From: an uncultured Candidatus Puniceispirillum sp.
GTDB taxonomy: Bacteria > Pseudomonadota > Alphaproteobacteria > Puniceispirillales > Puniceispirillaceae
NCBI GenBank assembly: GCA_905182545.1
Contig: CAJJBY010000006.1
Location: 1 to 64,000 of the forward strand
Reading direction: 5' to 3'
Length of the DNA: 64,000 nucleotides
Shown here: positions 1-64,000 of the stretch, piece after piece
How positions within the stretch are numbered: position 1 is the stretch's first letter
Layout: each line of letters begins with the position of its first letter
Translations under genes and position numbers: made by a program
Notes under the pieces: model-generated
Database searches by the model: none
The model's input: only the letters and a program-made list of their open reading frames with translations
Told to the model about the DNA's origin: nothing

Positions 1-345
1 AAAATTGTGCCCAAATCGAATATTTAAAGCGTTAGGCATCAAAAATTATTAATGACGCACGCAGTAGTGTCGGCGGATAGGCGGCGCACTTATATCATCT
101 TTACTGCCAATTTTGTGCTTTAAAATGAACAAGGCCGTCAGTTTGAGCGCAACTCCCCGAATTGAGGAAAAAAGACTGGCGCAAAGGCTGGCCAAGTTTT
201 GCGCGAAAATTCGTTAGGTTCAGTTTTACAGCTTTCAGCGCAAAGGCTGTCCCTGAGTGACGCTATTATATCTGCCCCATCGTCGCTAACTGCCGGCAAA
301 TTGACGGTTGGAATTTTGGCGCTGATCAAGTTTGTCTAACATCAG
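1..345. other. Left-edge region with no supported gene
   Basis: I see no convincing gene here. A short open frame on the minus strand (138-329) has no recognisable domain and overlaps repeat-like sequence. The segment holds a copy of a 19-bp motif (173-191) that recurs at 785-803 on the other side of the cyclic-nucleotide-binding gene, and a shorter echo of it near 238-249. Confidence 0.5.
173..191 (+). repeat. 19-bp direct repeat, copy 1
   Basis: AGACTGGCGCAAAGGCTGG. A second copy with one mismatch lies at 785-803, so the pair brackets the 346-747 gene. The core GCGCAAAGGCTG also recurs at about 238-249. No transposase or integrase accompanies the repeats, so their origin is unknown. Confidence 0.6.
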
Positions 346-747
346 CTAGCTATTGTCGATGGACTTATAAATATTTAGTTCTCTCCAGTATTTTTCTGCA
401 AGCGTATTTGCGTCACTTATCCTCAAAGCAAGCCCTCGAATGATTGCATTGCATATTGGGTCAGCTTGAGCCATTTTTGCCCGAAATACCGGCTCATCCA
501 GTTTGATGAGCATTGCGTTGGTCTTTGCTTTAACAGTCACAGTCCTTGGTTCTGAGGTGACGAGGCCAACTTCGCCAAACAATTCACCCTCGTTTAGAAC
601 GCCAAGGACCATTCCCTGTTTGCTTTCTATCTGAACGGAACCACTATGCACTAAATAGACGCTATCACTTGCATCATTGACGCTGTATATGACATCGCCT
701 GCCCTAACTGCTATCTTGGCGAAACTTTTTAAATTTATAGGTTTCAT
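346..747 (-). CDS. Cyclic-nucleotide-binding domain protein (Crp/Fnr-type effector domain only)
   Basis: A 133-residue protein that is essentially one cNMP-binding beta-barrel. The phosphate-binding-cassette-like stretch is visible at about residues 55-75 (GELFGEVGLVTSEPRTVTV), with the FGE and downstream R-T that contact cyclic nucleotide in this family. There is no helix-turn-helix, so it is not a complete Crp/Fnr regulator. It resembles stand-alone cNMP domains that act as small sensors or partner subunits. The C-terminal helix (residues 100-130) would be the usual hinge. It sits alone between short repeats; partner and ligand cannot be told from sequence. Confidence 0.75.
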   Translation of the reverse strand: MKPINLKSFAKIAVRAGDVIYSVNDASDSVYLVHSGSVQIESKQGMVLGVLNEGELFGEVGLVTSEPRTVTVKAKTNAMLIKLDEPVFRAKMAQADPICNAIIRGLALRISDANTLAEKYWRELNIYKSIDNS

Positions 748-960
748 TAGCTTTCCTTCCCATCAGCTATCCTGTCACATAAAGAGACTGGCGCAAATGC
801 TGGTTTGTTCCGTTTAAGTTAAGCTTATTGGCTCGCTCTCAAAGCCGCTATTGACTGCTTCGCCGCTGAAACGCCGCTTAAGGCGGGTTGTCCGGATGCC
901 GTCAGGTGTTTTCTCTAAAGTCACCAGTTTCTACTTGAGGACGGACATCTTGCTCTTGGC
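748..960. other. Intergenic region with repeat copy
   Basis: Holds the second copy of the 19-bp repeat and GC-rich sequence with no supported gene. It would include the promoter of the minus-strand cNMP-domain gene, but I could not place one with confidence. Confidence 0.4.
785..803 (+). repeat. 19-bp direct repeat, copy 2
   Basis: AGACTGGCGCAAATGCTGG, one mismatch from the copy at 173-191. The two copies are in the same orientation about 610 bp apart. Confidence 0.6.
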
Positions 961-1152
961 ATGCTGGATTCAGGGAAAATGTTTTACATCCCAATTGGTA
1001 TAGTGAAGGGCTTTATTCAGCGTGTCTATTTTTATAAAGTTCGGCAGCGCTTTGATATTCGGGTGAAAAATATTAGAGGCAAGGACCTTGTGTGGTTGAA
1101 TAATGATTTTAGGAGCCCTAAAGAGTTTGATCTCACTCCATATAAGCTATAG
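961..1152 (+). CDS. Small hypothetical protein (possible gene fragment)
   Basis: A 63-codon frame, unrecognised. The same frame stays open upstream to about 919 without an obvious start and reads LLEDGHLALGMLDSGKM through the ATG, so this may be the tail of an older, truncated gene rather than an intact one. It is rich in basic and aromatic residues, with no membrane segment and no known motif. Real coding status is doubtful. Confidence 0.2.
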   Translation: MLDSGKMFYIPIGIVKGFIQRVYFYKVRQRFDIRVKNIRGKDLVWLNNDFRSPKEFDLTPYKL

Positions 1153-1203
1153 TTAACCGCGGGTTTTGGCAATTGTGAGGATGCGCGGCGTTTGCCCCCA
1201 CCA

Positions 1204-2415
1204 TCATGGCTGGTCAGGCGCGATCGGGGCGGCGTCATTCACCTTGTTAAGGCCGCGCAATTTGGCAAAAACCATCGCGCCGCCAAGCGCAATGCCAATC
1301 GCCATAACCCCGCCCATTATCACCGCCGTTACCGGCCCGAACAGCGCCGCCGCACTGCCAGCGCGAACATCGCCCATTTCATTTGATGATGAAATGAAAA
1401 TTCCATTCACCGCGCTAACCCGCCCGCGAAGATGGTCAGGCGTGGCAATCTGAATAAGGCTAAGCCTGATATTCACGCTAACTATATCGGCCGCGCCGTA
1501 AATAAACAGCGCCGCCATGCTGATCCAGAAATTGGTCGACAGCCCGAACACCACAATCGAAACCCCGAAAACGAACAGCGCGAAAAACAGCTTCCAGCCG
1601 CATCCACGCATTTCGGGAAGGCTTGCCAACAGCACCCCAACAAACACCGCGCCAAAGGCGGGCATGCCGCGAAGTAGGCCAAGTTGTTCTGGGCCAATCA
1701 TCAAAATATCGGCAGCATAGATTGGCAATAACGTCACCACACTGCCAAGCAAGACGATAAACAGATCAAGCGCGATGGCGCCAAAAACAATCGAATTTGA
1801 GCGCACAAATTTCAACCCGCCAACAATATGTTCCCATGATCGCGGGGTTGGCTTAATGCGCGGCAAATTCGGCAAGAGCTGATAGCTAAGTGCCGACATC
1901 ACCATCAAACATGTCATCACCGCATAAACATGGAAATTGATCGCCACAATCAGCAGGCCGGCAATCAATGGCCCGCCGGTTTGCGCGATATTATTCACCG
2001 TCGAGCTAAAGGCAATGGCGCGACGAATTTGCGCTTGCGGAACAATATTGGGAATAATCGCCTGGCTTGCCGGAAAATACAGTGCCATCACACTGCCATG
2101 GGCGAATAAAAGCCCGAAAAGCAGCATCAAATCCAAGCTCTCGGCAAGCATTACCATGGTCAAGGCCAGCAAGATAATGGCATCGGCAATCGCACAGCAG
2201 GTTAAAATCTTTTTGCGGGCAAAGGTGTCGACAATCCATCCTGTCGCAAAAAAGAACACAAACACCGGCGATACTTGCATCAAACCGACAAGCGCCAGGT
2301 GAAACGGGTTTCCAGTATTTTGATAAATATGCCAGCCAAGCGCGACCGATAGCATCGCAATCACCAGATAATTGATCGCATTCGCGCCAAGGAAAAAGAA
2401 AAAATGACGCGGCAA
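1204..2415 (-). CDS. MFS transporter, EntS/MFS_3-like
   Basis: A 403-residue integral membrane protein with about twelve hydrophobic segments in two halves around a loop near residues 180-200. The family hallmark between TM2 and TM3 is present in variant form (GWIVDTFARKKI, about residues 58-69) and the matching site of the second half reads DHLRGRVSAV near residue 330. This places it with proton-driven exporters of the EntS/MFS_3 group; substrate unknown. The only start is a TTG immediately after an in-frame TAA, so the natural N-terminus may be slightly longer and lost to an indel. The C-terminus ends in a short soluble tail. Confidence 0.8.
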   Translation of the reverse strand: MPRHFFFFLGANAINYLVIAMLSVALGWHIYQNTGNPFHLALVGLMQVSPVFVFFFATGWIVDTFARKKILTCCAIADAIILLALTMVMLAESLDLMLLFGLLFAHGSVMALYFPASQAIIPNIVPQAQIRRAIAFSSTVNNIAQTGGPLIAGLLIVAINFHVYAVMTCLMVMSALSYQLLPNLPRIKPTPRSWEHIVGGLKFVRSNSIVFGAIALDLFIVLLGSVVTLLPIYAADILMIGPEQLGLLRGMPAFGAVFVGVLLASLPEMRGCGWKLFFALFVFGVSIVVFGLSTNFWISMAALFIYGAADIVSVNIRLSLIQIATPDHLRGRVSAVNGIFISSSNEMGDVRAGSAAALFGPVTAVIMGGVMAIGIALGGAMVFAKLRGLNKVNDAAPIAPDQP

Positions 2416-2494
2416 TTACATCTCGCTATGGCTGTTTGTTCTGAGCGATATCTTGTTGGTGGAACGCTATCTTGGCTGGTGTTTTGCCAAAAGG

Positions 2495-3481
2495 CTAGAT
2501 GACAAATCCGGCTTGCACCTTTTTGATTGCGGCCAAGGCATCAGTGGAAAGCGGCCCCTTATTTGCTGCGGCCGTTGCCTGTTGAAGCTCGTCAAGCGTT
2601 GCAATGCCAATTTCGGTTGTTGGCAAGGCCGGATTCGAAATCACATAACGGATTGCCAATTCGATCAATGATCCAGCATGGCCTGCCTCGACCAGCGACA
2701 TAAATGTAAGCCCGCGTTTCACATCGGTTGCATAATCGGTTTCAGACCCAATCGGCGTAACATTGGGCATGCCAAGCGGGTGACGCGCCGCGCTGCCAGA
2801 CAAGGCACCACCAGCCAGAACGCGAACACCAATCGCCCCAACGCCATGATCTTTGGCGGTTTCAAGAAGCAATTTATAATCATCTGACGGGTAATTGGCG
2901 GAGATTGACTCGCCAGCAGAGGGGACAAGCAGATTATAAAAGACCTGCGCGCTGTGAAATACACCGCAGGAAACCAGCTGGTGAACATCATCGGCTTCGC
3001 CTTTTGCCGTAAAGCCAAGAAACCGAACCTTGCTGGTTTCGCGAAGCTTGTCAAAAGCTGGCACAACCGCATCCATAATCTGATCAATCGTCAATGTGCC
3101 GCGAAAATCGGTTCGGCCCAAAGTGTTGTGGAGCTGGAAAATATCGACATGATCAAGTCTTAGCCTGGCGAGGCTGGCATCGAGCGAACGGGTGATGGCA
3201 CCATAAACATCGGATAAATCATCATTGCTTAGCCCGACTTTGGTGCTGATCACCAAACCGTCGCTATTGCCATTCAGCGCGCGGCCAAGATTTTCTTCGG
3301 AAACGCCATTGCCATAGCTTGCTGCCGTATCGAAAAAATTAATGCCATGATCACGCGCCCAGGCAATGGCACGATCCTGATCGCCAGCTTCGCCTTTGGT
3401 CATCAGCCCGCCAACGGCACCACACCCAAACGTCAGCCGTGAAACCGCAAGGCCGGTATTGCCAAAATTCCGTTTTTCCAT
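2495..3481 (-). CDS. Aldo/keto reductase
   Basis: A NAD(P)H-dependent oxidoreductase with the (alpha/beta)8 AKR fold, about 328 residues from the preferred start (MEKRNFG). The catalytic Asp-Tyr pair is in INFFDTAASYGNG (Asp about 55, Tyr about 60), the Lys is in VISTKVGL and the His in DIFQLHN. The C-terminal half keeps the cofactor-binding region (IGIATLDELQQA). The sequence resembles the sugar or L-fucose dehydrogenase-like group of AKRs, but the substrate cannot be assigned. It lies downstream of, and in the same direction as, nothing obviously related. Confidence 0.85.
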   Translation of the reverse strand: MEKRNFGNTGLAVSRLTFGCGAVGGLMTKGEAGDQDRAIAWARDHGINFFDTAASYGNGVSEENLGRALNGNSDGLVISTKVGLSNDDLSDVYGAITRSLDASLARLRLDHVDIFQLHNTLGRTDFRGTLTIDQIMDAVVPAFDKLRETSKVRFLGFTAKGEADDVHQLVSCGVFHSAQVFYNLLVPSAGESISANYPSDDYKLLLETAKDHGVGAIGVRVLAGGALSGSAARHPLGMPNVTPIGSETDYATDVKRGLTFMSLVEAGHAGSLIELAIRYVISNPALPTTEIGIATLDELQQATAAANKGPLSTDALAAIKKVQAGFVI

Positions 3482-3798
3482 GCGCCAATGCCCCTTTTGC
3501 ACTCAATGATGGTATTTCGATTGAAATCACAGGATATTATGCGTCTATTTTTGCGCGTCCACCAGCCCTAACGGCACAGGCGGCGTGGCATGATGCAAAA
3601 CAACGGCGCGGCATGAAAACAGGCGCTAAAAATGCTAGCAAACCCATTGCCTGAAACGGCTTGGCCGCGATAGGATTGTTACCGTCGTTGTCACGCTGCT
3701 ACGACAATGCATTATTTAAAACCATGCCGGAAATGATCTTGGCAAAAAGCTAAAAAGGCAAATAAGGCCAAAAAGGCGAATAGGGACTCTCATGTCAA

Positions 3799-4455
3799 AT
3801 GCGTGATAAAGACAAAAATAACCTACCAGCCGATTTCGCAAACAATGATGAAAGCTTGCCAATGGGCAGGGCGCTTCGTTGTGATTTTGTGGGTGGCGCG
3901 GTGCAGCATCGTTTGCGCTTTGGTGGTGGGCGCGGACAGGATTTGCCAAAGGCGGCCGGTTTCAAGCTGGGCATCAATCCGCATATTATCGATGCGTACG
4001 GCGGGGCTTGGCCGTGATGCGTTTCTGCTGGCTTCGCTTGGTGCCACGGTTACGATGATCGAACGATCGGCAGATATGCATGCATTATTGCATGATGGTA
4101 TGGCGCGGGCGCTTGATGCAGGCGGTGTTACTGCCGAAATCATCAACCGGATGACGCTGATCCATGGCGATGCTATCCAGCTTTTGCCCGATTATCGCCG
4201 GAAATCGTGCTTGTTGATCCGATGCATCCGCCGCGCAATAAATCGGCTTTGGTCAAGGTGGAAATGCGCCAAATCCGGGCGATTGTCGGCATTGATGATG
4301 ATCAGGCTCGCCTGATGCAAACCGCGCTGGCGCATGCGTCGCGACGTGTTGTGTTGAAATGGCCAGCCAAGGCCGCACCAATGGACGATATCCCGCCTGC
4401 ATCACATCAGATCATTGGCAAATCGGTTCGTTATGATGTGTTTATGCAATCTTGA
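3799..4455 (+). CDS. rsmJ: 16S rRNA (guanine-1516-N2)-methyltransferase RsmJ (two compensating frameshifts)
   Basis: Read across three frames this gives an RsmJ (DUF548) protein of about 218 residues. It starts with the GRALRCDFVGGAVQHRLRFG segment, continues with the SAM site TAGLGRDAFLLASLGATVTMIER and ends with the catalytic-type LVDPMHPPRNKSALVK motif. RsmJ methylates G1516 of 16S rRNA using S-adenosylmethionine. The frame breaks at about 3990 (one extra base before the TAGLGRD codons) and at about 4193 (one base missing before PEIVLVDPM), so the two changes cancel. The clean conservation on both sides suggests sequence errors rather than an old pseudogene. Confidence 0.8.
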
Positions 4456-4609
4456 TCGGTGGCCCTGATTGGTGAGGGTAAAAACTAACGTTGTTTACCT
4501 TTGGCAATTTGTTTTATGGTTGGGGCATGCAGGTAACTGGGTTCCGGCCAATGTGCCTTGATGCAGTTTAATTGCGCGCCATTAAATTACCGAAACAGGG
4601 AAAACGTCT

Positions 4610-5050
4610 ATGGATCATAAAATTGGTGTCATACCGTTTGATATTAGCGGTGATAACATTGCCATTATGTTTGTTACATCGCAGCGGCGTGGGCGCTGGA
4701 TTTTGCCAAAGGGCAATCTAAAGCCAGATGAAAGCCATAAAAAAGGGTGCAAGCGTGAAGCCTTTGAAGAGGCGGGAGTCAAAGGTCGTATCTTGACCGA
4801 TTTTCCGATGACCCATGTGGTGACCAAAACCGACAATGGCGCACTCAGTCAGGTTGCGGTGACCTATTATCCGATGCTGGTATCAAAGCAATTTGACGAA
4901 TGGCCCGAACAGCCAAAACGCGAACGCCATTGGGCGTTGCTAGACGATGCGCCACGGGTAACTGATCGTGAAGATTTCCGGCTGGTGATTAACCAATTTG
5001 CCGCGATTAAACCGCTGATACTAAAAACTGCAAAACATAAAAAAGCATAG
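4610..5050 (+). CDS. NUDIX hydrolase
   Basis: A 146-residue NUDIX-fold pyrophosphohydrolase. The full NUDIX box Gx5Ex7REUxEExGU is present at about residues 39-61 (GNLKPDE...REAFEEAGV), including the RE and EE that bind the catalytic metal. The N-terminal strand (KIGVIPFDISGDNIAIMFVTS) and the RRGRWILPKG lead-in resemble diadenosine-polyphosphate/diphosphoinositol-type NUDIX proteins, but the substrate is not certain. The last 44 bases overlap the end of the convergent phosphate transporter gene. Confidence 0.85.
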   Translation: MDHKIGVIPFDISGDNIAIMFVTSQRRGRWILPKGNLKPDESHKKGCKREAFEEAGVKGRILTDFPMTHVVTKTDNGALSQVAVTYYPMLVSKQFDEWPEQPKRERHWALLDDAPRVTDREDFRLVINQFAAIKPLILKTAKHKKA

Positions 5051-6508
5051 CGGCTAGCATGGCCGATGCTGGCACGGTGATGATCCATGCCGCGCCAATC
5101 GACAGCACAAATTGCCGCCTTACCAGCTTGCGCCGCAGTCTGATATTCACGTTTTGAAAAGCGTCAAGTGCGGTGGCGTTCAGCTTGTGACTTGGCTTTA
5201 GGCGCTTTTTATCGGGGTTTTCAATAAATTCACGAAGAAACCCAACGCCGAAAATGGCACCAATCGCAATATGGGTTGAACTGACCGGAAGACCTAATGT
5301 TGAGGCAATCAGCACGGTAACAGCCGAGGCCAGCGCAACGCAATAGGCACGCGGCGCGTTCAGGCGGGTGATTTTTTCCCCAACGGTATTGATCAATTTT
5401 GGCCCGAATAATAACAGGCCAAGGGCCAGACCCGCCGCGCCAATGATCATCACCCAAAGCGGAATGGAAACTTTTGCGGCAACACCACCCGAACTAAAGG
5501 TCGACACAATCGCGGCCAAAGGGCCAACGGCATTAGCCACATCATTCGCGCCATGCGCAAAACATAACAGCGAAACACCAATCACCAATGGCAGGTTAAA
5601 CAGCGTATAGATTTGCTTTTTGCGGTTGGTGATTGATTCGGCGCGTTTGGCGATATAGGGAACCGACAAAAGCCATGCGATAAAAAACGCGGCAATTGAA
5701 TAGGCGTAAATCTCGATCGTCGATGGTTTCCAGATTTTTTTCAGTCCCTTCATTGCCATATAGGCAGCAAAGGCGCTTGCCATCAAACCGATCAAAACCG
5801 GCACCCAGCGGCGCGCCGCTTGTTTGCGGTCTTCGACATTCAAAATCTTGACCTTGATCAATAGCAACAGGGCCGCGGCGACAATGCCGCCAAAAACAGG
5901 CGAAATAACCCAGCTTGCGGCGATTTTCGACATGGTTATCCAATTGACCAAGCCAAAGCCAGCCCCAGCAATGCCCGCCCCCATAACCCCGCCAACAATC
6001 GAATGGGTGGTTGAAACCGGCGCATTTAAAAAGGTTGCCAGATTAATCCATAGCGCGGCGGCGAATAGGGCGCTTAGCATCAGATTTCGAAAATCGGTCG
6101 CGGTCACGCCATCGCCAGGGTTGATAATGCCTTTGGCCACTGTCTGTACAACATCGCCGCCAGCCAGAATAGCACCGGCGCTTTCACAAACCGCAGCAAT
6201 CACAACGGCAGCGGTAACCGTCAGCACCTTGCCGCCAACCGCCGGCCCCATATTATTGGCAACATCATTTGCGCCGATATTCAGCGCCATGTAGCCGCCG
6301 ATAATCGCCGCGGCAACCAGCATGACGATATTTTCACTGGCAACATTAAGATTTAGGCTACCATAGATGCCAGAATAATTAAAAAGATGGCCGCAATCAC
6401 AAAGGGCAAAAGCCCTGATCGGGCATTTTTAACTTGGCCTTGTTGATAATTCATCCGGCGCAAATCATTGATATAGCGATTGGATTGCTTTAGCTGGTTC
6501 TTTTTCAT
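5007..6508 (-). CDS. PiT-family inorganic phosphate transporter (frameshifted near N-terminus)
   Basis: A sodium- or proton-coupled phosphate permease of about 500 residues. The two PiT signature repeats are visible: GGYMALNIGANDVANNMGPA in the N-terminal half and CFAHGANDVANAVGPLAAI in the C-terminal half. About ten to twelve membrane segments follow. The long frame begins at 6323, but the same frame stays open upstream (NLNVASENIVMLVAAA) and the missing N-terminus lies in another frame from ATG 6508 (MKKNQLKQS...) to a membrane helix ending near 6360, so one base is missing at about 6355-6365. PiT proteins of this group normally carry such a cytoplasmic start plus an extra helix. Confidence 0.85.
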
Positions 6509-6669
6509 GATCGCGCCTTGCACCGTGATTTTCGATATTGCCCGTTCATGACGGCATGCCAGCAACAGCATAGCCAATCAAAGCAGCTTAGATGGCAAAT
6601 TTACATATAGTTCGGTAGCGATAGCAAATTTGATCTGATCAGACAATCCAGAAATCAGATTTATTTTTC

Positions 6670-7259
6670 CTAGCAGGGTTGGTGGCCAAGCCATTGCCGA
6701 AGCCGTGTCTTGACATAAATTCCGTCAACATTTGGCAAGGCACGCGGCGGATTGTCAGTGGTGATCTTCACCACGGCCAAACGCGGACCAGTTGGGTCAT
6801 TCGGTTTATTGGTAAAAGCATCAAGAACATCATAATCATAGATTGTCTGACAACCAACAAACCCACAGCCAGCGGCAATCTTCGGCAAGGTCGACACCAT
6901 GTGAGGTATGGCTTTTCTTGCATGCCGGTTTCGCCAAAATGCTCGTTATCCAGAACAACAATGCTAAGGTTATTTGGCTTTTGCGCCGCAACCGTGGCAA
7001 GTGCGCCGATTCCCATTAAGGCCTCGCCATCGCCGGTGATGACCATCACTTGCCGGTCAGGTTCGGCAATGGCAAGACCAAGACCGATCATACCAGCACC
7101 ACCCATCGCGCCCCATAAATAGAAATTGGCATGATGGTCGCCAGCGGCATAGACATCATAGGTTGACGAGCCAAGGCCGCAAACCACAAGCATATTGTCA
7201 CGGTTTTGCAGCAAATGTTCTACCGCTGCACGGCGTTCAATTGTTACCATTTCTGACAT
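6670..7259 (-). CDS. Sulfopyruvate/phosphonopyruvate decarboxylase-like beta subunit, TPP-binding (frameshifted)
   Basis: C-terminal (pyrophosphate-binding) half of a thiamine-diphosphate decarboxylase, about 196 residues, as in ComE. The TPP motif GDG...N is seen as VITGDGEALMGIGAL...VVLDNEHFGETG. The start at 7259 is set by AAGGAG eight bases upstream, and the gene begins just after the stop of the alpha-subunit gene. One base is missing near 6895: the reading frame passes from QEKPYLTW to the frame reading MVSTLPKIAAGCGFVG, which is the normal continuation of the family. Together with the alpha subunit it would decarboxylate a sulfonated or phosphonated pyruvate. The exact substrate is inference. 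Confidence 0.75.
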
Positions 7260-7261
7260 CT

Positions 7262-7783
7262 CTACCACTCCTTGCGGCCAATAAGGCGCTGCGATAATAG
7301 AATTGCGATTTTCTGTTCACTGGCAAAAGCGGCGTAAAGTGCGGCATCAACCGTTGGCCCAACCTCTTCAGGGCTGTTACAACGCATCACTTCGACCCCC
7401 ATCATTTCAAAGCTGGTTGGGGTGGCGCGCGCCATTGGCACCTGCCATGAATTAAACTCGCCATATTCGCCGCGCATGCTGACAATCGTGACAAAGGGAA
7501 AATTGCAATTGGTGACAAGGCTAAGCATATTGACGCAATTGCCAACGCCGCTTGATTGCATCAAAAGCACCGATTTCTTGCCGCCAAGCCATGCACCGCA
7601 AGATGATGCAATGCCTTCTTCTTCGGTGGTCAGCACAATTGGCGTCATATCGGGATCATCATGAACCCGCCGGATTAAATGCGCATGACCGGCATCGGGA
7701 ACATAGGGAATCTGGCTGATGCCAGCTTTTTTGAAAGCGTTATAAATATCATCTTCCCAAATATGGGGTGTGGAAACAGCCAT
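7262..7783 (-). CDS. Sulfopyruvate/phosphonopyruvate decarboxylase-like alpha subunit
   Basis: N-terminal (pyrimidine-binding) half of a split TPP enzyme, about 173 residues, the size of ComD. The catalytic glutamate region is TTEEEGIASSCGAWLGGKKS (about residues 54-73), followed by the family stretch LMQSSGVGNCVNML. Start at 7783 (MAVSTPH) has a purine-rich site just upstream; a longer in-frame start at 7798 is less likely. It is the first gene of a two-gene operon with the beta subunit, divergent from the aldehyde dehydrogenase at 8077. The known roles of such pairs are sulfopyruvate decarboxylation (coenzyme M synthesis or sulfonate breakdown) and phosphonopyruvate decarboxylation. Confidence 0.8.
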   Translation of the reverse strand: MAVSTPHIWEDDIYNAFKKAGISQIPYVPDAGHAHLIRRVHDDPDMTPIVLTTEEEGIASSCGAWLGGKKSVLLMQSSGVGNCVNMLSLVTNCNFPFVTIVSMRGEYGEFNSWQVPMARATPTSFEMMGVEVMRCNSPEEVGPTVDAALYAAFASEQKIAILLSQRLIGRKEW

Positions 7784-8076
7784 TTGCTCTTCTCTCAATT
7801 ATCACGTTTCATTTGAATGCCGCAGACGATTGCGATGCTGTATAGATTTCGTGTGACCAAGAAAATGGTCCGTTAGATCATTACGATAAATAGGAAAGCG
7901 TGGCCAAGGCAACTGGCAAATGCTGGTGAGCGGGAAAATATTTCCAACCGCGCATTTGGATCGGCATTGGCAGCGGCGTTTTTTGCTGGCACTGTTGTGA
8001 CTGCTGGCCGTTTGGCCGTTGGGACATGATTTGAAATAACCGAAGGCCAAGCCCTTTTTGCAAGGAGATATGCGTA

Positions 8077-9553
8077 ATGAAGACCTATCAACATTATATC
8101 AATGGGGCGTTATGTGATCCGGCTTCGGGCGAATGGTTTGATAGTGAAAACCCCTATACGGGTGAAGTATGGGCCAAAATAGCCCGTGGCAATGCCAAAG
8201 ATGTGGATCGGGCGGTGTCAGCGGCAAAAGCCGCCTTTGACGGTGAATGGGGCGCAACCGGCCCAACCGCCCGTGGCAAGCTGATGGTCAAGCTGGCCGA
8301 AATTATCGAACGCGAGGCGGCACGGCTTGGCGAGATCGAAGTTCGTGATAATGGCAAGCTGATTGCCGAAATGGGTGCGCAAACCAAATATCTGGCTGAA
8401 TGGTATCGCTATTTTGGCGGGCTTGCCGACAAGATTGAAGGCGCGGTCATCCCCTCTGACAAGCCGGGAATTTTCAATTTCACCCGTTATGAGCCGCTTG
8501 GGGTTATTGGCATGATTACGGCGTGGAATTCGCCTTTGTTGTTGCTGGCATGGAAATTGGCACCGGCTTTGGCCGCGGGAAACACCGCGGTGGTAAAGCC
8601 ATCTGAATATACGTCTGCATCAACATTGGAATTTATGGCACTTATCGAAGAAGCTGGCTTTCCCGCTAGGTGTGGTGAATGCAATTACTGGTTTTGGTTT
8701 GGAGGTTGGGGCGCCTTTGGTTGATCACCCCCATGTTGATAAAATTGCCTTTACCGGCTCGGATGTGTCGGGGCAGAAAATTTATGAGGCAGCAGCCAAA
8801 AAAATCATGCCGGTCACGCTGGAACTTGGCGGAAAATCCCCCAATATCGTTTTTGAAGATGCCGATTTTGAAGCTGCCGTGATGGGCGCGATTTCAGGAA
8901 TTTTCGCAGCAACAGGGCAAACCTGCATCGCCGGATCACGGCTTCTTGTGCAGCGTTCGATCCATGATAAATTTGTAAAACGGCTTGTCGAGGTTGCTGG
9001 CGCGGCGAAAATTGGTGATCCAATGTTGACCGAAACGCATGTGGGGCCGGTCACAACCATGCCGCAATATGAAAAAATCATGGATTATATCAATATTGCG
9101 AAATCCGAAGGGGCTGTTTGTGTTCTTGGCGGCGATGCTTATCGCGGTGCGGGGGCGAAAGGCAAACAATTTGTCCAGCCAACCATCTTTACCGGCGTTC
9201 AAAACCAAATGCGCATCGCCCAAGAAGAAGTATTTGGGCCGGTTCTGTCAGTGATCCCGTTTGATACTGAAGATGAGGCAATTGCCATTGGCAATGACAT
9301 TGTTTACGGGCTGGCTGCTGGGGTTTGGACAAGTGATATTGGCCGCGCTTTGCGCATGTCGGAAAAGCTAAAAGCGGGAACGGTCTGGGTGAATACCTAT
9401 CGCGCGGTTAGCTTTACCTCGCCATTTGGTGGCTATAAGCGCAGCGGTGAAGGTCGTGAAAGCGGCAAGGAATCGATCAAGGAATTTTTGCAGGTCAAAT
9501 CGGTCTGGATTGCCCAGCAAACCACAGCCGCGAACCCCTTTATTATGCGCTAA
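8077..9553 (+). CDS. NAD(P)-dependent aldehyde dehydrogenase (one frameshift)
   Basis: An ALDH-superfamily enzyme of about 491 residues once one extra base at about 8668 is removed (GFPA followed by GVVNAITGFG). The catalytic Glu is in VTLELGGKSPN and the catalytic Cys in ATGQTCIAGSR; the Rossmann region AFTGSDVSGQKI and the substrate-side Asn in MITAWNSPL are also present. It oxidises an aldehyde to the acid with NAD(P). Divergent from the split TPP decarboxylase, it could take the aldehyde that enzyme makes (for example sulfoacetaldehyde or phosphonoacetaldehyde), which is inference from position. A ribosome site (AAGGAGAT) precedes the ATG. Confidence 0.85.
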
Positions 9554-9565
9554 TCATATGCTGTC

Positions 9566-10135
9566 TTACGGTCGCTGGCTAAGGTTTTTGGCTTGGCGTT
9601 TTGCCGCTAGCCGCTGGATGATGGCCGGTTTTGGCTGGTCAATTCTGCCGTGAAAATAATCAAGAATGGTGAAATCATCAGGCAGTCTTGCGGCCAGCTC
9701 GCCGTCCTGTAACAGAAAGTCAGGATTGCTTGGGCGGCCAAAGGCTTCATTGCCAGTGGCAAAGGTTTCATAAGCAAGATAACCGCCCTGCCGCACAAGC
9801 CCGAATAAATCATCAAGCCTTGGCCGGTAAAGGTAATTGGCGACAATCACAATATCGAACCCACCATCAGCAAAGCCCCAGATATTTGTATCTTCCAGAT
9901 CAAATTGGTAAATTTTGATCTGCGGACATCTGACCTTTAACGCTGCCAATGCAGCATGATCGCGGTCAATTGCCAAGAATGAGAACCGGCCGGGAAAAGC
10001 ATGATCCAGCGCGCAGCAATGCCGCCCGCTGCCAGCCGCAAAATCAAGAATTCTGGCGCCATCTGGCCAGTATTGCGCCTGCTGCATAATCCAATTAGAT
10101 GGCGGCGATAGCGGGGACGGGTTGGTCATTGGCAT
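9566..10135 (-). CDS. Class I SAM-dependent methyltransferase, TehB-like
   Basis: A 189-residue Rossmann-fold methyltransferase. SAM motif I is ILDFAAGSGRHCCALDHAF (about residues 29-47), the acidic end of beta-2 is AIDRD, and motif II/III reads GGFDIVIVANYLYRP. The length and spacing match the TehB/UbiG-like small methyltransferases of alphaproteobacteria. The start overlaps the end of the upstream hydrolase gene by 10 bases, indicating a coupled two-gene operon on the minus strand. Substrate unknown. Confidence 0.75.
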   Translation of the reverse strand: MPMTNPSPLSPPSNWIMQQAQYWPDGARILDFAAGSGRHCCALDHAFPGRFSFLAIDRDHAALAALKVRCPQIKIYQFDLEDTNIWGFADGGFDIVIVANYLYRPRLDDLFGLVRQGGYLAYETFATGNEAFGRPSNPDFLLQDGELAARLPDDFTILDYFHGRIDQPKPAIIQRLAAKRQAKNLSQRP

Positions 10136-11022
10136 GACGGGTCTGAATTGGTGAAAAAACGAGTAAGGGCGGCCAAGGTTTGATCGGGTGCTTCTTCGGC
10201 CAGAAAATGCCCGCTATTAACCGCCTGACCCTCAACATGGCTGGCATAGTTTTGCCATTCGCCAATCACATCATAATGTTTCCCAACAAATCCGATATCG
10301 CCCCATAGCGCCAAAACCGGCATCGCCAGTTTTTTGCCACTATCGGCAGCGTCATGGTCTAGATCGATACTGGCTGCGGCACGATAATCCTCACAACTGG
10401 CGTGAATGGCGGCCGGATTTTTAAAACAGCGCAAATATTCGGCAAAGGCCTGATCGGTAATGGCGCCTTTGGTGCGACCCCAATGACCAGTTTTATGATG
10501 CAGAAAAAATTCTGGATCATGGCCGATCAATGTTTCGGGAAAGGGGGCTGGTTGAATCAAAAAGAACCAATGGTAATAGGCGGTGGCAAACGCCTTGTCG
10601 GTTGTGCCATACATCGCCTCGGTTGGCGCGATATCAAGCACGGCAAGATGGGTCACCGCATCAGGGTAATCACGCGCCAAACGATGGGCAACACGCCCGC
10701 CGCGATCATGGCCAGCAACGGCGAAATGATCATGTCCCAACGCTTTCATAAGCGCCATCATATCAGCCGCCATGACGCGTTTTGAATAGGGGCTGTGATT
10801 GACGTCGGTTTCTGGCTTGTCACTATCGCCATAGCCGCGGAGGTCAGGGATCACAACGCTGAACTGGCTGGCAAGAGCAGGGGCAATCTTATGCCACATA
10901 TAGCCGGTCTGCGGATAACCATGAAGCAGTAACAGCGGCGGCCCCATTCCGGCCATGCGAAAATGAATGCCAACCCCGTCATGGATATTTTTGCTGTTGG
11001 TAAAGTCAGTGGCGAAATACAT
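10126..11022 (-). CDS. Alpha/beta hydrolase, fluoroacetate/haloacetate dehalogenase-like
   Basis: A 298-residue alpha/beta hydrolase close in sequence to bacterial fluoroacetate dehalogenases. The nucleophile elbow is GHDRGGR: Asp106 as nucleophile, with Arg107 and Arg110 at the two positions that hold the substrate carboxylate in that family. Asp130 (AVLD) and His272 (NSGHFL) complete the triad, and the halide pocket trio is present as His151-Trp152 (YYHWFF) and Tyr213 (CEDYRAA). By family knowledge this would hydrolyse haloacetates to glycolate. Epoxide-hydrolase-like relatives exist, but they lack this arginine pair and halide pocket. It is the first gene of an operon with the methyltransferase. 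Confidence 0.8.
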   Translation of the reverse strand: MYFATDFTNSKNIHDGVGIHFRMAGMGPPLLLLHGYPQTGYMWHKIAPALASQFSVVIPDLRGYGDSDKPETDVNHSPYSKRVMAADMMALMKALGHDHFAVAGHDRGGRVAHRLARDYPDAVTHLAVLDIAPTEAMYGTTDKAFATAYYHWFFLIQPAPFPETLIGHDPEFFLHHKTGHWGRTKGAITDQAFAEYLRCFKNPAAIHASCEDYRAAASIDLDHDAADSGKKLAMPVLALWGDIGFVGKHYDVIGEWQNYASHVEGQAVNSGHFLAEEAPDQTLAALTRFFTNSDPSCQ

Positions 11023-11048
11023 CTCTGGCTGTCCTCTAATTTCGACGG

Positions 11049-11978
11049 TTAGGTTAGGGGCGATTGTTTGGCTGATGCGGTTGTTTTTACATGCTGCCAG
11101 ATATGGTCAAGCTGGCTGTCTTGTTTGCGGCTTAGGCGCATAAGGTTGATGGTAAGACCAATATCCCATTGATCGGCACCAGCCTGGCAAAGAACGCCGG
11201 TCTGAATGTCAGCGGCAATCAGGCTTTGGGGAAGCCACGACACCCCCGAACCGTTCCAAGCACGAACCCGAAGCGCGCCAACCATCGAATTTTGATAAAT
11301 CGGCTTTAACCGGTCGCGATCAATGCGGCCAGCCATATGGCGCGAAAACAGCTTGCCAAGTGATGATCTGGGTGAAAAGCCGATATGGGGAAGCGATGCG
11401 CTGGTTTCATCATCCAATGAATATAAGGGGCGGCCATTTTCATCGGGTTTGCAAACCGGAACCAGCTTGTCGGTTCCGATTTCGATGGCCTCGCTAATGG
11501 CACCGCCCGCGCGCCCGTCAATAAGCGGATTGTTATAGGCAATCAGAAAATCAACATCGCCAGCCAGAAAACTGGTTATGCAATCAGGAAGATCATCAAC
11601 CCGAAGGCGTGACATGATTGGCCCAAAGCTATTTTCAAAGCCTTGTAGCCAATCGGGGAAAAATCGCCACGCCACCGAATGCTGGGCGGCAAAACGAACA
11701 ACATAGTGATCGGCCATCAAGTTGCTTTGCTGCAAAATATTCCGTTCATCAGTAAGCCGTTTGAAAGATGATAAAGCCACATCAAGGATTTGCTCGCCAG
11801 CCGGTGTTAGCCTGACAGGGCGTGAGCGGCGATCAACAAGCAAAAATCCGGCCCAATCTTCCAAAGCCTTTATGCGTCGGCTCAAGGCGGGTTGGCTTAT
11901 ATGTGATTTTTGCGCAGCCAATGAGAAATGGCCAGTTACCTGAACGGCTGCTAGGTCATCAAACCATTGAAAATTCAT
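11049..11978 (-). CDS. LysR-family transcriptional regulator
   Basis: About 309 residues from the preferred start MNFQWFDDL (11978); an upstream in-frame ATG adds an unlikely basic leader. The N-terminal winged helix-turn-helix is clear (GHFSLAAQKSHISQPALSRRIKALEDWAGFLLVDR, read at about residues 17-51), followed by the linker RPVRLTPAGEQIL and a periplasmic-binding-like effector domain. It is divergent from the cysteine desulfhydrase/cysteate lyase gene at 12131 and reads away from it, the classical layout for a LysR regulator of its neighbour. The interval carries regularly spaced half-sites. Confidence 0.85.
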   Translation of the reverse strand: MNFQWFDDLAAVQVTGHFSLAAQKSHISQPALSRRIKALEDWAGFLLVDRRSRPVRLTPAGEQILDVALSSFKRLTDERNILQQSNLMADHYVVRFAAQHSVAWRFFPDWLQGFENSFGPIMSRLRVDDLPDCITSFLAGDVDFLIAYNNPLIDGRAGGAISEAIEIGTDKLVPVCKPDENGRPLYSLDDETSASLPHIGFSPRSSLGKLFSRHMAGRIDRDRLKPIYQNSMVGALRVRAWNGSGVSWLPQSLIAADIQTGVLCQAGADQWDIGLTINLMRLSRKQDSQLDHIWQHVKTTASAKQSPLT

Positions 11979-11993
11979 GATTATGCTTACTCC

Positions 11994-12036
11994 ATGCAAA
12001 AAACGCATCATGTGAATGCAAAATAAACATTGGCAT
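11994..12036. promoter_or_regulatory. Candidate LysR operator: phased ATGC/GCAT half-sites
   Basis: ATGC at 11994, GCAT at 12005 and ATGC at 12016 are spaced exactly 11 bp apart, making two overlapping inverted repeats with 7-bp centres; another GCAT lies at 12033. LysR proteins bind T-N11-A type dyads as tetramers, so this array next to the lysR start is a reasonable operator. Seen in sequence; function is inference. Confidence 0.45.
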
Positions 12037-12130
12037 TTCTGATAAAAGCGCGTCAAGTTTTTTAGCATTATGATTGCGCCAAGAAATGACGTAATTGGTT
12101 AAACTTTAACAAAAGAACGGATGCCATAGA

Positions 12131-13147
12131 ATGGCTAAAAAGCTAAGCGAATTCCCTTCAGTTCCCCTTTGTCACCAGCCGACACCGCTGGAATTTATGC
12201 CGCGGATGAGTGAATCGCTTGGCGGGCCAAGGCTATGGATCAAACGCGATGATTGCACCGGCCTTGCGACCGGTGGCAACAAGACGCGCAAGCTGGAATT
12301 TTTGATTGCTGATGCTATCGAAAAAGGCGCTGATATGTTGGTGACACAAGGCGCGGTTCAGTCAAACCATGTTCGTCAGACGGCAGCCGCCGCCTGCAAA
12401 TTTGGCCTTGATTGCCATGCGCTTTTGGAACGGCGTGTGCCGGGTCGGGAAGATGATTACGAAACCACAGGCAATGTTCTTTTCGATCAGATGTTTGGCA
12501 CAAGCCTCGAATTTCGGCCAGCGGGTCTGGATATGAATGCCGAAGCGCTGGCAGTGACCGAAAAGCTGGCTGCGGCTGGTCGCAAACCCTATTTCATTCC
12601 GGGTGGTGGCTCGAATGAAATTGGCGCGCTTGGATATGTTTCCTGCGCCTATGAATTGCTTGACCAGATCAAAGCCAATGATCTGGATGTTGGCTGGATT
12701 GTTCTGGCAACCGGAAGTACGGGAACACATGCTGGCATGCTGGCTGGTCTACATGCAGCCGGGTCAACAATTCCGGTTATGGGGATTAGCGTTCGCCAGC
12801 CTGAGGACAAGCAAATTGCCGCGGTTCACAAACTGGCAGTTTTAACCGCGTCACAATTGACCGATACGCCGATTGGTGTTGAAAAAGTGATTGTTGATGA
12901 TGGTTATGTTGGAGCTGGCTATGGCCAACCAGCCCAAGGCACGCTTGATGCAATTAACCTGATCGCACGGCGTGAAGGGCTGCTTTTTGATCCGGTTTAT
13001 TCGGGCAAGGGGCTTGCAGGTATGATTGGGCTTGCTGGTCAGAATTTTTTTGAGTCTGACAAAGATGTTATCTTCTTGCATACTGGTGGCGCAGCGGCAT
13101 TGTTTGCCTATGGCAACCAATTGGCAGAAAATGCGGCAAATGGATAA
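12131..13147 (+). CDS. PLP-dependent D-cysteine desulfhydrase / L-cysteate sulfo-lyase homologue
   Basis: A 338-residue fold-type II PLP enzyme of the ACC deaminase/D-cysteine desulfhydrase family. The PLP lysine lies in RDDCTGLATGGNKTRKLEF (about residues 39-57), the cofactor site follows in GAVQSNHVRQTAAAA, and the phosphate-binding loop is ATGSTGTHAG. The pattern fits DcyD, which gives pyruvate, sulfide and ammonia, and equally CuyA, which releases sulfite from L-cysteate. I cannot separate the two by eye. The divergent LysR gene and the sulfopyruvate-decarboxylase-like pair 5 kb away make a sulfonate role worth considering. Confidence 0.8.
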   Translation: MAKKLSEFPSVPLCHQPTPLEFMPRMSESLGGPRLWIKRDDCTGLATGGNKTRKLEFLIADAIEKGADMLVTQGAVQSNHVRQTAAAACKFGLDCHALLERRVPGREDDYETTGNVLFDQMFGTSLEFRPAGLDMNAEALAVTEKLAAAGRKPYFIPGGGSNEIGALGYVSCAYELLDQIKANDLDVGWIVLATGSTGTHAGMLAGLHAAGSTIPVMGISVRQPEDKQIAAVHKLAVLTASQLTDTPIGVEKVIVDDGYVGAGYGQPAQGTLDAINLIARREGLLFDPVYSGKGLAGMIGLAGQNFFESDKDVIFLHTGGAAALFAYGNQLAENAANG

Positions 13148-13222
13148 TGCGTTTGAGAAGCTATAATGCGTTTAGACTATACCCATCGGCCTAGGTGGTG
13201 GATGGCAGGTCATTATGATCTG

Positions 13223-13442
13223 CGGCTTGCCAGCCCGCTAATCCGTGCCGGTGCAAATCAAACGATTATGTTAAGCCCTTGCCATGGTTGTTGTGGCATC
13301 GCTGATTGGGGCGAAGGGGCTTGGTGAAGATGTCCTTGAAGCGCTTCAACATGCCAATGTTGGTTAGGGCATTTTGGCAGGCTTTGCTATTTTGTTTTGT
13401 GCAATGATCCTTGACCAGATCGTTCAGGGCGGTAAACAATAG
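13223..13442 (+). pseudogene. Remnant of a ProW-type (glycine betaine/proline) ABC transporter permease
   Basis: Only the C-terminal part of a permease is left. One frame reads LASPLIRAGANQTIML; after a one-base shift at about 13275 the next frame reads AMVVVASLIGAKGLGEDVLEA, then HANVG, an in-frame TAG, and GILAGFAILFCAMILDQIVQGG before the final TAG at 13440-13442. This matches the end of ProW/OpuAB permeases, including the NQTxML and GAxGLG motifs. No ATPase, binding protein or permease N-terminus is present, so this is real gene loss rather than one error. The SBF-like gene starts four bases later. Confidence 0.7.
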
Positions 13443-13446
13443 CCGG

Positions 13447-14430
13447 ATGAACTTTCATCTGTTTCTTTGGCTTCTCGCGGCAAGCGGGCGTCATGCCCGT
13501 ATTCTTTTGCCGCTTGGGGTGGTGCTGGCCTTGCTATTGCCAAGCAGCGGTGCCTTTTTTAAACCGGCTGCGCCCTATATCCTTGCGGTTCTGATTGGTG
13601 CGGCACTGGTACGGCTTGATATTGGCGCGGTTTTAAAAGCCGCGCTTCAACCGCAAAGATTAATCCGCAATTTTGCCATTTCGCTTGGTCTTTTAATCAT
13701 TGTGCCAGTGGTTTTTTTCACCGCGGCAAAATGGTTTGGCCTTCCTGATCATTTCTTTCCATTGGTTACATGGTATGCGGTGGCACCGCCAATTGGTACA
13801 ACGATCTGGATGTGCATCTTTTTGGGATTTACTGCGCCGATTGCGATGGAAATTGTTGTTCTGACAAATTTGCTGGCACCTTTTACCGGCCCCTATCTTG
13901 GTGAATATCTTCTTGGCGCGGCGGTACCAATATCATCGGCAATGCTTTGTTTGCGGTTAGGCGTCATTCTTGGTGGTGGGCTATTATTGGCGTTGCTTGC
14001 CAAAAAGATTCTTGGTGAAGACCGGATCGAGGCCAACCGGCACCGCCTTGATGGGGTGTCAACCTTGTCGATGCTTGCTTTTCTTCTTCCGGTTTTTGAC
14101 GGCATTGGCGCGATGGTCACGGCCGCGCCAATTTTGGCGATGGCCTGTCTTGGGCTTGTTTGTGGGCTGAATTTTGGCTCGCAGGCATTGGTTTTTGCCG
14201 GTGGCCGGTTGCTTGGCCGTTTTGGCCGCGTCGCATCGGGTAAAGTCATGCCGTTTCCCGAAGGCACGCGTTCGGTTGCGGTTGTTGCTGGCAATCGTAA
14301 TCTTGGGCTGTATTTTGCCGCGCTACCCGCTGATCCGTTATTTGCGCTTTTTGTTGCAGCCTATCAATTACCGCTTTACCTTACACCGATGGTGGCTGGC
14401 TGGTTTGCCGATCGGTCACAAGATGCATGA
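13447..14430 (+). CDS. Bile acid:sodium symporter (SBF)-like membrane protein
   Basis: About 327 residues from MNFHLFLW (an earlier in-frame start lies inside the permease remnant). Nine to ten hydrophobic segments are visible, with the polar break VAPPIGTTIWMCIFLGF near the middle and EGTRSVAVVAGNRNLGLYFA near the end, both typical of the BASS/SBF fold where helices cross. It would be a sodium-coupled carrier or exporter for an organic anion; substrate unknown. It follows the cysteine/cysteate lyase gene in the same direction and may belong to its regulon. Confidence 0.65.
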   Translation: MNFHLFLWLLAASGRHARILLPLGVVLALLLPSSGAFFKPAAPYILAVLIGAALVRLDIGAVLKAALQPQRLIRNFAISLGLLIIVPVVFFTAAKWFGLPDHFFPLVTWYAVAPPIGTTIWMCIFLGFTAPIAMEIVVLTNLLAPFTGPYLGEYLLGAAVPISSAMLCLRLGVILGGGLLLALLAKKILGEDRIEANRHRLDGVSTLSMLAFLLPVFDGIGAMVTAAPILAMACLGLVCGLNFGSQALVFAGGRLLGRFGRVASGKVMPFPEGTRSVAVVAGNRNLGLYFAALPADPLFALFVAAYQLPLYLTPMVAGWFADRSQDA

Positions 14431-14488
14431 TTTTTGACCCCATTATTCGACTGACGATTATTCGGCACTCGCCCCATCATGAGACCGC

Positions 14489-15235
14489 ATGGCCAATCCT
14501 GAATTTTACGCGCTAAATGCCAGCCAAACCCGCCGTAACGCAGCGATTGATGCGTTGCGCGCGCCTTGTTATGCGCTTGGCATTACGATGGCCGGATTTT
14601 CCGCAATCGCCCGCGAATCTGGGTTTGATTTCTGGATGGCGCTTGTGACCTCGCTTGGGGTTTGGGGGATGCCCGGGCAGGTGGCTTTTGCCAGCCTTTA
14701 TTCGGCAGGCGCCTCATTATTTATCATATTTGTTGCGGTATCGCTGGCGAATATGCGGATGTTGCTGATGGTCATTTCGGCGGCGGATATGATGCATCTG
14801 AAATCGCATAATCTGCCCCTATGGAAACGGATCTTCTGGATGCAGTTCCTGGCGATTACGGCATGGGCGAATTTGGGGCTGGCGCAGCAAAAATACCCCT
14901 CGCATCTGTTATTGCCATATTATCAGGGTTTTGCCCTGACGATCTTTGTCTTTGGCATTCTTGGCACGATCTTTGGGTTCTTCTTAAGTGATCTATTGCC
15001 GCCGGATATTTTGCGCGTGGTCATCTTTATCACGCCAATTTATATTTTGCTTTTAATCATCAATGCGCGGCAAAAGGCAAACCGGCTTGCCGTATTGATT
15101 GGTGGTGTTCTCAGCCCTGTGTTTTTTCCATTTGCTGGTGAATGGGCCATTCTGATTGCTGGTATTCTTGGCGGCAGTTTGGCCAGCCTTTACGGCCGGT
15201 TCATTGCCAAATGGCATCTCGAACTGGTGCAATAG
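14489..15235 (+). CDS. azlC: AzlC-family branched-chain amino acid exporter, large subunit
   Basis: A 248-residue membrane protein with about seven helices. The N-terminal AzlC signature is present: an amphipathic lead, then the GITMAGFSAIARESGFDFW and GMPGQVAFASLYSAG stretches. AzlC pairs with the small AzlD to export branched-chain or related amino acids across the inner membrane. The azlD gene follows 27 bases after the stop, so the two form an operon. Confidence 0.85.
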   Translation: MANPEFYALNASQTRRNAAIDALRAPCYALGITMAGFSAIARESGFDFWMALVTSLGVWGMPGQVAFASLYSAGASLFIIFVAVSLANMRMLLMVISAADMMHLKSHNLPLWKRIFWMQFLAITAWANLGLAQQKYPSHLLLPYYQGFALTIFVFGILGTIFGFFLSDLLPPDILRVVIFITPIYILLLIINARQKANRLAVLIGGVLSPVFFPFAGEWAILIAGILGGSLASLYGRFIAKWHLELVQ

Positions 15236-15262
15236 GGCGATGATGATGCGGCAGGTGATATA

Positions 15263-15595
15263 ATGGAAGAGTACGGTTTTTTCCAATCATGGGCAGCGGT
15301 ATTTTGCGCCATTGTCGGAACGGTCATCTGGCGGATTGCCGGTGTTGTTCTGGCGTCGCACATTCCGGCTGACGGGCCTGTGATGGGGTGGGTCAACACA
15401 ATGGCCTATGCTATGGTTTCGGCCGTTCTATTGCTGATATTGGTTCATCCAACTGGTGTATTGGCAACCACTGGCCTTGATCACCGCTTGATCGGGCTTG
15501 GCGCCGGATTATTGGCAATGTTTATCAGCAAGCGCCTGATCTTTTCGCTGCTTTGCGGCATTAGCGCCTTTGCGCTGGCGATCCAGCTTATCTAG
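15263..15595 (+). CDS. azlD: AzlD-family branched-chain amino acid exporter, small subunit
   Basis: A 110-residue protein with four predicted membrane helices, the usual size for AzlD. The GTVIWRIAGVVLASHIPADGP stretch near residues 15-35 is the family hallmark (VTYLxRxxPF-type region in other members). It acts with AzlC, encoded just upstream. It ends 15 bases before the convergent SDR gene. Confidence 0.8.
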   Translation: MEEYGFFQSWAAVFCAIVGTVIWRIAGVVLASHIPADGPVMGWVNTMAYAMVSAVLLLILVHPTGVLATTGLDHRLIGLGAGLLAMFISKRLIFSLLCGISAFALAIQLI

Positions 15596-15610
15596 CGACT
15601 GCCAAGGCAA

Positions 15611-16330
15611 TTAGAATGGCAATGGCTCGCCGTGATAGCTTTCGTAAATGCCGGTTGTCGCAAGATCAAGCGCATCGAAACGTGCCAGAAGTCCGGCTGC
15701 GCTATCCGCCGGCGCAACATCGGCGGCATCCCCGCCCATATCGGTTCGCACCCATCCCGGGTGATAGGCACCAACGGCAATCCCGCGCGGCGCCAGTTCG
15801 ACAGCAAGCGTTCGTGCAATATTGGTTGCGCCAGCTTTGGAGGCACGATAGATCGGCGCATTGCTGCTGGCACGTTCCTGACTGCCCATAATCGACGAAA
15901 TGACTGCAATTTTACCTGTCATGCCGGATGGGTGACGATCGCCATCAGCGGGTTCCAGCAAATGCGGTAAAAATGATCGTGCGGTGAAAAAGACACCAGC
16001 AATATTGGTCATCAGAACCGATTCAATGGCGCGGCTTTGATGCGCAGGATCTTCAAGGCCACCATAGCCATTCAATACCCCCGCATTACAGACCAGAATG
16101 TCGATTTTGCGGGTCATGCCAGCGGCGATTTGTTTCATATCAGCCTCGGCGGTAACATCAAGCCCAAGAAGGCTGATCGCGGGATTGTCACGGGCAAGCG
16201 CAACCAGATCAGGGGCTTCCATAACATTGCGGGCGCAGGCAATGACATGATCGCCGCGTTTGGCCGCCTGTTTTGTTATTTCAAAGCCGATGCCACGATT
16301 GGCGCCAGTGATCAACAGGGTTTTTGACAT
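15611..16330 (-). CDS. Short-chain dehydrogenase/reductase
   Basis: A classical 239-residue SDR. The dinucleotide motif TGANRGIG is at residues 8-15, the NAG motif is LVCNAGVL, the catalytic serine is in VISSIMGS and the catalytic YxxxK is YRASKAG; HPGWVRTDMGG follows as the substrate-side loop. The closest look is to the CsgA/sniffer-like subgroup that ends with a short variable tail. It would use NAD(P)H on an unknown carbonyl or alcohol. Same strand as the HD-domain gene behind it. Confidence 0.85.
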   Translation of the reverse strand: MSKTLLITGANRGIGFEITKQAAKRGDHVIACARNVMEAPDLVALARDNPAISLLGLDVTAEADMKQIAAGMTRKIDILVCNAGVLNGYGGLEDPAHQSRAIESVLMTNIAGVFFTARSFLPHLLEPADGDRHPSGMTGKIAVISSIMGSQERASSNAPIYRASKAGATNIARTLAVELAPRGIAVGAYHPGWVRTDMGGDAADVAPADSAAGLLARFDALDLATTGIYESYHGEPLPF

Positions 16331-16387
16331 GGGTTCTGCCCTTATGGGTGAATGTTGAAAAGATGAATTGCTTTTGCAGATGACCGG

Positions 16388-16964
16388 CTAGCCGGCCGGA
16401 TTGATAATTGCTGGATCAAAGGGCGGACGGGTAAAGATTTTGCGAAGCATTGGTTCAAAATGCGCCAATGGCTTTGTTGGGTAATTGGGATCAAAGGCCA
16501 CTCTGATCCCAATCACCGCAAAATTGCTCGCAGCTATCAAACCAGGCATGGTCGCGGTAAATGTCACGGGCGTTTTTATCAATCCCCATCGCATCGCCGT
16601 AGTGATACATCTGGAAAACGCCATGATGTTCGATAATCCATGCCACTTCGGCGCGAACATAGGGGCGAATGATTGTGGCGGCGAGCTGGGAATGGTTGAG
16701 CGGTGCCAAATCATCACCGAGATCATGAATTAATGCGCCAACAATCAGCTCGATGTCAGCCCGATCAGCCTCAGCGCGCGTCGCGGATTGCAATGAATGT
16801 TCAAGCCGGTTGATCTGATAACCAGCAAGCGAGCCCTCAAGGCTAGTAAGGGCAGCAAGCAAACGGTCGGGCAAAGCCAAGACAAATTCATCTTCACGTG
16901 CATTCAAAAAGGCATAATCTTCCGCGGTGCCTTCGTCCATGCGGATAAAGCTGACATGCTGCAT
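16388..16964 (-). CDS. HD-domain protein, PhnZ-like diiron oxygenase candidate (one frameshift)
   Basis: About 191 residues after removing one extra base at about 16500 (GDWDQ continues as VAFDPNYPTKPLAHFEPML). The metal motif is HD in GALIHDLGDDL, followed by His in LNHSQLAATI and the HH of WIIEHHGVFQMYHYG. Ahead of it YQINRLEHSLQSA copies the Tyr and Glu region (QLEHALQCA) of PhnZ, the mixed-valent diiron enzyme that cleaves phosphonates oxidatively. This points to the PhnZ/myo-inositol-oxygenase-like branch rather than an ordinary phosphohydrolase. The substrate is unknown. Confidence 0.65.
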
Positions 16965-17042
16965 GGTTTTGCTTTCTCAAATTGATCAATATCACGGGCA
17001 TGATCATAGGGTGGTTTGCCGTTTGGAATCAACCGTCGAAGG

Positions 17043-17201
17043 CTAGCGGATCGCATCGCCTGCGGAAAAGATGAGAAGGTAGAGCGCCACAACCATCACA
17101 CCAATCAGGGCTCTAACAAACACAATCATCAGCGGTTCAATGATGGTTGATAGGCCATCAACAAGCCTGATGAATTCTTCTTCATTATATTTCGCAATGT
17201 C
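17043..17201 (-). pseudogene. C-terminal remnant of a GspF/PilC inner-membrane protein
   Basis: From about 17201 down to the TAG at 17043-17045 the minus strand reads DIAKYNEEEFIRLVDGLS, then TIIEPLMIVFVRALIGVMV and VALYLLIFSAGDAIR. This is the last segment of type II secretion GspF / type IV pilus PilC proteins, with the EPLMIVF and final membrane helix intact. The rest of the gene is absent: directly before it is the end of a PilM-like frame, as if a deletion joined the two. Not functional on its own. Confidence 0.65.
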
Positions 17202-17679
17202 CGATCACTACGCGGGTTAAATCGTCATTTCCCGAGCTGACAAGCCGATAATAGGCTATGAAAGGGTCTTCTAGTTTTGATATTTCAGGTTCAAGCTTGG
17301 CCCAGAAATCACTGTCTTGGCCTTCCCTGGCAAGCTCGCTGCTGGTCATGAAGGGTAAATTGATCTGGCGGATGGTGACAAGATGGCTTGTGATGATGAT
17401 GCCAGCATCATCTGCCGCAAATAGCCCCTGATCGCGCAAGTAGCGCAAATTATCCGAAATCATCTCCTGCTGTCGCGCAAGATGCTGCCATTCAGCAGCT
17501 TTTGCCAAAGGCGCGCTTGCCAGATTTCCCAGATGAATAATGTTGGATTTAATGTCGATTTCGGCAATGGTTATGCTACCATCATACAGCTTGACCGCGA
17601 CAATATCGCCACTACCTTTGCTGATTGGCCGAGAGGATTTTGCAATTTTGGTGAGTGTCTGAGCCGTTGGATGTTTCAA
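17185..17679 (-). pseudogene. PilM-like pilus/secretion assembly protein, N-terminal part
   Basis: A 164-residue frame resembling the start of PilM/GspL-type actin-fold proteins: an opening beta-hairpin (IVAVKLYDGSITIAEID), the LVTIRQINLPFMTSSELAREG stretch, and EPEISKLEDPFIAYYRLVSS, which matches the PilM region around the conserved proline and glutamate. It stops after about half the normal length, where the GspF/PilC tail begins in another frame. Seen as a truncated remnant of a type IV pilus or MSHA-like locus. An intact small protein is the less likely reading. Confidence 0.5.
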
Positions 17680-17755
17680 TCCTTGGTTAAAGTTTTATTA
17701 ACTCTAATTGCGTATTGTTAATGGCGTTTACCTTTTCATTGTGCAAAAAACTAAT

Positions 17756-18226
17756 ATGATCGAATTGATGCAAATGATTGAAACTCTTATCGACCAGCTT
17801 TTGCTGCTTGTGCCATCGCCAGTCTTTGTCGATTTTCCATTGCTTGGCGTCTTGCTGGCAAACCCGAATGGGCGCTATGTCGTTGCGGGTCTGGCTGTTG
17901 TCACTGGCTTTATTGGCCTGTGGATCGTGCTTTGGATTATCCAGATTCTGCTTAGTAAACAGGCGAAATTGGGGATGAAGGCACGCGATAATGCTGTCAA
18001 AGCTGATGCGGCAAATTCGCCAAAGGCCAAAACCGAAGACGGTTTTCAGTTTTTCAAGCGCAATGGTGCTGAAAAGACGCAAAGTGATGATGATGCGGCC
18101 TTGGCGGCGATTGAGCAGGAAATGCTGGCCATTCGCCAGCTTTTTGCCGATGGTCATATCCTAAAAGATGTTTATGTTGCCGAAACTCGCCGCCTTTACG
18201 GCAGGGCAAAAACCCTAAAAATCTAA
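17756..18226 (+). CDS. Hypothetical single-pass membrane protein
   Basis: About 156 residues from MIELMQMIETL; an earlier in-frame start is possible but has no better context. A hydrophobic stretch at about residues 20-35 and a strong helix around residues 48-68 (VVAGLAVVTGFIGLWIVLWII) are followed by a charged, cytoplasmic, coiled-coil-like C-terminus (DAALAAIEQEMLAIRQLFAD). The end (DVYVAETRRLYGRA) looks conserved in style. Not recognised. It diverges from the pilus remnant, so it may be a leftover neighbour of that locus or unrelated. Confidence 0.55.
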   Translation: MIELMQMIETLIDQLLLLVPSPVFVDFPLLGVLLANPNGRYVVAGLAVVTGFIGLWIVLWIIQILLSKQAKLGMKARDNAVKADAANSPKAKTEDGFQFFKRNGAEKTQSDDDAALAAIEQEMLAIRQLFADGHILKDVYVAETRRLYGRAKTLKI

Positions 18227-18590
18227 CTTATTAGCCCAGCATAATTATGGGCGGAAAATGCAATATGGGCTTGCGACAAAGGTCAAATTTGAGCTGCGTT
18301 CGACCCAGCCAGTCACCGCTATTCTAGCCAATTTTTTTGCCACAACGCGTTTGCAATCAAGAGTGGCAAATGATTTGGCTGTCATGTCAAAGCCATCTAG
18401 TTACCTGTTTTGCGGAAAATGAAAAACGGTTGGCAATCGTTAATCGGCAATGTTTGGCATCAAGCTTGCTTAAATCGTGGACGGAAAAAAGTTTTTCGCA
18501 AGTCGTTAACCCTTTGCATAATTCAATTAATTATGACAGCGTTTCGGAACTTGCTGATCAGAACGACGCGTACCAGACTGTAGGATTCAA
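18227..18590. other. Intergenic region before the ParA-like gene
   Basis: No gene is supported in these 364 bases. The half nearest the ParA start is AT-rich and probably holds its promoter. I see no parS-like inverted repeat and no DnaA-box cluster. Confidence 0.4.
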
Positions 18591-19316
18591 ATGAGTGAGA
18601 TGGCACCACAAATCGCCAAAGCAATCTTTGTTGGGAATATCAAAGGTGGAGTCGGAAAAAGCACACTTACCGTGTATCTGACCGAATATTTGCGCCGCCG
18701 ATTCAAACGTCGATCGGTGGTATTGATTGATACTGACCCACAAGGCACATCATTTGAACTGATGGAACCAAAAAGCAAGAATGGTGACGTGCGATTTTTG
18801 CCGGTTGGTGACCGTTATGATGGGGTGAATATGACCACGCTTGATGGCGTGCTTCGCCGCTTGCTTGCACAAAATGAAAATATGGCAGTGGTCGATACTG
18901 GCGCTGGAAAGCTTGGCAATTTCTGGCAACTGGCCTTTTTATGCAATACGCTTTTGGTTCCAACCTCAATGTCATGGGCCGATTTGCGGCCAACAATTGA
19001 TTTTATCAAGGAAATTGATGAACGAAAGGCCGATTTGCGATCGGTCACGCCGCATGTTATTGTTGTTCCCAACCGGGTGTCACCGCAACAGCGTAATTTC
19101 CAGCCGATCACCGATGCATTATTTGAAGTCAATGCCATTCTGGCGCCGCCCATTTCTGAATTATCGGCAGCGCGTAACTCCACGCCAGATTTTTCCGGCC
19201 TAGACGGTGTTGAAGGCACACGGTTTCACCGCGAAATTGAACGGCTTGGCGAATTTCTGGTTGAATATGTCATCACCGGCGAGCTTGACCGGATCTATGC
19301 CGAAACAGCCAATTAA
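18591..19316 (+). CDS. ParA/MinD-family ATPase (orphan)
   Basis: A 241-residue deviant-Walker ATPase. The Walker A motif is KGGVGKST at residues 18-25, Walker A-prime/switch I is LIDTDPQGTS, and switch II is AVVDTGAGKLG, a Gly replacing the usual Pro. Such proteins form ATP-dependent dimers that bind DNA or membrane and position cargo (plasmids, chromosome, chemoreceptors, pili). There is no parB and no partner gene next to it, so the cargo is unknown. It follows the remains of a pilus-like locus, so a past role in placing that machine is possible but speculative. Confidence 0.75.
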   Translation: MSEMAPQIAKAIFVGNIKGGVGKSTLTVYLTEYLRRRFKRRSVVLIDTDPQGTSFELMEPKSKNGDVRFLPVGDRYDGVNMTTLDGVLRRLLAQNENMAVVDTGAGKLGNFWQLAFLCNTLLVPTSMSWADLRPTIDFIKEIDERKADLRSVTPHVIVVPNRVSPQQRNFQPITDALFEVNAILAPPISELSAARNSTPDFSGLDGVEGTRFHREIERLGEFLVEYVITGELDRIYAETAN

Positions 19317-19328
19317 CCCCGCTTTAAC

Positions 19329-20463
19329 TTACCCGCTTAATGCCGTGGCAACCCATCTGTGAAAATGATGCGTTGGCGCATCCATCACAGCCGAGAATTT
19401 GCCGCCATCATATTGGCCGGAATGACGGCCTTTTTGCATGCCTTCAACAACAAACACATCTTCGATAAAAATGTCACGCCACATGGTGGTATTGGCGGCA
19501 CGCATATCGGCAAAGGCTGATTTTGTTGCCGCGTCTTGCGCATAATAGATTTCAACATGTTCGATGGTGCGATTTGGCCCGTCAGGCACCAAAATAATGC
19601 CATAGCAATGGTCACGATGAACGCCAAGAAGCAGATTTGGAAATAGCGCAACATATTCCACACCTGATGACCATTGTTGCGACAGGCCTTCAAAATTTGG
19701 AAAGGCACGGCCATCATTGCTGATTTGCGGTGCATAAACGGTTTAACTCTGACCAGCATAGGGGTGGGAACCGGCATGATATTATAATGATCCTCAAGCC
19801 GTGAATAGCTGTTCAGGCCGGGGTGGATAAAGCGCAAATGATAGGCTTCACAGTAATTTTTGACGGCCATTTCCAATTGCAACTGACCGTCAAGCTGAAG
19901 GATGAGTCTGGCTCGCTATGATAAACGGGCTGGTTAAGTTCCTGCCAACGCTCAATCAAGTCGCTTGCATAGGTCTCGAATTCAGCGGCTTGCCCGCCAA
20001 TATTTACAAAAATAATATCGCGCCATTGTTAAGAGCAAACCTCGTTCAGCGGATAGTCGCAATGATTGACGGTATCACGCTCATGCACATCGGGCCCGCC
20101 AATATGCGGTGTTTTGCGAAGCTGGCCATTTAAATCACAAGCCCAAGCGTGATAGGGACAGGTGATAGGCCCACGAAGCTGTTGTGCTTCGCTGACCAAA
20201 ATCATGCCGCGATGACGGCAAACATTTTCAAAGACTTTGATTTCATTATCCTGATTACGCATCAGCGACACCGGTAATCCGGCAAATTCGATTGGTTTTA
20301 CGCAGCCTGGTTTTGGCAAATCCTTGCCAAAGCTGATCGCCGCCCAATTGTCGCGGAATAAAGTGTTTTGTTCATGCTGATAAAGATCAGCGTCAACATA
20401 GCAACCATTCGGCAGGCCATTGGCCGTTTCAATTGGTGCTTTTACATTGGCAAGATCAAGCAT
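19329..20463 (-). pseudogene. Rieske-type ring-hydroxylating oxygenase alpha subunit (several frameshifts)
   Basis: Pieces in three frames rebuild a Rieske oxygenase of about 378 residues. The [2Fe-2S] ligands are in VCRHRGMIL and CPYHAWACD (CxH and CxxH). The mononuclear iron ligands are in NYCEAYHLRFIHPGL, and the C-terminal domain reads MEYVALFPNLLLGVHRDH onward. Frame changes occur near 20030, near 19872 (one A missing in an A run before MAVKNYCEAYH) and near 19740, where a stop also intrudes. One break is a homopolymer error, but three or more suggest either poor sequence here or true loss. It would act on an aromatic, betaine-like or other small substrate. Confidence 0.75.
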
Positions 20464-20600
20464 TTTTGGTTTCCTCACCCTGACAAGGCCGATAAGGCGA
20501 TAAATATTGCATTCCTGTCTTGTTTCCACTCATAAAGGATTGGCTGTCTATCTTGGCTGCGGCATTTGGCGTCGCGTTTAAACTATGGAAAGTGAACTGA

Positions 20601-22083
20601 ATGTTATCCGCGCCGATCTTGTTTCGCCCTGAGAGCATCCATCAGCAATTGGACCAGCGGTTTTACCGGCCGGTTGAGGCAGCGCAATTCCCACAGCATC
20701 AGCTGCGTTATCGCAATCATGCGGCGGCCAAAAGCGTTGGGCTTGACGGTTTAGATGACGCGTCATGGGTTCAGCATTTTGGCCATTTTCAGCCCTTGGA
20801 TGGCAGTTTTCTGGCGCCATTGGCACTTTGCTATCATGGTCATCAATTTGGCCATTATAATCCTGATCTGGGAGATGGGCGCGGGTTTTTGTTTGCCCAG
20901 ATACGGGATCAACAAGACCGGTTGATGGATCTTGGCACCAAAGGATCGGGGACAACGCCATTTTCACGATCTGCCGATGGCCGGTTAACGCTGAAAGGCG
21001 CGGTTCGCGAAATTCTGGCAACCGAAATGTTAACCGCGCTTGATGTCACGACGTCACAAAGCTTTTCAGTGATTGAAACTGGTGAACAGCTTGAGCGAAA
21101 TGATGAGCCATCGCCAACGCGCTCGGCTGTTCTGGTGCGCCTGTCGCATAGTCATATCCGCATCGGCAGTTTTCAGCGGCTTGCCTATATGGATGATATG
21201 GATGGTATTGAAATGCTGGCGCGGCATGTGGCGCGGCATTATTTTGGCGGGGCGGCCAAAACTGAACTGGCCCAAACCGAATTGGTGCAAACCGAGCTGG
21301 CCCAAACCAAACTTGCCAAAGATAATGACGGACTTGATGCCGACGCGCCTTTGACCGAACTTTTACCCGCGCTTTCTAAGCCATGTTGCCGCTGCCATTG
21401 CCGATACGGCTGGTCGTTGGTTGGCTGCCGGTTTTGTGCATGGTGTTTTGAATACGGATAATTTCAACATAACCGGCGAAAGCTTTGATTATGGGCCATG
21501 GCGATTTTTACCAAGCTTTGAGCCGGGGCTGACCGCGGCCTATTTTGACCAGACCGGTCGCTATGCCTACGGACGGCAATCAGATGCGGCGCTTTGGGCG
21601 GTGTGCAGGCTTGCCGATTGTTTTGTTAAGCTGGTGCCGCAAAAAGACCTTGAAGACAGGCTAGCCGCTTTTTATCCGCTGTTGGAGGCGCGGTTGGCCA
21701 AACAAATGCAATGGCGTTTGGGTGTTGTTTTTGACGAAGAAGATCCGGCGCGTGACGCCGCGCTGGCGCGTGATATCTTTGGCGCAGCAAACCAAAGCCA
21801 GTGCGGTTTTGATCAGATGTTTCACGATCTTTATGGCGGTAAAGCCCGGGTTGATGGCTATGATGATGATTGCTGGCGGCCGGTTCTCGAGGCCTTGCAA
21901 GCGGCAAAGCCGCGAAATCCAGCGGCGCTTGACCATCCGCATTTCCAATCGGCAAAAGCCTTGTCGATGACAATTGACGAGGTCGAGGCCATTTGGGCGC
22001 CAATCGCGGCAAGCGATGATTGGTCATTACTATCCGATAAAATCGCCGCCATTCATCAGATGCGCTACGCCTATGTGTGGTGA
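20601..22083 (+). CDS. selO: Protein adenylyltransferase SelO (YdiU/UPF0061; one frameshift)
   Basis: About 493 residues after removing one extra base at about 21380 (the LPALS end followed by SHVAAAIADTAGRWLAAGFV). SelO is a pseudokinase-fold enzyme that transfers AMP from ATP to Ser, Thr or Tyr of redox-related proteins. Visible family blocks are LALCYHGHQFGHYNPDLGDG, DLGTKGSGTTPFSRSADGR, GAVREILATEML and the metal-site region FVHGVLNTDNFNITGES with Asn and Asp. An in-frame run of four 15-bp repeats (21261-21320) inserts a short Q/L-rich linker that most SelO proteins lack. Confidence 0.85.
21261..21320 (+). repeat. Four 15-bp tandem repeats inside selO
   Basis: Four consecutive 15-bp units encode TELAQ, TELVQ, TELAQ and TKLAK. 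The repeats keep the frame, so they lengthen a surface loop of SelO. Unit decay increases toward the last copy. Confidence 0.75.
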
Positions 22084-22131
22084 TTCGGCGATGCCATTGC
22101 CAAGCATTATTGGTGAGCCTAGAGCTTAAAG

Positions 22132-22590
22132 CTAAATCTGGCTTGGCGTCATGCCACGATTCATCACTTCGCGAAGCACAAAACTGCTTTCCATGCGTAA
22201 TACATGGGGCAGGGATGACAGATAGGTTGAATGAACGCGGCCGAAATCATTCACATCACGCGCTGCGACGCGCAGAATATAGTCATTTTCGCCAGCAATC
22301 AGAAAACAGGCTAAAACCTGCGGAATATTCGCAACAGCGGCTTCAAATTCGGCCATCATTTCGGCTGATTGGCCATGCAGGGTGATATGCAGCAGAACAA
22401 GCACATCATGCCCCATTTTGGCAGCGTTTAAATCGGCGTGATAGCCGTTAATAACCCCGTTTTGCTCAAGCAGGGCAACACGCCGCAAACAGGCCGATGG
22501 TGATAGGCCAACATGCGCGGCAAGATCAACATTTGAAATCCGCGCATTGTTCTGCAATGCAGTCAAAATCGACCGATCAATCCGATCCAT
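22132..22590 (-). CDS. Lrp/AsnC-family transcriptional regulator
   Basis: A 152-residue Lrp-type regulator. The N-terminal helix-turn-helix is RIDRSILTALQNNARISN followed by DLAAHVGLSPSACLRRVALLE; the C-terminal RAM (ligand-binding) domain contains the FLIAGENDYILRVAARDVNDF block. It is divergent from alanine dehydrogenase, and this lrp/ald pairing is a known arrangement in which the regulator activates ald in response to alanine. The 261-bp AT-rich gap between the two starts is the likely binding region. Confidence 0.9.
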   Translation of the reverse strand: MDRIDRSILTALQNNARISNVDLAAHVGLSPSACLRRVALLEQNGVINGYHADLNAAKMGHDVLVLLHITLHGQSAEMMAEFEAAVANIPQVLACFLIAGENDYILRVAARDVNDFGRVHSTYLSSLPHVLRMESSFVLREVMNRGMTPSQI

Positions 22591-22851
22591 AACACCTCTC
22601 TTTTATCGCAGATTAAATATATGTACAATATTGCGTAAATTTAACAAATATTCAAATAAAATATGTAAAATACGGGATTATAAACAAGATAAAGCAATGA
22701 AATGCCCTTATGTTTAGCATAATATACAGTTACAAATATGGGTGTTGACCATGCTGCCATGGCGCAACGGTTTCAGGGCATGATTGTGATGATGCGGACT
22801 AGCTGGATTGGGGCAGTGACAGTGCTATTCCGCATTATGAGGAGAGTTGAA
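22591..22851. promoter_or_regulatory. Divergent lrp-ald control region
   Basis: Strongly AT-rich interval between the two divergent starts, with many A and T tracts at about 22610-22735, the kind of bendable DNA that Lrp octamers wrap. GAGGAGAG just before the ald ATG is its ribosome site. No single operator could be fixed by eye. Confidence 0.5.
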
Positions 22852-23946
22852 ATGCTTGTAGGTGTTCCAAAAGAAATTAAAACTCGGGAATTTCGGGTTG
22901 GGCTCGTGCCAAGTTCGGTTGCAGAGCTTGTGCATCGTGGCCATCAGGTGCTTGTTGAAACCAATGCTGGTATTGGGATTGGTGCCAGTGATGATGAATA
23001 TCGGGCCGCTGGTGCTGATATTGCGGCAACGGCTGGTGATGTTTTTGCCAAGGCAGATATGATCGTCAAAGTAAAAGAGCCGCAGCCAGATGAATGGGTG
23101 CAGCTATCGCCAAACCAGATTCTATTTACCTATCTTCATCTTGCTGCTGATGCGCCGCAGGCATACGGGCTTGCCAAATCTGGCTGTACCGCCATTGCCT
23201 ATGAAACCATTACTGATGATCAGGGTGGTTTGCCTTTGCTGGCACCGATGAGCGAAGTTGCTGGCAGGCTTGCGGTCATCGAAGGGGCATCGCATCTCAA
23301 AGCCAATGCTGGTGGTCGTGGTGTGCTGATTTCCGGTGTACCGGGAACCGCGCCTGCTGATGTTTTGGTGATTGGCGGCGGTGTTGTCGGGGTGAATGCA
23401 GCGAAAATGGCAGTTGGTCTGGGCGCGCGCGTCACGGTTTTTGACCGGTCGGTGCCGCGGCTTCGCTACTTGTCCGACATTTTTGGCAATAGCATCACAA
23501 CACGCTATTCAAGCAATGCGGTGATTGCCGAAGCCATCAAATCTGCCGATATGGTTATCGGTGCTGTGCTGATCCCGGGGGCGGCTGCGCCAAAGCTGAT
23601 TTCGCGCGCGCAGCTGGCAACGATGCGTCAAGGTGCCGTTCTTGTCGATGTGGCCATTGATCAAGGCGGTTGTTTTGAGACATCACACGCCACAACACAT
23701 GATGAGCCAACCTACATGGTTGATGGTATCGTTCATTATTGCGTTGCCAATATGCCAGGTTCAGTGCCGCGCACCTCATCTGAAGCCCTGAATAACGCAA
23801 CCTTGCCGCATGTGCTGGCGTTGGCTGACAAGGGTGCTGCCGCGCTTGACGATAGTTCGCATCTGGCAAATGGGCTGAATGTGGCTGGTGGCAAGATTGT
23901 CTATCAGGCGGTTTTGGATGCTATTGGCGAAGAACTTTCTGCCTAG
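22852..23946 (+). CDS. ald: Alanine dehydrogenase
   Basis: A 364-residue NAD-dependent enzyme that interconverts L-alanine and pyruvate plus ammonia. The start MLVGVPKEIKTREFRVGL is the family signature and is preceded by GAGGAGAG; an upstream in-frame ATG is unlikely. The catalytic His and Lys sides are in FTYLHLAAD and KVKEPQP, and the NAD-binding Rossmann motif is VIGGGVVGVNAAKMAVGLGA. The divergent Lrp gene suggests alanine-responsive control, and a strong terminator follows. Confidence 0.93.
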   Translation: MLVGVPKEIKTREFRVGLVPSSVAELVHRGHQVLVETNAGIGIGASDDEYRAAGADIAATAGDVFAKADMIVKVKEPQPDEWVQLSPNQILFTYLHLAADAPQAYGLAKSGCTAIAYETITDDQGGLPLLAPMSEVAGRLAVIEGASHLKANAGGRGVLISGVPGTAPADVLVIGGGVVGVNAAKMAVGLGARVTVFDRSVPRLRYLSDIFGNSITTRYSSNAVIAEAIKSADMVIGAVLIPGAAAPKLISRAQLATMRQGAVLVDVAIDQGGCFETSHATTHDEPTYMVDGIVHYCVANMPGSVPRTSSEALNNATLPHVLALADKGAAALDDSSHLANGLNVAGGKIVYQAVLDAIGEELSA

Positions 23947-23977
23947 TGATAAAACTGTAAACACTAAAGTGAAATGC

Positions 23978-24012
23978 ACAACAAAGGGCGGCGCCTTGCC
24001 GCCCTTTGTTGT
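23978..24012 (+). terminator. Rho-independent-like terminator after ald
   Basis: A perfect 15-bp stem (ACAACAAAGGGCGGC with its complement) around a GCCTT loop. The T run is weak, but the long GC-rich stem right after ald fits termination. Confidence 0.75.
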
Positions 24013-24290
24013 GAAAAACGACCCTAGACCAGCCATATATCCCGTTTGCCAATGATCCAGCTTTTGGCGCCTGCCGGTAATGATGTTGGCAAGTGCGCAG
24101 GCGCGATTCAGCAGGGGGAAATGGGGCATAATTGATCTAAATAGCATGGTTTTTGCCAGATAATTAACCGGCGGCAGAAAAAACTGTCAATATTGGTAAA
24201 AAAGGGTTGACCGGCGCCGCACATTGGCAGATAAAACGGCCTGTTCTGGCGCTCGCCAGATTTCTCTTGCACAAGACCCGTGCAGATTTA

Positions 24291-24366
24291 GGGGCCATAG
24301 CTCAGCTGGGAGAGCGCCTGCTTTGCAAGCAGGAGGTCGTCGGTTCGATCCCGTCTGGCTCCACCA
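24291..24366 (+). tRNA. tRNA-Ala (anticodon TGC)
   Basis: 76 bases including an encoded CCA. The acceptor stem GGGGCCA/TGGCTCC pairs with one G-U. The D arm holds AGCTCAGCTGGGAGAGC, the anticodon stem-loop is CCTGC-TTTGCAA-GCAGG with anticodon TGC, and the T arm has GGTTCGATCC. It stands alone here; the same tRNA is often found inside 16S-23S spacers in alphaproteobacteria, but no rRNA sequence flanks it. Confidence 0.97.
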
Positions 24367-24601
24367 AATCTTTTCAATTTGCAATTGGATTGAATGCCAG
24401 CCTGCGAGGTTATGGTTGGGGCTTTTGCCTGCTTTTTGCCTACACCGTTTCATTTAAACAACCAGCGATTAACGGCCACTTCAATCGAGCCGTCGAAATC
24501 TTGCAAATGATTGGCCGTCAACAACGCTTTCAATTATCCCATTTATTGGTACACTGTATATGTGTTTATGATTCAACATTGTCATAATATGGGAGATTGC
24601 T

Positions 24602-25303
24602 ATGCAACTTGATATGAAGCAGTCCGATGACTCCTATTCAATGGCCGCAAAAGAACGGATGGCTATTGAGTTAGACGGGTTGGTTTGGCGTCTTAATGAG
24701 GTTGGCTCCGCACTTGCTGTTCTCAATCTTTTCCGGCGGGCCGATATCGAGGTTGAGGGAAAAAAACGCCGGTTACGCGATTTTGCCGAAGTCGACCTTG
24801 GCCCTGACCCGATGGCTGGTACATTTAAGGTTATAATTCATAACCCGATCGCCATTGCCGGTGCTGTGACCGTTCTGAAAGAAAATAAATTTATCAATAT
24901 CGACACCAGTTCAAAGCGTGAGTTAAAAGTGGTCAAGCCGCGGCTAACCGTACAGCAGGAAGATGATCTGGAAAATGAGATCAAACGGGTCACCAAATCA
25001 GCGCTTTCAAAGCTGGCATCGATCAAATCAGATGCGTTGCAACGAGTTCAAGCAGCAATTAAAGCGGAATATATAGAGCCAAAAGAGTCTAAGAAAGCGA
25101 CATTACAGCTGGATGATTTGATAATTCAGGCGGGCCAACATGCGGGTGTTCTTGGCTTGATCAGGCGCAAACAATTGATCGGTGGCGGTTTAACTTTTGA
25201 AGGGCCGGATGAAGAGGCACTATATAAGCGGATCAATGACCGCGCCTACAAAGATGTTTGGCAGGAACTGCTGATGCCAAAGGTCACTGAAGATGATGAG
25301 TGA
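24602..25303 (+). CDS. Uncharacterised protein with a possible ribosome-recycling-factor-like region
   Basis: A 233-residue soluble protein, not annotated by any family I know with certainty. Residues about 30-145 follow the order of ribosome recycling factor: a helix, a small beta domain (FKVIIHNPIAIAGAVTVL, INIDTSSKRELKVVKP), then PRLTVQQEDDLENEIKRVTK and the long helix SALSKLASIKSDALQRVQ, which resembles the PLTEERR...RNIRRDA segment of RRF. A C-terminal extension of about 90 residues has no match I recognise. It is followed seven bases later by a small gene and then a terminator, so the two form an operon. The RRF link is an inference from pattern only. Confidence 0.5.
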   Translation: MQLDMKQSDDSYSMAAKERMAIELDGLVWRLNEVGSALAVLNLFRRADIEVEGKKRRLRDFAEVDLGPDPMAGTFKVIIHNPIAIAGAVTVLKENKFINIDTSSKRELKVVKPRLTVQQEDDLENEIKRVTKSALSKLASIKSDALQRVQAAIKAEYIEPKESKKATLQLDDLIIQAGQHAGVLGLIRRKQLIGGGLTFEGPDEEALYKRINDRAYKDVWQELLMPKVTEDDE

Positions 25304-25309
25304 CATATT

Positions 25310-25546
25310 GTGACCGATGATCGCGCTGGCTCTGTCGCATCGGTTGATGTGACGGTTGCAACGCGTGGTGAGCCAGAATCGCAATCAGCGCCAGCGGTTA
25401 AAAAAGACCATAGTCAAAAAGTGATCAAAAGCCTTCTTGCCACTGCTGATCACACGGTTGATGACAAGCTTGCAACAGTTAAAACCGCGCATCATGTGGA
25501 TAAAGACCGGTTCCAAAGCGCCTTTCGCTGCCTGATGGGCAAATAA
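25310..25546 (+). CDS. Small hypothetical protein, co-transcribed
   Basis: A 78-residue protein starting at GTG six bases after the previous stop, so probably translated with it. The N-terminal half is polar and disordered-looking; the C-terminal half (KVIKSLLATADHTVDDKLATVKTAHHVDKDRFQ, read at residues 38-70) is helical and charged. Not recognised. The terminator at 25577 ends the unit. Confidence 0.55.
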   Translation: MTDDRAGSVASVDVTVATRGEPESQSAPAVKKDHSQKVIKSLLATADHTVDDKLATVKTAHHVDKDRFQSAFRCLMGK

Positions 25547-25576
25547 CACGCCTAATGCCATCGGATATCATCATGA

Positions 25577-25612
25577 AAAAGCGGGTCCTTTGTGACCCGT
25601 TTCTTTTATTTT
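25577..25612 (+). terminator. Rho-independent terminator
   Basis: The stem GCGGGTC/GACCCGT with a CTTTGT loop is preceded by an A run and followed by TTCTTTTATTTT. It closes the two-gene unit 24602-25546. Confidence 0.85.
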
Positions 25613-25637
25613 GATGGTTTAAGATAGGGTTTGGCCG

Positions 25638-25887
25638 TTAGGCAGCTTTGACCAGTTTTTTTGGCTTGGCCTTGATCTTTTTACTGCTTCAGACCGGTCA
25701 TATTTCGCATTTTTGCTTTGCTATGATCGTCGGCGTAAAGCTTGCCAGCACTCACAATTACAAGCAGGTTTAGGCCATTTGTCAAAATCAGATAAGGTAC
25801 ATTAAACGCTTCAGTAATCGAGCCAGCGGGTGACAGCATCTCAGACAAGCAGGTGAACCCCTCACTTGCTTTCAACAATAGAGACAA
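25638..25887 (-). CDS. Possible small helical protein with lysine/alanine tail (frameshifted)
   Basis: One frame from 25887 reads [18 protein letters not shown] to a stop at 25681. The next frame at its end reads [17 protein letters not shown] and then stops at 25638, as in many phasin-like or DNA-binding tails. If joined by one base near 25695 this gives about 82 residues with an amphipathic body. The body does not match a family clearly, and this may be a decayed phasin-type gene. Low confidence. Confidence 0.3.
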
Positions 25888-26139
25888 GTAATTTGGAAAC
25901 TATTAATGCAGCACGTTTTTTTGACAGGAATGGTAACCGAGGTTTTGCAGTTCCGTCTCTTGACAATCTCTGGTGTTTCGCCTAAACCACAGTCCGGTTC
26001 GCAGCCGGAGCATATGCTCTGCTGCCACGCATCAGGCTTCAATTACTGGCGGTCGAAACGAGTACATGAGCGACCGGTCGCAAAATTTGGCGCAGCGCTG
26101 TTAAACCAGCATCGCCAGATCATTAGAAAGAGCACGAAA

Positions 26140-26325
26140 ATGGCTGTTCCAAAGAGTAAGATTACCAAGTCCAAGCGCAACATGCGGCGCGCGCATGACT
26201 CATTGTCTGCTGATGCCTATGTTGAAGACAAGGTCACGGGTGAATTGCATCGCCCGCACCATATCGACCTAAAAACCGGCATGTATCGCGGCAAGCAAGT
26301 CCTCAAAGTCAAAGAGCGTATATAG
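26140..26325 (+). CDS. rpmF: 50S ribosomal protein L32
   Basis: A 61-residue basic protein of the large ribosomal subunit. [20 protein letters not shown] is the typical L32 start and [19 protein letters not shown] the alphaproteobacterial C-terminal part; the zinc cysteines of some L32 proteins are absent, as is usual here. The frame runs on upstream to 25906, but the ATG at 26140 is set by family length. A TTGACA at 25960 with a weak TAAACC 17 bases later may be its promoter. Confidence 0.95.
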
Positions 26326-26403
26326 TTATCGCCGCGCGTTGCCATTCAGGGCGCGCTTAATTTTGGCTTTTCCTCTGGCACTGCTGACAGGCATCATCAC
26401 TTC

Positions 26404-26733
26404 ATGAACGATAAAAGCGCAAAATTTGGAATTGGTGCGATCGTACGTCATCGTGTCTATCCGTTCCGTGGTGTCGTTGTTGATGTTGACCCTGAATTCG
26501 ACAACACTGATGAATGGTACGAAGCTATCCCGGCAGAAGTGCGCCCTAACAAGGAACAGCCGTTCTATCATCTTCTAGCAGAAAATTCGGACAGCTACTA
26601 CACAGCCTATGTCAGCCAGCAGAATTTGCTTCCTGATAGTGAAAACGGCCCGGTTAGCCATCCTGACGTCGATGATATGTTTGACGGTCTCGATGGCGAA
26701 CGCTATGTGCTTCATCCCGAGGCATTTAATTAG
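26404..26733 (+). CDS. hspQ: Heat shock protein HspQ / hemimethylated-DNA-binding (YccV) domain protein
   Basis: A 109-residue single-domain YccV/HspQ protein. The beta-barrel start KFGIGAIVRHRVYPFRGVVVDVDPEF and the WYEAIPAEVRPNKEQPFYHLLAE block are diagnostic. In Escherichia coli HspQ affects DnaA stability and is a specificity factor for Lon protease. It lies downstream of rpmF in the same direction. Confidence 0.9.
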   Translation: MNDKSAKFGIGAIVRHRVYPFRGVVVDVDPEFDNTDEWYEAIPAEVRPNKEQPFYHLLAENSDSYYTAYVSQQNLLPDSENGPVSHPDVDDMFDGLDGERYVLHPEAFN

Positions 26734-26899
26734 GGTTTTGCCATAGCGGCAATCTGCCCTTGTGGCAGGCTGTAGCTTTGTTGTTTTCTCCCAACCGATA
26801 ATTTGCCAGTTTTTATCTGTAACTTTCTGCTTTTTTTCAAAAAACTGCCTCCCTTTGCCTTGAAAAAACGGGCTGGTCGGTCTATCTACTGTTAATCAG

Positions 26900-26912
26900 G
26901 ACTAAATTGGTC
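26900..26912 (+). promoter_or_regulatory. IscR-like operator core
   Basis: GACTAAATTGGTC matches the core of the type 1 IscR site (GACTRWWWYAGTC) with one mismatch. It lies about 90 bases upstream of the Rrf2-family gene that heads the suf operon, the expected place for feedback control. Binding is inference. Confidence 0.5.
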
Positions 26913-26918
26913 TTGTTT

Positions 26919-26929
26919 ATGATAATCAT
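26919..26929 (+). promoter_or_regulatory. Fur-like palindrome
   Basis: ATGATAATCAT is a perfect 11-bp palindrome and matches the centre of Fur-box-like sites (GATAATCATT). It lies six bases beyond the IscR-like core, so iron and Fe-S status may both act on the suf promoter. Inference from motif only. Confidence 0.4.
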
Positions 26930-27002
26930 TCGCAAAAACGCTGGTTTCAAAAGGGCTTCCCGCTTTTTGAAATGAACGGCTGGATTGGATAGATAGGCTA
27001 AT

Positions 27003-27473
27003 ATGCTTCGCTTAAACCGGTTGACCGATTATGCCATTGTTGTGCTTGCCGCGCTTGCGCATCGGCATGGCGATGTTGTGGCAACGGCGCATCTGGCCGA
27101 ATTAACCGGATTGGCACAGCCAACCGTGGCGAAAGTATCGAAAATTCTATTGGCCGCAGATTTGGTTGAAACCCAGCGCGGGGTGCGTGGTGGCTATCGG
27201 CTAACCAAAGCACCGGCGGATATCTCGCTTGTTGATATCGTCGAAGCAATGGAAGGCCCGATTGCGGTGACTGATTGCGTTGATGGAGCGCAAGACCCTC
27301 GCGCTGTTAGCAACAGCTGTTTCATGAGCAGCCATGGGAACCATGTCAATCTTGCTATTCGCAATGCCTTGAATGATGTCAGCCTTGAAGATTTAACTGA
27401 TCCGGCACAATTGTTTCCCTTGCCGGTGTCACCGTCAATAACCGAAGACGACAGGCAGTTTTCCCGACAATAG
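27003..27473 (+). CDS. Rrf2-family (IscR-like) regulator of the suf operon
   Basis: A 156-residue winged-helix protein. The Rrf2 start MLRLNRLTDYAIVVLAALA and helix-turn-helix LAELTGLAQPTVAKVSKILL are typical, followed by GVRGGYRLTKAPADISLVDIV. The Fe-S ligand region has Cys in TDCVDG and in SNSCFMSSHG, with a His after it. The position that carries the middle Cys in most suf-linked members is Arg (DPRAV, codon CGC where TGC is expected). It leads the suf operon (36 bases to sufB) and probably represses it when loaded with a cluster. Confidence 0.88.
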   Translation: MLRLNRLTDYAIVVLAALAHRHGDVVATAHLAELTGLAQPTVAKVSKILLAADLVETQRGVRGGYRLTKAPADISLVDIVEAMEGPIAVTDCVDGAQDPRAVSNSCFMSSHGNHVNLAIRNALNDVSLEDLTDPAQLFPLPVSPSITEDDRQFSRQ

Positions 27474-27508
27474 TCGGCATAACGTTAATATAAAAAGGAT
27501 CCAGCCTT

Positions 27509-28963
27509 ATGGCCGCAACGCAAGAAACCATCGACACGCTTGAAGAAGCAACCGGTAAATATAAATACGGTTTTGTGACCGATATTGAATCCGACAAGGC
27601 ACCCAAAGGCCTGAACGAGGATATTATCCGTTTTATCTCAGCCAAGAAGGATGAGCCACAATGGATGCTTGATTGGCGCTTGAAAGCATTTGCGACATGG
27701 CAAAAGATGGAATCACCCGATTGGGCCAAGCTTGATATCGAGCCGATTGATTATCAGGATATCTATTATTATGCGGCGCCAAAAAGTGGTGAAGGGCCAG
27801 CGTCTCTGGATGAAGTTGATCCGGAATTGCTGAAAACTTATGCCAAGCTTGGTATTTCTCTTGATGAGCAAAAGGTTCTTGCCGGTGTTGTTGCGGTTGA
27901 TGTGGTTTTTGACTCAGTGTCGGTTGCCACAACATTCCGTGGTGAATTGGCCAAGGTCGGGGTGATTTTCTGCCCGATTTCCGAGGCTATTCGCGACTAT
28001 CCTGATCTGGTGAAGAAATATATCGGCTCGGTTGTGCCGGTTGCCGATAATTATTTCTCGGCTTTGAATTCGGCTGTCTTTACCGATGGATCATTCGTCT
28101 ATATTCCAAAGGGGGTTCGTTGCCCGATGGAATTATCAACCTATTTCCGTATTAACGAGGCCAATACAGGCCAGTTTGAGCGGACTTTGATCATTGCCGA
28201 AGATGAAGCCTATGTCAGCTATCTGGAAGGCTGTACTGCACCGCAACGTGACGAAAACCAGCTTCATGCCGCGGTTGTCGAGCTGGTGGCGATGGATGAT
28301 GCTGAAATCAAATATTCAACTGTGCAGAACTGGTATCCGGGTGATGAAAACGGCCTTGGCGGTATCTATAATTTTGTGACCAAGCGCGGCGCATGCCGTG
28401 GTGACCGGTCCAAAATCTCATGGACACAGGTTGAAACCGGATCAGCGATCACCTGGAAATACCCATCTTGTATCCTGCAAGGCAAGGACTCAGTCGGTGA
28501 GTTTTATTCGGTCGCGCTGACCAATAATTTCCAGCAAGCCGATACCGGCACCAAGATGATCCATATTGGTGAAGGCAGCCGGTCAACGATCATTTCAAAA
28601 GGTATTTCGGCAGGCCGGTCGCAAAATTGCTATCGCGGTCTTGTTCGCATTCAACCTGGCGCTGAAAATGCGCGTAATTTCACGCAATGTGACTCGCTTC
28701 TTGTCGGCGATAAATGCGGGGCGCATACGGTTCCTTATATCGTTTCGCGCAACCCAAGCGCCAAAATTGAACATGAGGCCACTACCTCGCGCATTTCCGA
28801 AGATCAGCTTTTTTATTGTCAGCAGCGTGGCATCTCAACCGAAGATTCAGTGTCGCTGATCGTCAATGGTTTTTGCAAGGAAGTGATGAAAGAACTGCCA
28901 ATGGAATTTGCGGTGGAAGCCCAAAAGCTTATTGGCATCAGCCTTGAAGGTTCGGTTGGCTAA
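27509..28963 (+). CDS. sufB: Fe-S cluster assembly scaffold protein SufB
   Basis: A 484-residue core subunit of the SufBCD scaffold on which [Fe-S] clusters are built. Family blocks include FYVIP-type text at about residue 190 ([20 protein letters not shown]), the [18 protein letters not shown] strand, and [19 protein letters not shown], which carries the Cys that accepts sulfur or forms the cluster. The C-terminal helical domain ends [17 protein letters not shown]. First structural gene of the operon, followed by sufC after 41 bases. Confidence 0.96.
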
Positions 28964-29004
28964 AACCAAACCAAAGGATAACAAGATATAATTGGAAAAG
29001 ACTT

Positions 29005-29760
29005 ATGGCACCTTTACTAGAAATTAGAGACCTCCACGCCTCGGTTGGCGATACGCCAATCCTGAAAGGTATTAACTTAACGATCAATGCCGGTGAAATT
29101 CACGCCATTATGGGGCCGAATGGATCGGGCAAAAGCACCATGTCTTATGCGCTTGCTGGCCGAGACGGCTATGAGGTCACTGGCGGTGATATCCTTATGA
29201 ATGGCGTTTCCATGCTGGAAATGGAACCAGATGAACGCGCCCGTGCAGGCATGTTTCTGGCCTTTCAATATCCGGTAGAATTACCAGGTGTTGGCGGCAT
29301 GAGCTTTTTGCGCGCCGCCGTTAATGCTCGCCGGATCGAAGCAGGAGAAGATGAAATCGACCAGCTGGAATTTGTAAAGCTGGTTCGTGCCAAGGCAAAA
29401 CATCTTAGCATCAATGACGATATGCTAAAGCGGGCGGTGAATGTTGGCTTTTCTGGTGGCGAGAAGAAACGCTATGAGATTTTGCAGATGGCGCTCCTCG
29501 AGCCGGTTCTCTCGGTTCTCGATGAAACCGATTCAGGGCTTGATGTTGACGCATTGAAAATTGTCTCTGACGGCGTGAATCTATTGCGTGATCCAGCACG
29601 GAGCATGCTTGTTATCACCCATTATCAGCGTTTGCTAAACCATATTGTGCCTGACTATGTGCATATTTTGGCCGGCGGCAAAATCCGCCGTACTGGCGGT
29701 AAAGAACTCGCACTTGAAGTAGAGGAGTCGGGTTATGTCGGCATCGATGATGCAGCCTAA
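29005..29760 (+). CDS. sufC: Fe-S cluster assembly ATPase SufC
   Basis: A 251-residue ABC-type ATPase that drives shape changes of SufBCD. Walker A is GPNGSGKST at residues 37-45, the signature loop is FSGGEKKR at about 150, and Walker B ends in [11 protein letters not shown] with the characteristic Suf D-E-T-D-S-G. The H-loop is VITHYQRLL. sufD begins 26 bases before the sufC stop, implying coupled translation. Confidence 0.96.
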
Positions 29761-30985
29761 TTTAGACCAGCTGGCCGGATTGACCGGCGTTCGGGCAGGA
29801 GCGTTGTCGCGCTGGCAGGAAACAGGCTGGCCAAATAGCAGGGTTGAACAATGGCGTTTTACCCGCTTGGCAAGCCTTGAAAAAATGGATCTTCGTCCAG
29901 CTTCGGCTGCTGCACCAGCGGGAACCGAGGCCATTTCGGCTGTGCTGCCGGAAAACGGCGTCATCCTGTCCTTTAGCAATGGTGTTCTTGACGTTGCCGG
30001 TCTTGCCGCTTTGCCAGATGGCGTAACAGCCAGCTTTTTAAGCGAGAATGACACCGCCCTTGCCGTGCTTGCCGCATTGGTGCCAGCTTCACATCCGGTT
30101 AGTGACCTGTCGCTGGCAGTGATGACAAGCGGTCTGCATTTAGAGATTGCGGGCAGGGTTGATGTGCCGATCATATTGGTCTTTACCGGTGATGATAATG
30201 GGGTGTCTTCGCATCCGGTCGTGTCGGTCAAGCTTGCTGATGGCGCTTCGACTGTTCTGGCTGAATGGCATCAATCGGCTGTTGGTTTGTCAGCGCCGTT
30301 GATGGCAATTGAGGTTGGTGACAAGGCACGTCTTGATTATGCCAAGGTGCAGCATGAATCAGCGCAGAGCGCGCATCTAGCGGCAACTGGTTTGACGCTT
30401 GGTGAAGGCTCGGTTTTTGAGGGGTTTCAGATTTCCGTTGGCGGTCAATTGGCACGTCTTGAAACGCATATCACCTTGACCGGTGAAAATGCTGATTGCA
30501 CTTTATCGGCAATCTATCTTGGTCGGGCAAATCAGCACCATGATATCACTACGAATATGAGCCATGCCAAAGGGCATTGTCTGTCAAACCAGATTATCCG
30601 CGGGGTTCTCGATGACTCGGCTCGTGGTGTGTTTCAGGGCAAGGTGCATGTCGCACCAGATGCGCAAAAGACCGATGGCCAGCAGATGAGCCGTGCCTTG
30701 CTTTTGTCGCGCAAAGCCGAAGCAGACGCCAAGCCCGAATTGGAAATCTATGCTGATGATGTTTTGTGCGCGCATGGGGCAACGGTTGGCGAGCTTGATG
30801 AAACCCAGCTTTTCTATCTGACAAGCCGCGGTATTGACCGTGATACGGCGCGTGGAATGTTGATCTCGGCGTTTCTCGATGACGCCATTGACAGCATCAG
30901 CCATCCCGCATTGGCAGCCATGTTGCGGCCGGTAACGACCGCATGGATGACGGCATCAAACCGTTCTGAAACTGGAGATAAATAA
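29735..30985 (+). CDS. sufD: Fe-S cluster assembly protein SufD
   Basis: A 416-residue SufB paralogue that pairs with it in the scaffold. The N-terminal helical part is variable. The beta-helix core has [21 protein letters not shown] (read from IYLGR) and [20 protein letters not shown] with the conserved His, and the end is the STEDSV-like [19 protein letters not shown]. The ATG at 29735 lies inside sufC; ATG at 29747 and 29750 are alternatives. Its stop overlaps the sufS ATG (TAATG). Confidence 0.93.
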
Positions 30986-32238
30986 TGGATGCAAATGCCT
31001 TAGATACCAGCATGACTGGCGGATATGATATCGAAAAAATCCGGTCTGATTTTCCAATCTTGTCGCGCAAAATTCATAGCAAGCCTCTGGTTTATCTTGA
31101 TTCTGCGGCATCAGCGCAAAAACCAAAAGTGGTGATTGATGCGTTGGTTTCGGCCTATTGCGATACTTATTCAAATGTTCATCGCGGCCTGCATTTCCTT
31201 TCTGAGGCGTCAACCGATGCCTATGAGGCGGTGCGTGGCAAGGTTGCGCATTTCATGGGCGCAAAATCAGGTGATGAAATCGTTCTGACCGCTGGTGCAA
31301 CAATGGCGTTGAACATGATTGCACAATGCTGGGCCTTGCCACGATTAAAGGCAGGCGACGAGATTTTGATCAGCATTGCCGAACATCACGCGAATATCGT
31401 GCCGTGGCAGATGGTGGCCGAAAAGACCGGTGCGGTTCTTCGTGCCTTTCCGGTTGATGAAGATGGCAGTTTCAATATGACTGCCTTTACCGATATGATC
31501 ACAGCCCGTACCAAAATTGTGTCGGTACCGCATGTCTCAAATGTGCTTGGCACCGTATTCCCGGTTGCCGAAATGGCCAAGATAGCGCATGACGCTAATG
31601 CGCTTATGGTTGTTGATGGTTGTCAGGGCATTATTCATATGCCGGTTGATGTTCAGGCCTTAGACGCTGATTTCTATGTCTTTTCTGCGCATAAGCTCTA
31701 TGGACCGAATGGTGTTGGCATTCTGTGGGGCAAGGCCGAAATTTTGGCTGAATTACCGCCATTTTTGGGTGGCGGCGATATGATTGATCGCGTGACCATC
31801 GAAAAATCTACCTATGCTTTGCCGCCGCATCGTTTTGAGGCGGGAACACCGGCCATTGCCGAAACCATCGCGCTTGGCGCGGCGGTTGATTATGTGCAAT
31901 CGATTGGCATGGAAGCTATTCGGTCGCATGAACAAGATATCCTGTCCTATGCGCATCAGCGGCTTTTGGCGGTTGACGGCTTGCGGCTGATCGGCACGGC
32001 AGTCGGAAAATCGGGTGTTGTATCCTTTACGATGGATTGCGCCCACCCGCATGATATTTCAACAATCATTGATAATGATGGCGTGGCCATTCGTGCTGGC
32101 CACCACTGTGCCCAGCCATTAATGGATTTCTATGATCTACCATCAACGGCGCGGGCATCGGTTGGCATCTATACCACGCGAGAAGAATTTGACGCTCTGG
32201 CAATTTCGCTGGAAAAAGTGAACCGGATTTTCGCATAG
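30985..32238 (+). CDS. sufS: Cysteine desulfurase SufS
   Basis: A 417-residue PLP enzyme that takes sulfur from L-cysteine as a persulfide for the Suf scaffold. YLDSAASAQKP opens the fold; the PLP lysine is in FYVFSAHKLYGPNGVG; the active Cys is in IRAGHHCAQPLM; and the class II (SufS/CsdA) context has no long Cys loop. There is no sufE or sufU gene nearby, so its sulfur acceptor must be elsewhere or sufB takes it directly. Start overlaps the sufD stop. Confidence 0.95.
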   Translation: MDANALDTSMTGGYDIEKIRSDFPILSRKIHSKPLVYLDSAASAQKPKVVIDALVSAYCDTYSNVHRGLHFLSEASTDAYEAVRGKVAHFMGAKSGDEIVLTAGATMALNMIAQCWALPRLKAGDEILISIAEHHANIVPWQMVAEKTGAVLRAFPVDEDGSFNMTAFTDMITARTKIVSVPHVSNVLGTVFPVAEMAKIAHDANALMVVDGCQGIIHMPVDVQALDADFYVFSAHKLYGPNGVGILWGKAEILAELPPFLGGGDMIDRVTIEKSTYALPPHRFEAGTPAIAETIALGAAVDYVQSIGMEAIRSHEQDILSYAHQRLLAVDGLRLIGTAVGKSGVVSFTMDCAHPHDISTIIDNDGVAIRAGHHCAQPLMDFYDLPSTARASVGIYTTREEFDALAISLEKVNRIFA

Positions 32239-32248
32239 GGGCGGGGTG

Positions 32249-32692
32249 ATGACACAAGACCACGATACCAAAACAGCCGCGCCAGATGATGCCGGTCAAG
32301 ATCATGATGGTCCGGGTCTTGCCGATTTTCTGCCCGATACCAGTGATGGCTATATTGCCAAGGCTGGCGCTGCGCTTGAAAATCCGGCTGGGCAGGCTGA
32401 TCCGGTGGCCGTTGAAGATGCCCTGAAATCGGTTCATGATCCGGAAATTCCAGTCAATATCTACGATCTTGGTCTGATTTACGATGTCGAACGGCGGCAT
32501 AATGGTGATGTTTATGTTACCATGTCATTAACGGCGCCCGGCTGTCCGGTTGCTGGTGAAATGCCAGGGCAGGTGGCGCGGGCATTAGCTGCGGTTGACG
32601 GCGTTGGCGAAGTTTCGGTCGAATTGGTCTGGAGCCCGCCTTGGACGCCCGAGCGTATGAGTGATGACGCACGCCTTGCTTTGGATTTTTAA
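32249..32692 (+). CDS. sufT: SUF system assembly protein SufT (MIP18/DUF59)
   Basis: About 147 residues: a polar, acidic N-terminal 50 residues and a DUF59 domain (VEDALKSVHDPEIPVNIYDLGL, then TAPGCPVAGEMP with the conserved Cys). SufT helps mature Fe-S enzymes under high demand. The start is either GTG 32246 or ATG 32249; a GGGGCGGGG stretch precedes both. Seven to ten bases after sufS, so part of the operon. Confidence 0.9.
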   Translation: MTQDHDTKTAAPDDAGQDHDGPGLADFLPDTSDGYIAKAGAALENPAGQADPVAVEDALKSVHDPEIPVNIYDLGLIYDVERRHNGDVYVTMSLTAPGCPVAGEMPGQVARALAAVDGVGEVSVELVWSPPWTPERMSDDARLALDF

Positions 32693-32735
32693 ATGAACGG
32701 TTCGCGAAAGACCAGCTATTTGGAGCTTGAAAAAC

Positions 32736-33092
32736 ATGTTTGACCCAACAAAACCAATTGTCACCTTGACCGAAGCTGCGGCCGGCCATGTTCACCGTTT
32801 GATGGCGCGGGCTGATAATGATGTGATTGGTCTTCGTGTCGGGGTAAAAACGGCTGGCTGTTCGGGCATGCAATATGATGTTCAATTTGCCACCGAGCAA
32901 AAGCCATTTGAAGATAAAATCGAACAGGACGGTGTGACCTTATTTATTGATCCAACCGCCGTAATGTTTTTGATTGGCTCACAAATGGATTGGCAGGAAG
33001 ATAAATTTTCCGCCAAATTTGTATTTAATAATCCCAATGAAATTGCCCGCTGTGGCTGTGGTGAGAGCTTTTCAGTTTCAACACCATCATAA
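32736..33092 (+). CDS. sufA: A-type Fe-S carrier protein (SufA/ErpA family)
   Basis: A 118-residue A-type carrier that receives clusters from SufBCD. The three ligand cysteines are in KTAGCSGMQYD and near the end in RCGCGESF, the CxC signature. GGAG lies 12 bases before ATG 32736; a TTG three codons earlier is too close to that site. Last gene of the suf operon proper. Confidence 0.92.
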   Translation: MFDPTKPIVTLTEAAAGHVHRLMARADNDVIGLRVGVKTAGCSGMQYDVQFATEQKPFEDKIEQDGVTLFIDPTAVMFLIGSQMDWQEDKFSAKFVFNNPNEIARCGCGESFSVSTPS

Positions 33093-33125
33093 ACCCTAGC
33101 GAGTTTTAACGATTGTAAGGCAGCT

Positions 33126-34955
33126 ATGGCTTCGTCCAATTTGCGCAAAACTGCGTCGCTTCTTCATGCGCTGATGCATTACACCGCCCCGCGCGGTGAT
33201 AATAAAATCCGTGTGCGGATTGGCGCTGCCTTTGCCTGTCTTATTGCGGCAAAAAGCTCGAACATGGTCACACCGCTTCTTTATGGGGCGGCGGTTGATC
33301 TGGTGAATGGCGATTCCGGCTTTGCCATGTCGGCTTTGATGTATCTTGTTGGTGGCTATGCGCTGGCGCGACTTGGCCAGCAGGTGTTTAGCGAGGCCAA
33401 ACAATATCTTTTTGCCAAGGTGGCACAACGCGCTGTTCGTGGCGCGGCATTGAACGCCTTTCGCTATCTTCATAAATTATCGCTTCAATTTCATATGGAT
33501 CGCCAAACTGGCGGCATGACCCGTGCGATTGATCGCGGTGCCAAGGGGATTGAATTTCTACTGACGATCGCCTTTTTTGAGGTTTTGCCGCTTTTTGTCG
33601 AAGTAGCCTTTGTCAGCATTATCATGTGGCATTTATTCGGTGGCTTTTACGCTGGTGTTACCTTTTTAACCGTTGTGGCTTATGTCTATTTCACCATTCG
33701 CGTCACCGAATGGCGGATCAGGTTTCGCCGTGAAATGAACACCGCTGATGAAGCTGCTGCAACCCGCGCTGTTGATTCCTTGCTCAATTACGAAACCGTT
33801 AAATATTTCAATGCTGAAGATGTTGAGGCAGCGCGCTATGATGCGGCGATGGCCGATTATGAAGCGATGGCGGTTCGGTCACGCACATCGCTGTCAGTCG
33901 TCAATATCGGGCAGGGAGTCATCATTGCCTTCGGTCTGATGGCCGTTATGGCAATGGCGGGTGCCGATATTCAAAAGGGCAACTTGACCGTTGGCGATTT
34001 TGTTGCGGTGAATACCTATCTTTTGCAGCTTTATCTGCCGCTTAATTTCCTTGGCTGGGTTTATCGTGAATTGCGCCAAGCGCTTGTTGATATGGAACGG
34101 ATGTTTGGTCTGCTTGATGAAGAACCGGGCATTGCCGACAAGCCAGCGGCAAAACCGATCAAGATTGATGGTGGCGAGCTGGTTTTTGACGATGTGCATT
34201 TTGCCTATGGTGACCGGCCGATTTTAAAAGGCATCAGCTTTACCGTTAAACCCGGTAAACGTGTTGCGATTGTTGGGCCAAGCGGGTCGGGCAAAACCAC
34301 TATTTCACGGCTGTTATTCCGGTTTTATGATCCGGTATCGGGCGCGGTTCGTCTTGATGGGCAGGATCTTCGCAATGTGACTCAGGCCAGCGTTCGTGCC
34401 GCCATTGGTGTGGTGCCGCAAGATACGGTGATGTTCAATTCAACGATTGGCTATAATATCGGTTATGGGCGCAACGGCGCTAGCCAAGACGATATTGCTG
34501 CGGCGTCAAAGATGGCCTCGATTGACCGGTTCATTGCCGGGTTGCCTGATGGCTATGAAACGATGGTCGGGGAACGCGGGCTGAAATTATCCGGTGGTGA
34601 AAAACAGCGTGTTGCGATTGCCCGCGCCATTTTGAAAAAACCGTCAATCTTTTTGTTTGATGAAGCAACCTCGGCATTGGATAGCCGCACCGAAAAAGAA
34701 ATCCAGCATGCGCTTGATACGGTATCAAAAAGTCAAACCACCTTGGTGATTGCGCATCGGCTGTCGACAATTGTGAACGCTGATGAAATTATCGTTCTTG
34801 CCGAAGGCGAAATTGTCGAGCGCGGAACCCATCGCCAGCTTCTGTCGCAAAAAGGGTTGTATGCGCAGATGTGGGAACGCCAGTCATCAGGGTTTCAAGA
34901 TGATGATTTGTCACCTAACATAATGCATGACAAAGCCGGTTTGCAGGGGGTTTAG
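33126..34955 (+). CDS. Atm1-type ABC exporter (ABCB7/HMT family)
   Basis: A 609-residue half-transporter: six membrane helices in residues about 30-330, then one ATPase domain with Walker A GPSGSGKTT (about 385-393), the signature LKLSGGEKQR and Walker B IFLFDEATSALDS. The EFLLTIAFFEVLPLFVEVAFV stretch and RFRREMN region mark the Atm1/ABCB7 clade, which exports a glutathione-persulfide-like sulfur species linked to Fe-S metabolism and also protects against heavy metals. It follows sufA by 33 bases, so the location supports this link. Confidence 0.88.
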   Translation: MASSNLRKTASLLHALMHYTAPRGDNKIRVRIGAAFACLIAAKSSNMVTPLLYGAAVDLVNGDSGFAMSALMYLVGGYALARLGQQVFSEAKQYLFAKVAQRAVRGAALNAFRYLHKLSLQFHMDRQTGGMTRAIDRGAKGIEFLLTIAFFEVLPLFVEVAFVSIIMWHLFGGFYAGVTFLTVVAYVYFTIRVTEWRIRFRREMNTADEAAATRAVDSLLNYETVKYFNAEDVEAARYDAAMADYEAMAVRSRTSLSVVNIGQGVIIAFGLMAVMAMAGADIQKGNLTVGDFVAVNTYLLQLYLPLNFLGWVYRELRQALVDMERMFGLLDEEPGIADKPAAKPIKIDGGELVFDDVHFAYGDRPILKGISFTVKPGKRVAIVGPSGSGKTTISRLLFRFYDPVSGAVRLDGQDLRNVTQASVRAAIGVVPQDTVMFNSTIGYNIGYGRNGASQDDIAAASKMASIDRFIAGLPDGYETMVGERGLKLSGGEKQRVAIARAILKKPSIFLFDEATSALDSRTEKEIQHALDTVSKSQTTLVIAHRLSTIVNADEIIVLAEGEIVERGTHRQLLSQKGLYAQMWERQSSGFQDDDLSPNIMHDKAGLQGV

Positions 34956-34960
34956 CTGTA

Positions 34961-35983
34961 ATGTTTGATTGGGCGCGTTCGGCGGGTTTGCCAATGCTTG
35001 GTGGTCATGACGTTTATGTATATCATCGTGATGCGTCGGTTCGGGCGCATTTCTGGCCAGCCGGTCAGGCAGCGCGTAATCCGGATGGAAAATATGTTGT
35101 TGATAGCACTGCGCCTGCCCCCTCAACGGCGCATAAAACCATTGTTATCCTTCCCGGATTTACCGAATTTTGCGAAAAATACAGTGCCGAAGTCCTGCGT
35201 TTCCATGAAAAGGGCTACCATGTTTTGATCATTGATTGGCCTGGGCAAGGTCAGTCAGGCCATTTTGGCCGACATCCATTTGCGGTTCATTGCACCGATT
35301 TTGATCATCACCTATCGGCGCTTGATGCGGTGATTTCTGCTGTTGGTCTGGATGGGCATGAACTCGTGCTATTTGGTCATTCGATGGGCGGGCATCTTGC
35401 GCTTCGCTATGCCGCATGGCGCCCCCATAAGGTCGAGGCGGTAATCTTATCGGCACCGATGATGGCACCGCCAATCATGCCGGTCTGGTTAATCCGGCTA
35501 ACAAGCTATGTTCTTGGTAGTCTTGGTCTTGTCCGATCGCACCCGCCATTTCACCGTGTGCTGTCTTTGGATTGGATACGTCATTACCGGCCAGAAAATG
35601 TGCTGACGCGATATCCAAAAGGATATGAGGATCAATTTGTCTGGTTCGATGATGCGCCCGAATTGCGCCGCAGTGGGCCAACCATTGGCTGGGTTAGCGC
35701 GGCCTATCAATCTTGTGCGCTTTATACGTTAAATCCCGACTGGTTAGCCGCGCTTGACGTGCCGGTTCTGGCTTTTGTGGCTGGCGATGAGCGCGTTGTC
35801 TTTGCGCCAGCAACCGATACCAGTCTTCCCCATATTAGGAATCTTGAGCGTATTGTCTTTGATGGCGCGCGGCACGAATTAACCCGCGAATTGCCCGAAG
35901 TAACCGATGCTTTATGGCATCATGTTGATCTGTTTTTAGCGCGGCTTGACGCAGCCTATAGTTATGAAATTGAGGATATTTAG
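34961..35983 (+). CDS. Alpha/beta hydrolase, lysophospholipase/monoacylglycerol-lipase-like
   Basis: A 340-residue serine hydrolase. The oxyanion strand VILPGFTEFCEKY, the nucleophile elbow LFGHSMGGHLALRYA (Ser at about 140), and the late His in IVFDGARHELTRE outline the triad, with Asp in FVAGDERVV. This matches the PldB/lysophospholipase group. It begins five bases after the Atm1 gene and may be co-transcribed, but there is no clear functional link. Confidence 0.85.
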   Translation: MFDWARSAGLPMLGGHDVYVYHRDASVRAHFWPAGQAARNPDGKYVVDSTAPAPSTAHKTIVILPGFTEFCEKYSAEVLRFHEKGYHVLIIDWPGQGQSGHFGRHPFAVHCTDFDHHLSALDAVISAVGLDGHELVLFGHSMGGHLALRYAAWRPHKVEAVILSAPMMAPPIMPVWLIRLTSYVLGSLGLVRSHPPFHRVLSLDWIRHYRPENVLTRYPKGYEDQFVWFDDAPELRRSGPTIGWVSAAYQSCALYTLNPDWLAALDVPVLAFVAGDERVVFAPATDTSLPHIRNLERIVFDGARHELTRELPEVTDALWHHVDLFLARLDAAYSYEIEDI

Positions 35984-35991
35984 CCGGTTTT

Positions 35992-36312
35992 TTAAGGGCT
36001 TTTAGCGTTTTCGCTGCCGTCTGGGCCATAAAACATCACCCATGTCGACATTGTGTCGCCAAAATCGGTAAAGCGATGCGGCAGGCCTGCTGGCACAAAC
36101 AAGAAATCACCTGGGCCGAATGACATAATTTCATCACCCATTTCGAATTTTCCATGGCCTTTGATGATGACATAGCATTCGTCGCTTTCATGCGGTTTTT
36201 GATGATCGGTTGTCAACGGTTGATACACCTCGACAACAAGGCTGCCATGCGTGAATAAGATGCTGAATGGCGCGGTGTTCCCGACGCCACTGGCTTTTTT
36301 CAGGCTAAGCAC
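35992..36312 (-). CDS. Cupin-domain protein
   Basis: A 106-residue single cupin. The metal motif 1 is PHESDECYVIIKGHGKFEMG (about residues 39-58) with His, Glu and the spaced residues, and motif 2 is AGLPHRFTDF. Small cupins of this kind are dioxygenases, isomerases or sugar-binding proteins; the function here cannot be told. Convergent with the hydrolase at 35983. Confidence 0.75.
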   Translation of the reverse strand: MLSLKKASGVGNTAPFSILFTHGSLVVEVYQPLTTDHQKPHESDECYVIIKGHGKFEMGDEIMSFGPGDFLFVPAGLPHRFTDFGDTMSTWVMFYGPDGSENAKSP

Positions 36313-36455
36313 GCGTCATGGCTGCGTAACGTCAAGATGCTTTGCCTTTGTCATTACCATCACCATGCTTTGAAAAAGAGAATGGTCAGGAAATCAAAAG
36401 CTTCTTAAATTTTGATTAAATTTGCATAAATATTTTGGATTAAGACCATTACGGA

Positions 36456-37214
36456 TCAGGTTAAGAATTGTTCTCTTGTGGCGCGCTCGGATAACGAAAA
36501 GCCCGGATCATACAAAAGATTAAGCGTAATATCATTTGCCTGTTCAACAGCAACGCAGGTCACATGCCGAATTTCAGCACTATCAGCACTGGCGCTTACG
36601 GGTCGAAATTCATGTTCCAGAACGTCAAGGATTACTTTTGATTCATCGGGTAATAGTGCACCCCGCCAGCGCCGTGGCCGAAAGGCCGAAATTGGCGTTA
36701 GCGCCATTAACCCGCCGCCAAGCGGAATGATCGGGCCTTGTGCTGATAAATTATAGGCGGTTGATCCTGCTGGGGTTGCAACAAGAATACCGTCACAAAC
36801 AAGACATTCCATTTGCTGTTTATCATTCACCGAAATGGTGATATGCGCCGCATTATGCGTTTGCCGTAATAATGACACTTCATTGATTGCCAATGCTTTA
36901 TGCGTGCTGCCATCGCGTGCTGTTGCGGTCATCCGCAACGGGTGCAAAGGTGCGGTTTCGGCCGCGGCAACCCGATCAGGCAGATCATCATTTTCATAAT
37001 TGTTCATCAAAAACCCAAGCCGCCCGCAATTCATGCCAAAAACGGGCAGGCCATATGACAATGAATCCTGCAACACATGCAACATATGCCCATCACCGCC
37101 AAGCGCAACAATATGGGTCGCGTCTTCGATTTTGGTCTGACCATAAAGTCCGGTCAACTGAGTAAGGCGAAGTTTGGCCTCATCATGTTCAGAAGCGCTA
37201 AAATGGAGTTTCAT
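36456..37214 (-). CDS. nadK: NAD kinase
   Basis: A 252-residue enzyme that phosphorylates NAD to NADP. The catalytic GGDG motif is VALGGDGHMLHVLQ (about residue 45), followed by FGMNCGRLGFLMNNY and the NAD-binding DGILVATPAGSTAYNLSAQGP. This is the short alphaproteobacterial form. Start 37214 (MKLHF) or 37220 are both possible. Divergent from fdhD. Confidence 0.95.
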   Translation of the reverse strand: MKLHFSASEHDEAKLRLTQLTGLYGQTKIEDATHIVALGGDGHMLHVLQDSLSYGLPVFGMNCGRLGFLMNNYENDDLPDRVAAAETAPLHPLRMTATARDGSTHKALAINEVSLLRQTHNAAHITISVNDKQQMECLVCDGILVATPAGSTAYNLSAQGPIIPLGGGLMALTPISAFRPRRWRGALLPDESKVILDVLEHEFRPVSASADSAEIRHVTCVAVEQANDITLNLLYDPGFSLSERATREQFLT

Positions 37215-37340
37215 GACCACCTGCTATCATAGGACCAATGGTTGGGATAATCTCAATGCATGGCTTATCATAGAGTTTTTGCCGCTCAAAGGCAAAACCA
37301 CTTGCCAATTGGCACTGATTTCGGCCATCTTCACGAGATG

Positions 37341-38219
37341 AGCAATCCCCCATTTCTAATTCAGCCAAATCCAGACACCCCCGGCCTGTCACAGTCGGTT
37401 GAGGGGGTCAATGAAACCGGTCAGCCGGTTACCTTGCCCGTGGTGACGGAAAAACCCATCACCTTGTTTTTGAACCGGCAGGAAATTGTGACCTCAATGA
37501 CGCTTGGCGACTGGGTGCCGGAACTGGCAGTTGGCTATTTCTTGAATCAGAACATGCTCCAGCGCGATGATGAAATCACCGGCATTGATGTTGAAGATGA
37601 TCTTGGTGTGGTGATTGTGCGCACCGCGCGAGAGACCGATTTTGAAGCCAAGATGAAACGGAAAATCCGGACTAGCGGCTGTGCTGAAGGCACCGCCTAT
37701 GGCGATATGATGGAACGGTTTGACGATATCGAGCTTGATAAGGATGCCCGTTTCAATGCCAGTTGGCTGATCGAACTGTCAAAGGCAATCAATACCACGC
37801 CAAGCCTTTATTTAAGTGCTGGTGCCATTCATGGCTGTGTGCTGTGTCAGAAAAACCGGCCGCTTGTCTATATGGAAGATATCGGGCGGCATAATGCGGT
37901 TGATAAAATCGCTGGCTGGATGTTTTTGAATAACGCATCACCGCATGACAAGGTGTTTTATACGACCGGACGGCTGACCACGGAAATGGTGATCAAAACC
38001 GTGCAAATGCAGATTCCGGTTTTGGTGTCGCGCTCTGGCTTTACCGCCGCGGCGGTCGATCTGGCGCGGCAGGCGGGATTGACGCTGATCGGCCGCGCAA
38101 AGGGTAAAAGATTCATCGCTTTATCGGGCATTGAACGGATCATTTTTGATAGCGGCGATGCGGCTGATGTGGCCGACAGCCCATCACGTCAACGCGCCGC
38201 CCAGCAGGATGAACGCTAA
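37341..38219 (+). CDS. fdhD: Formate dehydrogenase accessory sulfurtransferase FdhD
   Basis: About 292 residues from MSNPPFLIQ; a farther in-frame start at 37260 has no ribosome site. FdhD passes sulfur to the molybdenum cofactor of formate dehydrogenases. The active-site cysteines are in IHGCVLCQKNRP, and the conserved MEDIGRHNAVDKIAGW and YTTGRLTTEMV blocks follow. mobA overlaps its stop (TAATG), giving a molybdenum-cofactor pair. No formate dehydrogenase is in the window, but a molybdenum hydroxylase lies at 61.2 kb. Confidence 0.93.
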   Translation, partial: SNPPFLIQPNPDTPGLSQSVEGVNETGQPVTLPVVTEKPITLFLNRQEIVTSMTLGDWVPELAVGYFLNQNMLQRDDEITGIDVEDDLGVVIVRTARETDFEAKMKRKIRTSGCAEGTAYGDMMERFDDIELDKDARFNASWLIELSKAINTTPSLYLSAGAIHGCVLCQKNRPLVYMEDIGRHNAVDKIAGWMFLNNASPHDKVFYTTGRLTTEMVIKTVQMQIPVLVSRSGFTAAAVDLARQAGLTLIGRAKGKRFIALSGIERIIFDSGDAADVADSPSRQRAAQQDER

Positions 38220-38839
38220 TGACCCAAAAATCAGCAATTACATTGCTTGCCGGTGGGCAGGCGCGGCGCATGGGTGGCGGCGATAAAAACCTGATTGAGT
38301 TGGCCGGTAAACCAGTTTTGCGCCATGTTCTTGATCGTGTTGATTTTGCCAACCGGCTGATCATGCTGAATGCCAATGGTGATCCGGCTCGCTATGCCGA
38401 TTTTGGCCTGCCGGTTTGCGCTGATGTGATTGACGGTTACGCAGGGCCGTTGGCGGGCATTCTGACCGGCCTTGAATGGGTTGCGGCAAATCAGGCTGAT
38501 TGCACCCATATGGTCAGCCTTGCCACCGATGCGCCCTTTTTGCCAATTGATTTGATTGCACGGCTTGAAGCGGGGCTTGATGATGGTGCTGATATCGCCC
38601 AAGCCATGTCATATACGCGCCGCCATCCGGTATTTGCCATCTGGCCGGTGGCGCTGGCTGGCGCCCTTCGCAAGGCGGTGATTGATGACGGATTACGTAA
38701 AATTGATGATTTTACCGCGCGCTATCATTGCGTGACGGTTGAATTTGCGGGAACACCCGATCCCTTTATGAATTTAAACCGGCCTGATGATTTTAGTCTG
38801 GCGATTGAATTTTTGGCTAAGTCATCACAAAATGGGTAA
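38219..38839 (+). CDS. mobA: Molybdenum cofactor guanylyltransferase MobA
   Basis: A 206-residue nucleotidyltransferase that attaches GMP to molybdopterin to make MGD. The GTP-binding start TLLAGGQARRMGGGDKNL is complete, followed by ADVIDGYAGPLAGILTGLEW and the metal-site HMVSLATDAPFLP. It overlaps fdhD by four bases, a translational-coupling arrangement. Confidence 0.93.
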   Translation: MTQKSAITLLAGGQARRMGGGDKNLIELAGKPVLRHVLDRVDFANRLIMLNANGDPARYADFGLPVCADVIDGYAGPLAGILTGLEWVAANQADCTHMVSLATDAPFLPIDLIARLEAGLDDGADIAQAMSYTRRHPVFAIWPVALAGALRKAVIDDGLRKIDDFTARYHCVTVEFAGTPDPFMNLNRPDDFSLAIEFLAKSSQNG

Positions 38840-38933
38840 CCCATCATCAAACTGACGCTGATCTGGCTTTTCGTCTCAAAACCGGTTATTACACTGCTGT
38901 TCGACCTGTCAGGGCAAGAGGAGCCGCACGCGC

Positions 38934-39875
38934 ATGACCAATCAGGTAATTGCATCGGCAAAGACATTATTTTCTGCTTATCGCGAAGCCTTGATAGGGC
39001 TGGAAGCCGGTCTTGGTTCGGATTTTTCCAAAACCGTTGATTTAATGAAGACCAGCTCCGGCCATGTTGTTGTTTGCGGCATGGGTAAATCGGGCATTAT
39101 TGGCCGTAAAATTTCAGCAACATTGGCATCAACAGGAACACCATCACTGTTTTTGCATCCGGCCGAGGCCATTCATGGCGATCTTGGCATGGTGCGCCGC
39201 GGCGATATTGTGCTGTTGATATCCTATTCAGGCAGCACCGAAGAAATTGTCCGGCTGTTGCCTGCTTTCAAAAGGCTGGATGCGCAGTTGATTGCAATGA
39301 CCGGTAATCCATCAAGCATCATTGCAACAAGCGCCAAAATCAGCCTCGATATCTCGGTTGATCGCGAAGCTTGTCCGTTAAATCTGGCGCCAACAACATC
39401 AAGTCTGAATTCGCTTGTTCTTGGTGATGCCATTGCTGTTGCCCTGATGGAGGCGCGCGGCTTTCAAGAAAGCGACTTTGCCAACACCCATCCAGGCGGT
39501 GCGCTTGGTCGCCGGTTATTGACGCGTGTTCGTGATAAAATGCGATCCCAGAACCTGCCTTTTGTTGATGCAACGGCCTCGGTTCAAGATGCGCTGTTGG
39601 TGATGACTGAAGGCCGTCTTGGGCTTGCATTGGTTGGCAGCCGTGACAAATTATCCGGCGTGATTACCGATGGTGATTTGCGCCGCTTGTTGGTTAATGG
39701 CGCCGATTTGAAAAGCACCAAGGTTTGTGATGTTGCCAGTCCAGTGCCCTTAACCATTGGCCCTGACGCGATGATGGGAACGGCTGAAGCCAAAATGCTG
39801 GAATCGAGGGTGCAATGTCTTGTGGTGATTGCCGAAACTGGCCATGTTGATGGTGTGATCCAGATTTATGAATAG
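38934..39875 (+). CDS. kdsD: Arabinose-5-phosphate isomerase (KdsD/KpsF family)
   Basis: A 313-residue SIS-domain isomerase with two C-terminal CBS domains. It turns ribulose 5-phosphate into arabinose 5-phosphate for Kdo and thus lipopolysaccharide. The sugar-phosphate site is VVCGMGKSGIIGRKISATLA and the LISYSGSTEEIV loop; PTTSSLNSLVLGDAIAVALME follows, and NTHPGGALGRRLL bridges to the CBS pair (residues about 210-310). Confidence 0.92.
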   Translation: MTNQVIASAKTLFSAYREALIGLEAGLGSDFSKTVDLMKTSSGHVVVCGMGKSGIIGRKISATLASTGTPSLFLHPAEAIHGDLGMVRRGDIVLLISYSGSTEEIVRLLPAFKRLDAQLIAMTGNPSSIIATSAKISLDISVDREACPLNLAPTTSSLNSLVLGDAIAVALMEARGFQESDFANTHPGGALGRRLLTRVRDKMRSQNLPFVDATASVQDALLVMTEGRLGLALVGSRDKLSGVITDGDLRRLLVNGADLKSTKVCDVASPVPLTIGPDAMMGTAEAKMLESRVQCLVVIAETGHVDGVIQIYE

Positions 39876-39962
39876 GCATATAGGCCGGTTTTCACGGTGA
39901 TATCATCCGGTTTTAATCCAATTTTCCTTTACAAGCCTTGTGTTTTTGGGCGGATAAATATT

Positions 39963-41060
39963 ATGAAGCTCGACGCCTTTGACTATAGCCTTCCTGCTGA
40001 AAAAATTGCCACAAAACCGGCTGATCCACGCGAATCTGCCCGTTTGCTCGACCTGTCGGGTGATGACATTGCCGACCGCCATATTGGCGATATGCCAGCA
40101 TTGCTTCGTGCGGATGATGTTTTGATTGTCAATAATACCCAAGTCATCCCCGCCCGACTTGAAGGGCGGCGCGGGCAGGCGAAAATCAGCGTGACGCTCC
40201 ATAAACGTGAATCGGATCATATTTGGCGCGTCTTTGCCAAACCGGCCAAGAAATGCCGCATTGATGATGTGATCATTTTTGCCAATGATTTTGCCGCAAC
40301 GGTGCTTGGTCGCGGCGAGGGCGGCGATGTCGAGCTTAGCTTTATCAATCCGGCAAATGCGGCTTGTTTGACCCGGCTTGAACTTGACGCCTGTCTTGAT
40401 CGTTATGGCAGCATGCCTTTGCCGCCCTATATCGCCCGCCCAGCTGGCGCCGAACCAGCCGACCGGCAGGATTACCAAACCATGTTTGCACGCCATCGCG
40501 GTGCGGTGGCGGCGCCAACAGCCGGATTGCATTTCACCGATAATCTGGCCAAAGCCATTTCCGCCACCGGCGCACGCATTCTGCCAGTCACGCTTCATGT
40601 TGGCGCGGGCACTTTCCTGCCGGTGACAGCCGATGATATCAAAGATCACAAGATGCATAGCGAATGGGGCCAGATCAGCGCCGAAACCGCAACCGCCATT
40701 GCCGAGGCGCGTGCCAAAGGCGGGCGGGTCATTGCCGTTGGCACAACCAGCCTGCGGATTCTTGAGGCCTGTTACCAGCAACATGGTGCGGTGATCGAAT
40801 TTGCCGGTGAAACCGATATTTTCATCACACCCGGATATGAATTTGGCGTCATTGACGCATTATTGACGAATTTTCACCTGCCAAAATCAACCTTGCTGAT
40901 GCTTGTCAGCGCCTTTGCTGGCATGCAGAAAATTGCTATGGCTTACCGCCACGCCATTGCCAATGATTACCGCTTTTTCTCTTATGGCGATGCCTGTTTT
41001 ATGACACGCAACCCATCTCCTGATATCATTGCCAGCATCGCGGCCATCGCTGATCAATAA
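39963..41060 (+). CDS. queA: tRNA preQ1(34) S-adenosylmethionine ribosyltransferase-isomerase QueA
   Basis: A 365-residue enzyme that builds epoxyqueuosine on tRNA from preQ1 and [23 protein letters not shown] is the typical start, which rejects the longer frame from 39897. Core blocks are [41 protein letters not shown] and [27 protein letters not shown] (read in two parts). First of the queA-tgt-queG operon. Confidence 0.96.
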
Positions 41061-41103
41061 TGGCCAGCCCCTGCTGCTTTCAAACCAATCAACGGATTTT
41101 GCC

Positions 41104-42243
41104 ATGTCTCGACAAACTGAAAAATTTGGGTTTACGCTAAAAGCCACTGATGGCATGGCGCGTCGGGGTCGTTTGACCACCGCATGGGGCGCGGTTGAAA
41201 CGCCGGTTTTTATGCCGGTTGGCACCGCCGCCACGGTAAAGGGCATGATGCCGGATTCGGTGAAATCAACTGGTGCCAGCATCATTCTGGCAAATACCTA
41301 TCATCTTATGCTTCGCCCCGGAGCCGAACGTGTTGCTCGGCTTGGCGGGGTTCGCAAAATGATGGGATGGGACGGCCCGCTATTAACGGACTCAGGTGGG
41401 TTTCAGGTGATGTCGCTTGGCCCGCTTCGCAAGCTTGATGAAGATGGGGTGACTTTCAAATCGCATCTTGATGGCAGCAAGCACCGGCTTACACCAGAAC
41501 GATCTACCGAGATCCAGCATCTTCTTGATGCGACCATCACAATGGCCTTTGATGAATGTACGCCATTTCCTGCAACCAAGCCGATTGCCGCTGAGTCAAT
41601 GGCATTGTCGATGCGATGGGCCAAACGGTCACGCAGCGCGTTTCAGGCGCGAACCGGTTATGGCCAGTTTGGCATTGTCCAAGGGTCGGTATTTCCTGAT
41701 TTGCGGGCTGAATCTGTTGCCGCGCTTGAAGAAATTGATTTCGAAGGCTATGCCGTTGGCGGTCTTGCCGTTGGCGAGGGTCAGCAAGCGATGTTTGAGA
41801 CGCTTGAGGTCACAACGCCATTGATGCGTCAGGACAAGCCGCGCTATCTGATGGGGGTTGGCAAGCCATCTGATCTTGTTGGCGGGGTGGCACGCGGTAT
41901 TGATATGTTTGATTGCGTTTTGCCAACAAGGTCAGGGCGAACTGGACAGGGATTTACCCGCCGCGGGCCGGTGAATTTGAAAAATGCCCGCCATGCCGAT
42001 GACCCGCGCCCACTTGATGAGGCTTGTGGCTGTCCGGCCTGTTCGCACTATAGCCGTGCCTATCTTCACCATCTGTTCAAGGCGGAAGAAGTTTTGTCAC
42101 TGATGCTGCTTAGCTGGCACAATCTTCACTATTATCAAGATTTGATGACCGATATGCGGCTTGCGATCGAAGCTGGCACTTTTGCCGATTATGAAGCCAA
42201 TTTTCACGCGATGCAGGCAATGGGAGATATCGAACCATTGTGA
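41104..42243 (+). CDS. tgt: tRNA-guanine transglycosylase
   Basis: About 379 residues from [10 protein letters not shown]. It swaps guanine 34 for preQ1 in tRNAs with GUN anticodons. Catalytic and binding parts are [44 protein letters not shown] with the nucleophilic Asp, and the zinc site [18 protein letters not shown]. Its TGA overlaps the GTG start of queG. Confidence 0.96.
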
Positions 42244-43387
42244 GCAAGACAATTCAGCACCCAAAGCCAAATGCCCATAAAGACCCGCGCGGCTGGTTGA
42301 TCGAGGCCGCCGCTCATGAGGGGTTTTTGTTGGCTGGTATTGGGCCGGCAGACATTGAGCCGGTAAACAGGGCAGGGCTGGTGGCGTTTCTGGATGATGC
42401 ATTTGAAGGCGATATGGGCTGGCTTCGCGATACGGCGGCAAAACGTCAACAGCCGCAGGCGATGTGGCCAGACGCAAAAACAGCCATTGTGCTTGGGATG
42501 AATTACGGCCCTGATCATGATCCGATGGATAATCTGGCGGCAAAGTCAGCAGGCAATATTTCGGTTTATGCGCGCGGGCGTGATTATCACGATCTGGTCA
42601 AGGGAAAGCTAAAACAGCTGGCAGGCCAATTTGCCGCGCAGACTGGCCATGCGGTAAAAGTGTTTGTTGATACGGCACCCCTGATGGAAAAGCCATTGGC
42701 GCAAACCGCAGGCATTGGCTGGCAGGGCAAACATACAAATCTTGTCTCGCGCAAGGCTGGATCATGGCTGTTTTTAGGGGTGATCCTGACCGATGCTATT
42801 TTGCCTTATGACGCGCCTGAAACTGATCGTTGCGGTGGTTGTCGTCAATGTCTTGATATTTGCCCAACCAATGCGTTTCCGCGCCTTACCGGCTGGATGC
42901 GCGGCGTTGTATTTCCTATCTGACAATTGAGCATAAGGGGGTGATTGACCGCAGCTTTCGTCACGCTATCGGCAATCGCATTTTTGGCTGTGATGATTGT
43001 TTGGCAATCTGCCCTTGGAATAAATTCGCCAGCCTTGCCAAAGAGCAAAAACTAGCCGCCAAGGCCGGAACTGATTTGCCGCCACTTGCTGATTTGCTGA
43101 AACTTGATGATTCTGGTTTTCGCCATTTTTTTGCGGGAACGCCGGTGCGCCGCGCAGGCTATGAACGGTTTTTGCGAAATGTGCTTATTGCGGCTGGCAA
43201 TAGCGACGATGCCGATTTGATGCCCTTGGTTACGCCGTTTCTGGATCATTCGTCTGCTTTGCTGCGGGCGATGGCCATTTGGGCGCTTCGCCAGCTTGCC
43301 GATGATGATATCTGGCAAGGGTTGCGCGAGGCTTATTTGCCCGATGAACGCGATCAATCAGTGCGCCGCGAGTGGCAAGATAACTAG
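42240..43387 (+). CDS. queG: Epoxyqueuosine reductase QueG (one frameshift)
   Basis: About 381 residues once one missing base at about 42882 is restored (TNAFP followed by [20 protein letters not shown]). QueG is a cobalamin-dependent 2x[4Fe-4S] enzyme that finishes queuosine. The two cluster motifs are [16 protein letters not shown] and [13 protein letters not shown], and the C-terminal part has HEAT-like helices. It starts with GTG inside the end of tgt. The break falls in a C/G run, as sequencing errors do. Confidence 0.88.
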
Positions 43388-43423
43388 CCCCATTCTGCGC
43401 ATCACCCAATGATTTTCCAAAAA

Positions 43424-43452
43424 AACAGCGGCTTTGGGGAGAAGCCGCTGTT
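43424..43452. terminator. Bidirectional terminator between queG and amtB
   Basis: Perfect 11-bp stem AACAGCGGCTT with its complement around TGGGGAG. On the minus strand it is followed by a run of seven T, so it is a strong terminator for amtB; on the plus strand only TTT follows. Confidence 0.85.
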
Positions 43453-43475
43453 TAACTGTTTGATTTTGATGCTGA

Positions 43476-44780
43476 CTAGCCGTTGTGATAGCCGCGCTCG
43501 CCATGCTGGCTGAGATCAAGCCCCTCGATCTCGTCCTGCTGATCAACACGAAGCCCAATCACCGCGCCAATGACTTTCAAAATCACATAGCTGCCAATGC
43601 CTGTCCAAAGAACCGTAATGGCAACAGACGACAATTGAACCATAAACTGGCTTCCGGCCGTTACGCCATCCGCAAGCCCAAGCCCGCCAAAGGCTGGCAG
43701 TGCCAGATAGGCAACAAGCAAGCTGCCAAGAATGCCGCCAACACCGTGAACGGCAAACACATCCAGTGAGTCATCAATCTTTAACCGCACCCGGATCAGA
43801 TCAACGGCAACATAACAGGCAACGCCGCCAGCAAGGCCAAGGATCAGACCGCCAGGAACGCCGATAAAGCCCGATGCCGGCGTTACGGTTGCCAAACCTG
43901 CAACCATACCGGTTACGATGCCAACAAGCGATGGCCGGCCAAACCGGAACCATTCAATAAACATCCAGACAAGTGAAGCTGTTGCCGCGGCGATATGCGT
44001 TACCAAAAGCGCCATGCCTGCGCTGTTGCCAGCGCCCAAAGCCGAACCACCATTAAAGCCAAACCAGCCGATCCACAGCATGCTGGCACCAATCATTGTC
44101 AGAACCGGGCTATGCGGTGGCTGGACTGAGGTTGGAAAGCCGCGACGTTTGCCAACAACAAGCGCACAGACCAGCGCGGCCGTGCCGGCGGTTGCGTGAA
44201 CAACAATGCCGCCAGCAAAATCAAGAACACCCCACTCGGCCATGATGCCGCCGCCCCAGACCCAATGCGTGACCGGTGCATAGACAACCAAAAGCCAGAT
44301 TGCCGAAAACATCAGCAACGCGGCAAATTTCATCCGCTCAACATAAGCACCAATAATCAGCGCCGGGGTGATGATCGCAAAGGTCATCTGGAAGGCTGCA
44401 AAGACCGACTCAGGGATCGTGCCGCTCGCCGAATCGAGTGTGATGTTGCTCATAAAGCTATTGGCAAGATCGCCAACCCATGCACCATCACCTGAAAAGG
44501 CAAGCGAGTAACCGGCAACTACCCATAAAATTGACATCAGTGCCGCGATGGCAAAATGATGCATCAGAACCGAAACGATGTTTTTAGACTGTACAAGGCC
44601 AGCATAGAAAAGCGCCAATCCGGGTAAGGTCATCAACAGAACCAGCGCGGTTGCTGTCAATATCCATGCGGTGTCGCCGCTGTCAATGGCGCTGTCGGCC
44701 GCAAAGACAGGACTGGCAACAAGGCTGGCGGCAATAAGGCCGGTGCCAAGCCGTTTGATTGCCGAAAAAGGAAACTGCAT
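43476..44780 (-). CDS. amtB: Ammonium transporter AmtB
   Basis: About 434 residues from MQFPFSAIKR, with a signal-like leader ending SPVFA-ADS and eleven membrane helices. The pore twin histidines fall in VHATAGTAALV and AVHGVGGILGS, and the entry region is LPGLALFYAGLVQSKN. It imports ammonium. Most alphaproteobacteria encode the PII protein GlnK beside amtB; no glnK is present within 4 kb here. An inverted repeat lies in its leader. Confidence 0.94.
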   Translation of the reverse strand: MQFPFSAIKRLGTGLIAASLVASPVFAADSAIDSGDTAWILTATALVLLMTLPGLALFYAGLVQSKNIVSVLMHHFAIAALMSILWVVAGYSLAFSGDGAWVGDLANSFMSNITLDSASGTIPESVFAAFQMTFAIITPALIIGAYVERMKFAALLMFSAIWLLVVYAPVTHWVWGGGIMAEWGVLDFAGGIVVHATAGTAALVCALVVGKRRGFPTSVQPPHSPVLTMIGASMLWIGWFGFNGGSALGAGNSAGMALLVTHIAAATASLVWMFIEWFRFGRPSLVGIVTGMVAGLATVTPASGFIGVPGGLILGLAGGVACYVAVDLIRVRLKIDDSLDVFAVHGVGGILGSLLVAYLALPAFGGLGLADGVTAGSQFMVQLSSVAITVLWTGIGSYVILKVIGAVIGLRVDQQDEIEGLDLSQHGERGYHNG

Positions 44781-44804
44781 CACTGGTACTCCACAATTTT
44801 GGGG

Positions 44805-44827
44805 CATGCGCCAGATTTTGGCGCATG
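44805..44827. promoter_or_regulatory. 9-bp inverted repeat in the amtB leader
   Basis: CATGCGCCA-GATTT-TGGCGCATG, 25 to 47 bases upstream of the amtB start. It may be an operator or an mRNA hairpin. It is not the TGGCAC-N5-TTGC pattern of a sigma-54 promoter: a TGGCAC is present farther upstream on the minus strand, but no matching -12 element follows. Confidence 0.5.
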
Positions 44828-45110
44828 ATTACAGACGTAGTCTGGTCATCAGCGGTGCCAAATCAAGAAAAATGCCGTTAATTTAATCAATGATCGCTAT
44901 TTTGGTAAAATTTAAGGCAAGATTTGCTATTAATGCCTAAAAATTAATCAAATATTCACATATAATAGCGTCAAAGCGGCGGTAAATATTGCTGGAATTG
45001 GCGTGTGAACAGGGTTGCAAGCCTGGGCATTTTCCCCCTAGGCTTGGCGTAGCAAAGGTAAAAGCCGGTGATGATCATCGGCACTGAATGGCGATGAGGG
45101 GAGATAGATC
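44828..45110. other. Divergent intergenic region, amtB and AhpD-like gene
   Basis: About 280 bases without a supported gene. The centre (44880-44990) is AT-rich and should hold promoters for both directions. Nothing more specific can be assigned. Confidence 0.4.
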
Positions 45111-45710
45111 ATGGCCCGCGTTCGTGATGTTGGCATTGATGAAGTGCCCGAAGATGCCAAACCGGTTTATCAGCGATTTGCCGATGAATATGGTCCGTTT
45201 TTAAATCAGGTGAAAATATTTGCCCATCGGCCGATTGCGCTTCGCCATCTGATGGGCATGCTTCTTGAAATGGCCGACAACCCCATTCTTGATAAGCGCC
45301 ATCTCGAAATTGCCATTGTTACCGTATCGGCAATCAATCGTTGTGATTATTGTGTTGCCCATCATGGCCCGCGTTTGTTGGATTTTGGATTGCCGCGGGC
45401 GGTTATTGACCGAATTCTGGATGAGGATTGCCCGGGTCTTGATCCGGTGGATCGCATGGTTCGCGATTATGCGGTGCAGGTGACGCGCGATCATAACCGC
45501 GTTGGTGATCGCCAGTTTGACGGGCTGCGTGCGCATTTCAGCGAAACCCAGATTGTTGAGTTGACGCTGCGCATCACTCTTTGCACCTTTTTCAATAAAT
45601 TCAATGATGTGATGATGCTTGAAATGGAGGATGAAGCCGCCATTTTTCACCATGAAACGGCAAAGCCTGCCGACCATAGGGCAGACCCATCCAAAGGGAA
45701 TGAAGTGTAG
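45111..45710 (+). CDS. Carboxymuconolactone decarboxylase/AhpD-like protein
   Basis: A 199-residue helical protein of the AhpD superfamily. The redox motif is INRCDYCVAHHG (CxxC with the downstream His, residues about 77-88), with the proton-relay Glu in RHLEIAIVTVS. Such proteins reduce peroxides or handle lactones; the length with a C-terminal helical half (IVELTLRITLCTFFNKFNDV) fits the alkylhydroperoxidase-like group. Preceded by a GGGGAGAT ribosome site. Ends two bases before the convergent tRNA. Confidence 0.8.
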   Translation: MARVRDVGIDEVPEDAKPVYQRFADEYGPFLNQVKIFAHRPIALRHLMGMLLEMADNPILDKRHLEIAIVTVSAINRCDYCVAHHGPRLLDFGLPRAVIDRILDEDCPGLDPVDRMVRDYAVQVTRDHNRVGDRQFDGLRAHFSETQIVELTLRITLCTFFNKFNDVMMLEMEDEAAIFHHETAKPADHRADPSKGNEV

Positions 45711-45711
45711 T

Positions 45712-45785
45712 TGGAGCGGCGTGCGGGAATCGAACCCGCGTCTTTAGCTTGGAAGGCTAAGGTCTTACCACTACACAAACGCCGC
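45712..45785 (-). tRNA. tRNA-Gly (anticodon TCC)
   Basis: 74 bases on the minus strand including CCA. Acceptor GCGGCGT pairs with ACGCCGC; the anticodon stem-loop is TTAGC-CTTCCAA-GCTAA with anticodon TCC, and the T arm has GGTTCGATTCC. It ends right against the AhpD-like gene. Confidence 0.97.
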
Positions 45786-46289
45786 ATACGAGCATTTTTA
45801 ACTATCTGGATAGTCACGGAATATTTCTCAAATAAACATCATTTGGCGATAATTGGGATGCTTTTTCCAACCATTTTACCACCAGATGACGGCCAGTTTG
45901 AGGGTCTCAAATATGCCTGTTACATCCGATATATGGAGCCGTGTGGTAACGGCGCCCGCTCGAGACAGTTGGTATAACATCCTTGATTCAGAATGAAAAG
46001 ACTTTGCTGTGCTGCTTTGCAATTACTTGCATGAAAAGACGCAGTGATCAGGATTTTATTTTTGAAAACCGTGACAAGTTCGCGGGTGCCGCAAGGCGGT
46101 GATGGCGATCACATGACAATCTATAACCGGCAGGGGCTAGTGGCTAGCGATGAATATCGACACAAGACCGCTTTTGCGCTGGCAGCAAGCCAAAATCCCC
46201 GCCAGATTAAATCTTGCGATACCGGCGCGACTACGCACGGTTTGCATCAGAATTTAGCTAGCGACATATTCAAGCCCGACCAAATTTTT
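45786..46289. other. Gap between tRNA-Gly and hemH
   Basis: About 500 bases without a supported gene. A frame at 46031 reads MKRRSDQDFIFENRDKFAG before a stop but is only 23 codons. A small inverted repeat (ACTATC and GATAGT) at about 45802-45817 follows the tRNA promoter side. The right part is the 3-prime flank of hemH. Confidence 0.4.
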
Positions 46290-47414
46290 TTAGCGGCGCT
46301 TTTTCGCATTTGCCTTCTTTGCGGCTGGCTTTTTTGCCGCAACTTTTTTCGCAGCCGATTTTTTCACTGTGCCTTTTTTTGGTGTGTCCACCCACCCGGC
46401 CAGATTTTCAGTGGCAATTTGCTCAATCACCTTCATGCCAGCCGGACTGTCATTCAAACAAGGAATATAGCTAAAAGTCTCGCCGCCATGTTCCAAAAAT
46501 TCTTCATGCAGTTCGATATCCAACTCGTCCAATGTTTCCAGACAATCGGCAACAAAACCGGGTGCCATGATGGCAACATGTTTCGATCCATTTTCGGCCA
46601 GCGCCACAACGCTTTTGTCGGTATAGGGCTGAAGCCAAGGTTCTGACCCAAACCGCGATTGGAAGGTCGCGTGAAAATGGGCTTTATCCCAATCAAGCTC
46701 TTCACGAAGAAGGCGCGCTGTTTTCAAACATTGGCAATGATAGGGATCACCCGCCACAAAATAGCTTTTGGGAATGCCGTGAAATGAAATCACCAGATCA
46801 TCAGGCATGCCGTTTTTCTTTACCGATTGACGAACCGAATCTGCCAAAGCCTTGATATAGACAGGGTGGTCATGCCATGGCGGCGCGGTGCGAATGGCCG
46901 GTTGCCAGCGCAGATCAAGCGCCCATTTAAACACTTCGTCATTGACCGTCGCGGTTGTTGATGCGGCATATTGCGGATAAAGTGGCATCACCAGAATCTG
47001 GCTGCATCCGCCATTTTGCAGCTTTTGCATTTGCGATTGGATTGACGGCTTGCCATAGCGCATGGCGTAATCAGTGACCAGATCATCACTTTGAAGGCTG
47101 TTAGCGACATGTTCGGCCTGAAGGCGAGTGATGCGGCGAAGCGGCGATCCATCTGGGTCGTCTTTCAGCCAGATCCGTGCATAGGCATCGCCTGATTTGC
47201 GGGGACGGATATTCAAAATAATTCCGTTCAGGATTAGCCACCACAACAGGCGCGGCACTTCAATCACGCGGCGGTCGGATAAAAACTGCTTGAGATAGCG
47301 CCGCATTGATGGGGTGTCGGTGCCATCGGGCGTGCCAAGATTGACCAAAAGCAGGCCGGTTTTACCGCGGCCAGGGAAATCAGGGTGATCGGAAGGGGTA
47401 GGGGTAATTGGCAT
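46290..47414 (-). CDS. hemH: Ferrochelatase with a lysine/alanine-rich C-terminal tail
   Basis: About 374 residues. The ferrochelatase core has GLLLVNLGTPDG, the LYPQYAASTTATVND stretch, the catalytic His in LVISFHGIPKSY and Glu in PGFVADCLETLDEL. It inserts iron into protoporphyrin IX to give haem. After the core (about residue 345) comes a tail of nearly 28 residues made of KK, AAKK and PAAKK units, as in histone H1-like and DNA-binding proteins. Ferrochelatases normally stop before this. Downstream of hemA on the same strand, 210 bases apart. Confidence 0.92.
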   Translation of the reverse strand: MPITPTPSDHPDFPGRGKTGLLLVNLGTPDGTDTPSMRRYLKQFLSDRRVIEVPRLLWWLILNGIILNIRPRKSGDAYARIWLKDDPDGSPLRRITRLQAEHVANSLQSDDLVTDYAMRYGKPSIQSQMQKLQNGGCSQILVMPLYPQYAASTTATVNDEVFKWALDLRWQPAIRTAPPWHDHPVYIKALADSVRQSVKKNGMPDDLVISFHGIPKSYFVAGDPYHCQCLKTARLLREELDWDKAHFHATFQSRFGSEPWLQPYTDKSVVALAENGSKHVAIMAPGFVADCLETLDELDIELHEEFLEHGGETFSYIPCLNDSPAGMKVIEQIATENLAGWVDTPKKGTVKKSAAKKVAAKKPAAKKANAKKRR

Positions 47415-47624
47415 AATCACGTTCCATCAACAGCCGCAAAGGCACTAAATAAGACAGAGCCCTGTTCACCGAACAGCGACCATAACATCAAAACAGGCAA
47501 GAACACCTCGATCCTGTAATGTAGGGGCTATGGGTGGCAAAATCCAGCCTTGCCAATAAGGCGCTTTGGTTTTTCCGCAAAAATTAAAGGCGGCAATGGA
47601 TGGTTTGGCCAGATTGGCTAAAAA

Positions 47625-48872
47625 TTACTGAGCCGGTTTGTCTAGGCGTTTGCAACCAGTCTGCTGGGCCTGCGCTTCGCCAGCTAGGGTAAATGCCTTT
47701 TGCAGTGAGTCCACAAGATGATCAATCATCGCATCGGTATGCAGCGGGCCGGGGGTAAACCGTAACCTTTCACTACCCACCGGTACGGTCGGATAATTAA
47801 TCGGCTGCACATAAATGCCGAAATCATTCAACAGAACCTGACAAATCTGGCTGCATTTTGCCGCGTCTTTGACCATAACCGGAATGATATGCGTGTCGCC
47901 TTTCAGAATGGGCAAACCAATTTCGTGCAATTTTGCTTTCAATTTGGTGGCCTGACGCTGCTGTGCCAAACGCTCATGCGAGCTGCGGCGCAAATGCTGA
48001 ACCGAAGCCAAGGCCCCGCAGGCCAGGGCTGGTGGCAGGGCAGTGGTGAAAATGAAGCCTGATCCAAAGCTGCGAACCGCATCGCAAATCACATCATCAG
48101 CTGCAATATAGCCGCCAACAACGCCAAAGGCCTTGCCAAGCGTGCCTTGGATGATATCGACGCGATCTTGAACACCACGCATTTGCGCAATGCCGCCACC
48201 GTCATTGCCATACATGCCAACCGCATGAACTTCATCAAGATAGGTCAGCGCATTATATTTTTCGGCAAGTTCGACAATTTCGAAAATGGGGCCAGTGTCG
48301 CCATCCATTGAATAGATCGATTCAAAAATAATCAGCTTTGGCCGTTCAATTGGCTGGGCAGCAAGCAATTCTTCAAGATGTGCCAAATCATTATGACGGA
48401 AAATTTCCTTGTCACAACGCGCATAGCGAATGCCGGAAATGATTGAAGCATGGTTCATCTGGTCAGATAGAATCAGCACATTATCGAGCAAACTGGCAAT
48501 GGCACTGATGCTGGCTTCATTGGCAACATAGCCGCTTGTCAGCACAAGGGCGCGTTCTTTGCTATGAAGGTCGGCAAGTTCGCTCTCAAGCGCGACAATG
48601 GCGGCGCTGGTGCCAGAAATATTGCGGGTGCCGCCAGCGCCGGTTCCATGAACATCAATGGCGCTGGTCAATGCTTTGACTACATCGGGGTTTTGTCCCA
48701 TGCCAAGATAATCGTTTGAACACCAAATGACGACATCTTTTGGCCCGTCAGGACTGTTCCATAGCGCATGCGGATGCCAGCCGGTTTGACGCTCCAGCTC
48801 AATAAAGGTCCGGTAGCGGCTTTCGCTTTTTAGCTGGTTTAGCTTGCTTTTCAAAATTTCGCGATAATTCAC
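47625..48872 (-). CDS. hemA: 5-aminolevulinate synthase (Shemin pathway)
   Basis: About 415 residues; PLP enzyme joining glycine and succinyl-CoA, the first step of haem and corrin synthesis in alphaproteobacteria. The GTG at 48872 is preferred because AGGAG lies eight bases upstream; an ATG eight codons earlier would place that site inside the gene. Landmarks are [36 protein letters not shown] and the PLP lysine in [16 protein letters not shown]. Confidence 0.95.
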
Positions 48873-49049
48873 GAATATGTCTCCTGCGGCGCGCATGCAT
48901 TCGGCGCTCGGTTGCTACAATCAATGGCCAGAAAAATCCATAAAAAACTTGAAAATTTTATACAGCATAATGGCAAATCGTACCATGCGACATTGGGTCC
49001 TGCCAAAAGATGGATCTATATTATGCAGAAGAGGGCGACAACCAGATAT
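48873..49049. promoter_or_regulatory. hemA upstream region
   Basis: About 177 bases between hemA and the DUF3553 gene, both on the minus strand. It should hold the hemA promoter; no clear operator was found. Confidence 0.35.
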
Positions 49050-49226
49050 TTATTTGGTCGGGCGTGGTGCGGCGTTCAAAGCAATAATGTTGCAATTAAT
49101 CATCTGTTTACCCGCATGTTCGAAATTAACTGTTACATTCATCCCAACGATAGATTGAACCTGACCAATGCCCCAATCGGGCCGATCTGGATGGATCACA
49201 AAATCACCAAGGCTGAAATAAAGCAA
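49050..49226 (-). CDS. DUF3553 family small protein (TTG start)
   Basis: A 58-residue protein that is easy to miss because of size and start. It reads LYFSLGDFVIHPDRPDWGIG, then QVQSIVGMNVTVNFEHAGKQ and a short tail. This is the DUF3553 signature (GDxVxHPxxPxWGxGQVxS then VNFEHAGK), a small SH3/tudor-like barrel also met as an added domain in helicases. The TTG at 49226-49224 has AGGA eight bases upstream, and a TAA closes the frame just before. Function unknown. Confidence 0.75.
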   Translation of the reverse strand: MLYFSLGDFVIHPDRPDWGIGQVQSIVGMNVTVNFEHAGKQMINCNIIALNAAPRPTK

Positions 49227-49489
49227 TGCGGATATCCTATGGGTTTTTTAACGAAAAATGCTCAAAAGCACTACGGCTTTCCTGCCATGATTGGGTGGTG
49301 GCTGGCAAGTCCATTTGACGCAAAAAAACCAAGCTGCGCCATTTGCAGTTAGAGGCGGCATGGGAGGGTAAATCTTGTTTTAAGAGATCGATAAGCTAGA
49401 GGGTGGCTGTGAGGCTGTGCGCTAACCCCGTCCATACGGGAGATGAATTGGAGGGGGCAGGCACAGCCTCAACAAACAAGGGGTGACAG
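49227..49489. other. Region between DUF3553 gene and ctrA
   Basis: No further gene is supported. The half next to ctrA holds the structured element described at 49410-49471. On the plus strand a longer frame spans 48912-49352 but is a shadow of the DUF3553 gene. Confidence 0.45.
49410..49471 (-). ncRNA. Candidate structured RNA or ctrA 3-prime element
   Basis: An 11-bp perfect stem (TGAGGCTGTGC with GCACAGCCTCA) encloses a second hairpin CCCGT-CCAT-ACGGG and a single-stranded stretch. On the minus strand that loop is CTGCCCCCTCCAATTC, a C-rich anti-Shine-Dalgarno-like sequence as in several alphaproteobacterial small RNAs. It starts 18 bases after the ctrA stop. No T run follows on either strand, so it is not a plain terminator. 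Strand and function are inference. Confidence 0.4.
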
Positions 49490-50194
49490 CTAGCCCGCTT
49501 TTTCAAGCACCTGATAATCGCGCGTTTCGCGAAGAATATAGCCTTGCCCCCAAACCGTATCAACGCTTAGGCCTTCGTCGCCATTTTCGACAAGTTTGCG
49601 CCGCAGCTTGCATATAAATATGTTGATGATCTTTGGTTTCGGTTCATCAATACCGCCATAAAGATGGTTCAAAAATGCATCTTTGCTGAGAAAAGCACCT
49701 TTTCGCAGAGCCATAAACTCAATGATCCGAAATTCTTTACCGGTATGCTCAAGTCGCGTTTCGCCATCCTTGGCATAATTGCGGCTTAGATCAACGACCA
49801 GATTGCCAACCGAAATCGTTGCTGAACCGTGACCATGTGTCCGCCGCATGATGGCATCGAGATTCGCCATCAATTCATATCGGTCAAATGGTTTGGTCAA
49901 ATAATCATCGGCGCCGGCGCCAAGCGCGGTGATTTTCTCATCAATGCCGCTATTGGCCGAAATAACCAATATTGGGACAAGGATGTGATTTTTGCGAACA
50001 AGCTGCGCTAGTCGCGTGCCATCAACATCAGGCAGGTTCAGATCGAGCAGAATCGCATCGATTCGATGATGCTTTAATTCAGATAGGGCTGTTTCGATTG
50101 TATTTGCCGTGGTTTTGAAATGCTCCACTTCTTCTAATGTCATGCCAAGAACATCTGCAACAATTGGATCATCTTCAACTATAAGTACATGCAT
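49490..50194 (-). CDS. ctrA: Cell-cycle response regulator CtrA
   Basis: A 234-residue OmpR-type regulator. The receiver domain has the acidic pocket (VEDDP), the phospho-Asp in AILLDLNLPDVDG (about residue 51) and Lys in DDYLTKPFD. The winged-helix domain carries the CtrA-specific stretch FLNHLYGGIDEPKPKIINIF and the ending VDTVWGQGYILRE. CtrA controls cell-cycle, motility and division genes in alphaproteobacteria. The receiver is more diverged than the DNA-binding part, as in non-Caulobacter lineages. Confidence 0.88.
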   Translation of the reverse strand: MHVLIVEDDPIVADVLGMTLEEVEHFKTTANTIETALSELKHHRIDAILLDLNLPDVDGTRLAQLVRKNHILVPILVISANSGIDEKITALGAGADDYLTKPFDRYELMANLDAIMRRTHGHGSATISVGNLVVDLSRNYAKDGETRLEHTGKEFRIIEFMALRKGAFLSKDAFLNHLYGGIDEPKPKIINIFICKLRRKLVENGDEGLSVDTVWGQGYILRETRDYQVLEKAG

Positions 50195-50522
50195 TTTGAA
50201 AACTCTCTCTTTTAAACGGTTAAAACGTCACTTTCTTTGTCTATTGCGCTAACGAAACCGAACCATTGCCACACATCAAAAAACCCAAGAAATATTGCGC
50301 TCAATTGCGGCTATCAAAAGGGTAAGCGGGTAAGAGAGTGATAACAAATTACACATGCGTGATTAACTTTTTAATAATGTTTTTTCGTGGTTAGGCGAAT
50401 TCAGATAGGTCCTTCGGGCCAAAATATCCTTGCAGTTCTGATTGAATCGGTGTAATCGACAGCCCTCTTTTTAGGGGCGCCATTTTGGTCGCCAACTTCA
50501 ATTTGATTGCGAAGGTGATGAA
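50195..50522. promoter_or_regulatory. Divergent ctrA-dksA control region
   Basis: About 330 bases, AT-rich, between the two divergent starts. Several TTAA half-sites occur (for example 50212-50223 and near 50365), but with 4-base spacing rather than the 7 bases of the CtrA box, so autoregulation cannot be claimed. Confidence 0.4.
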
Positions 50523-51059
50523 ATGAAGAACAAGAAGCTGATTTCCAATACAGCAGAGATTGCCGAGCCAAAAAATGGCAAGGCGACAACGACAAATGGC
50601 GTTAAAGCCGCAACAAAGGCAAAAGCTGGCGCTGGGTCGATTGCGCAAAATATGCTTCCCGATGATTACCGGCCAAGCGAAGATGAAGATTTCATGAATC
50701 CACTTCAGCTTTTATATTTCCAGAAAAAGCTGGAATCCTGGAAAGCTGAATTGTTGGATGATGCCAGCGGCACCATTACCGGCCTTTCTCAAGAAAATCT
50801 GCATCAGCCAGACCAGATGGATCGCGCGCAAATCGAAAGCAATGCCGCGCTTGACCTTAGAACCCGCGACCGTGAACGCAAATTATTGCAGAAAATCGAA
50901 GCAGCCTTGCGGCGGATCGATGATGGCAGCTATGGCTATTGCGTTGAAACTGACGAGCCAATCAATCTTCGCCGCCTTGAAGCTCGGCCCATCGCCTCGC
51001 TAAGCCTTCATGCGCAAGAACTCCATGAGCGAATGGAACGTGTCCATCGCGACGATTAG
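50523..51059 (+). CDS. dksA: RNA polymerase-binding transcription factor DksA
   Basis: A 178-residue DksA/TraR protein with a long, Lys/Ala-rich N-terminus (residues 1-45). The coiled coil (PLQLLYFQKKLESWKAELL) carries the acidic-tip region NAALDLRTRDRERKL, and the finger is YGYCVETDEPINLRRLEARP. Only one of the four zinc Cys remains, the pattern Cys-Thr-Ser-Ala known for alphaproteobacterial DksA. It works with ppGpp on RNA polymerase. Ribosome site AAGGTGA precedes the ATG. Confidence 0.9.
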   Translation: MKNKKLISNTAEIAEPKNGKATTTNGVKAATKAKAGAGSIAQNMLPDDYRPSEDEDFMNPLQLLYFQKKLESWKAELLDDASGTITGLSQENLHQPDQMDRAQIESNAALDLRTRDRERKLLQKIEAALRRIDDGSYGYCVETDEPINLRRLEARPIASLSLHAQELHERMERVHRDD

Positions 51060-51141
51060 GCCATTTACCAAAATTTGAAACTTATTTTGTGCCCGTACCC
51101 CAAAATGGTATCGGCCTTTCCTTTAGAAAATGGATAAAATA

Positions 51142-51156
51142 GAACAAAAGGTGAAA
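51142..51156 (+). promoter_or_regulatory. Degenerate SOS-box-like site 1 upstream of recA
   Basis: GAAC-N7-GAAA, one mismatch from the alphaproteobacterial LexA site GAAC-N7-GAAC (the complement of GTTC-N7-GTTC). A second similar site lies 30 bp downstream. Inference from motif. Confidence 0.4.
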
Positions 51157-51171
51157 ATAGGCTTGCAATTA

Positions 51172-51186
51172 GAACAAAACAAGTAC
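51172..51186 (+). promoter_or_regulatory. Degenerate SOS-box-like site 2 upstream of recA
   Basis: GAAC-N7-GTAC, one mismatch from GAAC-N7-GAAC. With the site at 51142 it lies about 200 bases ahead of recA, within reach of its promoter. Inference from motif. Confidence 0.4.
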
Positions 51187-51382
51187 AACATATGAACTCG
51201 TTACCAGAAATGGTGCAAATTTTTAAAAGCCTCTGCCTGGCATTTTAGGCGTTTCATCACGCCAAAGTGGAAATGCTCAGATTCATTCGCCGCAATAGGC
51301 GTGATTATGAGCATCGATGTAAATGCATGAATATAAAGTGCATGGACAGGGGGGCGGTGGTTGTGCAACTAAGGAGGCATAT

Positions 51383-52507
51383 ATGGCTGGAGTTGTAGTG
51401 GATATGAAAATGAAAAGTGACGACAAGAACAAGGCGCTTGAAGCGGCCATTGGCCAGATTGAAAAGGCGTTTGGCAAAGGGTCGGTTATGAAACTCGGCC
51501 AACGCGAATCTGCCGTCGATGTTCAGTCAATTTCAACCGGATCGCTTGGGCTTGATATTGGTCTTGGCATTGGTGGTTTCCCGAAAGGCCGGATTGTTGA
51601 AATCTATGGCCCAGAATCATCAGGCAAAACGACATTGGCGCTTCATGCTGTTGCCGAGGCGCAAAAAGAAGGTGGCACTTGTGCCTTTGTCGACGCTGAA
51701 CATGCGCTTGACCCGTCTTATGCACGCAAACTTGGCGTGAATATTGATGATCTATTGATCTCGCAGCCTGACGCTGGTGAACAGGCGCTGGAAATTACCG
51801 ATACGCTGGTTCGTTCAGGTGCGGTTGACGTTCTTGTCGTTGACTCGGTTGCCGCCTTGGTGCCGCGCGCCGAACTTGAAGGCGAAATGGGTGATCATCA
51901 TGTCGGGCTTCAAGCGCGTTTGATGAGCCAAGCGCTTCGCAAACTCACTTCGTCAATTGCGCGCTCAAACTGTTTGGTGATTTTCATCAACCAGATCCGT
52001 TTGAAAATTGGCGTGATGTTTGGCAATCCGGAAACCACCACAGGCGGTAATGCCCTGAAATTCTATGCTTCAGTCAGGTTGGATATTCGCCGGATTGGCG
52101 CCATTAAAGATCGTGATGAGGTTGTTGGCAACCAAACCCGTGTTAAAGTGGTGAAAAACAAGGTTGCCGCGCCGTTCCGCACCATCGAATTTGACATTAT
52201 GTATGGCGAAGGCATTTCCAAAATGGGCGAATTGCTCGATCTTGGCGTCGCTGCTGGTATTGTTGATAAATCAGGGGCGTGGATTTCTTACAAGGGACAG
52301 CGCATTGGCCAAGGCCGGGAGAATGCCAAAACATTCCTTCGCGAACATACCGAATTGGCGGCTGAAATTGAAGCGGCCATTCGACAAAATGCTGGGCTTG
52401 TTGGTGATCAGATGCTTGATAACTCAATCGCGTCAAGCGACGAAGCACAAGTGCCAGAATCGCCTGATTTGCCTGATCTACCCGATACACCGACAATGCC
52501 AAAATAA
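51383..52507 (+). CDS. recA: Recombinase RecA
   Basis: A 374-residue recombinase and SOS coprotease. AAGGAGG five bases before ATG 51383 fixes the start and rejects the longer frame. Walker A is GPESSGKTT at about residues 76-84, Walker B is [12 protein letters not shown], and the L2 loop is [20 protein letters not shown]. The C-terminal end is acidic and proline-rich, with a [10 protein letters not shown] repeat. Gene order recA-alaS is common in alphaproteobacteria. Confidence 0.97.
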
Positions 52508-52832
52508 GGCATTATCTGCGGAAAGCCCCCAACTTTATGGGCATAGGCTTGGTCAGATTGTGAAGATTGTGAAATGGTCAGCTCCAGTTTTGGGGCTGGC
52601 CATTTTGCCTTTGTGATGCGATTGCCAAAACAGAGCTTTTGCCGCCGCCACATCTTTGCCAAAAAGCGGCAGGCTTTCATCAAGTTAATCTAGACAGACA
52701 CCCCCTGTGGCGGGTAGATAATAACCGCTAATGATTGGGCGTTGTGCGGCGCCATAAATGACCGCTTGCCTTAATGGCAGGGCCGCCGCAAACCAAACGT
52801 GACAAGCCAAACGCTGTGCTGGGGGCAGTCTT
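52508..52832. other. recA-alaS intergenic region
   Basis: 325 bases without a supported gene. It holds the recA terminator (52576-52601) and, nearer alaS, an imperfect repeat of GC-rich character that may belong to the alaS leader. Confidence 0.4.
52576..52601 (+). terminator. Terminator after recA
   Basis: A 10-bp stem GGTCAGCTCC/GGGGCTGGCC (two G-U pairs) with a 6-base loop, followed by ATTTTGCCTTT. Confidence 0.7.
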
Positions 52833-55470
52833 ATGTCGAGTGTGAATGATATCCGCGCCACTTTTCTGGATTATTTTGGCAAAAATGGGCATGAAATTGT
52901 CGCATCAAGCCCGCTTGTGCCACAAAATGATCCAACCTTGATGTTTGCCAATTCGGGCATGGTACAGTTTAAAACTCTGTTTACCGGTGCCGAAAGCCGC
53001 GATTATGTTCGGGCGACAACAGCGCAGAAATGTGTTCGTGCTGGCGGCAAACATAATGATCTTGAAAATGTCGGCTATACGGCGCGTCACCACACATTTT
53101 TTGAGATGCTTGGTAATTTCTCCTTTGGCGATTATTTCAAGGAAAATGCCATTGAATTGGCGTGGAATTTAATCACCAAGGAATATGGGCTTGATGCGTC
53201 AAAACTGCTTGTCACGGTTTACCATGAAGATGATGAAGCGGCTAATCTATGGAAGAAAATCGCCGGTCTTGAATGATGACCGCATCATCCGCATTGCCAC
53301 ATCCGATAATTTCTGGGCGATGGGCGATACCGGTCCTTGTGGCCCTTGTTCGGAAATTTTTTATGATCATGGCGATCATATTCCGGGAGGCCCACCAGGG
53401 TCACCTGATGAAGATGGTGATCGCTTTATCGAAATCTGGAATCTTGTCTTTATGCAGTTTGAGCAGACGCCGGGCCAACGTATCGCCTTGCCAAAGCCGT
53501 CAATTGATACAGGCATGGGTCTGGAACGTATCGCGGCGGTGCTTCAGGGCAAGCATGATAATTACGACATTGACCTTATGCGAGCATTGATCGAGGCGTC
53601 GGCAGATGTTTCGGGTACTGATGCTGATGGAAGCCATAATATATCGCATCGTGTTGTTGCTGATCATTTGCGGGCGTCATCCTTTTTGATTGCCGATGGT
53701 GTTTTGCCGTCAAATGAGGGGCGCGGCTATGTTTTGCGCCGGATTATGCGGCGTGCCATGCGCCATATTCACCAAATGGGATGCGCTGATCCAACAATGT
53801 ACCGGCTTGTGCCAACCCTTGTTGCGGAAATGGGTGCGCAATATGGTGAATTAGGCCGTGCGCAATCGCTGATTACCGAAACGCTGAAGCTGGAAGAAAC
53901 CCGTTTTAAAGAAACGCTTGGTCGCGGCTTGCGCATTTTGAATGACGAGCTGGCAGGCAAGGCCGCCGGTGGCACGCTTGATGGGGCAACCGCCTTTAAG
54001 CTTTATGATACTTTTGGCTTTCCGCTTGATCTGACCCAAGATTTCATGCGGGGTTATGGCTGGCAGGTTGATCTTGATGCGTTCAACGCTGCAATGGATG
54101 CACAAAAGGCCAATGCCCGCCGTGCATGGAGCGGATCGGGCGACAGCGCCACTGAAACCATCTGGCTTGATCTGGCGCAAAATTCAGAGCCGACAGAATT
54201 TTTGGGCTACACATCAGACACGGCCGAAGCCATTGTCACCGCGCTTGTTGATGGCAATGCCGAAATCGAAGAAATTGGCAAAGCTGGCAAGGGGCGGATG
54301 ATTGTCAATCAAACCCCATTTTATGGCGAATCGGGTGGTCAGGTTGGTGATGTTGGTACGATTAGCTGGGATAATGGCACCGCCCGCGTCACCGATACCC
54401 AGAAAACCCCGTCGGGTCTGTTTATTCATCATGTCGAAATTATCTCTGGTACGCTTGCCAAGGGGCAAGAGGTTCGGTTGCAGATTGACGTGTCACGCCG
54501 TTTGCGGCTTCGCGCCAATCACTCGGCAACGCATCTTCTTCATGAATCGCTTCGGCTTGTGCTTGGCGATCATGTGGCGCAAAAAGGATCGCTTGTCAGT
54601 CCTGACCGGCTGCGGTTTGACTTTTCCCATCAAAAGGCGGTTACGGCCGATGAATTGGATCAGGTTCAGCAAATCGTCAATGCACGGATTCGGATGAATT
54701 CGGATGTCACAACCCGCATTATGACGCCTGATGCCGCGATTGAGCTTGGCGCATTGGCGCTGTTTGGCGAAAAATACGGCGATGAAGTTCGCGTTGTGCA
54801 AATGGGCGGTGCGGCTGATGATGATCCAAGCAAGGTATGGTCGGTTGAATTATGCGGCGGAACCCATGTTGGCCGAACAGGCGATATCAGCCTATTGAAA
54901 ATCATTTCGGAATCGGCTGTTGCTGGCGGGGTGCGCCGGATTGAGGCGGTGACGCATGAAGGCGCGCTGGCTTGGATTGATGCGCGTGATGCTATTTTGA
55001 CCAAAAGCGCTGATCTGTTGAAGATTGCGCCCGACCAGCTTGCCAACCGTGTTGCCCAGCTTGTCGAAGATCGTAAAAAGGCCGAACGTGATATCAGCCA
55101 GCTACGGCGTAAATTGGCCGCTGGTGGTGGTGCCGGCAATGGCAGTGATGTTGTCAATGGCATCAATTTTGTTGGGCGGTTGCTTGAAGACACGCCGGCA
55201 CGTGAATTGAAATCTATGGCCGATGAAATCAAATTATCGGTTGAAAATGCGGTGATCTGTCTTGTTGCGACTGATGCTGGCAAAGCATCGATTGTTGTTG
55301 CGGTAACGGCGGATCTTGCTGGTCAAAAAAGCGCGGTTGATTTGGTAAAGATTGGGTCGGCGGCACTTGGCGGCGGCGGCGGCGGTGGGCGACTTGATAT
55401 GGCGCAGGCTGGCGGCCCTGATGCCAGCAAGGCAGCCGCGGCGTTAAAAGCGGTTTCAGCCGCCCTATAA
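52833..55470 (+). CDS. alaS: Alanyl-tRNA synthetase (one frameshift)
   Basis: 878 residues once one extra T at about 53270 is removed (AGL followed by NDDRIIRIA); the Escherichia coli enzyme has 876. It charges tRNA-Ala. Class II motifs occur in the first 450 residues ([34 protein letters not shown]). The editing domain has [12 protein letters not shown] and CGGTHV, and a coiled coil and a glycine-rich C-Ala domain end it. As an essential single-copy gene it must be intact in the organism, so the break is a sequence error. Confidence 0.93.
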
Positions 55471-55547
55471 AACCGGCCGAAAGGCCTAGTTAAATTTTCC
55501 CTCGATTCCGGGGTGAGTTTTGGTCATCATATGATAAGGCAAAGAAT

Positions 55548-57779
55548 ATGTCAGATACAGCCAACCCAGATTTAATCTATACAAAAGTGGACGAAGCGCC
55601 AGAATTGGCCAGCGCGTCGCTCTTGCCGATCATCAATCGTTTTGTAAAACCTGCTGGGTTAACCATTGGGCGACGTGATATCTCGCTTGCCGGCCGTGTG
55701 ATCGCTGTATTTCCCGAAGTTTTGACCGATGCCCAACACCAGTCGGATGATCTGGCAGAATTGGGTGAATGGGTGAAAACACCAGCCGCCAATGTAATCA
55801 AGCTGCCAAATATTTCAGCATCAATTCCCCAGCTTGTTGGCGCGATCAGCGAATTGCAGGCACAAGGCTATAATCTTCCCAATTATCCGGTTGCCCCGGC
55901 AAATGATGAAGAACGCGCCATTGCTGCGCGTTATGATGCGGTCAAGGGCAGTGCGGTTAATCCGGTTCTGCGTGAGGGCAATTCTGACCGGCGTAGTACG
56001 CAGGCCGTCAAAATCTATGCGCAGAACAACCCGCATTCAATGGGCGTTTGGGCGGCTGATTCAAAAACCCATGTATCATCGATGTCATCAGGTGATTTTT
56101 TCTCGAATGAAAAATCGGCAACCTTGAGCACTGATCAGGCTGGCAACGCAAAAATCGAATTTGAAAACAAGGCCGGTCAGGTCACTGTTTTGAAAGAAGG
56201 CCTGATGCTAAAGGCGGGAACCGTTGTTGACGCCTCATTTATGTCTTTGGCTGCTTTACGCGCCTTTTTGCGCAATGAGTTAGCCGATGCCAGGGCAAAA
56301 TCTGTATTGTTTTCGGTTCATCTAAAAGCAACGATGATGAAAGTATCTGACCCGATTATCTTTGGTCAGGCTGTTGGCGTGTTGCTTGAAGATTTTGTCG
56401 CCAAACATGATGATGTTTTGCGCGAATTGGGCATGGATTATAATTTGGGGCTTAGCGATCTTGAGGCGCGGATTGCCTCGCTTCCTGCCGCAAAACGCGC
56501 CGAACTCGAAGCCGATCTTGCGGCTTGCTTTGCTGCCAATCCGCCGCTTTACATGGTGAATTCGGATAAAGGGCTTAGCAATTTCCATGTCTCGTCAGAT
56601 GTGATTATCGATGCATCAATGCCAGCTTTGATCCGCGCTGGCGGCAAGGGCTGGGGGCCAGATGGCAGCGAACAAGATTGCAAATGCGTCATTCCAGATA
56701 ATTCCTATGCGCCTGTTTATGAAGAAGCCACTAATTTCTTCAGAGAAAATGGTGCGCTTGACCCAACAACAGCCGGATCAGTATCCAATGTTGGCCTGAT
56801 GGCGCAAAAGGCCGAAGAATATGGATCGCATCCAACAACATTTGAGATGTCGGAAGATGGTGTGGTTCGCTATGTTCTGGAAAATGGCGAAAATTTGCAT
56901 GAGCATCAGGTGCAAAAAGGCGACATCTGGCGGTCATCTAGTACCAATCAGGCACCAATCGAAGATTGGATTAAGCTTGGTCTTGCCCGTCAAAAGGCAA
57001 CCGGTGCCGAGGCGGTGTTCTGGCTGAATGCGGCACGTCCACATGATGCGGAAATCATTGTTTATGTGAAATCAATGCTTGCCAAGCTTGGTGTTGATGA
57101 AGCATCGGTCAAAATCATGGCACCGCGTGAGGCGACCAGATTTTCACTTGAAATCATCACCGCTGGCAAAGATTGCATTTCAATCACTGGCAATGTGCTT
57201 CGTGACTATCTAACTGATTTATTTCCAATTCTTGAGCTTGGCACATCGGCAAAAATGCTGTCTGTGGTCAAGCTGATGAATGGCGGTGGTCTGTTTGAAA
57301 CAGGCGCTGGCGGATCAGCCCCAAAACATGTTCAGCAATTGGTCGAAGAAGGCCATTTGCGCTGGGACTCGCTTGGTGAATTTTGTGCGCTTGGTGAGTC
57401 ATTGAATTTTGTTGCTGAGTCTACCGGCAACAGCAAGGCTGGCCTGCTTGGCAAGGCGGTTGATGCTGCAACACAATTGCTGTTGGCAAATGATAAATCG
57501 CCGTCACGCCGTGTTGGCCAGACCGACACCCGCGATAGCCATTATTACTTTGCTCTTTATTGGGCGCAGGCACTTGCCGCTCAAACCGAAGATCAGGATT
57601 TGGCCGATGATTTCGCCGAATTGGCGGCCGCGCTTGCGGATAATGAAAAGACAATCACTGCCGAACTGGCATCAACCCAAGGCAAGCCGTGTGATCTTGG
57701 CGGCTATTATCATGCTGCCAGTGACAAGGTGGCATTGGTGATGCGCCCAAGTGCGACGTTGAACAGCATTATCGGCTAA
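55548..57779 (+). CDS. icd: NADP-dependent isocitrate dehydrogenase, monomeric type
   Basis: A 743-residue monomeric (type II) IDH of the TCA cycle, giving 2-oxoglutarate and NADPH. The long form is clear from [38 protein letters not shown], and the substrate/metal region [20 protein letters not shown] and [15 protein letters not shown]. The end reads [21 protein letters not shown]. This type is unrelated in length to the homodimeric enzyme of about 400 residues. Separate promoter in the 77 bases after alaS. Confidence 0.96.
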
Positions 57780-57781
57780 TT

Positions 57782-57796
57782 GCCAAAACCTTTGGC
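57782..57796 (+). terminator. Weak terminator after icd
   Basis: GCCAAA-ACC-TTTGGC hairpin one base after the icd stop, followed by GGTAAATATTTTT. The stem is short (6 bp), so termination is only likely. Confidence 0.5.
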
Positions 57797-57954
57797 GGTA
57801 AATATTTTTGGCGGCAAACAATCTCGCCAAATTAAAAATTATCCCGATAGCGATGATCCTTGTGACCATCATTATTGGGGATTTTCATTTGATGATGACG
57901 CGCTGATTAGCGCGTCTGTAAACGGCAGCCTTGGCCCTCTTGCAAGGCCTCTTG

Positions 57955-58518
57955 TTAGGTCTGTAATCGGTCGGGCTGAAACAGCTGATCAAGCTTGTCC
58001 ATCAAACCGTCAAGATCATCTACCTGATCAAAATGACCTGTATGCCCATGATGCATAAAGCCCTGATCAATAATATTTTGGAACATGATCAGCATCGAAT
58101 CCCAATAGCCGTTCAAATTAACGATGATAATCGGCTTGTTATGCAATCCAAGCTGGCGCCATGTGATGATTTCCATGGTTTCATCAAGCGTGCCAAGGCC
58201 GCCGGGGAAAATGACAAAGGCATCTGAAATATCATACATCATGGCCTTTCGTTCATGCATCGAATCGATGATGTGAAGATCGGTAACGCCCTTATGCCCA
58301 ACCTCAACATTATCAAGGAATTGCGGAATAATGCCGGTAACATGGCCATTGGCAGCAAGCACTCCATCGGCAACCGCGCCCATCAGACCCATTTTGCCGC
58401 CACCATAGACAAGCCCAAGACCGCGTGATCCGATCATTTGTCCCATTTGATAGGCAGTGTCTTTATAAAGGGGGCTTATGCCAGAGGCGGCGCCGGTAAA
58501 AACACAAATTTTTTTCAT
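57955..58518 (-). CDS. LOG-family protein (cytokinin riboside monophosphate phosphoribohydrolase-like)
   Basis: About 187 residues from MKKICVFTGAASG; an in-frame ATG seven codons upstream is possible. The family motif PGGLGTLDETMEIITWRQLG and the earlier VYGGGKMGLMG and SMHERKAMM are complete. LOG proteins release the base from nucleoside 5-prime monophosphates; the bacterial substrate is usually AMP-like or an N6-modified form. Widely conserved and often wrongly called lysine decarboxylase. Confidence 0.88.
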   Translation of the reverse strand: MKKICVFTGAASGISPLYKDTAYQMGQMIGSRGLGLVYGGGKMGLMGAVADGVLAANGHVTGIIPQFLDNVEVGHKGVTDLHIIDSMHERKAMMYDISDAFVIFPGGLGTLDETMEIITWRQLGLHNKPIIIVNLNGYWDSMLIMFQNIIDQGFMHHGHTGHFDQVDDLDGLMDKLDQLFQPDRLQT

Positions 58519-58624
58519 CGAAATTCCTTTTAATGCCAAGGCTGCAGTTAACTAACATTGAACCTTAACGCAATTAGCATTAGTCTGTTAATACTCAATC
58601 ATCAACAAACAGGAAATCACATCA

Positions 58625-59760
58625 GTGCGATCGATACTTTATATTCTGTTTGCGGTGGGCGGGGTTCTTGTTGCAATCGCCTTGTCGATGGTGCTTCTTG
58701 ATGATGAGGGTGGCCAGCAGGTTAAGCCACAAAGCCCGTCAATTGAGCTGTCAAAACCGGCGGCTGGTAAGGCCGAAACAACTGATGCCAGCAAGGATAG
58801 CGGCACTAGCTTGCAGCCGCCCAATGCAACGCCTGGGGCGCCTTTGACGATTGATCTGGCACGCGTCAAGCCGGATGGCGCAGCGGTGTTTGCTGGCACG
58901 GCGGCGCCAAATGCAAAAATCCGTTTTTTTGAAGGTAACATTCTGCTTGGCGAAACAATTGCGAATGCAAATGGTGAATGGGTGATTGTGCTTGAAAAAT
59001 CACTTGCGGCTGGCCAGCATTTGATCTCGGTTGCGATGGAACACAGCGACGGAACAACTGAAATGGCCGAGCGCAGTCTGGCTGTTGAAATTTATCAAGA
59101 TACTGAAACCAAACCATTAGTGGCTCTCTTGCCGGAAACCGCGACCGAGGTGCCGGTGCTAATCCAGTCGCCTGATGATGTGGACACGGCTAAACCGGCC
59201 GCAGCCGCCAGTGAGGCCGCTATGGCTGATGCCGCTGTGCCCGAAACTAACCGATGCGAGCTCCAGGAAATTCCCAAGCCAAGAGCCAGATTGCGGCACT
59301 GGCACCAAGCGCGATTGTCTGGCGCGATGCAAGCCGTATTCTGATATCCGGCACATCAAGAGGCGGCGTTCGGGTTACGGTCAATGATGCCAAAGGGCAA
59401 TTTGGTGAGGCGCTGGTTTTGGCAGATGGCGCATGGCAGGTGGCCGGCAGTCTTGATATGGATATTGCGGTGAATCAATTGCGCTTTGCGTTATTTGATG
59501 ACGCCAACCAGACCATCGCCCGTTATGATCTGCCGATCAAAGCGCGTGATCTGGCCAAGGGACAAGACGGATCGCCGCTGGTCGTGGTGAATAAGGGCGA
59601 TATGTTGTGGCGCATTGCCTATCACCAGCTGGGTGACGGGGTTAAATATGTCGATATTGTTCGGCGCAACAAGCAAGATATTACCAACCCTGATCTGATT
59701 TACCCGAAACAGATTTTTGCCGTGCCGCAATCATCTGCTACGGCGTCTGATAAAAATTAG
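58625..59760 (+). CDS. Membrane-anchored LysM-domain protein with Ig-like repeats (frameshifted)
   Basis: About 378 residues after a one-base correction near 59250. An N-terminal signal anchor (SILYILFAVGGVLVAIALSMVL) is followed by a Pro/Ala/Thr-rich linker, then two bacterial Ig-like domains (AVFAGTAAPNAKIRFFEGN; the second begins ILISGTSRGGVRVTVND). A C-terminal LysM motif ends it (VVVNKGDMLWRIAYHQLG through DLIYPKQIFAVP). This domain order is common in alphaproteobacterial cell-envelope proteins that bind peptidoglycan. GTG start; the frame shift falls in the linker between the domains. Confidence 0.7.
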
Positions 59761-59824
59761 GTGACCGGTAATCCAGCTTTTCTATGCGTAGCAATGGCAC
59801 TGTTATCGGAAATGAGGCCAAGAC

Positions 59825-60521
59825 ATGACATTCATACCTGACTGGAAAATTGCCGATGATGGTTGGCCGGTGCTGGCGCTTGCCGGTATTGTGACCATCC
59901 TGACAAGCATGATCTTTTTGCCGCTTGGCTGTTTTTTCCTTGGCATTATGATATGGCTTGCGCATGGGCTTCGGTTGCCAAACCGGCAAACCAAAGCCGA
60001 TGACCAGATCATTTATGCACCGGCAGATGGTGTTGTTCTCGATATTGAACCCGACCGATTTCCCGATGGTCTTGCTGGTGATGATGCCGCGCCCGCCAAA
60101 CGCATCACCATTCAAACGCGGTTGACCGATACGCAATTGCAAACAAGCCCGATCACCGGCCATATTGTCGAAAATTTGCTTTTACCCGGTTTGTTTCGCA
60201 AATGGGGATTTGATCGCACCAGCTGGCAGGCGGCGCGTCTGTCAAATGAACGCCGCGAAATCCGTATTCGCGATGCATATGATCGCGAAATCATGCTTGT
60301 CCAGCTTGGCAGCAAAACCGCGCGTCAGTTGATTTGCCGTCTAGCCGAAGGAAAATTTGTCCAAGCTGGTGCGCCGATTGGCATGGCGCGCATTGCCGGT
60401 GTTGTTGATGTCTTTCGTGCCAGCAGGATGCAAATTGCTGATTGAAACGGGCCAGCATGTGATCGCTGGTGAAACCGCCATTGCGCAATTTGCCCGTAGG
60501 CCAAGTGCAAAACGGAGCTAG
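59825..60521 (+). CDS. Phosphatidylserine decarboxylase-like protein lacking the Gly-Ser processing site (frameshifted)
   Basis: About 231 residues after removing one extra T in a TTT run at about 60413 (VDVF followed by VPAGCKLLIETGQHVIAGET). Two N-terminal membrane helices and the PSD core (YAPADGVVLDIE, SPITGHIVENLLLPG, LSNERREIRI) match the short bacterial Psd. At the self-cleavage site, where the family has GxxRFGSRVDV, this protein reads GMARIAGVVDVF. Gly-Ser is replaced by Ala-Gly, so the pyruvoyl group cannot form in the normal way. Either this is a non-catalytic paralogue or a different enzyme. It precedes a CDP-alcohol phosphatidyltransferase by five bases, the usual psd-pssA order. 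Confidence 0.7.
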
Positions 60522-60526
60522 AGCCA

Positions 60527-61132
60527 ATGTTTGACGCCCAGCTTCGCCCCTTGATTGACCGGTTGCTAAACCCGATTGGGCGGGGACTTGTGACGCTTGG
60601 TGTCACTGCCAATCAGGTGACGATGATCGGCGTGGCTTTTGGCTTGATTGCGGCGGGATGTGCTGCCGCTGGCCTGTTTTATCCGGCCTTGTGGTTTGTT
60701 ATTGCAAACCGTGTCATTGACGGGCTGGATGGCGCGGTGGCGCGCGCCAGCCGGTCAAGCGATTTTGGCGGCTATCTTGATATTGTTAGTGATTTTATCT
60801 TTTACAGTGCCATTCCACTGGCCTTTGCAGTGGCGCGGCCAGAAGCCGCGCTTGCAGCAGCGTTCCTGATTTTCAGTTTTATTGGCACCGCCACTAGTTT
60901 TCTTGGCTTTGCCATTCTTGCCGAAAAACATAAAGTCACCACCCAAATCCGCGGCAAAAAGGCATTTTATTATCTTGGCGGTTTGACCGAAGGAACCGAA
61001 ACGATACTGCTGTTCCTTGCAATGCTGGTCTGGCCTGACTATTTCAGTCTAATGGCAATTATCTTTGGCATTTTATGCTGGGTGACAACTGCCACCCGCA
61101 TTTATGCGGCATATCGCCAATTCAATGACTAG
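60527..61132 (+). CDS. CDP-alcohol phosphatidyltransferase family protein
   Basis: A 201-residue membrane enzyme with about six helices. The family motif DG-x2-AR-x8-G-x3-D-x3-D is complete in VIDGLDGAVARASRSSDFGGYLDIVSDF (read from residue 64). It transfers a CDP-activated lipid head or tail group. Its place after a Psd-like gene suggests phosphatidylserine synthase, but the closest length and N-terminus (LIDRLLNPIGRGLVTLGVTANQ) fit a broader group, so the alcohol acceptor is open. Confidence 0.8.
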   Translation: MFDAQLRPLIDRLLNPIGRGLVTLGVTANQVTMIGVAFGLIAAGCAAAGLFYPALWFVIANRVIDGLDGAVARASRSSDFGGYLDIVSDFIFYSAIPLAFAVARPEAALAAAFLIFSFIGTATSFLGFAILAEKHKVTTQIRGKKAFYYLGGLTEGTETILLFLAMLVWPDYFSLMAIIFGILCWVTTATRIYAAYRQFND

Positions 61133-61194
61133 AGGCTAGTCGCCGTCTTCACGATCAAATGGGGCGGTTTTGGTCTTTAAGGAGCGCAGGATAA

Positions 61195-63523
61195 ATGAAA
61201 TTTGGAATTGGACAATCTACCGCGCGGGTCGAAGACCGGCGGCTGCTGATTGGCGCTGGCCGCTATAGTGATGATATTGCGCCCGGACAGGGCTTGCGTG
61301 TGGCTTTTTTGCGCGCCCCCTATGCGCATGCGCATCTGCTGAATATTGATCTAGAGGCAGCACGGCAGATGGACGGGGTTCATCTTGTCGCAACACAGGT
61401 CGATCTTGATGCCGATCATATTGGTGATGTTCTTTGCCAATATCGACCGCCCCTGATTGGCGGTGGTAAAATGCAGCTTGTAAGCAAGCCGGCGATGGTT
61501 CGGGATATCAATCGTCATGCAGGCGATATTGTGGCGATGGTTGTTGCTGATCGGCAGGAAACAGCCGATTCCGCTATCGAATTAATCACCGCTGAATTTG
61601 AACCAATGCCAGCGGTTACTGATATTTACGAAGCGATGAAAGATGGCGCGCCGCAGCTTTATGATTGTTACCCTAATAACATTGCCTTTGAATGGGGGGC
61701 TGGCAAGCTTGACGAGACTGAACGCGCCATGGATGCCGCGATTGCCGATGGCCATCAAATTATTGAGATCGATGTGGTGAATAGCCGCGTTGTGATCAAT
61801 TCGATGGAAACCCGCCCGATGGTCGCCGTCCCTGGTGCCAAAGATGGCACATTGGATATCTGGTGTGGAACGCAGGGCGCGGTTAGCATTGCCGAACAGA
61901 TTGCCAAGGCGCTATCAATGGAGCCCGCCGATGTAAGGGTTCAAACCGGCGATGTTGGTGGCAGTTTTGGCTTTAAGATTTTTCTGCATCCTGAACAAAT
62001 CTGCATTGCATGGGCGGCGCGCCGCCTTGGGCAAATGGTGCGGTGGCAGCAGGAACGATCCGATGGATTCCTGTCGGATTTACATGGTCGTGATAACCGG
62101 TCTCGTGCGCGTGCGGCGATTGATAAAACCGGGCGTATTCTGGCGCTTCAGGTTACCGCCCATGCCAATATGGGAGCATGGCTGTCGAATTTTTCGACCT
62201 ATATTCCAACGCTTTCGGGAAGCCGCACCCTGACCACCAATTATGATATTCAGGCGGCAAGCCTGCGGGTGATCGGCGTGATGACCAATACACCAGCGGT
62301 TGATGCCTATCGCGGCGCTGGGACGGCCTGAAGCCAATTATCTGATGGAACGGCTGATGGATCATATCGCCGCTGAAACCGGCCATAGCCGGATTGATGT
62401 TCGCCGCGTCAATATGATCAAGCCAAGTCAAATTCCCTATGAGATGGTTTGTGGCGGCACAATTGATTCAGGCGAAATGACCGAACTATTCGATATGGCA
62501 CTTGCCACGGCAGATGTTGCCGGATTTGCCAAACGCAAGGCGGAATCGGCTGAAAATGGCAAGCTTCGCGGTATCGGCTTTGGCATGTATCTCGAACAAT
62601 GCGGCAATGGCGCTGATGATGGTGTTGATATTGAATTTCAGGACGATGGGCGGGTTATCCTTCATGGCTCGCAGCAATGTAACGGGCAGGGGCATCAAAC
62701 CACGGTAACGCAAATCCTGTCCGACCGTCTTGGCTATGATGCTGATCTGATTACGGTCAAACAAGGCGATTCCAACCGCAGCCCGCGTGGCACAACCGGC
62801 GGCGCGCGAATGACCGCGGTTCTGGGGTCGGCAACAGCAGTGGCAGCGGCAAAGATTATTGATCTTGCCAAACCCTTTGCTGCCGAAGCGTTGGAATGTG
62901 GCGAAGATGATCTGAATTTTACCGATGGCCTGTTTTTGCGGCAGGACACCAACCGGTCAATCGCGATTGAAGATCTTGTCCGCCAGCTTGCCATCTCTGG
63001 CGAAAAGCACCGGCTGAATTGGGCGCAGCCCTATGAAACCGATGGCGCAACCTATCCTTATGGATGCCATATCATTGAGCTTGAAATTGACCGGCAGACC
63101 TGTGCTGTTGACATTGCCAGCTATCATGTTGTTGATGATTTTGGTATTGTTATCAACCCATTAACTCTTGAGGGGCAAATTCATGGCGGCATTGCCCAAG
63201 GTGTTGGTCAGGCGCTTTTGGAACATGTTGTTTATGATGATTCGGGTCAACTTTTGGCCGGATCATTGATGGATTACGCCTTGCCCCGCGCCGATCATTT
63301 TCCCGGGTTTCAGATCAGCACACGCAACACAGCTTGCGCCAACAATGCGCTTGGCATCAAAGGGTCGGGTGAAGCTGGTGCCATTGGCGCGCCGCAAGCG
63401 GTGATTTCGGCCATTTGTGATGCGCTGGACATTACCCATATCGATATGCCAGCAACGCCGCTGGCTATTTTTAATGCGATGAAGGCCAAAACTGCCAATT
63501 CGCCGATGCATGAAGGAGAATAG
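61195..63523 (+). CDS. Molybdenum hydroxylase large subunit, xanthine dehydrogenase/CoxL form II family (one frameshift)
   Basis: 775 residues after removing one extra A at about 62325, where the active-site loop [17 protein letters not shown] crosses two frames. The aldehyde-oxidase-like N-terminal domain, the molybdopterin region [15 protein letters not shown] and the late Glu loop [17 protein letters not shown] are all present. The loop is AYRGAGR, the form II type, not the AYRCSFR of true CO dehydrogenase, so CO oxidation should not be assumed. No medium (FAD) or small (2Fe-2S) subunit lies in the remaining sequence. GGAG precedes the ATG. Confidence 0.85.
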
Positions 63524-63524
63524 G

Positions 63525-63923
63525 GTGAGCGATAAAATTAATAAATCTGATGAAGAATGGCGTGAACAACTGACCGAAGAACAATATCATGTAACACGCA
63601 AACATGGCACCGAGCGGGCTTTTTCAGGCCGTCTTGATAAACATTATGACGCTGGCACCTATCTTTGTATCTGCTGCGCAACGCCGTTATTTTCATCCGA
63701 GACAAAATTTGACTCGGGATCGGGCTGGCCAAGCTTTTTTGCCCCTGTTGATGAGGCAAATATCGGCAAAACTGTTGATGAAAGCTTTTTCATGCGCCGC
63801 ACCGAGGTTCATTGTGACCGTTGTGATGCGCATCTTGGCCATGTGTTTCCCGATGGGCCGCAACCGACCGGCCTTCGCTATTGCATCAATTCGGCGTCAC
63901 TGGATTTTGTGAGCGACGAATAG
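63525..63923 (+). CDS. msrB: Peptide-methionine (R)-S-oxide reductase MsrB
   Basis: A 132-residue repair enzyme for R-methionine sulfoxide. AAGGAG six bases before GTG 63525 sets the start, one base after the CoxL-like stop. The zinc cysteines are in [11 protein letters not shown] and [17 protein letters not shown], with the substrate block [13 protein letters not shown]. The catalytic Cys is in [11 protein letters not shown]. The gene is coupled to, but functionally separate from, the molybdoenzyme. Confidence 0.95.
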
Positions 63924-64000
63924 GAGGAGGTGATGGGCAAAGGCCGGTGCAGGCGGGCTAATTGCTATATCCTCCTGTTTTGTTTTTCATCTTGCCGTAG
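63924..64000. other. Right-edge region
   Basis: No complete gene. AGGAGGAGGTG precedes an ATG at 63933, but the frame ends at a stop at the very edge after 22 codons. The AGGAGGA here and the TCCTCCT at about 63971 could pair as a terminator stem followed by TTTTGTTTTT. Confidence 0.35.

Follow-up and report, generated by a model that had tools for sequence, protein, structure and literature searches.

Closest described systems

The nearest described relative of the protein reported here is bacterial phosphatidylserine decarboxylase (Psd; PF02666). For the E. coli enzyme, cleavage is reported to be abolished in S254A and reduced in G253A, and decarboxylation to be abolished in H144A/N (PMC7952604). 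Our paralogue, from the SAR116 group (Candidatus Puniceispirillum), resembles Psd (E. coli Psd, 7cnx) in profile, predicted fold, N-terminal hydrophobic helices and PxDG motif, but it lacks the Gly-Ser cleavage pair and usually the catalytic His, and its gene adjoins one for a YnjF-type CDP-alcohol phosphatidyltransferase rather than pssA.

Conserved paralogues of a self-processing pyruvoyl enzyme that have lost processing or catalysis are reported from trypanosomatids: the prozyme of AdoMetDC and, in Leishmania, an AdoMetDC-like protein (PMC5201418; PMC3686867). The SAR116 case differs in that Psd is an unrelated enzyme family, that the paralogue persists where no active paralogue was found, and that its partner seems to be another enzyme. 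No Psd-fold pseudoenzyme was found described in the accessible parts of the open-licence literature searched; within that scope the Psd-fold case is new, the dead paralogues already known being those of the other enzyme.

The neighboring transferase also has described relatives. E. coli YnjF matches the transferase profile over its length, and no psd gene is annotated next to ynjF in E. coli. We know of no established function for YnjF, and found no paper naming ynjF in the open-licence literature; the paralogue would offer a handle on this membrane-lipid enzyme, present in E. coli as well. The PIP and archaetidylinositol-phosphate synthases (AF2299, M. tuberculosis PgsA1) supply its nearest models and solved folds, but the transferase reaches only 68 bits against an NCBIfam cut-off of 180. 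No inositol-phosphate synthase (PF01658) was found in the window's genome, and an inositol lipid was rejected as the transferase product.

The Psd-like gene and its reading frame

The window, which is the whole 64,000-nucleotide stretch analyzed, is contig C6 of its genome, which measures 2.0 Mb at 98.4% completeness and 4.5% contamination. One of the nearest named relatives is Candidatus Puniceispirillum sp. AH-135-E14 (SAR116), with 93.7% DNA identity over positions 59224-64000. The Psd-like ORF lies at 59825-60445 on the forward strand, has 206 amino acids as it stands, the last of them out of frame, and reads ...GMARIAGVVDVF... Its PF02666 match scores 37.2-37.8 bits (cut-off 22), and that of an intact relative (L005) 59.5 bits; one divergent member (L036) has no PF02666 match.

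In comparison with four relative loci from three genomes (L172, L174, and L171 and L046 of a single genome), the window carries one extra base near 60412, at a site placed within 60410-60416 of the forward strand, and the frame then ends at 60445. The C-terminal part follows in the next frame at 60414-60521 (forward strand; VPAGCKLLIETGQHVIAGETAIAQF..., stop at 60519-60521); it is in frame in the relatives, and the A1 profile matches 60414-60509 as a piece of its own. The whole span from 59825 to 60521 is 697 bases, not a multiple of three. The sequence-only reading had called the C-terminal part intact; taken literally, that is incorrect for the window. The insertion is probably a sequencing or assembly error, since neighboring genes are broken by the same kind of single-base indel.

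Loss of the catalytic residues

Ala191-Gly192 (60395-60400, forward strand) replaces the cleavage pair, aligning to Gly253-Ser254 of E. coli Psd, and Gln104 (60134-60136, forward strand) replaces the catalytic His, aligning to His144; Asp68 of the PxDG motif (60026-60028, forward strand), aligned to Asp90, is kept. The earlier proposal of Ala-Gly in place of Gly-Ser is confirmed, and relatives share the change. A base error was rejected as its cause, because they do so in open, full-length frames.

Across the family the pair is missing from all 55 paralogues (Gly-Ser in 0/55, versus 45/45 canonical Psds). The 45 canonical proteins, drawn from the family, order and class, all retain Asp90, His144, Gly253 and Ser254. 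At position 254 the paralogues have Gly (45), Pro (4), Ala (3) or Ser (3), the three Ser being preceded by Cys, Arg or Gln. Position 144 holds Gln in 35 including the window's, His in 9, Lys in 6, Arg in 4 and Leu in 1, while position 90 is Asp in 52 and Glu in 3. Residues at 144 and 253 vary from genus to genus, and no Ser is invariant among the paralogues in the alignments. Since the E. coli mutants show self-cleavage to depend on Ser254 and decarboxylation on His144, the paralogue should stay a single uncleaved chain without pyruvoyl, catalytically dead. Because the Gly-Ser pair is absent in 55/55, these alignments disfavor catalysis through pyruvoyl chemistry. The NCBIfam equivalog models score the paralogue low (84.9 bits versus the cut-off of 315 for NF003677), and every listed match falls below its cut-off.

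PF02666 has two matches in the window's genome. The second is a canonical psd on another contig (C8; 133.5 bits, RFGSRVDV) followed by pssA, so that the second, canonical copy that the sequence-only reading had suggested looking for is present. This copy passes NF003679 (270.3 bits, cut-off 252) and falls below the cut-off for NF003677 (283.4 versus 315). Three CDP-alcohol phosphatidyltransferases match PF01066 in the genome: a PgsA-like protein, PssA and the one in the window.

Predicted structure

An AlphaFold2 model was made for the intact relative L171, the AH-135-E14 locus (79 rows; pLDDT 88, pTM 0.83), whose protein is 97% identical to the window's over 197 residues. It has two hydrophobic N-terminal helices and a beta domain. 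The top Foldseek matches are PsiD (E 3.1e-05) and E. coli Psd (E 2.2e-04). VIA-align gives Z 12.5 over 165 residues with E. coli Psd (7cnx), and Z 13.2 over fewer residues, 127, with EIIA-Glc, so the beta core by itself does not single out Psd. Taken together, AlphaFold2, Foldseek and VIA-align bear out the earlier suggestion that the protein keeps the fold: a Psd fold is predicted, lacking the site for self-processing. Searching solved structures by sequence returned nothing for the A3 query, and two chance-level matches only for canonical Psd.

Conservation in the SAR116 family

We found the paralogue in 55 of the 61 genomes analyzed from the window's family (SAR116/Ca. Puniceispirillum), and in 28/28 of those that are near-complete. 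The genomes without it (G001, G012, G023, G035, G347 and G348) are 51-77% complete. The 55 include one copy split across two contigs (G028), one partial copy (G368) and one with its N-terminal part in another frame (G015). Judged by sequence, this is a conserved Psd pseudoenzyme of the SAR116 family; if that is true, these marine bacteria have kept a Psd-fold pseudoenzyme throughout the family.

Of 106 loci found among the named genomes, the best 80 were kept; 21 of these are SAR116 paralogues, with the transferase next in 21/21 (in L180 the frame is broken). Among the other 59 of these best 80, Gly-Ser is present in 58 and Ser-Ser in one (L210). The latter is the Psd of a Thermoanaerobaculum MAG, reading KFSSRVEL at the cleavage pair.

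The paralogue gene is under purifying selection: dN/dS over 12 genome pairs, which share genomes and hence are not independent, was 0.055-0.212, compared with 0.011-0.173 for canonical psd and 0.064-0.269 for the transferase. It is the faster-evolving copy, with a mean distance of 0.769 versus 0.333 for canonical Psd among 21 genomes. A tree of 81 rows, with genera g7 and g11 left out, joined the core and divergent paralogues with SH-aLRT 99, and contains long branches. Tests failed to reject one clade of paralogues with those of family f52 (p 0.79) or with the family's canonical copies (p 0.60). One loss and several losses are indistinguishable here, because of the long branches and because neither single-clade alternative was rejected.

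The neighboring transferase

The YnjF-type CDP-alcohol phosphatidyltransferase gene (60527-61132, forward strand; 201 amino acids) starts 5 bases past the stop of the Psd-like gene, inside whose end a GGAG (60514-60517) is a possible ribosome site for it. The protein scores 39.3 bits with PF01066 (cut-off 22). In an alignment of 19 rows D65, D68, G69, A72, G81, D85 and D89 are invariant and R73 is present in at least 90%, so that the CAPT active-site motif, D-x2-D-G-x2-A-R-x7-8-G-x3-D-x3-D, is intact. Against the transferase profile E. coli YnjF scores 245 bits, aligning from position 2 to 197 of the 200. In structure, the predicted transferase (pLDDT 80.7) resembles AF2299 and PIP synthases, and in the transferase tree the core forms one clade while divergent rows fall, weakly supported, in two places.

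The pairing of the Psd-like gene with a CDP-alcohol transferase, to which the sequence-only reading had drawn attention, is real and family-wide. The transferase gene adjoins the paralogue downstream on the same strand in 55/55 genomes, in G028 on the second contig piece. The median gap from stop to start is 11 bases in 48 loci, with 37/48 at 30 bases or fewer and 9 overlapping; not counted are six loci without a recognized ATG start, the G028 piece at a contig edge and the window copy with its frameshift.

Class-wide, the transferase was found in 63 of 289 genomes at E <1e-45, with at most 11 candidates scored per genome. Sixty transferase loci outside the family were surveyed within 2-3.5 kb around the gene or to the contig end, the neighbors being read by eye: 13 have a psd-pssA-transferase cluster, in 4 the gene immediately upstream is Psd-like, and the remaining 43 show neither arrangement. 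In family f52, of another order, a dead Psd-like gene lies directly upstream of the transferase in 3/3 loci (L159, L160, L165), with Gly-Gly at the Gly-Ser position and no His. At another locus (L150, genome G134) the Psd-like gene that immediately precedes a YnjF-type transferase keeps both Gly-Ser and His.

Directly upstream of the window's Psd-like gene is a gene for a LysM/Ig-like domain protein (58625-59760, forward strand), in two frames. In sister families f2-f4 a LysM protein gene directly precedes the transferase, with no Psd-like gene between. All 10 upstream proteins scanned there reach the Pfam LysM cut-off, one barely; the scan left out L286 and L293, L291 has no upstream sequence, and the neighbor count comes from a rough gene caller. 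In the sister families the gene labels icd and msrB are presumptive, given from the sequences.

A cardiolipin synthase role for the transferase, argued from exclusion of the PLD-type synthase, was tried and rejected. Strong TIGR04265 matches (E <1e-40, counted by hand) occur in 12/63 genomes with the transferase versus 33/226 without, so there is no exclusion between the two. In the window's genome no PLD-type cardiolipin synthase was found with TIGR04265, and the single PLDc match falls in an ORF that we take to encode polyphosphate kinase.

Genera without a detected phosphatidylethanolamine pathway

A search with the paralogue profile found no canonical psd in genus g7 (10/10 genomes) or in genome G025 of g11; in the same search, other genera's canonical copies reach E values of 1e-31 or lower. 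A search with NF003677 likewise found none in G021, G029, G034 and G025. All ten g7 genomes and G025 keep the paralogue-transferase pair. In the four genomes checked for it (G021, G029, G034, G025) pssA was not found either, there being no third, PssA-like PF01066 match; PF01066 matches in g7 and g11 were labeled PgsA-like or PssA by comparing their scores with those in the window's genome. G029 lacks a PgsA-like match too, and its absences are therefore weak. The g7 and g11 genomes are drafts, 61-95% complete, in which a single absence is weak and ten of ten is stronger. Because these genera keep the paralogue where no canonical psd was found, a role solely as regulator of canonical Psd, one form of the regulatory paralogue put forward in the sequence-only reading, is disfavored. 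They also call for caution in annotation, as PF02666 alone can credit phosphatidylethanolamine synthesis to genomes, such as those of g7 and g11, without a detected working psd.

Seven of the ten g7 genomes have a second psd-like gene (L295 at G021:C2, L296 at G034:C36, L340-L344), an open frame in which Gly-Gly replaces Gly-Ser and the His is missing. It sits apart from the transferase pair, and in 7/7 the canonical profile scores highest.

In sister family f2, psd was not found in six genomes of genus g15 (G040, G043, the latter a single contig, G049, G052, G056 and G058), and phosphatidylethanolamine synthesis by the psd route may be absent from them. All six keep the YnjF-type transferase.

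Proposed role and alternatives

We propose that the conserved dead Psd paralogue serves the YnjF-type transferase as a membrane partner with no catalysis of its own, a reading to which we give an even chance and for which the evidence is wholly that of synteny. It would be the likeliest role because of the constant place of the gene before that of the transferase, with or without a detected phosphatidylethanolamine pathway, and because of the f52 case. The Psd-like protein, keeping its fold and N-terminal hydrophobic helices, would sit at the inner membrane; presumably translated together with the transferase, it might act on it as a stabilizer, a lipid-binding subunit or a regulatory subunit. 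The pair may make a different lipid, as the sequence-only reading suggested. A co-evolution test gave the partnership no support: the partial distance correlation of paralogue with transferase, given canonical Psd and PssA, was 0.068 in 21 genomes, and 637 of 2000 permutations were as high. Since the transferase often stands alone, having no Psd-like neighbor in f2-f4 and in the 43 class-wide loci noted above, a Psd-like partner is not generally needed. A wider form of the proposal can be offered only tentatively, from comparison of gene neighborhoods: a pyruvoyl-free Psd fold may have become a dedicated transferase subunit in two or more families of Alphaproteobacteria belonging to different orders, where it would control phospholipid making and outlive the phosphatidylserine-to-phosphatidylethanolamine pathway in whole genera.

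An unlikely alternative, though the best of them, is a prozyme-like regulator, in which the dead paralogue would pair with canonical Psd (or PssA) and tune phosphatidylethanolamine synthesis. The trypanosome AdoMetDC prozyme, a dead pyruvoyl-enzyme paralogue that serves as activator, is a reported precedent (PMC5201418). Canonical psd is present in the window's genome and most relatives, with pssA next to it in 20/20 canonical family loci (picked for having canonical psd), and among the same 21 genomes the partial distance correlations of the paralogue, here without permutation, are 0.540 with PssA and 0.380 with canonical Psd. Such a regulator is, however, hard to square with g7 and g11, which keep the paralogue where neither canonical psd nor, in the four genomes checked, pssA was found, and the paralogue never adjoins canonical psd in the loci examined.

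Somewhat less probable is a stand-alone lipid-binding or lipid-sensing membrane protein whose gene would merely share a transcript with the transferase and LysM genes. The predicted retention of the Psd fold is consistent with this, as is the second dead gene of g7, open although away from the transferase pair, which hints that the bare fold may be useful. Adjacency to the transferase in 55/55 across genera, down to about 22% identity, and in f52 besides, suggests instead that the two are linked.

We think it doubtful that the protein is an enzyme with other chemistry, its pocket running a pyruvoyl-free reaction on the transferase product. This idea could draw on the Asp90 equivalent kept in 52/55, on a decarboxylase-synthase gene order like that of canonical psd-pssA, and on the 13/60 class-wide psd-pssA-transferase clusters, but the paralogues lack an invariant Ser and differ among genera at residues 144 and 253. 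That the gene is a decaying pseudogene or an assembly artefact, as the frameshifted window copy might suggest, is very improbable in view of the open frames of relatives, the low dN/dS, its retention in all 28 near-complete genomes and the same sort of single-base indel in neighboring genes.

Other frame changes in the window

One-base indels relative to the relatives also occur at 53269, where the gene at 53185 is broken in its 5′ portion, at 59248-59258 (near 59250) in the LysM gene, and at 62319, breaking the gene at 61195-63523. Overlapping ORFs at 8672-8724 and 42860-42923 mark further genes split by frame changes.
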